Origin: Planctomycetota bacterium | Lineage (GTDB): Bacteria > Planctomycetota > Phycisphaerae > Phycisphaerales > SM1A02 | NCBI GenBank assembly: GCA_003671055.1 | Contig: QWPV01000018.1 | Coordinates: forward strand, 1-42,017 | DNA: 42,017 bases | Reading direction: 5' to 3' | Shown: one piece after another, positions 1 to 42,017 of the stretch | How positions within the stretch are numbered: the first letter of the stretch is position 1 | Layout of the letters: each line of letters opens with the position of its first letter | Made by a program: the position numbers and the translations under genes | The notes under the pieces: generated by a model | What the model was told of the DNA's origin: nothing | Database searches by the model: none | Seen by the model: only the letters and a program-made list of their open reading frames with translations

Positions 1-1958
1 CCGATCACTGCGTTTTGCGTGGTCATCGTATGCACGCCGTCATTGTTGATGACGACAGTTGCGCCGAGATACATCTTGGAACCATCGTCGCTCTCGAGTG
101 AGAACGTCCATGCGCCTGACACGGGGACGGTGAGCCATCCTTCAAACTTCGCGGCGACATGATCACTCATGCCGCTCGTTGCGAAGTTGCCTGTCGTCGC
201 GGGATAGTTGAGCGCGCTTGCGGCGTTGGCCACCGTTGCCGACATCCCTGAGAAGTTGGGAAGCGCAGTGAGTGTGCCGATCGTGTAGTAGCGCGCATCA
301 AGTTGCGACACGACACCGACTGGATTCTCTGGCGCACGCAGCGCGGTGATCGTCATCGACACTGTCGCTGTCGTGCTCTGTCCGTTGAGTCCCGCAACCA
401 TGTAGGAGAAGGAATCTGCGCCGCTGAAGTTTGGATTCGCGTGCGTGTACATAAGTTCATCGCGACCTTCCGGCCCGGTCGCAACCGAACGCACGATGCT
501 CGCGCCTTGTGCAGAAGTTGCGTTGAAACTCGCGATCGTGAGCGCGTCGCAATTTGAAGCGGAGTCGTTCGCGAGGACATCGATCGAAATCCCAGTGGCT
601 GCAAACCCCGCCTTCGAATCATTGAGCGCTGCTGGAGACAGATTCGTTCCCGAGTAGTTACAGGCGAGCGACGCGATGTAATTCTCCATCGTCGCAACGT
701 TGCCTGGATGCAATTCGAGTCGAATGTTCGAGAGTCCACCGCCGCACAAGTGGCAGTACGACATGATCGTTCCTGCCTTCGCAACGGCGACGCTGCAGTC
801 AGGGGGACTCGAACCACAACCATCAAGCACAGGGTTGTACGCATGTGTGTGGGGCGCGCCGAGGTTGTGACCCAACTCATGCGCGACGACGAAAATGTCC
901 CAGTTCTGCTGATGATTGTTCAGTAACGGGTACGGAAAGTATCCCGTGAGATTCGAATTCACCGCGAAGCCGTTTGCGTTGCAAAGTCCGTTGAGGTACG
1001 CGATACCACCACCAAGCGCGCGCCCGGAGAGAAACTGCGCGCAATCACGCTGCACGTAGCCCATCGATGCAAGCCATGTCGTGCGGAATTCATAGAGTTG
1101 ACCTGCGGCAGTTGTCGCCATCCACGGATCTTGCGGATCAACCCACAGTCGCACGAACGAACTTGAGATGCGTGCATTGAGATCGCGAGAGTAGATGGAA
1201 TTGAGCGCAGCAACGATGGTCTGCACATAACCACCTGCAGCGGCAGTATTGCCACCAAACATCTGCAAGAACTCGTGGTCCGTTTCAAATGCGAGACGGA
1301 GTTCTCGGCATGGCGCACTCGCGACGCCACCTTCAGCGAATGCTGCACTCGGCGGAACTTCTGGATCAATCGTGTCGCACACCCATTCCGACCAGCTGAT
1401 CGCGCCTTCAGGCAGCGCGTCGAGTTCGTAGGAGAGCGTGGGAAGCCCTGCGCCGTACGGTCCACTTGAGATGATCCATGTACGACCTTGCGTTTCAACA
1501 ACGCCATAGGTGCCTGCAGCGCTTGATGCAAGAAATGCGAAACTCTCCGCATCGTCCTTCACTCGACCAGCGAGCACGAGCGCTTGTGGAATGTCGATGA
1601 CTCGTTCCCCGTGCGCATCTGCGGCGACAACTTGCGAATCACCGTGCGCGATGTCAATGAGTTTCAGTTCGAGCGTTGCGGATGACACTGCACCGAGTGG
1701 AAACTTCTCGAGCGACACGCTGCCAGTTTGCACGCGTGATTTCAGTTGCGCGATATCGATCGAAATCGCCGCAGCAGTTCGACGAAGCGACTTCGGAAGT
1801 TGATCAGTGAGTTTCGCGGAGCGCGCAACAATCTCGCGTGAAGGTGCGATGACAGATTGCGGCAGCCCACTGTGAGCGTTAGCGCAGACGGTCAGCGCAA
1901 GAAGCGATGTGGCGAGTCGAAAAAGCATGTGGGACGATTCAGGCGTTGTGCGAACACC
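1..1958 (-). CDS. Secreted M12B (reprolysin-like) zinc metalloprotease, partial at 3' end
   Basis: About 652 codons are present and the frame runs off the left edge without a stop. The zinc site HELGHNLGAPHTH lies near residue 359 and is followed about 35 residues later by a Met-turn, TIMSYC. Together they mark the metzincin/M12B peptidase fold, which cuts proteins outside the cell. An N-terminal hydrophobic stretch (CFFRLATSLLALTVCANA) is a signal peptide. After the catalytic domain comes a tandem-type beta domain around residues 440-537 (IDVLANDS ... NFSGADSFSYMV, like Big_9/cadherin-like modules). A PA14-like domain (KFEGWLTVPVSGAWTFSLES) follows and is cut by the window edge. The start is set by an in-frame TGA just upstream of GTG 1956-1958, because the nearby ATG at 1927-1929 is in another frame that soon stops. 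Substrate unknown; the PA14 region suggests binding to carbohydrate or cell surface. Confidence 0.88.
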
Positions 1959-2118
1959 CGTCAATGGCATCCTCCACGACGCAGGCGGGCACCCGTAACT
2001 TCGGCATTTTTTGAGCGCAAGTTCGTCATCGCACGCCGAGTCGTGCAAAGTATCTGTCTTCGCCCAAATCTTCGACCGACCGCAGCGCCCCCTTTTCCCG
2101 GATGCACCCATTGGTTAC

Positions 2119-2154
2119 GGGCAGATCTGAACACAAAACCGTGCACATCTGCCC
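2119..2154. repeat. Inverted repeat downstream of tRNA-Thr
   Basis: An 8-bp perfect inverted repeat, GGGCAGAT and ATCTGCCC, with a 20-nt loop. It lies 3' of the minus-strand tRNA. It could end the tRNA transcript, but there is no T-run after the stem on either strand. Confidence 0.3.
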
Positions 2155-2188
2155 CCAACCCCCACCTCTCAAACGCGCACATCAGGCA

Positions 2189-2260
2189 AGCCACCCATGG
2201 GATTCGAACCCACGACCTGCGCTTTACGAAAGCGCTGCTCTACCACTGAGCTAGGGTGGC
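2189..2260 (-). tRNA. tRNA-Thr (anticodon CGT)
   Basis: A full cloverleaf can be folded on the minus strand. The acceptor stem GCCACCC pairs with GGGTGGC. The D-arm is GCTC-AGTGGTA-GAGC. The anticodon stem GCGCT/AGCGC encloses the loop TTCGTAA, giving anticodon CGT, which reads ACG (Thr). The T-arm is GTGGG-TTCGAAT-CCCAT. The 3' CCA is not encoded, and the base after the acceptor stem is T. No second tRNA is adjacent. Confidence 0.95.
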
Positions 2261-2328
2261 GATGGAGAGACCCAATCGACCAATGCAGCCACTCACCTTT
2301 GCGTCTCTTGGGTGAAGGGCAAAGTGTA

Positions 2329-2345
2329 GGGGTGCACCACACCCC
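2329..2345 (-). terminator. Possible terminator hairpin after the 724-aa secreted protein gene
   Basis: A short GC-rich hairpin (GGGGTG / CACCCC, 5-nt loop) sits a few bases past the stop at 2351 and before the tRNA. On the minus strand it is followed by TACACTTTG rather than a clean T-run, so the call is weak. Confidence 0.35.
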
Positions 2346-2350
2346 CGCAA

Positions 2351-4525
2351 TTAATTCAGAATCAGTTTGACGGCTTCCGCAGATCCGAGGTTCAGTGCGC
2401 CGTAGAGGCGACCAGCGGCCTCAGCCGTCGCGCCTTCGCTTGAGCTGACGAGATTCGTCACTCCAGCGATCTGCTTTTCGGTCCCGCGTGCACTTGAGGC
2501 ACGAACTGCAATCGTCGCCGCATCAAGCAACGCGATCTGCGCATCAGCCGACGCAACCAACGCTGCGTCGATCAAGCCAGAAGCTGCAGTTGACGTGCCG
2601 AAATCAGCAAGTGTTTCAGCGACGAGCAACTTGAAGCCCTCTGATCGCTCAGCGAGTGCGCGCAAGAGGGTTGGTTCAGCTTCCGTTGCAACCATCACTG
2701 CGTTATGGCTTGTTGCAAGTGACGAGAGGGATTCAAGGGCTTCTGCGGCGTAACCGAGAGCAGTGGCCTCATCAACCATGCTGCCGGACACTGCGGCAAC
2801 AACACTTGATGCTGCGGCGCGGAACGTATCAATCGTTCCACCTGCAGTCCACACCGCAATCGAAGGATCGTTTCCGAATGCGCTGCGCACAGCGGAGTCT
2901 TGGAGCATTGGCGCGATCGCGAGCACTGGAGTTGCGTAGGTCATCGCGTTGGCGCGAATCGCTTGGTAACCAGCCTTAATTGCATCGAGGTCGCCGCGGA
3001 GGACGACGAGTTCAACACCATCTGCAGCAGCGATGTTCGCGACTGCCTCAGCAAGACCGCTTGCATTCGTGATTGGCGTGAATCCCGCTTCAGTGAGTTG
3101 CATGTCGATTGCGTTGCGATCTTCGCTCACTCCACCGAGTGCGATGGCGCGCGGGGCGCCGTCCCAACTCACCGCAGAGGCAAGTGTTGGTACGACAGAG
3201 AACGCACCATCAAAGCTCTCGGTCGCCTTCGAATCTGCGAGCGCGAGCGCGCTGTCGAGACGCACGCGACGATCAGAGAAACGCAGGCACTCGGTCATCG
3301 GCGTGCGACCACCGGTTGTGAGCGACTTCGCATCAGCAGTCTGTGCTAGTGCACCGATTGCATCGCGAACGAGCGCAGCATCGCCGCTATCGATCGCGAG
3401 CGAGAGCACGCCCGATGCGATCTGCGAGCCAGCAACCGTTGCGTAGAACGCTGGGCTATAGCCCGTTGGTTCCATAGCATCGCTACCGAGAGTGTTCTCG
3501 CGACGAAGGTTGGCTGCGATGAAGAGCGAGAGCGCGCCACTGTTGGTCGAATCGAGCGTGAGTGCGCGACGAGCCATGTTCATCGCCATCGCGTCACAGA
3601 AGATGTTCGTTGCCACCGCCGCTGCAGAGAGACCGCCAGTTGCGTGGTAGCTCCACAGATTGTTCGTCGAATCATTGCCGTGCGGAATGAGCGTCTCTTC
3701 GCGGTCAAAGAAGCGCTTCGCAAGCGCTGTGTACTGCGCGCTTGCGTTGGTTGATGTTGCACCGAGGCGCTTCATTGCTGATTCGGCAGCGTTCTTCACA
3801 TCCGAGGTGGTGCTCGAATCTGAGGCAACATCTGCGAGAAATGGAATCGCGGTTGGCCAACCGATGTCCGCGAGGACGCCGATGAGCGTGTGCTGCGTGT
3901 TGGGATCCACGGATGGAAGCGCCGCGCAAATCGCGAGCACCGAGAGACGCTTCATTTCAACGAGGGTCGTAACCGACTTGGACGAGAGTGGCGCGTTGTC
4001 GGCCTTCTCAATAACGCGCAACAGCGCAGGAACCGCGTGCTCATCCGCTGCGGCAAGGCGCTCGCGCGCAAGCATTTGTTGGCGCAGCGTTCCGGTGAGC
4101 ATGCCGACGGCTTCATCGATGCGAGCGAGATCTCGCGCGAGTGCCTTGCGGCCGTTCTCAACCTTGGCGTCGATCTTCGTTGCAACAGCGGCGACTTCGC
4201 CCATGCTGCGGCTTCGCGTGACGGCGCGATCAAGCCGCTCCGAAAGATCATTGGCATCGACGAGTACTGCGAGCGCTTCATCGCTGACGCCCGTATCAAG
4301 CGCAGCCTGACCAGCAGCGAGCGCGAGCTCAGCCTTGCCGATGAGGACATAGTGCACGAAGTTCTCGACGTGTTGCACAGCTTGCGTGTCGGACTCTGCC
4401 GTAGGCGAGGCGGCAGTTCCGCCATCCTGCGCGAGGAGCGTTGGAGCCGCCGTGAGGAGGATCGTCGCGCTCAGTACGGCGGCGAATTGTGTGGAAACGG
4501 TGCAGCGGAAAAGGTCAGATCGCAT
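2351..4525 (-). CDS. Exported 724-aa helical-repeat protein with a pseudo-receiver-like segment
   Basis: I do not recognise a named family. The N-terminus (LFRCTVSTQFAAVLSATILL ... LLAQDGG) is a signal peptide, so the product should be exported. Residues about 45-440 are almost all alpha-helical and Ala-rich with a HEAT/ARM-like rhythm, including a stretch around 170-250 (PALLRVIEKADNAPL, HTLIGVLADIGWPTAIPFL) that looks like degenerate HEAT repeats. Residues about 455-566 alternate beta strands and helices (RAIALGG, VELVVLRGDL, TPVLAIAP, SIAVWTAG) in the order of a response-regulator receiver, but the paired acidic residues and phospho-Asp are not conserved. A helical C-terminal part follows. 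A Shine-Dalgarno GGAG lies 6 nt before the ATG. It is divergent from the riboswitch operon. A protein-protein scaffold is the most that can be inferred. Confidence 0.8.
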   Translation of the reverse strand: MRSDLFRCTVSTQFAAVLSATILLTAAPTLLAQDGGTAASPTAESDTQAVQHVENFVHYVLIGKAELALAAGQAALDTGVSDEALAVLVDANDLSERLDRAVTRSRSMGEVAAVATKIDAKVENGRKALARDLARIDEAVGMLTGTLRQQMLARERLAAADEHAVPALLRVIEKADNAPLSSKSVTTLVEMKRLSVLAICAALPSVDPNTQHTLIGVLADIGWPTAIPFLADVASDSSTTSDVKNAAESAMKRLGATSTNASAQYTALAKRFFDREETLIPHGNDSTNNLWSYHATGGLSAAAVATNIFCDAMAMNMARRALTLDSTNSGALSLFIAANLRRENTLGSDAMEPTGYSPAFYATVAGSQIASGVLSLAIDSGDAALVRDAIGALAQTADAKSLTTGGRTPMTECLRFSDRRVRLDSALALADSKATESFDGAFSVVPTLASAVSWDGAPRAIALGGVSEDRNAIDMQLTEAGFTPITNASGLAEAVANIAAADGVELVVLRGDLDAIKAGYQAIRANAMTYATPVLAIAPMLQDSAVRSAFGNDPSIAVWTAGGTIDTFRAAASSVVAAVSGSMVDEATALGYAAEALESLSSLATSHNAVMVATEAEPTLLRALAERSEGFKLLVAETLADFGTSTAASGLIDAALVASADAQIALLDAATIAVRASSARGTEKQIAGVTNLVSSSEGATAEAAGRLYGALNLGSAEAVKLILN

Positions 4526-4735
4526 GAATCACTCCGTATGGACTTCTATCGAAACTGCGCGAATGGAGGAATGTACAGGTGACGCTTATAGGGTGTCAAA
4601 GTGAGCAGGCATTCGCGGCTGCACCTTGTGGGTCAAAAGTTGCCTCTTGACGAGCGCTCTACGGCCTCCGTGGGCTGCGCAGAGAGCGGGTACAGTCTCA
4701 GGAACGCAGCAATGCGTGATGGAAGTTGCAACGTT
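4526..4735. other. Divergent intergenic region between the 724-aa gene and the cobalamin riboswitch
   Basis: No gene is supported here. The region must hold promoters in both directions. A TTGACG at 4646-4651 resembles a -35 box for the plus strand and TACAGT at 4691-4696 resembles a -10, but they are too far apart to form one promoter. I therefore mark no promoter. Confidence 0.4.
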
Positions 4736-4936
4736 CGGAGAATTGGTTCTCCGACGCACAAACACCGCGAATCCCGCGGTTTTTGTGTGAGGGAAGGTGG
4801 TGAGAATCCACCGCGGACGCGCCGCCGTAACAGGACTGCGAGGATTACTTCCTCGCGACATTTGAGCACAAAGCCACTCGCGAATTTCGCGGGGAAGGCG
4901 CCCAAATGTTTGTGCCTGAAGCCGGAAAACCTGCCT
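4736..4936 (+). promoter_or_regulatory. Cobalamin (B12) riboswitch
   Basis: The conserved core of the cobalamin aptamer is visible in order. GGTT lies at 4745-4748, followed by a long variable stem formed by CGCACAAA-CACCGCG and CGCGG-TTTTTGTGTG. Then come GGGAA at 4791-4795, GGTGAGAATCC at 4799-4809, the GCGGACGCGCCGCCGTAAC block (B12-box region), GGGGAAGGCG near 4891-4900, and the 3' signature GAAGCCGGAAAACCTGCC at 4918-4935. These match the established consensus GGGAA / GGTGAAAATCC / GCCACTGT / GAAGCCAGGAGACCTGCC closely. It lies on the plus strand about 100 nt before the ATG at 5035, so it should control the surface-protein/pseudopilin operon. Family knowledge says B12 binding represses. 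A perfect 7-bp hairpin CGGAGAA-TTGG-TTCTCCG (4736-4753) overlaps the 5' GGTT and could compete with the aptamer. Confidence 0.93.
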
Positions 4937-4949
4937 CGCAAAAGTCGTG

Positions 4950-4967
4950 GTGTCCGTCAGTGGACAC
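4950..4967 (+). promoter_or_regulatory. Expression-platform hairpin of the B12 riboswitch
   Basis: A 6-bp hairpin GTGTCC-GTCAGT-GGACAC directly follows the aptamer. Further possible pairings involve CTCCGG at 4967-4972, GATCGGAG at 4982-4989 and CCGG at 5002-5005 and 5014-5017. No T-run follows, so control at translation initiation seems likelier than termination. The Shine-Dalgarno GCAGGA lies only a few bases before the ATG at 5035. Confidence 0.45.
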
Positions 4968-5034
4968 TCCGGAAGCTCCCCGATCGGAGCACAGCGACGT
5001 TCCGGCGCGATCACCGGAAACGAAAGCAGGATTC

Positions 5035-5985
5035 ATGAGGCAAGACCTCGCACGCAAGGTTTTGTACGCGGTTGCGTTCAAGTTTGTGTTCACATTTCGA
5101 CTGACTCCAGTGATTGCAATGTGCATTACTGGTGTGGCGTTGGCTGACGCGCAACCGTTTGCATCAACCGTCATCGCATTCACGCCTGGCGTGGGCGCGG
5201 CATTTGGATACACGAATGCGAGCAGCGTCCTTGGGTCTCCGGAACGTTTCACCGGTGAGGGAATGATCCCACAGTGCGTGACGCCGTTTCAACCGCCGTT
5301 CTTACAAACTGAAATCATTTCGCTCGGCGTAGGGGGATCCCTCACGATCGCGTTTGATCACGATGTCCTCGACGATCCGCGCAATCTTTTCGGCGTCGAT
5401 CTTCTCGTCTTCGGCAACGCATTCTTCTCCGATCAAGGCGGCGCTGTCATTGCTGGCCTCGCATCGGAAGCAGGTTCGATCGATGTAAGTCAAGACGGCG
5501 CGACCTGGATCACCGCCCCACTCGTCGGACCTGAGTCACTCTTTCCCACGCGGGGATTCATGGATGTTTCTGCGTACGCAACGCTTCCTGGAAGCGTGCT
5601 TACGGACTTCACGAAACCTGTGGATCCATCGCTCACGATGAAGGATCTCGTGGGAATTGAGTACGACGCATTGCAAAGTATCTACGGCGCATCGGGTGGC
5701 GGCGTTGGGATTGATCTTGGTGCGCTGCAGCTTTCGTGGATTCGCTTCGTACGTGTGCGTGGCGCGACGGTGAGCGGGCAGAGTCCGGAAGTGGATGCGT
5801 TTTCGGATGTGTCGCCGCAGAGTGCGAGTGAAGATCTCGATGGCGATTGGATTGTTGGCGCTGCGGATCTCGCGATTCTTCTCAGTGCATGGGGAGCGCG
5901 CGGCAGCATCGCGGACATCGATGCGGATGAAATCGTGGGCGCGACAGATCTCGCGCGACTACTTTCCGCGTGGAGCACGCAGTGA
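5035..5985 (+). CDS. B12-riboswitch-controlled secreted surface protein with C-terminal dockerin-like repeat pair
   Basis: 316 aa. The ATG at 5035 has GCAGGA just upstream and lies outside the riboswitch; an in-frame reading from 4906 would start inside the aptamer. Residues about 1-40 form a signal peptide (FTFRLTPVIAMCITGVALADA). The body (TPGVGAAFGYTNASSVLGSP, SLGVGGSLTIAFD, LLVFGNAFF, GSIDVSQDGATW, LSWIRFVRVRG) is a beta-rich, F5/8-like sandwich. As far as I recall, it resembles a family of bacterial surface proteins often found beside cobalamin uptake genes. Residues about 267-316 hold two Asp-rich repeats (DLDGDWIVGAADLAILLSAW and DIDADEIVGATDLARLLSAW), a dockerin type I-like calcium-binding pair that could attach it to a partner. 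The direct link to B12 is the riboswitch; a role in corrinoid capture is inferred. Confidence 0.85.
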   Translation: MRQDLARKVLYAVAFKFVFTFRLTPVIAMCITGVALADAQPFASTVIAFTPGVGAAFGYTNASSVLGSPERFTGEGMIPQCVTPFQPPFLQTEIISLGVGGSLTIAFDHDVLDDPRNLFGVDLLVFGNAFFSDQGGAVIAGLASEAGSIDVSQDGATWITAPLVGPESLFPTRGFMDVSAYATLPGSVLTDFTKPVDPSLTMKDLVGIEYDALQSIYGASGGGVGIDLGALQLSWIRFVRVRGATVSGQSPEVDAFSDVSPQSASEDLDGDWIVGAADLAILLSAWGARGSIADIDADEIVGATDLARLLSAWSTQ

Positions 5986-6770
5986 TTCGACGCGCGTTCA
6001 CGATGGTTGAGATACTCGTCGTCATCGGCGTGCTTGCAACATTGCTCGGCGTGCTGCTTCCTGCTGTTTCGAGTGCGCGAGGTTCTGCGCGAGGAACAGA
6101 GTGTCAATCGAATCTTCGGCAACTCGGCATCGCCGCAACTGCATATTGCGCGCAAAACGCTGATCGATATCCCGCAGCGTTGCTCTACAAGATGCAGACC
6201 GAAGGACTCACAACAATTGCGTGGGACTTTCAAACGCACGCAAATGGCGCGGTGACTCCTGGCGCACTGTGGTCGTTCATCAATGGCGCCGAGAGAGTGC
6301 AGCAATGCCCTGAGTTCATGGGTGCATCAACGTTCGGAAACGATCCATTCACGGGCTACAACTACAACACGACCTACATCGGTGCCGAAGGACGATTTCC
6401 GTCGATGGATCCTGCATCAGGGCGCTGGATTGATGGGTGGAAGTCTGCGCGACTGAGCCTCAGCGTGGGACAGATCCGTCACACGAGCAGGACTGCACTC
6501 TTCGGCGATGGCGGCTGGAAAGGTGGCGCGAACAAGTTCATGCGCGCTCCGTCGAATGTTGTCGAGAACGATTCCTCACTCATCGCTGCGGGCGCGCAAG
6601 CGTTTCGTCACAAAAGGTGTTCGCACATCTGCGCGCTTGACGGACACACGACGAGCTGCAACCAAGAGTGCGCGGGCGAGAACACGAGTGAGCAACTGTT
6701 GCGAGAAGTCATGGACTTTCCGCGCAATGGATTTTTGAGCGAAGACGACATCGCATATGACCCGCGCTAA
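5982..6770 (+). CDS. Pseudopilin-like protein (prepilin N-terminus, H-X9-DG type)
   Basis: 262 aa from GTG 5982, whose GTGA overlaps the TGA of the preceding gene, so the two are translationally coupled. A GTG at 5970 is an alternative that adds four residues. The N-terminus RRAFTMVEILVVIGVLATLL is a type IV prepilin/pseudopilin signal, cleaved before F with Glu at +5. It is followed by SSARGSARGTECQSNLRQLG, as in the large planctomycete DUF1559-like family. The C-terminal part carries an H...DG element (HICALDGHT) as in the H-X9-DG module, plus several Cys. Such proteins assemble into or decorate a pseudopilus or stay membrane-tethered; the exact role is unknown. Being the second gene behind a B12 riboswitch is the notable feature. 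Its stop overlaps the mutL stop in a convergent arrangement. Confidence 0.85.
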   Translation: MIRRAFTMVEILVVIGVLATLLGVLLPAVSSARGSARGTECQSNLRQLGIAATAYCAQNADRYPAALLYKMQTEGLTTIAWDFQTHANGAVTPGALWSFINGAERVQQCPEFMGASTFGNDPFTGYNYNTTYIGAEGRFPSMDPASGRWIDGWKSARLSLSVGQIRHTSRTALFGDGGWKGGANKFMRAPSNVVENDSSLIAAGAQAFRHKRCSHICALDGHTTSCNQECAGENTSEQLLREVMDFPRNGFLSEDDIAYDPR

Positions 6771-8518
6771 CTGCGACCGAATCGCCGCTCAAGATCGCGC
6801 AGCGAAATTTTCAAACTTGTCGGTCGACCGTGCGGGCAATTCGTGCTTCGATCAAGGTCTTCGCGCAATGCAAGCAACGCGTGCAGTTCGCCGTCACTTA
6901 AGCGATCCCCTGCTTTCACCGCCGCTTTGCATGCCATCATGTCGACGATTTCATGCAGTGATGACTCAAGAGTGAGCGCGCCGCCGTGTTCGAGCGCCTT
7001 ACCGAGAAGCGATCGCGCAAACGCGACTGCATCGACGCCGCGAGAGGAGAAGAGCGATGGCACTGCGTCGATAGCGAGCGTGCGTGCGCCGAAAGGTCGC
7101 ATCGCAAGCCCGATACGTGCACAAAGCGGCGCAATGCCTTGCGCGGCATCCATCTCAGCCACCGAACATTCGACGACTTCAGGCACGAGGAGTTGTTGGC
7201 TCTCAAGATCACCATCCGCGAGACGCGCGAAGATCATCTCGAACATGTAGCGCTCGTGAAGCGCATGCTGATCGACGATGACGATGCCGTCTTCGCTCTC
7301 GGTGACGATGTAGTTCTCGTGGAACTGCGCGAGTTTCGTTCGAGGCAGTTCAACCGTCGCGACGGCCGAGTCGGCGGCACTCTCGAGTGCGTTCGAATGC
7401 GCGAGCGCGGCGAGTTCAGAAAAGTTCGAGGAGATGCCTGCGCCGAACAATCGCGGCGACGTGTCGAAGCTAGATGGGGCGCTCGTCGACTCTGCCTTCG
7501 GTAGTTCAAAGTACGGCACGAGATTCGCCGCGCGCAGCGTTCGCTCAATCGCGCGACGCACCGTTTGATGGATCGCTTGCGGGGAACGAAATCGCACTTC
7601 CGTTTTCGCGGGGTGCACATTCACATCGACTTCGCGAGGATCAACTTCGATGAAAAGCGCCACCGACGGCGAGCGCGCAGGATCGATGAGCCCGCGGTAC
7701 GCCTCCTTCACCGCGTGAAGCACAAGTCGGTCCATGATCGGGCGGCCGTTGAGATGAATGCGCACTGCCTTCGCAGTCGGACGCGCAATCGCGGGTTTTC
7801 CCGCGAATCCATGCACAACGAGGCGCCCTGCTTCAGGCACGCTCATTTCAAACTCCAGCAATTCCGGTTCAAGTTCTTTGCCGAGGACATCGAGCATGCG
7901 ACGCTTCGGTTCATCCGTGGACGAGAGCGCGAGCAGCACGCGATTGTTGGAACGCAGCGTGAACGCCACCGTCGGATGACCCACAGCGATCGACTCCACA
8001 CACTCTGTAATGCGCGCCGTCTCCGCAGCGTCCGCGCGCAGAAACTTGCGTCGCGCTGGCACATTGAAAAACAGCGACTTCACTTCGACGCAGGTACCCA
8101 CACGCATCGCCACTGGCCGCACGCTTCCCACAACGCCACCTTCGACGCCGAGTTCTGAACCTTCTTGTGTGTGCTTCGTCCGCGAGCGAAGCGTGAAGCG
8201 CGAGACGGACGCAATCGATGCAATGGCTTCGCCGCGAAACCCAAGTGTTGCGATTGATTCGAGATCTTCGGTCGATCCAATCTTGCTCGTCGCATGCGCG
8301 GCAATTGCGAGAAGCAGTTCGTCGCTGGGAATCCCGCCACCGTCATCGGTAATGCGAATGAGTTCGGTGCCGCCGCTTTCAATGTCGATTTCAATGGACG
8401 TCGCGCCTGCATCGAGCGCGTTTTCGACGAGTTCCTTCACCACACTTGCCGGTCGTTCCACCACTTCGCCAGCGGCGATTTGGTTCACGAGATGTGGAGT
8501 GAGTTGGCGAATCGGCAT
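6767..8518 (-). CDS. mutL: DNA mismatch repair protein MutL
   Basis: 583 aa, normal length. MutL couples mismatch recognition by MutS to strand incision. The GHKL ATPase motifs are intact: the N-terminal block (LVNQIAAGEVVERPASVVKE, LVENALDAGAT), DDGGGI, and TLGFRGEAIASIASVSRF. The MutL transducer domain follows to about residue 330. The C-terminal dimerisation domain has the metal-dependent endonuclease motif DQHALHERYMFE near residue 414 (DQHA-x2-E-x4-E), with ACKAAVKAG and CPHGRP further on. This is therefore a nicking MutL of the type found in bacteria without MutH. It lies 15 nt after the nadE stop and is probably cotranscribed with it. Confidence 0.97.
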   Translation of the reverse strand: MPIRQLTPHLVNQIAAGEVVERPASVVKELVENALDAGATSIEIDIESGGTELIRITDDGGGIPSDELLLAIAAHATSKIGSTEDLESIATLGFRGEAIASIASVSRFTLRSRTKHTQEGSELGVEGGVVGSVRPVAMRVGTCVEVKSLFFNVPARRKFLRADAAETARITECVESIAVGHPTVAFTLRSNNRVLLALSSTDEPKRRMLDVLGKELEPELLEFEMSVPEAGRLVVHGFAGKPAIARPTAKAVRIHLNGRPIMDRLVLHAVKEAYRGLIDPARSPSVALFIEVDPREVDVNVHPAKTEVRFRSPQAIHQTVRRAIERTLRAANLVPYFELPKAESTSAPSSFDTSPRLFGAGISSNFSELAALAHSNALESAADSAVATVELPRTKLAQFHENYIVTESEDGIVIVDQHALHERYMFEMIFARLADGDLESQQLLVPEVVECSVAEMDAAQGIAPLCARIGLAMRPFGARTLAIDAVPSLFSSRGVDAVAFARSLLGKALEHGGALTLESSLHEIVDMMACKAAVKAGDRLSDGELHALLALREDLDRSTNCPHGRPTSLKISLRDLERRFGRS

Positions 8519-8533
8519 CGGCGCGTGCTCCTC

Positions 8534-10183
8534 TCAGGCCTTGCTCACGATGGGGAACGGTCGGCCGCGCCCAAACGCACGCTGCGTGAGTTTGAGAATC
8601 ACAGCCGCTTGGTCGCGCTTGAACTGCGCGCGATCGATTGCAGTGCACCAACGCTCGACAAGCGCAAGGTCGAGTCCCGTTGTCCTCGCAATAAGCGCAG
8701 GCGTTCGCTCGAATTCCACGAAACCTTCAACGATCGCGTCGAGGTCTGCGTAGGCAGGCAGCGTGTCCTGATCGGTTTGATCATGGCGCAACTCTGCGCT
8801 CGGAGGCTTCTCGATAGAGCGCAGCGGAATCGGCGGCGCGGAAAATCCGCACTCGGCCGCGTTCGCGTTCATCCAACGAGCGAGTGCGTACACGCGAGTT
8901 TTGACGAGATCGCCGATGGGCGCGAGTGCGCCACACATGTCGCCGTACAGCGTCGCGTAGCCAGTTGCATGCTCGCTCTTGTTGCCAGTGGTCAGCACGA
9001 GTGCGCCCGTCGCATTCGAGTATCCCATGAGCAACACGCCGCGCACACGCGATTGGAGATTCTCATCGACGATCGCTGGGATTTCTTCCAACGCTGGCGC
9101 GAGTGCTGCACGCAGTGCGTCATGCGCATCGTGGATCGGAAGTCGGAGTGCTTGCGCGAGTACGAGTGCTGATGCTGTCGCGCGCGCATCTTCAAGCGAA
9201 TGCGTGGACGAGAATCGCGAAGGCATCAAGAGCCCTGTCACGTTTTCTGCACCGAGCGCATGCGCCGCGAGTGCTGCAACGATCGCGCTATCGATGCCGC
9301 CCGAGAGACCAAGCACTGCACGCGTGTGCCCAGTCTTCCGAAAATAGCCTGCAATTCCCGTCGAAATCGCGGCGAAGACTTCGGCTTCCCACGCGCGCGC
9401 GACTGCAGGAATCGCGGCCGCGTGCGCAAGGTCAATCGTGTGCTCCGCATCACCACGCTCCCACTGCGCATCAAGCAACAGCGCGCCATCAGGTCGCACG
9501 ATGCGCGCGTGTCCGTCAAAGACGAGATCATCATGCGCGCCCGCTTGATTGACACTCACGACAGTTGCACCGCGCGCCGCAGCCTTCGCAAGAATCACGC
9601 GATGCGCCGCGTCTTTGTCGAGTGCGAATGGACTTGCGCTAGGGACAACGAGAATCGTTGCACCAAGTGCGATCGTCTCGCCCACTGGATCGCATGCATA
9701 TGTGCAACGAACATGCGTGTCTTCCGCGCGCCAGAGATCTTCGCACACCAACACGCCGACTTTCTCGCCCGCGCACTCCATGACAAGCGGCGTGTTCCCA
9801 TGGACGAAGTAGCGCTCTTCCGCGAAAACGTCGTACTCCGGAAGCAGTCGCTTGCGATAGACCGCGCTGACAACGCCCTTCGAAAGCACCGCGATCGAAT
9901 TCGCGCATGGTCGCTCGCCCGTCGTGATCGGTTCTGGAAATCCAACGAGCGCTGTCACGCGTTGTGCAGCGGCCGCCAGTCGTGCAATCGCTTCCTGCGC
10001 ACGACGCGCAACACCTTCGCGAAAGAGTAGATCCCGCGGCGGGTAGCCAACCACCGCAAGCTCGCTGAAGACAATCAAATCCACGCCCTCGCGGTCGGCG
10101 CGTGCAATTGCGTCTGCGATGCGCGGCTCATTGCCTGCGATATCGCCAACTCTCGGATCAAACTGCACGGTTCGAATCTTCAC
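8534..10183 (-). CDS. nadE: Glutamine-dependent NAD+ synthetase
   Basis: 549 aa. It makes NAD+ from nicotinic acid adenine dinucleotide, ATP and glutamine, the last step of NAD synthesis in the cytoplasm. The N-terminal nitrilase-like glutaminase domain has the Glu-Lys-Cys triad: SELAVVGYPPRD (Glu, about residue 40), YRKRLLPEYD (Lys, about 111) and VLVCEDLW (Cys, about 146). The C-terminal synthetase domain has the PP-loop LGLSGGIDSA near residue 290 and TTGNKSEHATGYATLYGD. The GTG at 10181-10183 begins KIRTVQFDPRVGDIAGN, the normal start of the family. The frame stays open to 10513, but that extension runs through the LprI-like gene and has no family similarity. It is followed closely by mutL. 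Confidence 0.95.
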   Translation of the reverse strand: MKIRTVQFDPRVGDIAGNEPRIADAIARADREGVDLIVFSELAVVGYPPRDLLFREGVARRAQEAIARLAAAAQRVTALVGFPEPITTGERPCANSIAVLSKGVVSAVYRKRLLPEYDVFAEERYFVHGNTPLVMECAGEKVGVLVCEDLWRAEDTHVRCTYACDPVGETIALGATILVVPSASPFALDKDAAHRVILAKAAARGATVVSVNQAGAHDDLVFDGHARIVRPDGALLLDAQWERGDAEHTIDLAHAAAIPAVARAWEAEVFAAISTGIAGYFRKTGHTRAVLGLSGGIDSAIVAALAAHALGAENVTGLLMPSRFSSTHSLEDARATASALVLAQALRLPIHDAHDALRAALAPALEEIPAIVDENLQSRVRGVLLMGYSNATGALVLTTGNKSEHATGYATLYGDMCGALAPIGDLVKTRVYALARWMNANAAECGFSAPPIPLRSIEKPPSAELRHDQTDQDTLPAYADLDAIVEGFVEFERTPALIARTTGLDLALVERWCTAIDRAQFKRDQAAVILKLTQRAFGRGRPFPIVSKA

Positions 10184-10220
10184 GGGGACGCAAAGGATAC
10201 GGCAGCGGCCTTCGCGTGGG

Positions 10221-10763
10221 TTACTCGACCGAATGCTCCCGCTTGTAGGCCCACTGCGCGTTACAGACATTTCCCTCATCCCTATGCAAAAGCTCCTCGA
10301 GCACTTCCGCACGCCCGCGATACATGATGGCCAGATCTGTCCCGACGCACATCGGCTTGATGCTGCCGCCCAAAACATCGCTCGGCCAACGAAACGCAAG
10401 CTCAGCCTCGAAGTGCGCCAACCATGCGTCCTGCGAACGCTTGAGCAACGCCAACACCTCCTCGGTATCGACGCCGAGAGTCGCAGCTTCATTTTGAACC
10501 GCCACGAGCGCACGAAGCATTCGCTCCTCCTGCTCGGTCGCGTCCGCCAGGCTCGCGGAGTTCATCGCACTCTGCGTCAGCGCTGCATCCCACCGCTCAC
10601 CGGAAGTCTTCGAACGATCGATCTCTCCATCGAGATGCACCATCTCCGCAACAACCGCCTCGGGGGCGGCCGCATCACGCTCGCACCCCGAGCATGCAAA
10701 GCACAGCACCGCAGCGATGTACAACCGACAGAGCGAAATCCCGTATCGAAAAAACTGTTCCAT
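10221..10763 (-). CDS. Lipoprotein with LprI/DUF1311-like domain
   Basis: 180 aa from ATG 10763. The N-terminus (SLCRLYIAAVLCFACSGC) is a lipoprotein signal with the acylated Cys after S-G. The mature part is helical, ending in an LprI-like pattern: a conserved AWLAHFEAEL segment, GGSIKPMC, and a Thr/Arg-containing helix (GTDLAIMYRGRAEVLEELL). LprI-family proteins are small envelope proteins, some of which inhibit lysozyme. Here the assignment rests on the W...GGS...C...R pattern only. It is followed 37 nt later by nadE. A longer in-frame start at 10862 lacks a signal peptide and runs into the terminator region of the next gene. Confidence 0.72.
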   Translation of the reverse strand: MEQFFRYGISLCRLYIAAVLCFACSGCERDAAAPEAVVAEMVHLDGEIDRSKTSGERWDAALTQSAMNSASLADATEQEERMLRALVAVQNEAATLGVDTEEVLALLKRSQDAWLAHFEAELAFRWPSDVLGGSIKPMCVGTDLAIMYRGRAEVLEELLHRDEGNVCNAQWAYKREHSVE

Positions 10764-10854
10764 AGCAGCGTCCAATCTTTGCGTGTGCGATCCGACGGAG
10801 CCGCATCTATCGACGATCCACCGCTGCCTGCACCAATGCTGCTCGCAACCCAAA

Positions 10855-10889
10855 ACGACCAACGCCTCCTGTGCGGAGGCGTTGGTCGT
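10855..10889 (-). terminator. Strong terminator hairpin of the HTH-receiver regulator gene
   Basis: A perfect 15-bp stem (ACGACCAACGCCTCC with its complement) and a 5-nt loop lie 23 nt past the stop of the regulator gene. On the minus strand it is followed by TTTTGGG. On the plus strand it is followed by the pyrimidine-rich CTTCTTTCTCTC, but no plus-strand gene ends here. Confidence 0.75.
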
Positions 10890-10912
10890 CTTCTTTCTCT
10901 CACGGATTTGTG

Positions 10913-11506
10913 TTAACCAACGAATGCGTGGGCATGTTCAATTGCGTCGACTACTTGGCGGACAGTGAATGGCTTGCGCAAGATGCAGTCAAAGCCCTTC
11001 CCATTCATCGACGACATCTGGCCGTCGGTGAGCTTTCCGCTCACACCGATCACTCGGGTCATCTGCAATTCATCAGAGTGGCGCACGAAACTCATCAGCG
11101 CTCCGCTCTCGACTTCCGGTAGATGCAGGTCGACAAGTAACACATGCGGCCGGAAGCGCTCTAGTTCGCAACCTGCTGCAAAGGAACTCATCGCGCAACG
11201 CACTTCGAAGCGCGTTTGCTCCGAAAGCACTTTACGCAACATGTCCGAAGCGCTTGCATCGCCATCGAGGACGAGCACGCGCGGGTTGCCGCTCATGAGT
11301 CCGTCCATCGGAATGCTGTGCTTCTTCATGAAAGCCAGAAGGTTGGTCACCGGAATACGGCGATCCTTCGAGCCTGGGATTCGGTAGCCGCGAAGCTGCC
11401 CCGAATCAAACCATTTACTGACCGTGCGGCTCGCGACGTTGCAGACTTTCGCAACCTCGCCCGTGGTAAGAACGTCCTTGTCGGTGAAACTTGATTGATC
11501 CTTCAT
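10913..11506 (-). CDS. Regulator with N-terminal excisionase-type HTH and C-terminal receiver domain
   Basis: 197 aa. Residues about 10-62 are a MerR/excisionase-like helix-turn-helix (LTTGEVAKVCNVASRTVSKW, then GQLRGYRIPGSKDRRIP). Residues about 74-190 are a receiver domain: VLVLDGDASASDMLRKVL, phospho-acceptor Asp in HVLLVDLHLPEVE, switch Ser in VIGVSGK and conserved Lys in ILRKPF. This reverses the usual receiver-then-output order. The first acidic pair reads LDGD rather than DD. A Shine-Dalgarno AGGAG lies 5 nt before the ATG. No histidine kinase is adjacent, so partner and targets are unknown. The gene stands alone between its own upstream region and a strong terminator. Confidence 0.88.
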   Translation of the reverse strand: MKDQSSFTDKDVLTTGEVAKVCNVASRTVSKWFDSGQLRGYRIPGSKDRRIPVTNLLAFMKKHSIPMDGLMSGNPRVLVLDGDASASDMLRKVLSEQTRFEVRCAMSSFAAGCELERFRPHVLLVDLHLPEVESGALMSFVRHSDELQMTRVIGVSGKLTDGQMSSMNGKGFDCILRKPFTVRQVVDAIEHAHAFVG

Positions 11507-11594
11507 GGCAACTCCTAGCTCCTATATCGAGTGCAGCACCGCTGCTGCGTGCTTGCAGTGACTCGACAAATGGGGATCGGGCAGAAGTCAGGTT

Positions 11595-11604
11595 GGATTA
11601 ATCC
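11595..11604. promoter_or_regulatory. Palindrome upstream of the HTH-receiver gene (possible operator)
   Basis: A perfect 10-bp palindrome, GGATTAATCC, lies about 90 nt upstream of the regulator's ATG. Such a site could be bound by the regulator itself. Position and symmetry are the only support. Confidence 0.25.
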
Positions 11605-11629
11605 GAAGGTGCGTTTCCTGCGTGAAAGG

Positions 11630-11644
11630 AGGCTGATTCAGCCT
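11630..11644 (-). terminator. Possible terminator after ilvA
   Basis: A short symmetric hairpin AGGCTG-AAT-CAGCCT lies 60 nt past the ilvA stop and is followed on the minus strand by CCTTTC. It is the only stem seen between ilvA and the next gene. It is weak because of the 3-nt loop and interrupted T-run. Confidence 0.35.
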
Positions 11645-11704
11645 GCACAGACTGCGCGGTGCCCTGCTTGCGATCGTTATCGGGTCAACCGTTCCACTGA
11701 AGGC

Positions 11705-12967
11705 TCAGGCAGTCGCCCCAACTGCGCGCTTTGCGGACTGGACTTGCTCAAGAACGGTGATCGAGCGTTCGAGCAGCATTCGGTTCAACTCTTCGCCATG
11801 TGCAGTGTCGCGCACTTCGACGACACATTGCACCTGCACACGTGAAATGTCCGGACCGCCGAAGATTCGTTCGTGACGAATGTCGAGCACGCTTGCGCCC
11901 GCATCAGCAACGGCGCGAGTGAGATCAGCGAGTCCACCAGGTCGATCGCTGATGAGCGCTGAAAAGTGGACAAGTCTGCCATCGACTGCGAGCGCGTGAT
12001 CGATCACGCGACTGAGTACGAGTGGATCGATGTTGCCACCGCAGAGCAGCAGCACGACGCGCTTGCCCGCAAGGTGTTGCAATTGATTCGTAAGGAGCGC
12101 TGCGAGTGGTGCTGCGCCTGCGCCCTCGACAACACCACGCGTGTGTTCAACAAGCCGAAGAATCGCAAGGGAAATCGCTTGTTCGTCGACCGTGACCACG
12201 CGATCGACCAACGGTCGAGCGATCGCGAATGCACGCGCGCCAACTTCTGGCACCGCAAGTCCATCCGCGAGCGTCGAACCTGCTTGAATTCGCACAGGCT
12301 GCTGTTGCCCAGCAGCCGCGAGAAACGACGCGCAACGCGCTGGTTCAACGCCAATGATCTCGATACTCTTGCGTGCATCCTTCGCGAAAAGCGCGACGCC
12401 CGCAATCAATCCGCCGCCGCCGATAGGCACGATGATCGCATCAACATCTGGCAAGTCTTCAAGCACTTCAAGCGCGACTGTCCCCGCTCCCGCGATGATC
12501 GCGGCGTCATTGAAGCCATGCACATAGATCATGCGATCGCTGACGACGAACGCATCCGCGCGCACTTTCGCTTCAGCGATGTTCTGCCCTTCCAGAAGCA
12601 CTCGCGCACCGAGCTCACGGCATCGCGCCTGTTTGACGAGTGGCGCCGTCAGCGGCATGACCACGGTCACAGGAATGCCTAACTCTCGACCATGCCACGC
12701 AAGCGCAAGCGCATGATTGCCCGCACTCGCAGCGACAACACCGCGCGCGCGATCTGCGACAGGGATCTGCAACAGCGCGTTTCGCGCACCGCGCTCCTTG
12801 AAACTTCCCGTGCGCTGTTCGTACTCGTTCTTCGTCCAAACCTCAGCACCCGTGAGGCGACTGAGCGCGAGCGAGTGAATGCATGGCGTCCTGACGATGC
12901 CGCCTACAAGTCGTGCCGCGGCATCGCGGACATCTTGCGGAGTCACATCGTTGGACGCACTCGTCAC
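11705..12967 (-). CDS. ilvA: Threonine ammonia-lyase (threonine dehydratase) with ACT domain
   Basis: 420 aa. A pyridoxal-phosphate enzyme that converts threonine to 2-oxobutanoate and ammonia, the first step toward isoleucine. The PLP lysine is in GSFKERGARNAL (about residue 57). The substrate/cofactor loops are SAGNHALALAW and the glycine-rich IGGGGLIAG, with LCGGNID near residue 315. Residues from about 335 form one ACT-type regulatory domain (LVHFSALISDRPGGLADLTR), as in the 400-420-aa class with a single ACT domain rather than the long two-ACT-like form. Its ATGA overlaps the accC stop, so it is translationally coupled to biotin carboxylase. The biosynthetic or catabolic role cannot be separated by sequence alone. 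Confidence 0.92.
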   Translation of the reverse strand: MTSASNDVTPQDVRDAAARLVGGIVRTPCIHSLALSRLTGAEVWTKNEYEQRTGSFKERGARNALLQIPVADRARGVVAASAGNHALALAWHGRELGIPVTVVMPLTAPLVKQARCRELGARVLLEGQNIAEAKVRADAFVVSDRMIYVHGFNDAAIIAGAGTVALEVLEDLPDVDAIIVPIGGGGLIAGVALFAKDARKSIEIIGVEPARCASFLAAAGQQQPVRIQAGSTLADGLAVPEVGARAFAIARPLVDRVVTVDEQAISLAILRLVEHTRGVVEGAGAAPLAALLTNQLQHLAGKRVVLLLCGGNIDPLVLSRVIDHALAVDGRLVHFSALISDRPGGLADLTRAVADAGASVLDIRHERIFGGPDISRVQVQCVVEVRDTAHGEELNRMLLERSITVLEQVQSAKRAVGATA

Positions 12968-14316
12968 GACGCGTCCTTCTTTAGGAATCGTTCGACGTAG
13001 TGAATGTCGAAGGTCGCGTTCACAAACTCCGGCGTTTCCAGCAATCGCCGATGCAGCGCGATCGTCGTCTTGATCGGACCAATCTTGAACTCCTCGAGCG
13101 CGACCTTCAGCCGCGCAATCGCCGTCGCACGATCAGGTCCATGCACGATGAGTTTGCCGATCATGGAATCGTAGTTACTCGGAATGCGATAGCCCGCGCG
13201 CGCATGCGAATCGAGACGCACACCGAGACCACCAGGCGCCGCCCATGTTTCGATCAACCCAGCCTGCGGCATGAAATTGCGATCGGGGTCTTCCGCATTG
13301 ATGCGGCACTCGATGGCGTGTCCACGCGCAACGATGTCCGACTGCTGCATCGAAAGTTTCGCACCACTGGCCACGAGAATCTGCTCGCGCACGATGTCGA
13401 CGCCCGTGATCATTTCGGTCACGGGATGTTCAACTTGCACACGCGTGTTCACTTCGAGCATGTAGAAGTTCTGCTTCGCGTCCATCAAGAACTCAACCGT
13501 CGCCGCGCCGCAATACTTCGCGCTCGCAATGAGCGCAGCGGCGCTCTCACACACGCGCATTCGCTTCGCAGGATCTACTGCAGGCGCAGGCGCTTCTTCG
13601 ATGAGCTTCTGATGTCGGCGTTGGCTCGAGCAGTCACGCTCGAACAGATGCACTGCGTTGCCGTGCGAGTCGCCAATCGTTTGCACCTCGAAATGCCGTG
13701 CATTCTCAAGGAATTTCTCGATGTACACCGCACCATTGCCGAACGCTGCTGCTGCTTCTTGACGCGCAGATTCAATGCCCGCGCGCAGTTCCGCTTCATC
13801 GCGCGCAACACGCATACCGCGACCACCACCACCAGCGGTTGCTTTCACAATGACGGGGTAACCAACTTCACCGGCGACCTTCACCGCGTCATCGATGTCT
13901 TCAATCGCATCCTCGGTTCCAGGGAACACCGGCGTGCCAGCCTTGCGCGCCATCTTCTTGCAACTCACTTTGTCGCCGAGCAATCCCATTGCTTCTGGCG
14001 ATGGACCGATGAACGCAATCTGCGAGTCGCGGCAGACTTCAGCGAAGTGCGCGTTCTCGGAGAGGAAACCGTAACCAGGATGAATCGCATCCGCGCCAGT
14101 CACTTCTGCAGCGGCGATGATGCGTTCAATCTTGAGATAACTTTGTGGCGAAGGGCCAGGACCGATGCAGACAGTGCGATCGGCTAACTCAAGCCAAGGC
14201 GCGCCCTTGTCTGCTGTGGAGTAGACGCAGACTGTTTCGATGCCGAGACACTTCGCTGCACGAATGACACGAAGGGCGATCTCGCCTCGGTTCGCGATGA
14301 GAATGCGTTTGAACAT
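12964..14316 (-). CDS. accC: Acetyl-CoA carboxylase, biotin carboxylase subunit
   Basis: 450 aa, the usual length. It carboxylates the biotin on AccB using ATP and bicarbonate, the first half-reaction of malonyl-CoA formation for fatty acid synthesis. Typical blocks run in order: ILIANRGEIALRVIRA at the N-terminus, HPGYGFLSENAHFAEVC, the ATP-grasp glycine loop KATAGGGGRGMRVA, EAPAPAVDP, and the catalytic region NTRVQVEHPVTEMITGVDIV. The gene is 23 nt after accB and overlaps ilvA by 4 nt. The carboxyltransferase subunits are not in the window. Confidence 0.97.
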   Translation of the reverse strand: MFKRILIANRGEIALRVIRAAKCLGIETVCVYSTADKGAPWLELADRTVCIGPGPSPQSYLKIERIIAAAEVTGADAIHPGYGFLSENAHFAEVCRDSQIAFIGPSPEAMGLLGDKVSCKKMARKAGTPVFPGTEDAIEDIDDAVKVAGEVGYPVIVKATAGGGGRGMRVARDEAELRAGIESARQEAAAAFGNGAVYIEKFLENARHFEVQTIGDSHGNAVHLFERDCSSQRRHQKLIEEAPAPAVDPAKRMRVCESAAALIASAKYCGAATVEFLMDAKQNFYMLEVNTRVQVEHPVTEMITGVDIVREQILVASGAKLSMQQSDIVARGHAIECRINAEDPDRNFMPQAGLIETWAAPGGLGVRLDSHARAGYRIPSNYDSMIGKLIVHGPDRATAIARLKVALEEFKIGPIKTTIALHRRLLETPEFVNATFDIHYVERFLKKDAS

Positions 14317-14339
14317 AGTGAGTGCGTCCTAGGCGGGAT

Positions 14340-14801
14340 TTAGCTTGGACGGATGCGGAACAACGGCTGCCCAAACTCAACGGGCTGCCCACTCTTCACG
14401 AGCACGGCTTCAACGGTTCCCGATGTCTCCGCCTTGATTTCGTTGAAGATCTTCATCGCCTCGATGAGGCAAACGGTGGTGTCGGGTCCGACGGTGCTTC
14501 CGATGGAGACGAATGGTGGCTTGTCGGGACCGGCTGAGAGGTAGAAGGTGCCCACCATCGGGCTCTCAATTGCGGGAAGTGCTACTACTGCTGCCGCTGC
14601 GGCGGCCGCGGGTGCGGCTACTGGAGCGGTTGCTGCAACGGGCGCGGCAGCGGCGACAGGAGCGGCGTACACCACAGGGGCGCCGCCTGATCCGCCGCGC
14701 TTCACGGTCACCGTCTCTTCCTTGTCCTTGAGATCGAGCTCGGAAAGGTCGTTTTCCACCATCAGCCGGACGAGTTCTTTGAGTTTACGAATGTCAATCA
14801 T
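14340..14801 (-). CDS. accB: Acetyl-CoA carboxylase, biotin carboxyl carrier protein
   Basis: 153 aa. It carries the covalent biotin that shuttles carboxyl groups between AccC and the carboxyltransferase. The N-terminal DIRKLKELVRLMVENDLSEL is typical of bacterial BCCP. A flexible Ala/Pro/Val linker follows at about residues 40-75. The C-terminal biotinyl domain has the thumb-like segment and the biotin site EAMKIFNE, with Lys as attachment point. First gene of accB-accC-ilvA. An N-terminal Met precedes IDIRKL, and no alternative start is needed. Confidence 0.97.
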   Translation of the reverse strand: MIDIRKLKELVRLMVENDLSELDLKDKEETVTVKRGGSGGAPVVYAAPVAAAAPVAATAPVAAPAAAAAAAVVALPAIESPMVGTFYLSAGPDKPPFVSIGSTVGPDTTVCLIEAMKIFNEIKAETSGTVEAVLVKSGQPVEFGQPLFRIRPS

Positions 14802-14933
14802 GGCGTGGGATCCCGAAACTTTTGAAGGGGCGAATCATACCGCAAGGACCGCAAGAGTCCAATGTCCCCCCCTGTTCACGGAGGATGCCCTCGGTTTCGA
14901 TGCAGAACTCGGAAAGCCGCCTCTCTCGAAGCG

Positions 14934-15401
14934 CTAACCCACGGATTGCCATGGCGCGACCGAGCGGGGCGAGCCGAGAACTTCGGCCATCGCAACGAAT
15001 TGCCGCATCGATTTCTGGGAGTGGAGCGCGCCGCGCAACGAGGAGAGGTCCGCGGCAGCACGGGCGTGACTAGCGGACTTGTGATCTGACATCGCGTCGG
15101 CGGCACTTTGAACGGCGTAAGCACGCGCGGATTTTGAATATGCCCCGCTCGTGACCGGTGCTCGAGTAACGGGCTTTTTCGCGATTGGTTTTGGCGGTGT
15201 ACGAGAAGGCTGCGACTGACGCGACGCCTGCAACTGCTTCGGAATCGGCGGCGCACGAGGCGGAACGCGCGCAGGCGCTGCTTGCGCCGGTTGTGGTGCG
15301 AGCCCCTTCATCAATTCAGCTTTCGCTTTCGCACGCTTCGCAGCTGCGGCAAGCAGCGCGTTCACGACGATCACAGCGATGATCCACCAGAGACCTTTCA
15401 T
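14934..15401 (-). CDS. Small membrane-anchored proline/alanine-rich protein
   Basis: 155 aa from ATG 15401, which has AGGA 7 nt upstream; a GTG at 15407 adds two residues. One N-terminal membrane helix (GLWWIIAVIVVNALLAAAA) is followed by a basic stretch. A Pro-rich linker (about residues 35-85: VPPRAPPIP, PPKPIAKKP) and a short C-terminal helical part (SDHKSASHARAAADLSSLRG) complete it. I recognise no domain. It lies between the DUF1501 gene and accB on the same strand, with a 132-nt gap to accB that shows nothing notable. Confidence 0.7.
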   Translation of the reverse strand: MKGLWWIIAVIVVNALLAAAAKRAKAKAELMKGLAPQPAQAAPARVPPRAPPIPKQLQASRQSQPSRTPPKPIAKKPVTRAPVTSGAYSKSARAYAVQSAADAMSDHKSASHARAAADLSSLRGALHSQKSMRQFVAMAEVLGSPRSVAPWQSVG

Positions 15402-15441
15402 ACGCACATCCTAACGGAACGCACAGCGCCAAACCAGGCAA

Positions 15442-16905
15442 TCACGCCAAAATCGGTTCGATCACCTTGCCCGCAATATCCGTGAGTCGATAGTGACGCC
15501 CTTGGAAGCGATAGGTCAGCCGCTCGTGATCGACGCCCATCAAGCGCAGAATCGTCGCGTGCAAATCATGAACATGCACTCCATCGGCGGCGATGTTGTA
15601 GCCAAAGTCATCGGTCGCACCGTGGACGTGTCCCGCTTTCACCCCACCGCCCGCCATCCAAATGCTGAAGCAGCGCGGATGATGATCGCGACCGTAGTCA
15701 TTGGCAGTCATGCGCCCTTGGCAATAGGCGGTGCGTCCAAACTCTCCGCCCCACACCACAAGCGTGTCTTCGAGCAATCCGCGACGCTTGAGATCAAGCA
15801 CGAGCGCGGCAGAAGCTTGATCGGTTTGCGCACACTGTCGCGTGATGCCGCCGGGAAGTCCACCGTGTTGATCCCAACCTTGATGAAACAATTGCACGAA
15901 GCGTACGCCCCGCTCCACCAATCGTCGCGCCAACAAACAATTCGCCGCATACGTTCCAGGCTCGCGCGCAGAATCGCCGTAGAGCGCGAAGGTTTCGTCA
16001 GTTTCAGTCGAGAGATCCGTGGCATCAGGCACGCTCGTCTGCATGCGATACGCCATCTCAGCTTGCGCCATGCGCGCGTCGATCTCGGTGTCGCCTTCAT
16101 GCATCAACGCGTCGCGCGACAACTCGCGCAGCGCGTCGAGCATGTTGCGTCGCGCGTGCGGTGAAACTCCTTCAGGATTCGTCAGCGCCAAAACGGGCTC
16201 GTTTCCTGCACGAAACTGCACGCCCTGATATTCGCTCGGAAGAAACCCGCTGCCCCACAAGCGTGAGTAGAGCGGTTGATCGCGCTCTGCATCTTTCGAG
16301 ACCAACACAATGAACGACGGAAGATCCGCGTTCATCGAGCCGAGTCCGTAGCTCATCCACGCGCCCATCGAAGGACGCCCTGCGATCTGATTACCACTGC
16401 AGAAAAACGTGATCGCAGGATCGTGATTGATTGCCTCCGTGTGCATCGCGCGCAACACGCAGATCTCGTCGGCGATGCGCGCGGTGTAAGGAAGCAAGTC
16501 GCTCAACTCAATCCCCGCGCGGCCGTGACGTTGAAAGGACGTGAACGATCCTGCCAGCGGCAAGACCGCTTGATTTCCGCTCATTCCCGTCAAGCGCTGT
16601 GCGCCGCGCACGCTTGCGGGCAGGGGTTGACCGTTCATCTCGCGCAGTCGCGCCTTGGGGTCGAGCGTCTCAAACTGTGAAGGTCCGCCTGATTGAAAGA
16701 GATAGATGACGCGCTTTGCACGCGCGGGAAAATGCGTTGCAGACAACAGTGGAGAAGCACTCTGCGCCGCACCTGCGCTTCGCGACGCAAGAATGTCGCT
16801 CAACGCGAGCGCACCGAGACCCATCGCCGACGCACCCAGAAAATGTCGACGCGAGCAACGCATGAGCTCGTCGTAGTCGAGAAGGTTGTTGCGGGGATTG
16901 ATCAT
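15442..16905 (-). CDS. DUF1501 secreted protein with Tat signal
   Basis: 487 aa. DUF1501 proteins belong to the alkaline-phosphatase/sulfatase-like fold, are very common in planctomycetes, and are nearly always paired with a PSD1 protein; their reaction is not established. The N-terminus has a twin-arginine signal (CSRRHFLGASAMGLGALAL), so export of a folded, cofactor-bearing protein is expected. Typical motifs are FPARAKRVIYLFQSGGPSQF near residue 60, HDPAITFFCSG, GVRFVQLFHQGWDQHGGLPG, and VVWGGEFGRTAYCQ with DYGRDHHPRCFSIWMAGGG. The gene starts 19 nt after the PSD1 stop, so the two form an operon. Confidence 0.92.
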   Translation of the reverse strand: MINPRNNLLDYDELMRCSRRHFLGASAMGLGALALSDILASRSAGAAQSASPLLSATHFPARAKRVIYLFQSGGPSQFETLDPKARLREMNGQPLPASVRGAQRLTGMSGNQAVLPLAGSFTSFQRHGRAGIELSDLLPYTARIADEICVLRAMHTEAINHDPAITFFCSGNQIAGRPSMGAWMSYGLGSMNADLPSFIVLVSKDAERDQPLYSRLWGSGFLPSEYQGVQFRAGNEPVLALTNPEGVSPHARRNMLDALRELSRDALMHEGDTEIDARMAQAEMAYRMQTSVPDATDLSTETDETFALYGDSAREPGTYAANCLLARRLVERGVRFVQLFHQGWDQHGGLPGGITRQCAQTDQASAALVLDLKRRGLLEDTLVVWGGEFGRTAYCQGRMTANDYGRDHHPRCFSIWMAGGGVKAGHVHGATDDFGYNIAADGVHVHDLHATILRLMGVDHERLTYRFQGRHYRLTDIAGKVIEPILA

Positions 16906-16924
16906 GGCAGGAGGAACACGAGTA

Positions 16925-19900
16925 CTACCGCGACATCATCGCGCCGTCGCTGGCAAGAATGGTGGAACACACGAGGGTGAGCGCAGCCAATGTTGGATCA
17001 TCGCTTCGCGCGACGCGCACACACGCGTCAGAATCAGCAGAGAACGCAGCGTGTTCTTGCGCGAAGAGCGTGCGCAACGCTTCAAGTTCGCTCCTGCGCG
17101 CCGCACGCGTACACGCCAACGCAAAGGCATCGGCGATCAACACATCCATTGTGTCGGCGTGCGCAACGTCATCAGATGCAACGCGCGATGTACTCGCTGC
17201 ACGCTCGACGACGCGGGTCGCGAGCGCCAACGCGCATTCGCTGAACACTGGATCATTGAGCACGATGAGCGATTGCAATGGCGTGTTGGTGATCAAGCGT
17301 CGTGGTTGACACGCCTCGCGCGAGCCTGCATCAAACACAGACATCCCAGGCGGCGGCACAGTGCGCTTGCGATACGTGTAGACGCTTCGTCGATGCGCAT
17401 CGTTGCCGGAGTCGGCGTGATAGTCGCCACTTTGCCCCGCAGCCGACGCGAGTCCCGCTTGTTGCACCGGCTTCACGCTTCTGCCGCCGAACTTCTCAAA
17501 GAGCAGACCGGACGCAAGCAACGCGTTGTCACGCAACATCTCGGCGGTGAGTCGCATGCGTGGTCCACGAGCGAGGAGATCATTCTGCGGATCACGCGCG
17601 AGCAACGCAGCGCTGGCGACGGACGATTGCGCAAAGGTCGCGCTCATTACCAAACGCTTGAGCAGATGCTTGTTGTTCCACGCGCTCAACGCAGTGCCAT
17701 CACCATGCGCGAAGTCGAAGGCCAACGCGTCGACCAATGCCGCTGAACTCGGCGAGGAGCCTTGCATTCCGAAATTCTCGTTGCTCTGCACGAGTCCGCG
17801 GCCGAATACTTGCGACCACAGACGATTGACTTGAACACGCGCAGTCAAGGGATGATCCGCGTCACACAACCATTGCGCGAGTCCCAATCGATTGCGCGAT
17901 CGCGCGTCGTCAAACGGAAACACCGCAGCGATGGCGCCTGGGGAAACTGGTTGCGAGTGATCAGGTTGGTCGTACGCGCCTCGTTGCAGCACAAACGTGG
18001 GAGGAGCATGAGTGGAATCTTCCATGCACATCAGCGCAGGAATCGTGTCGAGATGCGCTGCGAGTGCGCGCTGCGTCAAGCGCAATTCTTCGCGCGCGCG
18101 CATCGTGGATGTGTGCACTGTTTCGAGAAAATGTTGCCGCAGCAGCGCGTCGGATTCGCGCAAGCGATCGAGTTCCGCTTGCGCCATCGCGGCGTCTTCG
18201 TGCGCGAGTTGCATCACCTGCAACGCGCTGAGTGCGCTGCGAAACACGCGCAGTGCATCGATGGCGCCACCGCGAAACCCTGCGTCACGCGAGCGCGAAC
18301 CCACCTCTAGTGTGTGCGTCGTGAGTGGGCCATCAAGTGCGTCGCGCAGCACCTCAGTCTCAGCAAGTTCGCCTGCGATGTAGATACGCAGACCACTCGC
18401 GCGAGACGACCCGTCATAGGTCACCGCAAGATGCGTCCACGCGCCGACCTTCAGCGGTGCGCGCATCTGCACGCTCGCGGCGCTGCCGGGCCAGAGATGA
18501 ATCGCACTCCAACGCAGCACTCCTTGATCGAGCAACAATTCGAGTCCCGAGGCATCAGCATCGAGTGTGTAGAAACCAGACGCATGCACGATGGCCGCAC
18601 GCGTGTTGCGTTCGCTCGGACGAATCCACATCGAGATCGAGACAGGATCATGGCGCGTGAATCCCGCGATGCCGTCAAGCCACACACCACCGTCGCCGTC
18701 GAAATGCATCGACTGTCCGATGACCCCATCGCCGAGTGCGACGAGACCAAGTTGATCCCCACGATGACGTTCCGTCGTTGCGGGCTTGCCATCCGCAACG
18801 GTATTTGGTGTGGAGATGCTGTCGAAGGAATCGAAGGGATAATGCGCGGCGCACTGCGGAAGCGCGCGCGAATTCGCATCGGATTGCGCAGCGTGGTCAC
18901 GCCAGGACGCAAACTCCGCATCGCTATTTTTCTCCGCGTTTTCCAGGGACACGCGCGCATTGTTGACCGCCGCTTGCAGTTCCATCGTGCGCTGCGTTTG
19001 CGCGTCGTCACTCAAACGCACGAACGGCGGCGGCGCCGAAGTGTGAATCGCATAGGGCTTCAGTCCGTTCTCATCGATCGAACCAAACATCGCCGCGAGT
19101 CCGTAAAACTCGCGCGTGGCAATCGGGTCGTACTTGTGATCGTGACAGCGCGCACACTCGAGCGTGAGTCCAAGAAATGTGGTGCCGAATGTCGCAACAC
19201 GATCAGCAATTCCTTCGGCGCGAAACTCTTCCGCCACCGAACCACCCTCTTCAGTCATGCGATGCAATCGATTGAACGCGCTGGCCACACGACTCTCGGT
19301 GGAGGCGTTGGGCACGAGATCGCCCGCAATGAGCGCAGTCGCAAAATCGTCGTAAGGCATGTTGCGATCGAGCGCATGCAATAACCAATCACGCCAAGGC
19401 CAAGTAAATGCATCGCCATCGGTTTGGTAGCCGTACGTGTCGGCGAAGCGCGCAAGATCGAGCCACGCCACCGCCATGTGTTCGGCTGCGCGAGGCGACG
19501 CGAGCATCGCATCCACGCGGCGTTCGTAGGACGCGCGCGCATCAACAGCGCACTCCAACTCAAACGCGCGCACCTCTTCGGTCGTCGGTGCGAGTCCAGT
19601 CAATGCGAGCGATGCGCGGCGCAACAAGATGGAAGGTTCTGCCGCGGGCGCAGGCGCGAGGTGCTCAGATGTGAGTCGCGCAAGGACAATCTCGTCCAGC
19701 GCATCCGTCGGCCAGGTTGCGTTTCCCTCGGCAGATTTACCTGCAATCACGCGTGCCTCAAACTCGGCGGCGTCACTGCCGCGCGTCGGTGCGACGAACG
19801 CCCAGTGTGGTTGGTAGACCGCACCTTGCTCAATCCATCGCAACAAAATAGCGCGCTCATCCGCAGTCAGCGGGCGCTTCAATTCAGGCGGCGGCATGAT

Positions 19901-20251
19901 CTCATCAGGATCAAGCGATGCAATCCGGCGCGCAGCTTCACTCTGCGCAAGATCATGCGGGACGATTGCATGCCGGCCACTCTTGAGTAACGCCTGTGCA
20001 CCCGCCGCGTTGTCCAACCGCAGCCCACCCGGACGCCCCTTCCCTTCATCGGGTCCATGACAACGAAAGCAACGATCCGCAAGAATCGGTCGCACATCGC
20101 GATTGAAATCAACGTCAACGCTACTCGTCGCTCTCGCCGAGACAGCAACATCCGCTGCGACAGTCATCACCCTCGGTGTCGCCGCTTCATCGCACGCGCC
20201 AAGGAGCACGGCAATCGATGCGGTGAACAGAAGAATCGCGGGAGAGACCAA
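16925..20251 (-). CDS. PSD1 / planctomycete cytochrome c domain protein (PSCyt1-DUF1549-LamG-DUF1553)
   Basis: 1108 aa. The start is a TTG followed by a lipoprotein signal with lipobox LGAC (Cys 20), so it is an envelope lipoprotein. A PSCyt1 domain has a heme c site CFRCH at residues 61-65 and a distal IMPPPEL Met. DUF1549 follows, with a second CXXCH (LECARCHDHKYDP) near residue 367. A LamG-like jellyroll (about 485-670: MWIRPSERNTRAAIVHASG, VGAWTHLAVTYDGSS) interrupts the two core domains. DUF1553 then contains RVQVNRLWSQVFGRGLVQS and the FDAGSREACQPRR motif. The family is characteristic of planctomycetes and verrucomicrobia and always keeps company with DUF1501, as here. Electron transfer coupled to polysaccharide breakdown is often proposed but not proven. 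No better start codon was found upstream in frame. Confidence 0.9.
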   Translation of the reverse strand: MVSPAILLFTASIAVLLGACDEAATPRVMTVAADVAVSARATSSVDVDFNRDVRPILADRCFRCHGPDEGKGRPGGLRLDNAAGAQALLKSGRHAIVPHDLAQSEAARRIASLDPDEIMPPPELKRPLTADERAILLRWIEQGAVYQPHWAFVAPTRGSDAAEFEARVIAGKSAEGNATWPTDALDEIVLARLTSEHLAPAPAAEPSILLRRASLALTGLAPTTEEVRAFELECAVDARASYERRVDAMLASPRAAEHMAVAWLDLARFADTYGYQTDGDAFTWPWRDWLLHALDRNMPYDDFATALIAGDLVPNASTESRVASAFNRLHRMTEEGGSVAEEFRAEGIADRVATFGTTFLGLTLECARCHDHKYDPIATREFYGLAAMFGSIDENGLKPYAIHTSAPPPFVRLSDDAQTQRTMELQAAVNNARVSLENAEKNSDAEFASWRDHAAQSDANSRALPQCAAHYPFDSFDSISTPNTVADGKPATTERHRGDQLGLVALGDGVIGQSMHFDGDGGVWLDGIAGFTRHDPVSISMWIRPSERNTRAAIVHASGFYTLDADASGLELLLDQGVLRWSAIHLWPGSAASVQMRAPLKVGAWTHLAVTYDGSSRASGLRIYIAGELAETEVLRDALDGPLTTHTLEVGSRSRDAGFRGGAIDALRVFRSALSALQVMQLAHEDAAMAQAELDRLRESDALLRQHFLETVHTSTMRAREELRLTQRALAAHLDTIPALMCMEDSTHAPPTFVLQRGAYDQPDHSQPVSPGAIAAVFPFDDARSRNRLGLAQWLCDADHPLTARVQVNRLWSQVFGRGLVQSNENFGMQGSSPSSAALVDALAFDFAHGDGTALSAWNNKHLLKRLVMSATFAQSSVASAALLARDPQNDLLARGPRMRLTAEMLRDNALLASGLLFEKFGGRSVKPVQQAGLASAAGQSGDYHADSGNDAHRRSVYTYRKRTVPPPGMSVFDAGSREACQPRRLITNTPLQSLIVLNDPVFSECALALATRVVERAASTSRVASDDVAHADTMDVLIADAFALACTRAARRSELEALRTLFAQEHAAFSADSDACVRVARSDDPTLAALTLVCSTILASDGAMMSR

Positions 20252-20396
20252 GGCTTGCCCAAGATACCGCCGTTGTCACACTTCGCCTAACTCTCGCGCG
20301 ACAGAATCGGCTCGCCTCGCCCCTCGGACGGAGTGGCTTTCATCGCCGCGCGTTCACTAGATCGCTAGATTTCCGCAGATTTGGCGCGCACCAAAC

Positions 20397-21140
20397 TCAC
20401 AGCGTCGGACGAAGCCAACGTGCGGTCGTGCTCGCTTCGAGCATTTCGTGTGCGTAGACCTCGCTGAGGATTGCGGGCGAAAGGACTTCGTGCGCGCGGC
20501 CGTGTGCGATGACGCGACCCATGCGCAGGGCAATTGCATCGTGTGCTACTTCGCGCGCGAGTCCGGCGTCGTGGAGGGAAAGGATCACGCTTCCACCTTC
20601 TTGCGCGAACACGCGAAGTGCGCGGACGAGTCTCGCAACTTCAGCGGGATCGAGGCTTGAGAAAGGCTCATCAAGAAGCAGCACGCTTCCATTCGGCGAT
20701 GCGATTTGCGCGATGGCGCGTGCGACGCGGACGCGTTGCTGCTCACCACCCGAGAGCGAGTGATAGCGCACCGCTCTTCGACTCGCGAGGCCCACTGCAT
20801 CGAGTGCGCATTCAACTCGTGCTTGCTCTGCGCATCGCGTCGATGTGCCGAGCGAAACGAGTTCTTCCACACTGAAATCTGCTGCACACGATCCTCGTTG
20901 CGGAACAAATGCGCGCTTCAACGCGGAATGCACTGCGCTCGACTCCACGCGTCCTGTGCTTGGCGCGAGCACGCCTGCTGCGATGCGCAACATCGTGCTC
21001 TTACCACTTGCGTTTGCGCCGACGATCGCGGTTGTGCTGCCTCGAGCGAAACTTGCGTCGATGTCGGCGAGCGCGTTCGTGATGACGCTGCGTGTCGAAA
21101 AGTGCATGCAAACACGGGAGAATGTGATCAGAGGTTCCAT
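20397..21140 (-). CDS. ABC importer ATPase, BtuD/FecE-like
   Basis: 247 aa from ATG 21140; a longer frame to 21176 runs into the permease gene. Walker A GANASGKST, Q-loop region KRAFVPQRG, signature LSGGEQQRVRVARAIA, Walker B VLLLDEPFSSLDP and the switch His in ILSLHDAG are all intact. It powers import by the FecCD-type permease encoded just upstream, whose stop overlaps this start by 13 nt. The family handles cobalamin, haem or ferric siderophores; the BtuF-like partner favours a corrinoid, without proof. It is the last gene of the operon, and the 145-nt gap to the PSD1 gene shows no clear terminator. Confidence 0.88.
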   Translation of the reverse strand: MEPLITFSRVCMHFSTRSVITNALADIDASFARGSTTAIVGANASGKSTMLRIAAGVLAPSTGRVESSAVHSALKRAFVPQRGSCAADFSVEELVSLGTSTRCAEQARVECALDAVGLASRRAVRYHSLSGGEQQRVRVARAIAQIASPNGSVLLLDEPFSSLDPAEVARLVRALRVFAQEGGSVILSLHDAGLAREVAHDAIALRMGRVIAHGRAHEVLSPAILSEVYAHEMLEASTTARWLRPTL

Positions 21141-22129
21141 TCCGAACCTCCCCTGCGTGAACGCGAGAGCAACCACAGGAAAAACGGCCCACCCGCAAGT
21201 GCAGTGATCACGCCCACTGGCAATCGGCCCGTGCCAACATCAAGCCCTTGCCGCAAAAGATCCGCGCTCAACACCACGATCACGCCGCAGAGTGCGGTGG
21301 ATGGAACGAGCAATCGGTGACGGTGACCAATGAAGAGTCGCGCTGTGTGTGGCGCAACGAGCCCGACGAATCCGATTGGTCCTGCGAAGGACACTGCGGC
21401 GGCTGCGAGCAATCCTCCGATGATGAACAGCCCAGCCCGTGTCGATGCGAGCCGCACACCTGCTGCTGCAGCTTCATCGTCATCGAGCATCAAGAGGTCA
21501 AGCAGATGCGCGGCTTTCCACAACACGATGAGTGCGAGCACGCCAAGGATCCACAATGCGACGAGTGCGGAGGGATCAGGCAATTCCGGAATGCGCCCCG
21601 CCATCCACGCAAGCAAATCACCGCGCAATCCGCGCGGCACAATTTGTTCAAGCAACATCGCGCCAGAACTCATCACGCCGCCGAGCACAATTCCAGCAAG
21701 CGCGAGGGCAACGCCGTCGCGACCAGTCGCGCGCTTGGCGAGCATCCACACGAGCACGAGGGAGAGCGCCGCACCAAACACCGCGCCTCCAAATTCGCCG
21801 CCGAGTGCTTGCGTTGAGATGCCAGTCGTCGCGGCAATCGCAAGCACGCATGCAACGCCAAAGGATGCGCCGCTTGAAACGCCGAGTGTGTACGGCGATG
21901 CGAGTGGATTCCGCAGCAGTGCTTGCAATGCGAGACCCGCAAGTCCGAGCAACAGTCCAACCACCGCCGCACCCGCCACAGCATTCGCGCGAAACGGCAG
22001 CGTTTCTGCAGTAGGCATCGCGACACCGAAGTGCATCGCTCCGGCTCCATCCAAATGAGGACCAACGCTCAATCGTGCGAGAGCAAGGAGCAGTACGAGG
22101 GCAACAAGCAGTGCAAAGCGCCACTTCAT
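21128..22129 (-). CDS. ABC importer permease, BtuC/FecCD family
   Basis: 333 aa with about ten hydrophobic helices. FecCD-family hallmarks are present: RLPR-like start region replaced by LPFRANAVAGAAVVGLLLG, NPLASPYTLGVSSGAS, LLAWMAGRIP, and SFAGPIGFVGLVAPHTAR with the later LPVGVITALAGGPFFLWLL. It forms the inner-membrane channel for a cobalamin, haem or siderophore importer with the adjacent ATPase and binding protein. Its ATGA overlaps the stop of the binding protein gene, so the three genes are tightly coupled. Confidence 0.92.
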   Translation of the reverse strand: MKWRFALLVALVLLLALARLSVGPHLDGAGAMHFGVAMPTAETLPFRANAVAGAAVVGLLLGLAGLALQALLRNPLASPYTLGVSSGASFGVACVLAIAATTGISTQALGGEFGGAVFGAALSLVLVWMLAKRATGRDGVALALAGIVLGGVMSSGAMLLEQIVPRGLRGDLLAWMAGRIPELPDPSALVALWILGVLALIVLWKAAHLLDLLMLDDDEAAAAGVRLASTRAGLFIIGGLLAAAAVSFAGPIGFVGLVAPHTARLFIGHRHRLLVPSTALCGVIVVLSADLLRQGLDVGTGRLPVGVITALAGGPFFLWLLSRSRRGGSEWNL

Positions 22130-22995
22130 GGAGCCTGCTCCGATGTTGTGCGCAGCACTGCGTCAATCGCGCTCTGCAACGCGCGCATTGCGTCGATCGA
22201 TCGCGTCGAAGGACGCAAGAGTTCTGGCGAGACAACGACAACAATGCGACCGCTCCGACTTGCGCGACACGGAATCGATTCAAGCGCGCGACGCAACCCT
22301 GCCACGCTTTCCTCTCGTTCCGCGATGCCGAGTAACAGATCAGGATCGCGCGCAGCGAGCGCCTCGTGCGAACATTCAATCCATCCCTCAGCGTCGAGCG
22401 CATTCCGAAGATGCACGATGGGAAGCAAATCCGTGAGGTAGTTCGCGCCTCCCGCAGCGAGCATTGGCTCGGCACTCACAAGCACGACCACGCGCGGCGC
22501 ATGCACATCGACGAGCGGAATCGCATCAATCGCATCAAGCCGCGCCCGTACTCGAGCCGCATCACTCGCAAGTGGCGCGACGCTCGAAACGAACTGTCGC
22601 ACATCGCGCATACGATCAAGTTGCACGGCCACGAGCGCAATCCCCTGCGCTTTCGCAAACGACTCAAGCGCGGGATTGATGCCACTCAGCGGCGGCTGCA
22701 ACACGATGTGTGATGGCGAGACAAGCAAAATGCGCTCGGCATCGAAGTCGCGAAAATCACCCACCACTGGCAGGGACTTCGCAACATCCGTGCACCAAGG
22801 GCTTCGTGCGACAATGTTCGACTCGCATCCGAGATCAACAAGCGTCGCCGACATGGCTGGACTGAAGGAGGCGATGCGAATCGCAGTCGTGCTAGGGCGC
22901 TCAGGATCCGCCGTACCTCCACGATCACACGCAGCGAGCACACCAAAGACGGCACACGCGCTCGCGAAGGAAAAGGAACGAAGGAGCATGCACAT
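22126..22995 (-). CDS. ABC importer substrate-binding lipoprotein, BtuF-like
   Basis: 289 aa. A lipoprotein signal ends in VLAAC. The body matches the helical-backbone (class III) binding proteins of the BtuF/FecB type: RIASFSPAMSATLVDLGCES, VARSPWCTDVAKSLPVVGDF, and AERILLVSPSHIVLQ in the first lobe. VLVSAEPMLAAGGANYLTDL and ALAARDPDLLLGI lie in the second. The VGDF-D-AERIL pattern is typical of the vitamin B12/iron-chelate group. First gene of the btuF-btuC-btuD-like operon. Its start is only 60 nt from the divergent coiled-coil gene, too short for a cobalamin riboswitch. Substrate is inferred from fold; a siderophore or haem is possible. Confidence 0.85.
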   Translation of the reverse strand: MCMLLRSFSFASACAVFGVLAACDRGGTADPERPSTTAIRIASFSPAMSATLVDLGCESNIVARSPWCTDVAKSLPVVGDFRDFDAERILLVSPSHIVLQPPLSGINPALESFAKAQGIALVAVQLDRMRDVRQFVSSVAPLASDAARVRARLDAIDAIPLVDVHAPRVVVLVSAEPMLAAGGANYLTDLLPIVHLRNALDAEGWIECSHEALAARDPDLLLGIAEREESVAGLRRALESIPCRASRSGRIVVVVSPELLRPSTRSIDAMRALQSAIDAVLRTTSEQAP

Positions 22996-23055
22996 ACGAA
23001 GCGCGGATTGTGCAGCAAATCGACGAAGCGCATGAAGCGCAGTACGCTACGCCCA

Positions 23056-23682
23056 ATGCTCGATTGGTTCCGCTCACTCTTCGGTCGCGCCAGCAACGAC
23101 CTCGATACCGACGCCGACACAGACCCAAACGCCCCAGGCGTCTCGAGTCGCGAGTCGAAACGGCGCAAATGGCTCAGGGTCCCCTCCTTGCGCGATCCAC
23201 GCATCGCGGAGGTGCTCGCGAATCTCGAAGACCTCCAAGAAGAACATCGCCGCTGCGAACTCCGACTTGCTGAAGACATCGCGCGAATCGCAGCCGGCGT
23301 CGAAGCTATGCCGCAAGTTCGGCAACAAGTCGAAGACTTCGTACGCACCGTCGGCGGCGCGCTCGGCACCGCAGCAGCACGGCTCGAAGAAGCTGACGCC
23401 CGCATGAGCGACATGGAACATTCCGCGCGCACGCAAACCGAAATCATCGCAATGATGCGCACCGAGCTCGATCGCCAAGGTCGATCACTCAGAGACATCG
23501 CCGAACAATCCACCGCCCTTCTCGCCGCCATGCAAGCCTTCGCAGAATCCGGCAAACGCCTCGATCAAGCGATGCAGCAAATCACGCGCAGCGGAATCGG
23601 CTCCATGGTCACCCGCGACATCCTGCTCTTCGCAGCAGTAGCCCTCGCCGGTGCCGCCGTCGCGCTCGCGTTCCTTCGATGA
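23056..23682 (+). CDS. Tail-anchored coiled-coil membrane protein
   Basis: 208 aa from ATG 23056 (MLDWFRSLFG); an upstream in-frame start at 23008 would add 16 basic residues and overlap the divergent promoter region. An acidic, disordered stretch (DLDTDADTDPNAPG) is followed by a long helical region of about residues 55-180 with heptad character (RIAEVLANLEDLQEEHRRCE, RQQVEDFVRTVGGALGTAAA, EEADARMSDMEHSA). One C-terminal membrane helix (ILLFAAVALAGAAVALAFL) ends the chain. There is no signal peptide, so the coiled coil should face the cytoplasm. I recognise no family. It is divergent from the BtuFCD-like operon and convergent with an ABC exporter gene. Confidence 0.82.
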   Translation: MLDWFRSLFGRASNDLDTDADTDPNAPGVSSRESKRRKWLRVPSLRDPRIAEVLANLEDLQEEHRRCELRLAEDIARIAAGVEAMPQVRQQVEDFVRTVGGALGTAAARLEEADARMSDMEHSARTQTEIIAMMRTELDRQGRSLRDIAEQSTALLAAMQAFAESGKRLDQAMQQITRSGIGSMVTRDILLFAAVALAGAAVALAFLR

Positions 23683-23704
23683 GTTCGATCGTGCGATTGT
23701 TCGG

Positions 23705-25546
23705 TCAGAGGATTGCGCCCGACATTGCCAACCGTTCGTAAAGCGTGCAGCGCTGCAGGAGTTCGCTGTGCGTGCCGATGTCGAGAATGCGGCCTTCGTC
23801 CATCACGATGATGCGGTCGGCGCGGCGGACTGTGGAGAGTCTGTGCGCGATGGCGATGACGGTGCGACCGGCGCAGAACCCTTCGATCGCTTGTGCGATT
23901 TGGGCTTCGCTTTCGGCGTCGATTTGGCTGGTGGCTTCGTCGAGTACGAGGATTGAGGGATCGCGGAGCAGTGCGCGTGCGATTGCGAGTCGCTGTTTCT
24001 GTCCGCCGCTGAGACCGCTGCCGCCTTCGCCGAGTTCGCTTTCGATTCCCTTGGGGAGCTGCGCGATGAACGCCTTCGCGTGCGAGAGTTCAAGTGCGCG
24101 GTCGACTGCGACGGCGTCGATGTCGTCTGCGCCGAACATCACGTTTTCGCGAATTGTGCCGCGAATGAAGGTGGATTCTTGTGCGACCACACCGACTTGA
24201 CGGCGAAGACTTTGCAGATTTCCTGCGCGAATGTCGGTGCGATCGAGGAGCACGGAACCGTCGGTGGGATCGAAGAGTCGGCAGAGCAACGATGCAAGCG
24301 TGGTCTTGCCGCAACCATTCGGTCCCACGAGTGCGACGAACTCGCCGTGCTTGACGGTGAGGTTGATGTCACGCAGCGCGTCGCGTTCTGCACCCTCGTA
24401 ACGAAATCGTATGCCTTCGAACTGAATCGACTTCGAGTGCCTTGGCAGCGCAGGAAGATCCTGCTCGCGTCGTCCTTCGACTGGAATTGCAAAGATCTCT
24501 TGGAGTCGCTCCGCAGGCGCCGAGGAACTTTGGATGTCGTTGAGGAGTCCGGTGAGTGGACGTAGATTCCCTCCAGCGACGCCGAGCGCTGCGAGTGAAA
24601 GGATGAACCGCTCAATACTCATGCGCCCATTGATGATTTCATTCGCTGCGATGAGCACGAGTCCGACGATGACAAAGATCGCGAGCACTTCCACCAACGG
24701 ACCGCTCAATGCGCGAGCAGATCGTGCGGTCAATTCTGCGTTCAACAATGCGCGACTCGCGCGAGCGAATCGTCGGAACGCGGTGGCCTCGGCAGTTGCA
24801 GTTTTGATGCCCCGCAATCCTGAGAGCGATTCGTGCGAGACACGGAGGATGTCTTCTTGCTGCTTGAGCGCCTGCGATGTCGACCGTCGAATGCGCTTGC
24901 CGACCCTGCGCAGGACCGCCACGAGAATCGGGGCGACAACAATCGCAGCAATCGTGAGTCGCCAATCAAAGTACACCGCGACGGCGAATGCAGCGATGCC
25001 TTTCGTCAATTGCGCGAGCACTTTGCTTGTGAGCGCGGTAAATCCACGCTCGATTTCAGCGGTGTCACGGCTGATACGCGAGACGATTTCTGCGGGACCG
25101 CGGCGCAGCATCGGTCCGAGCGGAAGCCTGATTGCATGTTGAAACGCAATGAGACGAATCTCTGCGACCGTCACCGCACTAAGCGTGAGCGAGCAGGATT
25201 GATGCAGATAATTTGCGATGCCGCCAAAGATGCTAAGGATGCAGAGCCCACCCATGAGCAATGCCACACCTTGCAAGCGATCCGACGGAATCCAGGCGGT
25301 CGCAGCAGCGGGATCAGAGATAATGCTGCGCGTCCACTCTTGGGCCGTGAGCCAACCGCGCGCGAGCGATTGCAAATTCTCACTCCGGATGCCGAGCATA
25401 AGTTCAAGCACAGGCCCGATCGCCATGAGCCCGGCCGCGAGTCCACCCGCGGACAGAATTGAAAAAATGATCGTTCCTGTGACGAGACGCCTGCGACGAA
25501 GCATGCGCTTTGCAAAGAACCAAAATGGCTGGCTTCGTCGAAACAT
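23705..25546 (-). CDS. MsbA-type ABC exporter (half transporter with fused ATPase)
   Basis: 613 aa. An N-terminal membrane domain (about residues 20-340, six helices) precedes an ATPase domain. Walker A is GPNGCGKTT (about residue 405), the signature is LSGGQKQRLAIARALL, Walker B is ILVLDEATSQID, and the switch His is in IAIAHRLSTVRRAD. This arrangement matches lipid-A or multidrug/lipid exporters such as MsbA, which work as homodimers. The linker region between helices 2 and 3 is unusually Trp/Arg-rich (SLARGWLTAQEWTRSI). Substrate is not predictable; lipid or lipopolysaccharide core is plausible in this envelope-rich window. It is followed by no other gene on the same strand within 700 nt. 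Confidence 0.93.
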   Translation of the reverse strand: MFRRSQPFWFFAKRMLRRRRLVTGTIIFSILSAGGLAAGLMAIGPVLELMLGIRSENLQSLARGWLTAQEWTRSIISDPAAATAWIPSDRLQGVALLMGGLCILSIFGGIANYLHQSCSLTLSAVTVAEIRLIAFQHAIRLPLGPMLRRGPAEIVSRISRDTAEIERGFTALTSKVLAQLTKGIAAFAVAVYFDWRLTIAAIVVAPILVAVLRRVGKRIRRSTSQALKQQEDILRVSHESLSGLRGIKTATAEATAFRRFARASRALLNAELTARSARALSGPLVEVLAIFVIVGLVLIAANEIINGRMSIERFILSLAALGVAGGNLRPLTGLLNDIQSSSAPAERLQEIFAIPVEGRREQDLPALPRHSKSIQFEGIRFRYEGAERDALRDINLTVKHGEFVALVGPNGCGKTTLASLLCRLFDPTDGSVLLDRTDIRAGNLQSLRRQVGVVAQESTFIRGTIRENVMFGADDIDAVAVDRALELSHAKAFIAQLPKGIESELGEGGSGLSGGQKQRLAIARALLRDPSILVLDEATSQIDAESEAQIAQAIEGFCAGRTVIAIAHRLSTVRRADRIIVMDEGRILDIGTHSELLQRCTLYERLAMSGAIL

Positions 25547-25587
25547 ATGAGCATCATCGAGAACGGTTCATCGTCAGACCATGAAGC

Positions 25588-26901
25588 CTACCGCAGAGTC
25601 GACACCGCTTCGAGCGCGTCCCAGAAACCCGGCCAACTCTTTGAAACCACATCTGGATTCGCAATAGACACCCCGCTTCTCGCGCAACCAAGCACAGCAA
25701 ACGCCATCGCGATGCGGTGATCGCTGTGCGTTTGAATCGTCGCGGGTTTCAGTTGTGCGGGAAGCGGATGGACGCGCACCCAATCGTTGCCAGTATCGAC
25801 AACGCCGCCGAGCGCGCGAAGTCCTTCAGCGACGGACGCGATGCGATCGGACTCTTTCACGCGCAGCGTTCGGAGTCCTGTGAAGGTGCTGGGCGCATCG
25901 GCGCACGCAGCGAGCACCATCGCCATGACTGCAGCATCTGGCGCGCGTTCGTAGTCCGTGTCCCGCGCGCGCAAGGTTCCCGCGGTGACGCGCACAGCGC
26001 CGTCGATGTTCGAGATCGATGCGCCACGCTGTTGCAGATCCTCGAAGAAGAAGAGATCCGGCTGCGCGATCTCAAGGTGAAGTCCTGCGATGTCCACCGA
26101 GCCACCGACAAGCGCAGCGAGCGCCGCGAAGTACACCGCGCTCGATGCGTCTGGTTCGATCTGCAGCGCATGCGTGTGGATCGGTTGCGCGGCGATGGAA
26201 ATGCTTGCGAGCGAATGATCCTCTTGTCGCCGCACATCGACGCACACACCGATCGCGCGCAGAGCGTCGATCGAAAGTTCCAGATACGACGCGCTGGTTG
26301 GAGGTTGACGGAAGCAGACCTCGAGCCCCTCCGGCATGCACGGCGCAATGAGCAAGAGCGCAGAGATGAATTGACTTGATGCAGTCTGCCCAACCTCGAT
26401 GCGAGCTTGTGTAAGCGGGCCGCGGATCGCAATCGGTAGCGCGCCTTGCAATCGAGGGAATCGAGCGGATGCGCCGAGCGCGATGAGCATTTCCACTCCC
26501 TCGCCTACAGGTCGTTCATGCATGCGTGTGCTGCCATCGACGGTTGTCTCTTCACCGCAGAGCGCTGCAACTGCGAGCATGAATCGCGTCGGGGTTCCGC
26601 CGTCACCGAGATTGATGCACGCAGCGCTGTGCGGTTTTCCATGCACACCCATGATGCTCCAGCCGCTCCAGTCGCCGTCAAGCTCTTCAAACCTCGCGCC
26701 CATCGCAGTCAGCGCAACACGAAGTCGATCGCAATCATCCGACGCAAGCACGCCGCGCAATTCGCTCGTGCCTGACGCAAGTGCTGCGAGCACGAGATGT
26801 CGATTCGTCAAACTCTTGGATCCTGGAATCTCCACGCGCGCAGAGAGCGGTGCTTGAAGCGCATGGATTTTTCGCAGCGACGACGTTGCGCCAGCCATCA
26901 C
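25588..26901 (-). CDS. aroA: 3-phosphoshikimate 1-carboxyvinyltransferase (EPSP synthase)
   Basis: 437 aa. It joins shikimate-3-phosphate and phosphoenolpyruvate in the shikimate pathway to aromatic amino acids. Substrate motifs are PGSKSLTNRHLVLA near the N-terminus, LGDGGTPTRFM (the loop that is LGNAGTAMRPL in E. coli), RPVGEGVEML, ASQFISALLLIAP and SDHRIAMAFAVLG near the C-terminus. The loop reads GTPTRF, so the E. coli Pro101 position is Phe, a variant also seen in other bacterial groups. Its ATGA overlaps the stop of the GroES-like gene. A second candidate ATG (residue 2) makes no practical difference. Confidence 0.95.
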   Translation of the reverse strand: MMAGATSSLRKIHALQAPLSARVEIPGSKSLTNRHLVLAALASGTSELRGVLASDDCDRLRVALTAMGARFEELDGDWSGWSIMGVHGKPHSAACINLGDGGTPTRFMLAVAALCGEETTVDGSTRMHERPVGEGVEMLIALGASARFPRLQGALPIAIRGPLTQARIEVGQTASSQFISALLLIAPCMPEGLEVCFRQPPTSASYLELSIDALRAIGVCVDVRRQEDHSLASISIAAQPIHTHALQIEPDASSAVYFAALAALVGGSVDIAGLHLEIAQPDLFFFEDLQQRGASISNIDGAVRVTAGTLRARDTDYERAPDAAVMAMVLAACADAPSTFTGLRTLRVKESDRIASVAEGLRALGGVVDTGNDWVRVHPLPAQLKPATIQTHSDHRIAMAFAVLGCARSGVSIANPDVVSKSWPGFWDALEAVSTLR

Positions 26902-27221
26902 TTCGTCTCGCGACGGAAGACCGCCACGACATCCTCGATGGGAATCACGAAGAGCCGATTGTCGCCTTCGAAATCCACCGGCACACTGTGCTTAGGATTG
27001 AAAAGCACGCGGTCGTACTGCCGAATTGGATAATTCTCGTCGCGCTCAATCTCCGCGCTCACCGCAACGATGCGACCAGTGATGGTCGGAATCTCAATCT
27101 TGTCGGGAAGATGAATGCCGACTCGTGTGATTTTCTTGTCCTCGTCCTTGCGAATGAGAACGCGCTTGCCGATGGGCTCGACTACTTCAATCGCCTGCTT
27201 GGAACTCGTTCGCTCAGTCAT
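26898..27221 (-). CDS. Divergent GroES-like co-chaperonin
   Basis: 107 aa from ATG 27221; the open frame upstream to 27536 overlaps another gene and is not supported. The pattern IEPIGKRVLIRKDE, GIHLPDK, GRIVAVSAEIERD, YDRVLFNPKHSVPVDFEGDN and IPIEDVVAVF fits the Cpn10/GroES fold. The mobile-loop segment reads ITRVGIHLPD instead of the usual GGI(V/I)LP(D/T). That loop contacts GroEL, so the partner or affinity may differ. No groEL is nearby; instead the gene is translationally coupled to aroA. Family membership is fairly sure; function as a true co-chaperonin is inferred. Confidence 0.82.
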   Translation of the reverse strand: MTERTSSKQAIEVVEPIGKRVLIRKDEDKKITRVGIHLPDKIEIPTITGRIVAVSAEIERDENYPIRQYDRVLFNPKHSVPVDFEGDNRLFVIPIEDVVAVFRRETK

Positions 27222-27265
27222 TGCGCAGCAATCATACGACGAGGACGCGTGAAAGAGAAAAGGCA

Positions 27266-27294
27266 AAACGCCGACGAACGAATCGCCGGCGTTT
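27266..27294 (-). terminator. Terminator hairpin downstream of the first DUF4190-like gene
   Basis: Arms 66-77 and 83-94 (last two digits) form a 12-bp stem with one mismatch (AAACGCCGaCGA / TCGcCGGCGTTT) and a 5-nt loop. On the minus strand the stem runs into TTTTGCCTTTT. It lies just past the stop at 27317 and separates that gene from the GroES-like gene. Confidence 0.65.
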
Positions 27295-27316
27295 CGCGCG
27301 TTCGATCGAAAGTCGT

Positions 27317-27616
27317 TCAGTTCGCTGCGGCGCCTGCAATACCCGCGAGTAACCCAAGTCCGCCGAACAAGAGTCCGCCAATGCAACCAACGACGGTGAG
27401 CGCAACGTTGATCATTCCAAGAATGCGTCCGACGTTCGTATTGCTTCGTCCTGCAGGATCCATCTGCCCTGCATCCATCTTGGCAAGGTCGCCCTTCCCC
27501 ATGATCCATGCAGCGATGCCGAACGGCAAGCAGCACACGATGCCGATGATGCCGAAGATAAGAATCATCGTTCCACGATGAGCTGCCATGCCGGAATGTG
27601 CGCCGAATTGTGTCAT
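27317..27616 (-). CDS. Small DUF4190-like membrane protein (copy 1)
   Basis: 99 aa. Two membrane segments (ILIFGIIGIVCCLPFGIAAW and the C-terminal ALTVVGCIGGLLFGGLGLLA) flank a soluble loop containing WIMGKGDLAKMDAGQMDPAG and GRILGMINVAL. The I-x-CC-x-PFGIAAW and M(D/G)xxDLxxMDAGxMDPxGR pattern is the DUF4190-like arrangement found in many planctomycete and actinobacterial small proteins. Function is unknown. A second, related gene lies just upstream on the same strand. AGGAACCACTCGC precedes the ATG. Confidence 0.82.
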   Translation of the reverse strand: MTQFGAHSGMAAHRGTMILIFGIIGIVCCLPFGIAAWIMGKGDLAKMDAGQMDPAGRSNTNVGRILGMINVALTVVGCIGGLLFGGLGLLAGIAGAAAN

Positions 27617-27689
27617 GCGAGTGGTTCCTGTTCCTGAGGGGTTTCTTCCATCCGTTCCATCGCGCCGACGTACATCGCCGACAACTATA

Positions 27690-27709
27690 AGAAATCTTAG
27701 CGGATTTCT
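27690..27709 (-). terminator. Possible terminator between the two DUF4190-like genes
   Basis: A 7-bp hairpin AGAAATC-CGCTAA-GATTTCT on the minus strand is followed by TATAGTTG. It lies 17 nt past the stop at 27726. The stem is AT-rich, so it may also be part of the promoter of the next gene (TTATAGT resembles a -10). Confidence 0.4.
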
Positions 27710-27725
27710 CGCTCTTCTGCCGCGG

Positions 27726-28022
27726 CTACAGGTTCCCGAACTCTTCGAGCAGGCTCATGAAATACATGCAGGTGAGTGGCACAGCGACGATCATGAGCAC
27801 AACTTGCGCGACGTTTGCCATGCCAATCCACTTCGCCCACTTCGTCGACTGTCTGCCTGAGGGGTCCATGAAATCGGCGTCCATTGCAGCGAGATCCGCG
27901 TTCGCCATGGGCCATGCGAAGATCCCGATCGGCGCACACAGCACGAATCCAACGCACGCGATCGTCAAGAGCAATTGCGCGCGGTGCGGTTTCAACTCGT
28001 GCGTCGGCGGGGTCTGCGTCAT
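27726..28022 (-). CDS. Small DUF4190-like membrane protein (copy 2)
   Basis: 98 aa. It has the same plan as the downstream gene: LLLTIACVGFVLCAPIGIFA, then WPMANADLAAMDADFMDPSG and a second hydrophobic segment (GMANVAQVVLMIVAVPLTCM). The shared core (PxGIxAWxMxxxDLAxMDAxxMDPxGR) marks the two as paralogues from a tandem duplication, with divergence elsewhere. Function unknown. Its start is 31 bp from the divergent apt start codon. Confidence 0.82.
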   Translation of the reverse strand: MTQTPPTHELKPHRAQLLLTIACVGFVLCAPIGIFAWPMANADLAAMDADFMDPSGRQSTKWAKWIGMANVAQVVLMIVAVPLTCMYFMSLLEEFGNL

Positions 28023-28053
28023 GCTGTAAAGCAGCGTACTCTGCGCGTTACCT

Positions 28054-28596
28054 ATGCGCGATCAACTCGCTTCGCTCATCCGCGATGTCCCGAACTTTCC
28101 CAAGCCCGGCATCCTCTTCAAAGATGTCACGCCGTTGCTGGCGGATCCTGCAGGGCTCGCGCTTGCTGTGGAAATCATGGCGAATCCGTTTCGCGCGGCG
28201 CGCATTGATGTTGTGGTTGGCCCCGAGAGTCGTGGATTCATTTTCGGCACGGCGATCGCGACGAGTCTCTCTGCGGGATTCGTGCCCGCGCGCAAACGCG
28301 GCAAGCTTCCCTATCGCACGCGCTCTATCGAATACGCGCTTGAGTACGGAACGGACTGCCTCGAGATTCACGAAGACGCGGTAAAACCTGGCAGTCGCGT
28401 GCTTATCGCTGACGATCTCCTCGCCACAGGCGGCACGATGCGTGCGTGCATCGAACTCATTCGCCAACTCGGCGGCGAAGTGGTAGGTGCGACTGTGCTC
28501 ATTGAACTTGCTGCCCTCGGCGGACGGCAATTCCTTGCAGATCGCGCCAAAAATGATGCGACGCCGACCACGCTGCAAAGCGTGTTGACATACTAG
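28054..28596 (+). CDS. apt: Adenine phosphoribosyltransferase
   Basis: 180 aa, full length. It makes AMP from adenine and PRPP (purine salvage, cytoplasm). Family blocks are present: [20 protein letters not shown], the substrate loop [45 protein letters not shown] (shown to its 5' part: the ARKRGKLP flexible loop) and the PRPP-binding motif [14 protein letters not shown] near residue 118. The plus-strand start lies 31 bp from the divergent DUF4190-like gene, and no clear Shine-Dalgarno is seen. hppD begins 9 nt after the stop, so the two are likely cotranscribed. Confidence 0.95.
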
Positions 28597-28605
28597 AATG
28601 CGGGC

Positions 28606-29802
28606 ATGACCTCGCTCAGCCCTGCCCCTTCGCTCCACACTTCCACCGACCCGCTGCAACTGATCGATGTCGATCACGTGCGCTTCTATGTCGGGAACGC
28701 AAAGCAAGCTGCGTACTACTACGCGAGCGCATTTGGTTTCGAAGTCGCGCAGATTTCTGACCTCACAACTGGTAGCCGCGAGAGCGCAACGTATTTGCTC
28801 ACGCAAGGCAACATCCGACTGCTCATCGAATCGTCGCTCACCGCTGACGGACAAGCTGGCCGCGAAGCGAACTTGTACGGCGACGGCGTGAAAGACCTCG
28901 CGATGACGGTGTTTGACGCGGAAAAAGCGTGGAAGCAAGCGATCAAGAATGGCGGCGCGAGTGCGTATGAACCGCGCGTGTACTCCGATGCGACAGGCTC
29001 GGTCACGATGGCGGGCATTCAAACCTACGGCCGCGCGATTCACACCTTCGTCTCTCGCACTGGTGCCTACGCATTGCCTGCACTGAAGCAAGGCGGACTC
29101 TTCATGCCGGGCTTCAGGCATGTCGAAGGCTTCGCGCTCAATGAGTTCAATCGCAAGCATCCATGTGGATTGAAGTTTGTCGATCACGCAGTGGGTAATG
29201 TTGAATTGGGCAAGATGGACCACTGGGTGAAGTGGTACGAAGAAGTCCTCGGCTTCGCGATGTTCAAGCACTTCGATGACAAAGACATCGGCACTGAGTA
29301 TTCCGCGCTGATGTCGAAGGTCATGGCAAGCGGCAATCACCTCATCAAGATGCCGATCAATGAGCCTGCGGCTGGTAAGAAGAAGAGCCAGATTCAGGAG
29401 TATCTCGACTGGCACAACAACACCGCGGGCGTGCAGCACCTTGCGCTGCGCACGGACGATGAACTTGCATCGATCACGGAACTTCGTCGCCGAAGCGTTG
29501 ACTTCCTCTCGATTCCTGATTCGTACTACGAAGCTGTTTGGAAGCGCGTCGATGCGATGCTCTCGCAGCACGGTCACGCGATCGTGAAGGAAGATCATCA
29601 GCGCGTGAGAGATCTCGGCATTCTTGTGGATGCGGACGACGAGGGTTACCTTCTGCAACTCTTCACGAAGCCGCTGCAAGACCGCCCCACATTGTTCTTC
29701 GAGATCATTTGCCGCCGTGGCTCACAGAGTTTCGGCAAGGGCAACTTCAAAGCACTCTTCGAGAGCCTCGAGGTTGAGCAAGAACGCCGCGGCAATTTGT
29801 AG
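28606..29802 (+). CDS. hppD: 4-hydroxyphenylpyruvate dioxygenase
   Basis: 398 aa. A non-haem iron enzyme that turns 4-hydroxyphenylpyruvate into homogentisate in tyrosine degradation (or for tocopherol- or pigment-type products). The two vicinal-oxygen-chelate domains are visible. The iron ligands are His in FVDHAVGNV (about residue 193), His in VQHLALRTDD (about 276) and Glu in LFFEIICRRG (about 365). The C-terminal GKGNFKALFESLE is typical. A large antisense frame spanning this gene and apt is a shadow. Homogentisate 1,2-dioxygenase is not in the window. Confidence 0.95.
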   Translation: MTSLSPAPSLHTSTDPLQLIDVDHVRFYVGNAKQAAYYYASAFGFEVAQISDLTTGSRESATYLLTQGNIRLLIESSLTADGQAGREANLYGDGVKDLAMTVFDAEKAWKQAIKNGGASAYEPRVYSDATGSVTMAGIQTYGRAIHTFVSRTGAYALPALKQGGLFMPGFRHVEGFALNEFNRKHPCGLKFVDHAVGNVELGKMDHWVKWYEEVLGFAMFKHFDDKDIGTEYSALMSKVMASGNHLIKMPINEPAAGKKKSQIQEYLDWHNNTAGVQHLALRTDDELASITELRRRSVDFLSIPDSYYEAVWKRVDAMLSQHGHAIVKEDHQRVRDLGILVDADDEGYLLQLFTKPLQDRPTLFFEIICRRGSQSFGKGNFKALFESLEVEQERRGNL

Positions 29803-29814
29803 CGCTCGCGACTG

Positions 29815-29860
29815 ACCGCGCGTTGCCTCAAGTTCGCAAACTGTGTTGTTGTCGCGCGGT
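29815..29860. terminator. Inverted repeat between convergent hppD and flgK
   Basis: ACCGCGCG at 29815-29822 and CGCGCGGT at 29853-29860 form an 8-bp perfect inverted repeat with a 30-nt loop. The location between convergent stop codons suits a shared terminator, but there is no T-run longer than three on either side. Confidence 0.3.
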
Positions 29861-29900
29861 TTCGCTCGCTTTGGTGCGGCTCGGTGTTGCGCGTGCGAGG

Positions 29901-31595
29901 TTAGATCGCCAACAGCGTCTTCAATGTCTCGTCGATGATCGAGATGTACTTCGCGGCGGCTTGGTACTGACGCTGGAACATGAGCAGGTTGATGGATTCT
30001 TCGTCGATCGACACGCCGCTGAGTGCTTGCGCTTGACCATCGAGTCCTTCACGCACAACGCGCGCTGTTTCGGCTTTCGTGTTCGATGCATCGGTACGCA
30101 CCGCGAGTGCGGTGGTGGCTGACTGCCAGTAGCCGCGCAGCGTGCGGCTACCGAGTTCAGCGATCGACACATCTTGCAACGCTGCAATTGCGAGCGCGGT
30201 GCCGTTGGATCCATCGATATGGTTGGAACCAGCGGCGAGCAACTGTGGATTACCGAGTATCGCTTCGTTCACTTCAATCGACGCAGCATCGGATCCACCG
30301 AAGAGCGCGTTGATGCCAAGCGACGCGAGTGCGCCTGAGGAATCGTTCGAGAAGTGCATCGTGTATCCGCTGCCCGCGTCCATCTGGAGGCGACCATCGG
30401 TGGTGACTGTCGCGCTTGCTGTTCCCGCGGGTACCGCAGCGTTGATCGCGGCTGCGAGTTCGGTGAGTGTCATCGTCTGCGGATCGACCGCGATGAGTAC
30501 CGTCGTACGCAGACCAGACTGATTGTCACGCACACTCAGTTCGAAGGAACCGTTCTTGATCGCAAAGGGAATCTCCGCCGCATCCGCGCCAAGGTTGGCG
30601 TTGGGATCCGCGACCGATTGCATACCGACCACGCTCGTCCAACCGATGCGGCCCTGTCCTTGCGAATGCACGCGGTTCACTTGATACGCGAGCTGACCCG
30701 CGAGGTTGTCGAGTTCCGCAATCGCTGGCGCAACCGTCTCTGTGCGTTGACGGAAAAGTGCGCCGAGTTGACCTTCTTCTGGAGCGAGAAACGTTCCGTC
30801 CGCGCGCACGCGCAGCGACAAATCTAGCGTTCCGCCACTCGCATCCGCGCGAAGTTCGAGGCCGCGCGATCCACCTGCGAGCACGATGGGAATGGAACCA
30901 ACCAAGATGTCGACGGAGCCGTTGGCTTGTTCGACTTGATGGCAGTCAATGAACTCCGAGAGTTCGTCGACGAGTTGATCGCGTCGATCGCGCAACGAGT
31001 TCGCGCTGCTCCCCGAGCCCTGTTCGATGTTCACGATCTGCGCGTTTAGTCCCGCGATCTGATCGAGCAATCCGTTCGCCTGATCCACCGTCGCATCGAG
31101 TGCGCGATCAATTTCTTCGCGCACCACGACGTGCTCATTACGCAATTGACGAATGGAGGTCGCGAGCCCCGATGCCTGTTGAATGACGACGGTGCGCACC
31201 GCTTCGTCGTTGGGGTTGTTGGAGAGTTCGCTGAAACTGTTGAAGAACGCGCCGAGGCGGCTCGAGAGATCTTGATCGGTGAGTTCGTTGCGAATGGTCT
31301 CGATCGAGTTGAGGAAACGCTGATCGATTGCTGCAGAGTTTTCTTGGCTGATCGCAGAGCGCAGACGAGCCTGCAACGCGCTGTCGACCGCGCGAGAAAT
31401 GGACGTGACGCTGACACCCGTACCGACAAAGCCCGCGCGTCCGATGTACTCAGGTCGCGCTGGCGAAATGCGCGCGATTTGCCGGTGGTATCCAGGTGTC
31501 GATGCATTCGCGAGGTTGTTACCTGCGATCTGCAGCGCCGCCTGACTCACTTGAATCGCGGAGTGACCGATGTTGAGAGCGCCATTGATACTCAT
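29901..31595 (-). CDS. flgK: Flagellar hook-associated protein 1 (FlgK)
   Basis: 564 aa from ATG 31595, which has AAGGA 7 nt upstream; the frame is open to 31928 but that part overlaps flgN. FlgK joins the flagellar hook to the filament. The N-terminus (ALNIGHSAIQVSQAALQIAG, NNLANASTPGYHRQ) and C-terminus (GVSIDEESINLLMFQRQYQA, AAKYISIIDETLKTLLAI) are the conserved rod/hook coiled-coil ends of the axial family. The central part is variable, as usual. It is the last gene of the flgI-flgJ-flgN-flgK cluster. flgL, normally next, is absent here because hppD lies convergently behind it. Confidence 0.93.
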   Translation of the reverse strand: MSINGALNIGHSAIQVSQAALQIAGNNLANASTPGYHRQIARISPARPEYIGRAGFVGTGVSVTSISRAVDSALQARLRSAISQENSAAIDQRFLNSIETIRNELTDQDLSSRLGAFFNSFSELSNNPNDEAVRTVVIQQASGLATSIRQLRNEHVVVREEIDRALDATVDQANGLLDQIAGLNAQIVNIEQGSGSSANSLRDRRDQLVDELSEFIDCHQVEQANGSVDILVGSIPIVLAGGSRGLELRADASGGTLDLSLRVRADGTFLAPEEGQLGALFRQRTETVAPAIAELDNLAGQLAYQVNRVHSQGQGRIGWTSVVGMQSVADPNANLGADAAEIPFAIKNGSFELSVRDNQSGLRTTVLIAVDPQTMTLTELAAAINAAVPAGTASATVTTDGRLQMDAGSGYTMHFSNDSSGALASLGINALFGGSDAASIEVNEAILGNPQLLAAGSNHIDGSNGTALAIAALQDVSIAELGSRTLRGYWQSATTALAVRTDASNTKAETARVVREGLDGQAQALSGVSIDEESINLLMFQRQYQAAAKYISIIDETLKTLLAI

Positions 31596-31626
31596 GATGC
31601 GTTCCTTGCCGCCCTCGCGGCCAAAT

Positions 31627-32154
31627 TCAACTGCGAAGATCGATGGTGGAGGCAACCGTCGCACCGAGCGCAACGCGGCCATGCCGCCCGTAGACGCCTG
31701 TTTGCGCGAGCGCTGAACGAACTGTCTGGATGATGCCAGCCATGTGCTGTGCGAGTCGCTCCGCTGCAGCGCGCAGCACTGAGCCTTCGTGTCGCGTCTC
31801 TTCGATGCGCTGCTTGAGCAGCGCGCGAAGTCCTTCGAGTCGCCCGCGCGACGATTCTTCAAGGCGCGCTGCGATCTCGAGAATGCTTGCGCCCTTTGCG
31901 AGCCCGAGCAACGCCGTGAGTTCCACACTCAGCGCAGTTCGACGCGTATCGAGTTCGAAGACTTCCGCGAGCACGCGCTGCTCTGCATTCGCAAGACTGC
32001 CGTAGCGCTCAAGATCTGCTTGACGCAGCGCGTCTTTGCGTTGCGCGAGTTGCTGTTGCACCTCGCCATAGAGTTCGAATTGGCGAGCGAGCACATCGCC
32101 GAGTTGTTGCGCGAGCACTTCTGGAACACGCTTTGAAACGAGAGAAGTACTCAT
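31627..32154 (-). CDS. flgN: FlgN-type flagellar export chaperone
   Basis: 175 aa, almost entirely helical (VLAQQLGDVLARQFELYGEV, QQQLAQRKDALRQADLERYG). Long amphipathic helices with ELDTRRTALSVELTALLGL match the FlgN family, the cytoplasmic chaperones that keep FlgK and FlgL unfolded before secretion. Sequence conservation in this family is low, so the position directly before flgK is strong support. Its ATGA overlaps the flgJ stop, and flgK begins 31 nt after its own stop. Confidence 0.83.
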   Translation of the reverse strand: MSTSLVSKRVPEVLAQQLGDVLARQFELYGEVQQQLAQRKDALRQADLERYGSLANAEQRVLAEVFELDTRRTALSVELTALLGLAKGASILEIAARLEESSRGRLEGLRALLKQRIEETRHEGSVLRAAAERLAQHMAGIIQTVRSALAQTGVYGRHGRVALGATVASTIDLRS

Positions 32155-32534
32155 CCCTTCACCTCTGTGCTCGGCTGTGGCGGGGCGCTCATCTGACGAT
32201 TAAATGCCTTGGAAAGCAGCGATTTCTGAACTGCGCCCACAAGGTCGAAGTTTCCACTGCGCGCGATGCGATCGGAAAACTCACCGTCGAGCATTGGGCG
32301 GAATGTCTTCTCCGCGTTACTTGCAGCGAAGGGCTTGTTGAGCGTGGAACTCGATCGCATTTGCTCAAGGATCGGCTTGATGAACGCATCGGAAACCAAG
32401 CGCACTGCCGCTTCAAACGCGAGCGCTTCAGGCTTCCCCTCACGCGCATCCTTTGCCAGACGCGCGGTGGGCGCAGTCATCGCAAGGTGTCGTGGCTGAG
32501 CGCCCATAGATTGGAGTGGAGTACTGCCGGTCAT
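32151..32534 (-). CDS. flgJ: FlgJ N-terminal-type rod-binding protein
   Basis: 127 aa. The core EALAFEAAVRLVSDAFIKPI, LEQMRSSS and KTFRPMLDGEFSDRIARSGN matches the rod-binding domain of FlgJ, which caps or scaffolds rod assembly in the periplasm. The C-terminal muramidase domain of enterobacterial FlgJ is absent, so another enzyme must open the peptidoglycan. ATGA overlaps on both sides tie it to flgI and flgN. No signal peptide is visible, consistent with export by the flagellar apparatus. Confidence 0.85.
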   Translation of the reverse strand: MTGSTPLQSMGAQPRHLAMTAPTARLAKDAREGKPEALAFEAAVRLVSDAFIKPILEQMRSSSTLNKPFAASNAEKTFRPMLDGEFSDRIARSGNFDLVGAVQKSLLSKAFNRQMSAPPQPSTEVKG

Positions 32535-33655
32535 TGCTCGATGATCTCCGCCTTCATCGCGCCCTGCGTCTTCAGACTGCGAAGGATCGCAACCTGCGTG
32601 GTGAACGGCACATCAAGTTCGATGAGCGCGTCAAGCAGTGAACGAAGCTTCATGCTGTTGCGTCCGGCTTCGCTTGTCGCGATGCCCGCCCATGCGATGG
32701 TGTCCGCGATGGGTTCATCCACGGAAGGCTGCGGTTCTGGGCTAATCGTGGTGATGCGCAAGGTTCCCGCGGTCACTGCCGCAGGACGAAACTCCACTCG
32801 ATCGTCGACGGTAATCACTTCGTTCGCGCGATCGATCACGACCCGCGCAGGTGTTCGAACAAGATCCCCAGGAACGGTGAAGGTCATGAGTCGTGCGATG
32901 AATGCGTTCGCGTCAACAGTCGCGCTCTGCGGGATTCGCACATGAATCGCGCCTTGATCGATGACGCGCGCGCAATCGGAGTAACCAGAGAGCGAGAGTT
33001 CATCGTTGATGAGATCCGAAAGACTCGCAGCCGTCGCGTATCCCGCGTACTGCGTGCCAATGAGCAACGTGACTGCGTCGCCTTCGATGGGATTCTGCAG
33101 AACATCGCGCACCATTTGCGCACCGCCGCGAACAACACCGACGCGAGGGTTGGCTGGATCAACTTCAATCTGTCCGCTCGCGACTGCGTACGGAAGCCAT
33201 GCGATTCCTGCAGGCGGCTCAATGGGAAGTTTCAGTGGACTCGCGTGAAGGAGTCCGCGTGAGAGGCTGGTTGCCGTCCCCACCGCGCTGATGCGCACGT
33301 CGAATCGATCACCGCTGCGAGCACCTGTTGTAGGGATGTCCACGGTGACCGTGACGAGCGCAACCGACTTGACCTTCGAAAGGCTCTTGGGGTCGGAGCG
33401 AATGTTCAGCTCCTTCGCCAACAGTCCCGCGAGACTTTGTGCGGTGCCCGAGGCATCCTTCATCGAGTCACCCGTGTCCTCAAGACCGGTGATGAGCCCG
33501 ATGCCGGAAAACTGGTTTGCTTCGAGACCTCTCAGTCGGCAGTACTCCTGCAGTTCGCCGGCGACGGCCATACGTGCAGAAACTGCGCCTACGAGAAGCG
33601 CAAAGAGAGTGAGGAAGGCAAGATTCGCAGTACGAAGTGAGAGCAATCCGCTCAT
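32531..33655 (-). CDS. flgI: Flagellar P-ring protein FlgI
   Basis: 374 aa from ATG 33655, preceded by AGGAGG 8 nt upstream; the open frame continues to 34231 but overlaps the divergent glycosyltransferase gene. The signal peptide is LAFLTLFALLVGAVSARMAVA. FlgI hallmarks are CRLRGLEANQFSGIGLITGL, EDTGDS, TAQSLAGLLAKELNI, VALVTVTVDIP and GDRFDVRISAVGTATSLSRG. It forms the periplasmic ring around the rod. A P-ring shows that this cell has a Gram-negative-type envelope with peptidoglycan. It is the first gene of the flagellar operon behind a sigma-54 promoter. The L-ring gene flgH is not in the window. Confidence 0.95.
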   Translation of the reverse strand: MSGLLSLRTANLAFLTLFALLVGAVSARMAVAGELQEYCRLRGLEANQFSGIGLITGLEDTGDSMKDASGTAQSLAGLLAKELNIRSDPKSLSKVKSVALVTVTVDIPTTGARSGDRFDVRISAVGTATSLSRGLLHASPLKLPIEPPAGIAWLPYAVASGQIEVDPANPRVGVVRGGAQMVRDVLQNPIEGDAVTLLIGTQYAGYATAASLSDLINDELSLSGYSDCARVIDQGAIHVRIPQSATVDANAFIARLMTFTVPGDLVRTPARVVIDRANEVITVDDRVEFRPAAVTAGTLRITTISPEPQPSVDEPIADTIAWAGIATSEAGRNSMKLRSLLDALIELDVPFTTQVAILRSLKTQGAMKAEIIEQ

Positions 33656-33689
33656 TGATAGGACCTCCTGTCCATGGGAGCCATTCCTA

Positions 33690-33705
33690 TGCAAGTGAAG
33701 TGCCA
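33690..33705 (-). promoter_or_regulatory. Sigma-54 (RpoN) promoter of the flgI operon
   Basis: On the minus strand TGGCACTTCACTTGCA fits the -24/-12 consensus TGGCACG-N4-TTGCA, with GG and GC exactly ten bases apart. Only the G of TGGCACG differs. Transcription would start near 33680, leaving a leader of about 25 nt with the AGGAGG site before the flgI ATG at 33655. The spacing and the flagellar target make this a strong call. Confidence 0.82.
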
Positions 33706-33770
33706 AGCCGCGGTTTTCTGCGAGCGGTACCTTGCGCTGAGACATCTCCCCCACCCCTTTGACTCTTCTT

Positions 33771-36029
33771 ATGCGCAAGAGCCTCCTCAGCCTCGCGATT
33801 TTCGTCACCCTCTTTGTCGCCACGCTCATCGTGCTCAGTGGCCCAAACTTTGCCGGCGGGGAATCCCACACGCGTGGACTCTTCGCGGTCATCGGCATCA
33901 ACGCGTCCATTGCGTTCCTGTGGATCCTGGCCGCTGGCGGATATGGCTCTGTTCTCCGAAGTGCCTTGTCGAAGTGGATCATGATTGCGAAAGCGCCTGG
34001 AAGTTCTGATCCGTTCGACCCAGAGACTCTGCTTGATCGCATCGCGCTTGAGTTACCACTTGGAATCTGCGTGCTGCTTCTGCTCGACACATGGATGGGC
34101 ACGCTCGGCGTGCTTGCCATTGGAAATGGATTGCTCGCGACATGTGTGCTGATTGCAGGCGCAGCGCTCTGGATTCGCGCGCTTCGAAATGCCGTGCGCG
34201 ATGGTGTTGACACTGGCGTCGCAGCGAGCATTGAAGAGCATTCACGCGAACAACTTATCGCGATCGCTGCAGTCCTTGGCGTTGTGCTCGCGCTCGGAGC
34301 GATCGCTGCGTCGAGTACGCCGCTTTGGTTGTGGTCGAGCGAGTTCGGCGGCTATGACGCGCTGAGTTACCACCTTGAATTTCCGAAGCAATGGATGCTC
34401 GCTGGTCACTCGAGCATCGTTGATGGAAACGTGTACTCACACCTTCCTGGATACGTCGAGCACGCCTTCCTCCATGTGATGACTGTGCGAGGTAATCCGT
34501 GGGATGGCGCGTACGCGTGCCAGTTTCTCTCGGCATTCTTCGCACTTACTACGGTCTTCGTGAGTTGGCGGCTCGCGCGTGCGTTGCTTCCTCAACAGTT
34601 GCGCGCGCTTGCATTCCTCGCGCCGATGCTGCTGCTCACGCTGCCGTGGCTACTCGTGGTGGGGACGCTCGCGTACAACGACAGCATTCCATTGCTCATG
34701 CTCGGCGCGGGTTGGTTCATCCTCGCGCGCTACAACCACGCCGATCCTTCACCGCGCCGCGTGCTTGATCCCATCATCTTTGCCATCGCGCTCATAGCGG
34801 CGATCGCATGTGGTGCGAAGCCCACCGCGCTGTTTTTCACTGCACTCCCGCTCGCTGCACTCGTGCTGCTGCGCTATGGATTTCGCGCGACGATTGAACT
34901 TCCCCTCGCGTGTGGTGTTGGAGTTTTCGTCTTGCTTCCTTGGTTTCTCAAAAACTATTCCGACACTTCAAATCCTGTGTTTCCATTCGCAACGGGAATG
35001 TTCGGACTCGGTGCATGGACGCAATCGCAAGCCGACACATTCACCGCAGCACACATGAGCACCGGTTCCTTCGTGGAACGCATCACCGCGTACTGGCAAG
35101 AATTCCTCTCTCACGGATTCGGCGAGCGGCCACGCGCGAATGAACCGTGGTTCCCGCAATGGGGCGTACTGCCGATCCTCGGCATCGTGTGTTCTCTCGC
35201 GTTGATGTCGACATCGCTGCTGTATCGAGAAAAATCGATCGCGCGATCTGCTCGTTGGGGCGCGTTGCTCATTCTGCTCATTCAATCTGCGGCGTGGATG
35301 AGTTGCACGCACTTGAAGAGCCGATTCATGCTCCCCGCTGCCATGCCACTTGCGATTGCCGCAACACTCGCGCTGGCGCCGTTCTTGCTGCGTTATCACT
35401 TGAAAACTGCGACGGCGTGTTTTTGCGTAGCGCTCGCGGTGCTTCCCGCGGCAGTCTTTCTGCGCGAGCCCGCGCGGAACGGCGTGCATGCGCCCGCTGC
35501 GTTCGTCGACTCGCTCGCGCAAGCCCACGGCGACAGTGTGCGCGACCTCCTCGCGCAAGCGACGACGAAAGAAGAGCAAGCAACAATCTTTGCGATGCTC
35601 CCGTCCACGATCCTCGTCGATGAAATACTGCCGAAAAACGCGCAGATTCTCGCACTCGGCCTTGCAACGCCGTTCCACTATCGTCGAGCATTCGATTCAA
35701 CCACCGTGTGGGATCGTGGCGCGATGGAAGAAATTGCAAGCGAGCACAAGGGACATCCTGAAGTCTGGCGCGACGCGCTCACTGCACGTGGCTACACCCA
35801 TCTCATCGTGCAACCGACGATGCTCGAAGTGTGGCGCAACAGTGGCTGGCTCGCGCCCGAACTCGATGTCGACTCACTTCGGAAGTTCGTGCAAACGCTG
35901 CTGCCGGTGATGCGCTGCGCGGATGGCGTGATCGTGTTCGTGCTTGAAGCACCCCCGAATCAGCCGCCGATTGAAGGGTTTACACCTTCGAGCGCGAAGG
36001 ATCCTCCGTCGCTGCTTACACCCCAGTAA
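33771..36029 (+). CDS. GT-C type membrane glycosyltransferase
   Basis: 752 aa from ATG 33771. It has about a dozen membrane helices and a C-terminal soluble part from about residue 590. The first large periplasmic loop contains SSEFGGYDALSYHLEFPKQW, with the acidic residue typical of the dolichyl/undecaprenyl-phosphate-sugar dependent GT-C fold (PMT/ArnT-like, GT39/GT83). It also contains NVYSHLPGYVEHAFL. Such enzymes transfer a sugar from a lipid-phosphate donor to protein, lipid A or surface polymer on the outer face of the inner membrane. The acceptor is unknown. It is divergent from the flagellar operon, so flagellin or LPS modification is possible, but no flagellin gene is nearby. Confidence 0.8.
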   Translation: MRKSLLSLAIFVTLFVATLIVLSGPNFAGGESHTRGLFAVIGINASIAFLWILAAGGYGSVLRSALSKWIMIAKAPGSSDPFDPETLLDRIALELPLGICVLLLLDTWMGTLGVLAIGNGLLATCVLIAGAALWIRALRNAVRDGVDTGVAASIEEHSREQLIAIAAVLGVVLALGAIAASSTPLWLWSSEFGGYDALSYHLEFPKQWMLAGHSSIVDGNVYSHLPGYVEHAFLHVMTVRGNPWDGAYACQFLSAFFALTTVFVSWRLARALLPQQLRALAFLAPMLLLTLPWLLVVGTLAYNDSIPLLMLGAGWFILARYNHADPSPRRVLDPIIFAIALIAAIACGAKPTALFFTALPLAALVLLRYGFRATIELPLACGVGVFVLLPWFLKNYSDTSNPVFPFATGMFGLGAWTQSQADTFTAAHMSTGSFVERITAYWQEFLSHGFGERPRANEPWFPQWGVLPILGIVCSLALMSTSLLYREKSIARSARWGALLILLIQSAAWMSCTHLKSRFMLPAAMPLAIAATLALAPFLLRYHLKTATACFCVALAVLPAAVFLREPARNGVHAPAAFVDSLAQAHGDSVRDLLAQATTKEEQATIFAMLPSTILVDEILPKNAQILALGLATPFHYRRAFDSTTVWDRGAMEEIASEHKGHPEVWRDALTARGYTHLIVQPTMLEVWRNSGWLAPELDVDSLRKFVQTLLPVMRCADGVIVFVLEAPPNQPPIEGFTPSSAKDPPSLLTPQ

Positions 36030-36879
36030 CGCTCGTGGATTTCACACTCGTCGTCGGTGGGCTTCCCATGTCGCGTAACGAGACGACGAACCACACGGCG
36101 AGCGCGAACGCGAGGACGAAGCAAATCACCGTGGTCGTGAGCAAGATGCGATTCGTGCTTTCAAGCCGGCGCGTGCGATCGATCAGCGTGCGCTCCGCGA
36201 CACTCATGAGTTCGGATGCTGCCTCGCCGTCCTCTGACGATGCTGTGCGCGCAAATGCGCTCGGCTGTGCCGTCGCTGGCGTTGCTCTCGCTGCAGCATC
36301 GCGTGCGCTCCGCGGCGCATCGGTGTAGATCTCGGGCACGAGAAGTTCATCGTCCGTCACGAAACTCGACAACGAAGTACTCCGCGCCAGAGTCATCCCG
36401 CGCGACTGGCGATGTTCCGACGGATCAACGGCAGGATCATCCGGTAGTGGATTGATATCAGGAAGCCCGTACCAATTTCGATCGAGATACGCGCCGAAGT
36501 TCGCGCCGCATTCGCGACACTGCGGTGCAGGCTGCGCGCCCACGCGTCGCTCCACCTTCGCGCGACATTGATGACAACTTCCCACAAGATGTGCAATGCC
36601 AGGCACGCGACGCGCAACTTGCCAGAGTTGCTTTGTCGAAGGTCCACGCAAGATTGTGTCGCGAGTGACCTCGCCTGCTTGCACCATGCGCAGCAGCGTT
36701 TCATACGAGCATCCGACGACAGTCGGAACATCAGTGCGATGCACGCTCCACGGTCCCATCTCGTTCAACGATGCTTGAATGGAGAGTGGATCGAACAAGC
36801 CGCTGCAATGGCGGCAGCGCGGTGCGATTGGTTGAAGATCGCCACAGTATGGACAGATACAGGAATGAGGATCGGACAC
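36016..36879 (-). CDS. Double zinc-ribbon membrane protein with GYF_2/DUF4339-like domain
   Basis: 287 aa from GTG 36879 (SDPHSCICPYCG); a GTG at 36897 adds six residues. The first zinc ribbon is CPYCGDLQPIAPRCRHC (residues about 9-25) and the second is CHQC ... CREC around residues 100-130. Between them, GPWSVHRTDVPTVVGCSYET and LRMVQAGEVTRDTILRGPST (then KQLWQVARRVPG) resemble the DUF4339/GYF_2 module that binds proline-rich peptides. A low-complexity linker precedes one C-terminal membrane helix (LLTTTVICFVLAFALAVWF). The N-terminal domains should be cytoplasmic. No function is known. The 3' end overlaps the glycosyltransferase gene by 14 nt, convergently. Confidence 0.77.
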   Translation of the reverse strand: MSDPHSCICPYCGDLQPIAPRCRHCSGLFDPLSIQASLNEMGPWSVHRTDVPTVVGCSYETLLRMVQAGEVTRDTILRGPSTKQLWQVARRVPGIAHLVGSCHQCRAKVERRVGAQPAPQCRECGANFGAYLDRNWYGLPDINPLPDDPAVDPSEHRQSRGMTLARSTSLSSFVTDDELLVPEIYTDAPRSARDAAARATPATAQPSAFARTASSEDGEAASELMSVAERTLIDRTRRLESTNRILLTTTVICFVLAFALAVWFVVSLRDMGSPPTTSVKSTSVTGV

Positions 36880-36930
36880 GCGTGTAGCGTACCCCACGAT
36901 CGAAGCGCAAGCTACGATTCAACCCACTTC

Positions 36931-37881
36931 ATGCGCGCGCAACTGCAACTCTCACGAACGGTTCTCTTCCCCTTGTGCTTGCTCGGAGCGTGCGCGCAAG
37001 TTTCGACGACACAGCATCCGATCGCGCGCCCCGTCGCTGCGCCCGCGCCCGTTGTGCGAAATTCTGATGCACTCGTTGCGCTTGTTGATGGTCAGTCAAT
37101 CACCTTCGCAACCGTGGAGACACCGTTGATTGAAGCGGGCGGAACGCAAGCGCTGCGTGATGCAGTGCTCGATGAACGCTTAAGTGATGAATGCGCGCGA
37201 AGACACGTTGAAGTGACGGCTGCACTTTGCGATGCGGAGCGGACGCTGCTGCTTGAAACGCTTTCGAACGACCCGCGCGAAGCAGACGAACTTCTTCGAT
37301 CACTGCGCGCGACGCGCGGACTCGGTGCGACGCGATTCGCCGCGCTTCTTGCACGAAATGCAGCTCTGCGGCTCCTCGTGCAACAAGACATCGTGATGGA
37401 TGACGAAGGTCTGCGCGCGACATTTGACACGCTGCACGGACCAAAGCGCATCGCGCGCGTGGCGGTGGTTGCGGATCTTCCGACTGCGGAACGATTTCTC
37501 GCGCTCGTCAATGGTGGGCGCGCCTTTGGCGATGTCGCTGCTGAACTCTCCATCGATGCGAGCGGACCTCGCGGCGGAATTCTTCCGCCCATGGCAGCAC
37601 TCGATCCGAGTTGGCCCTCGAGCGTTCGCCGCGCGGTGTTTGCACTGCAAAGTCCCGGCGAGCTCACGCTGCCGATCCTCGATCATGCGCGTTACGCGAT
37701 CTTCCTGTTTGTGTCAGAAACTCCCGCGAGCGGTGTGACTTTCGAGACGGCGCGCGCAGATACTGAACGCGTGCTTCGACATAGCCGCGAACGCCTCGCG
37801 ATGGATGGGCTCGCGCGAACACTTTCCTCGCTCGATGGTGTGACGATCTTTGATCGACGCTTCGACGCGCCAACACCGTAA
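36931..37881 (+). CDS. Parvulin-like (SurA/PrsA-type) peptidyl-prolyl isomerase lipoprotein
   Basis: 316 aa from ATG 36931. A lipoprotein signal (TVLFPLCLLGACAQ) puts it in the envelope. Residues about 45-145 are a SurA-like helical N-domain (VALVDGQSITFATVETPLIE). Residues about 160-270 carry a degenerate parvulin domain: RIARVAVVADLPTAERFLAL, GGRAFGDVAAELSID, RGGILPPMAALDPSWP and ILDHARYAIFLFVSE. The usual catalytic His/Cys pattern is weakly conserved, so it may act more as a chaperone than an isomerase. It is next to the LptF/LptG-like pair, which fits outer-membrane assembly. Reading upstream to 36568 is a shadow of the zinc-ribbon gene. Confidence 0.8.
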   Translation: MRAQLQLSRTVLFPLCLLGACAQVSTTQHPIARPVAAPAPVVRNSDALVALVDGQSITFATVETPLIEAGGTQALRDAVLDERLSDECARRHVEVTAALCDAERTLLLETLSNDPREADELLRSLRATRGLGATRFAALLARNAALRLLVQQDIVMDDEGLRATFDTLHGPKRIARVAVVADLPTAERFLALVNGGRAFGDVAAELSIDASGPRGGILPPMAALDPSWPSSVRRAVFALQSPGELTLPILDHARYAIFLFVSETPASGVTFETARADTERVLRHSRERLAMDGLARTLSSLDGVTIFDRRFDAPTP

Positions 37882-37882
37882 C

Positions 37883-39010
37883 TCAGGTGCGCAGCGCGCC
37901 GAGCCGTGCTGCCGCGAACGGCAACAGCACCGCAACCGGGAGGAACACGCCGAGCATGGGCGGAATCCCTGGCAGTGGAACCATCATGAAGAAGAAACTC
38001 GTGAGCATCGCGGGCACTGCAGTTCCCGCGCAGATCACACTCGATTGCAGCAATGCCTGAGGCACGCGCAAGAGAAAGAACGGCAAGCAAATCGCAAGCA
38101 TGAGCAGGTTGACGGACGCGCCAGCGAAACGCATGCCGGTGAGCCTCGATGCGACGCTTGGCTCCATCCCGCCCTCTGCAGCCAGTTGCGTGATCTGTTG
38201 AATGGACAGCAACTGCGCGTAACTCCGGAAGTGTCGCGACATGATCTCGCGCGGCGAAACATCGGTTGCGACGAAGTCACACGGTTCACTCTTGTCGATG
38301 CGTGTTTCACGCGTCGCATGCACATCGGGGATCTCGCGACCGCTCGCTGTCCCGCCCAGTAGATCCCAGCCCTTGCGCTCGTCGTTCCACGTAGCCTCAG
38401 GCGCAACAACTCGACGCTTTGCGCGGCCTTCTTCATCGCGCTCAATCACCAAGAGATTGCGTGCGGTCTCACTTTGCGGCTCGAAACTTCCTGCAAGCAC
38501 CAGTGAGTGCGCTTCATCCTCAATGAGTGGTACTGCGAAGCGTGCGACACCATCGGAGAAAATGGCGTCGTGTTCGCGAACGAGCCGTGGAGCAAGTCGC
38601 GGCAGCATGACCTCCTGATTCACGAACTGAATGATGTTGAGCCCAACTGCGGCGGTGAGAATCGCAAGTGCGACGCGATGGAGCGAGACGCCAGCGGACA
38701 TAATCGCAACCAGCTCTCGGTTCCGCACGAACTGCGCCAGCGTAAAGCCCGCTGCAGCGACGGAGATGAGACCCACCATATATGCGTAGAACTGAAAAAT
38801 GCGCGGTGCGTTGAAGTCGATGATCGCCAGCGGCAACGCCAGCAACATGGAACTAAAGCGTCCACTCTCCACCGCAACACGCGCCGCATCGACGTACCGC
38901 TCAAGTTCGAGAATGACATCAATCGACGCCGCGAACAAATACATAATGAGAAACAGCAGCGCGAAGTTCGCGAGGAATCGAAGTGCTACCCAACGGTCTA
39001 GAAGTGTCAT
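37883..39010 (-). CDS. LptG-like LPS export permease (YjgQ family)
   Basis: 375 aa, the usual length. Hydrophobic helices at both ends (LANFALLFLIMYLFAASIDV; LLMLAICLPFFLLRVPQALL; AVPAMLTSFFFMMVPLPGIP) flank a periplasmic domain of about 180 residues. The pattern RELVAIMSAGVSLHRVALAI after helix 3 is typical of the LptF/LptG family. With LptF and the LptB ATPase these permeases pull lipopolysaccharide from the inner membrane. It begins 15 nt after the LptF-like gene. The LptB and LptC partners are not in the window. Confidence 0.87.
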   Translation of the reverse strand: MTLLDRWVALRFLANFALLFLIMYLFAASIDVILELERYVDAARVAVESGRFSSMLLALPLAIIDFNAPRIFQFYAYMVGLISVAAAGFTLAQFVRNRELVAIMSAGVSLHRVALAILTAAVGLNIIQFVNQEVMLPRLAPRLVREHDAIFSDGVARFAVPLIEDEAHSLVLAGSFEPQSETARNLLVIERDEEGRAKRRVVAPEATWNDERKGWDLLGGTASGREIPDVHATRETRIDKSEPCDFVATDVSPREIMSRHFRSYAQLLSIQQITQLAAEGGMEPSVASRLTGMRFAGASVNLLMLAICLPFFLLRVPQALLQSSVICAGTAVPAMLTSFFFMMVPLPGIPPMLGVFLPVAVLLPFAAARLGALRT

Positions 39011-39025
39011 GGCGATTGCCTCGCG

Positions 39026-40666
39026 TCAATGGCGCGCGAGGAGCCTCCAGTTGTATGCGATGAGCCCTGCGAGGATCAGGTTGCCTGTTGAAGAAACAGT
39101 TCCTCCGAGCGCAGTCGCACCTGCGCGCACGAGTTGCTCGCCGCCAGAAATGAACAGCATGCACGCGATCGCGGGGATGAACGCGAACATGTAAATGTGC
39201 AACGGTAATGCGCCCCGCATGCGGACTGCGAGTACCGCGCCGAGCACGAGCGCGAGCGGCGCAGAGAACGCTTGATTCAATCGTTGAAAGAATCGCGCCA
39301 TGATGTCGGAGCGCGTCTTCTCCATCTCGCGTTGTAGTTCAGTGCTGTGCTGCGTGAGTCCACGGAGGAACGGCTTCACGGAGTCAGGGTGCTCTTGTGC
39401 GCCGAACACGGTGCCTTCGGCGATGCGATCGAGCGACGACCCTGCGAGCAACGGATTGACCGCACTTCCATCGAGCGCAAGATTCAACACGCGGCCTGGC
39501 CAACGACCACCCGCACCGATGCCGCGCAGGTCTTCAACATCACTCGCTTTGACGCGGAGTTCAAACAGCGATCGCTCTCCTGGCCTCGTTGCGATGAGAT
39601 CAAGCGCAGCGTTGCCCGCGCGCGTTCGTCGCGTCGCTTTGCCGCGATCAAACTCCGTGAGTTCAATGAATTTCGACGTGTCGAGCGGCGCGAATCCGCC
39701 CGCCACTGCCGTCGCGTTCTTGATCTCGTACGAACGCGTTGACGTGACATCGACCAGGCGCACCGTGCCCTCACGCGCCGCGGTTTCCACTGCATGCCAC
39801 GCAGCGCATGTCGCAAACGCTTGTTCGAATCGCGCGCGTGCCTCTTGAATCGGCATGTATTGCTCGAGGTTATTCCAGAGATTCCACAACTCTGCCGCGC
39901 GCATCCCTCGAGGACTCTTCGTGAGTCCACGACCAAGGTCAACCGCCTCGGGCACCACCGAAGGCATGTAGATCAACGCCTTGTCGCCCGATCGAAAACC
40001 CATCGCATCGACAAGCGCGAGCTTGAGATAGCTTGATCCATCGCGTCGATGCACATCAACCGTCGCATACTTCGCGGTGAACTCCGTCGCGGGCAGACCA
40101 TCAGGACCGATCTCCACAGCAGCAACGCCTGCGAGCAGAAGTTCTGTCTCCGCGCCGTTGGCATGCGGTCCTTCGACGACGCGCACTTCATCCGCATACA
40201 ACTGCGTGTCGCCGATCTTGAGCGACTCACCCTTCTCGACGCTCGCGACGAAAAGCTTGGTGACATCGTTCATGAGCAACTGTCGCATGCGCGTCCAAAA
40301 GTGTGGAACTCCTGCGTCAAGCAGAAATGCCATCGCGCAAAAGAGCACGAGCCCGAGCATGAACGCAGGAAAAAGCACTTTGCGGTAACTCATGCCGCAT
40401 GTGCTCATCGCGAGCACTTCGTTGTCGACGGCGAGCCGCTGATACACAATCGTTCCCGCGAATGCTGCCGCAAACGGAATCGCAAACTGCAGCATCGGAA
40501 TCGATGCCATCGCGATGTACTCCATGAGTTCATTTGGGCCGATGAGATTCTGAATGATCGGGCGAATCGCGGCGCCGAATGCGATGACTGCGACAAGGAC
40601 TGCCGTAGTAAGCGTGAAGACGCGAAGGAGATCGAGCGAGATCGAGCGGAAGAGAATCCGCGACAT
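39026..40666 (-). CDS. LptF-like LPS export permease (YjgP family) with enlarged periplasmic domain
   Basis: 546 aa from ATG 40666; in-frame ATGs at 40687 and 40822 are alternatives. Helices 1-3 (LLRVFTLTTAVLVAVIAFGA, MLQFAIPFAAAFAGTIVYQR) and the NEVLAMSTCGMSYRKVLFPA block are the LptF/LptG signature. The C-terminal helices (APLALVLGAVLAVRMRGALP, YMFAFIPAIACMLFISGGEQ) complete the membrane fold. The periplasmic part spans about 330 residues, against about 170-200 in E. coli LptF. It includes an extra segment around ELWNLWNNLEQYMPIQEARA that is absent from the family. Paired with the LptG-like gene; role in outer-membrane lipid export inferred. Confidence 0.87.
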   Translation of the reverse strand: MSRILFRSISLDLLRVFTLTTAVLVAVIAFGAAIRPIIQNLIGPNELMEYIAMASIPMLQFAIPFAAAFAGTIVYQRLAVDNEVLAMSTCGMSYRKVLFPAFMLGLVLFCAMAFLLDAGVPHFWTRMRQLLMNDVTKLFVASVEKGESLKIGDTQLYADEVRVVEGPHANGAETELLLAGVAAVEIGPDGLPATEFTAKYATVDVHRRDGSSYLKLALVDAMGFRSGDKALIYMPSVVPEAVDLGRGLTKSPRGMRAAELWNLWNNLEQYMPIQEARARFEQAFATCAAWHAVETAAREGTVRLVDVTSTRSYEIKNATAVAGGFAPLDTSKFIELTEFDRGKATRRTRAGNAALDLIATRPGERSLFELRVKASDVEDLRGIGAGGRWPGRVLNLALDGSAVNPLLAGSSLDRIAEGTVFGAQEHPDSVKPFLRGLTQHSTELQREMEKTRSDIMARFFQRLNQAFSAPLALVLGAVLAVRMRGALPLHIYMFAFIPAIACMLFISGGEQLVRAGATALGGTVSSTGNLILAGLIAYNWRLLARH

Positions 40667-40861
40667 AAGCGCCGAATAGTCGCCCATTTGCGCGCCATTC
40701 GCAACTCGGTCAATCCTCGTGAAATCGGCGCAAGCGATACAGATGGAACTCGGAATCGGCACATTCGGGGCGAATGCCCGACCTTCGAGCCAACCGGCCT
40801 GCTTCGTATCCGATGAATTCATTACAGCGTCTCTTCGTCAGAGCGCTCTGAGGAAATCTGC

Positions 40862-41305
40862 ATGCGTGTTCGCGCTGCGCAATCCATACCACGGCAACGC
40901 CGAGCCATCTCGCTCATCGAGACGCTCGCGGCGATGTTTGTGCTTGGGCTCGCGGGTGTCGCAATTCTCAATCTCTTCGCGACCTCGCACGAAGTACGCA
41001 ATGAAGCGTCCATCCGACTGGCTGCGACGATGCGATCCGAAGATGCGCTCGCGCGATTCATGGCCGCATCCGACAGCACGCGCGCCGAACTCCTTCGCAA
41101 CGGCGACGCTCTCGATAAGCAAGACACGAATCTGCCCGAGGGCACGAACACAAGCTTCGCAACCAACGAGGAAACGCTGACACTCGGTTCAGCGCAAACA
41201 CGCGTCCGAGTGCTTCGGATCCGCGCCACCGTTGCGGATCGCTTCGGGACAACCATGGCCGCCCTCGAACGTCTTGAGCCTATGGCGGAAGCGGGTACGC
41301 CATGA
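40862..41305 (+). CDS. Pseudopilin, GspI-like
   Basis: 147 aa. The prepilin signal RQRRAISLIETLAAMFVLGL has Glu at +5 and Ala instead of Gly at -1 (common in planctomycetes); a peptidase would cut before I. A short C-terminal region (RVRVLRIRATVADRFGTTMA) forms the globular part. First gene of a plus-strand set whose next two overlap it by ATGA. The size and order suggest the minor pseudopilin GspI of a type II secretion or type IV pilus-like system. The exact system cannot be named because the neighbours lie outside. Confidence 0.8.
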   Translation: MRVRAAQSIPRQRRAISLIETLAAMFVLGLAGVAILNLFATSHEVRNEASIRLAATMRSEDALARFMAASDSTRAELLRNGDALDKQDTNLPEGTNTSFATNEETLTLGSAQTRVRVLRIRATVADRFGTTMAALERLEPMAEAGTP

Positions 41306-41940
41306 TGCACGCATCACGCACACATCGCGGCATGACGGTCGCTGAACTACTGCTCTCGCTTGCGATTCTTGTCTTTGTCGGACTCGGCATCGCTGGTGTA
41401 CTCGCTGCAACAGCTGGCGCAGTCGATGACCGCTCACGATTTGGTGACCCCGCCGTCATGGCAGCGCTCGCGCGAACACGCGTTGACGCTTATGCATCAG
41501 GTGCACGATGTCTTCTTGGCGTGAGCGAATCGCCCACCCAACGTGTCCTGGTCCTTTGGCTCGACGATTCACGACCGAGCGCAACACCGCACGCGAGCGA
41601 ACTTGGATACATCCGCTTCGATCGCGCACGCGGCGCACTCTGGCTTGATCTTCCCGACGCCTCTGCGCGCACGTCTCCTGCTGCATTGGCGAAGCGCGAT
41701 CCAGAGATCGACGCAGAGAGCGGTTGGAACGGGCTCAATGATGAAGAGCGTGCGGCTGGGCTGATGCAATCGGAATTGCTGTTTGAAGGGCTCGCGGATG
41801 TGCAATTCGAATTCGAACGCGAGCCACAACGAGCCGAGAGTTTTATCGTCCGACTATTCCTTACCGAAGGACCTGCGCATGAAACTCGCGTCCTCACGCT
41901 TCCGTTCGCATTTGAAGTGCACGAGGTACCTGTGCGATGA
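41302..41940 (+). CDS. Pseudopilin, GspJ-like
   Basis: 212 aa. A signal THRGMTVAELLLSLAILVFV with Gly at -1 and Glu at +5 marks a pseudopilin. The remainder is a globular domain with beta strands (RVLVLWLDDS, ELGYIRFDRARGALWLDLPD) and a segment LFEGLADVQFEFE typical of GspJ-type proteins. Its ATGA overlaps the preceding pseudopilin gene and the next one, so three genes are translationally coupled. Length fits GspJ (about 200 aa). Confidence 0.83.
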   Translation: MMHASRTHRGMTVAELLLSLAILVFVGLGIAGVLAATAGAVDDRSRFGDPAVMAALARTRVDAYASGARCLLGVSESPTQRVLVLWLDDSRPSATPHASELGYIRFDRARGALWLDLPDASARTSPAALAKRDPEIDAESGWNGLNDEERAAGLMQSELLFEGLADVQFEFEREPQRAESFIVRLFLTEGPAHETRVLTLPFAFEVHEVPVR

Positions 41941-42017
41941 ATGACATTCGACCAACCACACGCGCTCGTCGCGGCGTTGCACTGCTCTTCGCACTCGTGA
42001 CCGTCGCACTCGCTTCC
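41937..42017 (+). CDS. GspK-like minor pseudopilin, N-terminus only
   Basis: Only 27 codons are present before the window ends. After an ATGA overlap with the GspJ-like gene, the sequence ARRGVALLFALVTVALAS resembles the GspK N-terminus, where the prepilin signal lacks the +5 Glu and GVAL follows the cleavage site. Position after GspI- and GspJ-like genes supports this, but the call rests on 27 residues. Confidence 0.6.
   Translation, partial: MNDIRPTTRARRGVALLFALVTVALAS

What the first reader, a model, noticed from the sequence alone, without database searches (positions are those of the whole stretch)
33655..33705. Near-consensus sigma-54 promoter in front of the flagellar operon
GG and GC are exactly ten bases apart with a nearly perfect -24/-12 sequence, a short leader and a strong ribosome site. 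It predicts RpoN control of P-ring and hook-junction genes in this planctomycete, as in hierarchical flagellar systems of proteobacteria.
Basis: partly seen in the sequence, partly recalled or inferred. Interest (0 to 1): 0.6.

Follow-up and report, generated by a model that had tools for sequence, protein, structure and literature searches.

The report
Flagellar promoter plus conserved RNA hairpin
The suspected sigma-54 promoter before this planctomycete's P-ring gene is very probably real, and the ribosome site just behind it is a conserved RNA hairpin that looks like a docking site for the regulator CsrA, so one flagellar operon seems to be controlled twice.

Summary
In detail: TGGCACTTCACTTGCA, minus strand 33705-33690, 34 bases before flgI. 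Motif count alone is at chance in this genome; position and conservation make the case. Of four exact genome matches, three precede flgI, flgE and fliD. RpoN and two clear sigma-54 activators are present. A -24/-12 site scores >= 9 before flgI in 45 of 50 family homologues (reverse complement 3 of 50); at >= 12, 35 of 50, against 2 of 50 in other families. The "strong ribosome site" is a second element: GGAC[AGGAG]GTCC, exact in 34 of 50 flgI leaders, once in this genome, and in relatives also before csrA-2 and fliW. I read it as a CsrA hairpin over the start site; binding is untested and some results cut against it. In 57 of 65 relatives csrA lies downstream of flgI on the same strand. A further sigma-54-like site, conserved at wobble bases, lies inside flgL before fliW-csrA-fliC. 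Transcription start, enhancer and CsrA binding remain to be measured.

The parts
33690..33705 (-). sigma-54 -24/-12 promoter, TGGCACTTCACTTGCA
   Evidence: conserved before flgI in 45 of 50 family homologues at score >= 9
33678..33681 (-). predicted transcription start (about 33679)
   Evidence: inferred from the position of the GC; not measured
33661..33673 (-). GGACAGGAGGTCC: hairpin GGAC/GUCC with loop AGGAG over the ribosome site; predicted CsrA site
   Evidence: exact in 34 of 50 family flgI leaders; one copy in this genome; folds at -3.6 kcal/mol alone
32531..33655 (-). flgI, P-ring protein
   Evidence: Pfam PF02119 E 1.9e-50
32151..32534 (-). flgJ-like rod-binding protein
   Evidence: Pfam PF10135 E 3.1e-06; no NCBIfam match
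31627..32154 (-). flgN-like chaperone
   Evidence: Pfam PF05130 E 4e-12
29901..31589 (-). flgK, hook-filament junction protein; the start is inferred from the domain match
   Evidence: Pfam FlgK_D1 E 3.7e-52 on the longer frame; TIGR02492 over its cut-off on this one

Best explanation
RNA polymerase with sigma-54 binds 33705-33690 and, once opened by a flagellar activator (most likely the response regulator at C24:17062-18591, next to a histidine kinase and flgB), starts near 33679 and transcribes flgI-flgJ-flgN-flgK. The roughly 24-nt leader is almost only a GGA-loop hairpin over the ribosome site, where CsrA would bind and hold back flgI translation until FliW removes it. The operon is thus gated at transcription by sigma-54 and at translation by CsrA. 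Shown here: the site, the gene order, the regulators' genes, the conservation. Inferred: sigma-54 and CsrA binding, which activator acts, and the sign of CsrA control. My estimates: promoter 0.93, CsrA hairpin 0.7.
For: Site and spacing; 3 of 4 exact genome sites before flagellar genes; RpoN; two activators with GAFTGA; conservation, score >= 9 in 45 of 50 against 3 of 50 reverse complement, 1 of 50 reversed and 17 of 529 other windows. Hairpin: exact in 34 of 50 leaders, 16 genera; 83 copies in 64 of 151 genomes against 9 for the reversed pattern, 42 of them before flgI, 9 before csrA-2 and 5 near fliW; begins at or after predicted +2 in 33 of 33 leaders with a scored site. csrA in 148 of 151 genomes; csrA and fliW in this one. 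fliW leaders: 33 GGA-loop hairpins against 6.0 expected, in 26 leaders.
Against: No transcript data; no shared enhancer dyad found at the five promoters. The 43-nt flgI leader folds no better than its shuffles (z 0.26). The next outward base pair is not kept (3 of 34 Watson-Crick, 8.8 expected). 9 of 50 flgI leaders have no GGA hairpin of 4 pairs and 4 of the 41 that do look like chance; other-family flgI upstreams, over a wider 130 nt, show some GGA hairpin in 23 of 50, so only the exact element discriminates. 9 of 20 csrA-2 leaders lack a 4-pair stem. In C. jejuni FlgI levels did not change substantially on csrA deletion (PMC4894983).
Confidence: 0.75

Rival explanations
1. The sigma-54 promoter is real, but GGACAGGAGGTCC is an especially strong ribosome site or a DNA dyad for a transcription factor, not a CsrA hairpin.
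For: Stem of only four pairs, flanking pair avoided; leader not more stable than shuffles; copies also before smc-like genes and an unknown ORF (names by reading).
Against: The arms go beyond what a ribosome site needs; the element lies inside the predicted transcript in 33 of 33; stems vary with pairing kept in G059 and G026 and G.U forms occur before csrA-2; copies before csrA-2 and fliW; fliW leaders show GGA-loop hairpins with covarying stems.
Confidence: 0.2
2. The -24/-12 match is a coincidence and flgI is transcribed from another promoter.
For: The genome-wide motif count equals chance; a FliA-type sigma factor is also present; no enhancer found.
Against: Conservation before flgI, placement of three of four exact sites, RpoN and activators present; the upstream neighbour is divergent, so it gives no read-through.
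Confidence: 0.05
3. The promoter is sigma-54 dependent but is driven by the other activator (C85) or serves a non-flagellar programme.
For: A second activator with GAFTGA exists; RpoN is kept in genomes without FlgI: at >= 90% completeness and <= 5% contamination RpoN in 95 of 98, FlgI in 52 of 98.
Against: The C24 activator and its kinase lie directly before the flgB-fliE-fliF genes; the other two exact sites in promoter position also face flagellar genes.
Confidence: 0.15

Closest known systems
Campylobacter jejuni middle (RpoN-dependent) flagellar genes with CsrA-FliW control (PMC4894983, passages)
   Same: flgI is called RpoN-dependent there, its leader was enriched more than 170-fold with CsrA, GGA motifs lie near its ribosome site, and FliW antagonises CsrA.
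   Different: There CsrA affinity for flgI is low and csrA deletion hardly changes FlgI; the main target is flagellin mRNA. Here one exact hairpin is kept at flgI across many genera, with copies before csrA-2 and fliW.
Sigma-54 class III flagellar promoters of Caulobacter (FlbD), Pseudomonas and Vibrio (recalled, no call beyond the NCBIfam scores)
   Same: Sigma-54 with a response-regulator activator drives hook and ring genes.
   Different: The activator reaches no NCBIfam cut-off: FlbD 353.5 of 750 bits, FlgR 304.9 of 750, AtoC 470.5 of 714.
Bacillus subtilis hag-FliW-CsrA circuit (title and abstract start in the listings; mechanism recalled)
   Same: fliW and csrA beside flagellin.
   Different: There flagellin mRNA is the target; here the sites found are at flgI, csrA-2 and fliW. 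I did not test the flagellin leaders closely.
Predicted sigma-54 regulons of Planctomycetota (PMC12316311, passages; cites Studholme and Dixon 2004, not read)
   Same: Planctomycetia listed among classes with enriched basal-body genes, in a passage that also names the P-ring COG, and with csrA.
   Different: flgI is not named; Phycisphaerae appears once, for chaperones.

Membership tests
sigma-54 promoter | GG and GC ten bases apart in a TGGCAC-N5-TTGCW context | tested here: met
sigma-54 promoter | rpoN in the genome | tested here: met
   AID, CBD and DBD domains, TIGR02395 over cut-off
sigma-54 promoter | AAA+ enhancer-binding activator with GAFTGA | tested here: met
   two at 225-235 bits, GAFTGA in both; four further weak matches (20-32 bits) are probably other AAA+ proteins, as all 14 control genomes ring
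sigma-54 promoter | enhancer site for the activator | tested here: inconclusive
   no inverted repeat shared by the five promoter regions
sigma-54 promoter | transcription start about 12 nt from the GC | not testable with these tools
   needs RNA 5' ends
sigma-54 promoter | conserved at the orthologous position | tested here: met
   45 of 50 at score >= 9, controls 3 of 50, 1 of 50, 17 of 529
CsrA-binding mRNA leader | GGA in a hairpin loop over the ribosome site | tested here: met
   GGAC[AGGAG]GTCC, 34 of 50 exact; weak fold
CsrA-binding mRNA leader | stem kept by paired changes | tested here: inconclusive
   met for one fliW hairpin in 7 chosen genomes; at flgI few variants, flanking pair not kept
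CsrA-binding mRNA leader | csrA (and fliW) in the genome | tested here: met
CsrA-binding mRNA leader | direct CsrA binding and effect on translation | not testable with these tools
   needs gel shifts and reporters

The most novel reading that the evidence does not exclude
In this Phycisphaerales family sigma-54 and CsrA form one conserved flagellar checkpoint: a sigma-54 operon flgI-flgJ-flgN-flgK-flgL-fliW-csrA-fliC whose first ribosome site is a CsrA hairpin (so a late product feeds back on the first gene), a fliW leader rich in CsrA hairpins, and an internal sigma-54 promoter written into the flgL coding sequence that separately fires fliW-csrA-fliC. In this genus the operon is split in two.
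Probability: 0.5. Interest if true: 0.75.

Novelty: new variant of a known kind. Interest (0 to 1): 0.58.

Why it matters
It carries the sigma-54 flagellar hierarchy into Phycisphaerales with footprint evidence, and gives a short list of testable RNA sites for a CsrA-FliW circuit in a phylum where my searches of the open-licence library turned up no paper on such a circuit (listings). A promoter held inside a coding sequence across many genera is an uncommon case that a reporter with synonymous changes could test directly.

Tried and rejected
RpoN as a sigma factor kept only for flagella: rejected for the family; RpoN in 136 of 151 genomes, FlgI in 79 of 151. In this genome only two clear activators were found, so a small regulon stays possible.

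Motif abundance as evidence: rejected. In the about 214 kb held, chosen for flagellar genes, 13 sites score >= 13.5: six fit the account (flgI, flgE, fliD, flgL, the flgF cluster, the internal flgL site), one lies between flgB and flgC (C24:19059, 16 nt before flgC; left open), and six have no flagellar reading (C11:9095, C24:2274, C24:57143, C24:73651, C57:2888, C81:11121). No site >= 13.5 was found before flgB, fliF, fliC or rpoN.

A FliA consensus before the flagellins: one pattern gave one hit, on C38, none at fliC. Shared enhancer dyads: none. Rfam: two matches, best E 0.14, to snoRNA families below their gathering scores; none credible. The internal flgL site as mere protein conservation: considered, and rejected after the wobble-base control.

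Limits: the 50 flgI homologues are 50 of 79 genomes with a match, in score order plus one weaker one; partial and other weak ones were left out. The promoter weights were typed from recall of the published consensus, not fitted. One search looked at 220 nt, so the G132 site at -299 (seen) was missed there. The other-family set is the 30 best-scoring loci plus 20 I picked, of 164 genomes with a match, scanned over 320 nt. The gene caller is home-made and favours ribosome sites. Shuffles keep base counts only. Of the 41 copies not at flgI, 21 were assigned and 20 not; one of the nine csrA-2 and all smc, flgA and unknown-ORF labels are by reading the letters. The FlgI and csrA coordinates were typed in; the list is truncated; 6 weak FlgI genomes were left out. 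The fliW hairpin was picked for its shared GGAGT loop; its count of further pair types was not above shuffles (90 of 500). In one search rows that did not reach the site (L262, L267, L272, L163), two without a hit (L129, L173) and five repeats (L280-L284) were dropped.

Full report
Observation. The minus strand at 33705-33690 reads TGGCACTTCACTTGCA, GG and GC ten bases apart, 34 bases before the flgI ATG at 33655. The predicted start is near 33679. Downstream are flgI, a flgJ-like gene, a flgN-like gene and flgK; the upstream neighbour is divergent.

Chance. Sites with at most one mismatch number 108 in the genome against 112 for the reversed pattern, so counting is uninformative. Placement is not: of four exact sites, three face flgI, flgE (C24, 90 bases to the ATG) and fliD (C96, 77 bases); the fourth is inside a phosphoesterase gene. 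One-mismatch sites lie 33 bases before a flgL-like gene (C15:31940-31955; Pfam flagellin N and C domains) and, on C57:8519-8534, 313 bases before flgF of flgF-flgG-flgA-flgH, or about 65 before a short ORF that I read there but my gene caller did not call.

Machinery. RpoN with activator-interacting, core-binding and DNA-binding domains is at C24:35867-37390. Two response-regulator activators keep GAFTGA: one beside a histidine kinase and directly before flgB-flgC-fliE-fliF, one on C85. A FliA-type sigma factor is on C38, over its cut-off. The nearest named relatives of FlgI are three metagenome genomes, 85-87% identical, one called Phycisphaerales and two Planctomycetia.

Footprint. In 50 family flgI homologues (of 79 genomes with FlgI among 151 searched) the best site in 220 nt scores >= 12 in 35 (19 of 25 genera) and >= 9 in 45 (23 of 25). 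At >= 9 the reverse complement gives 3 of 50, the reversed sequence 1 of 50, other windows 17 of 529. In 50 flgI loci from the wider phylum, all outside this family, scanned over 320 nt, 2 reach 12; in many of these flgI seems to follow flgH directly (my reading). I infer that the promoter came with a separate flgI operon in this family.

The leader. An alignment with three congeners showed the leader kept as well as the promoter. The 13-mer GGACAGGAGGTCC, 33673-33661, occurs once in this genome and exactly in 34 of 50 flgI leaders, 16 genera. Counting any GGA-loop hairpin of 4 or more pairs gives 41 of 50 leaders against 21% of shuffles, 15 of 145 other gene starts of this genome (45 nt) and, over a wider 130 nt, 23 of 50 other-family flgI upstreams; four of the 41 look like chance. 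In 151 genomes the 13-mer occurs 83 times in 64 genomes, reversed control 9; 42 copies are before flgI. Others sit at the ribosome site of a second csrA (9 genomes, 5 genera; 8 by BLAST, 1 by reading), in the fliW leader (5: G032, G002, G004, G021, G012), before smc-like genes (3), a flgA-like gene (1) and one unknown ORF (3); 20 are unassigned. It begins 11-37 nt behind the promoter in 33 of the 34 exact leaders, the 34th having no scored site, so inside the predicted transcript each time. This genome's csrA-2 leader has GGGC[AGGAG]GTCC, with a G.U pair. AGGAGG precedes only flgI and flgE among 146 called genes.

RNA reading. CsrA binds GGA motifs, often in hairpin loops and over the ribosome site (PMC4894983, passages). 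csrA is in 148 of 151 family genomes, twice here; fliW and csrA lie between flgL and fliC. fliW leaders hold 33 GGA-loop hairpins of 5 or more pairs against 6.0 expected; 22 of 26 have at least one, 9 at least two. For one such hairpin in 7 genomes chosen for a shared loop, 94.6% of cells pair and 6 of 8 pairs change on both sides, values that 0 of 500 shuffles reach. Against: the flgI stem is weak and the leader folds no better than shuffles, the flanking pair is not kept, and 11 of 20 csrA-2 leaders, not all, keep four pairs (shuffles 9.7%), though 19 of 20 have CAGGAGG. A short stem that a ribosome can open would fit, but that is inference.

Operon. Of 73 flgI genomes considered, 65 have a listed csrA-1; in 57 of these it lies 4.8-9.0 kb downstream on the same contig and strand, in 8 on another contig. 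All 5 fetched examples read flgI-flgJ-flgN-flgK-flgL-fliW-csrA-fliC, one (L283) with about 1.8 kb between flgK and flgL. In this genome the cluster is split over contigs C11 and C15.

Internal promoter. In 19 of 20 genomes that cover it, a site TGGCAT-N5-TTGCA or near it lies 268-271 nt before the end of the flgL match (two placed by arithmetic), scores 11.8-16.9; G007 lacks it. Among 104 codon columns, 3 of the 4 with third-base conservation of 0.9 or more are in this site; at one, T is kept in 18 of 20 while the residue takes eight identities. That points to constraint on the DNA. Here it is C15:30197-30182. Widespread intragenic sigma-54 binding is reported in E. coli (PMC4591121, title and abstract start in the listing; a term search gave no passages).

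Literature. A 2025 sigma-54 survey lists Planctomycetia among classes with enriched motility genes, in a passage that also names the P-ring COG, and with enriched csrA, and cites a 2004 Pirellula study, not read (PMC12316311, passages). C. jejuni is the nearest precedent: RpoN-dependent flgI, leader more than 170-fold enriched with CsrA, Kd above 350 nM, FlgI little changed without csrA but lower without fliW (PMC4894983). The promoter is thus a new member of a known kind; the combination with a fixed leader hairpin and an internal flgL promoter is what I call a new variant.

Noticed in passing
L091:8182-8197 (C15:30182-30197, -): Sigma-54-like site inside the flgL coding sequence, conserved at wobble bases in 19 of 20 genomes covering it; possible internal promoter for fliW-csrA-fliC.
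   Followed up: yes
L091 about 7808-7850 (-), and L260-L279: fliW leaders carry GGA-loop hairpins with covarying stems and no credible Rfam match for the few leaders searched; this genome has CCGGC[AGGAT]GCCGG.
   Followed up: partly
L219 about 1665-1690 (-) (C36): A second csrA gene whose ribosome site repeats the flgI hairpin with a G.U pair.
   Followed up: partly
L134, L135, L178; L181, L183, L184: The same 13-mer stands before smc-like genes in three genomes and before one unknown ORF in three others (names by reading).
   Followed up: no
L045:10439-10455 (flgE leader, C24): flgE also has ACAGGAGGT at its ribosome site, the only other such case among 146 called genes.
   Followed up: no
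L049:8519-8534 (-) (C57): One-mismatch sigma-54 site before a short unannotated ORF ahead of flgF-flgG-flgA-flgH.
   Followed up: partly
L044:19059-19074 (C24, +): Sigma-54-like site, score 14.9, in the gap between flgB and flgC, very close to the flgC start.
   Followed up: no
family genomes: RpoN is kept in genomes without a FlgI match (95 of 98 good genomes against 52 of 98), so it has another role there.
   Followed up: partly
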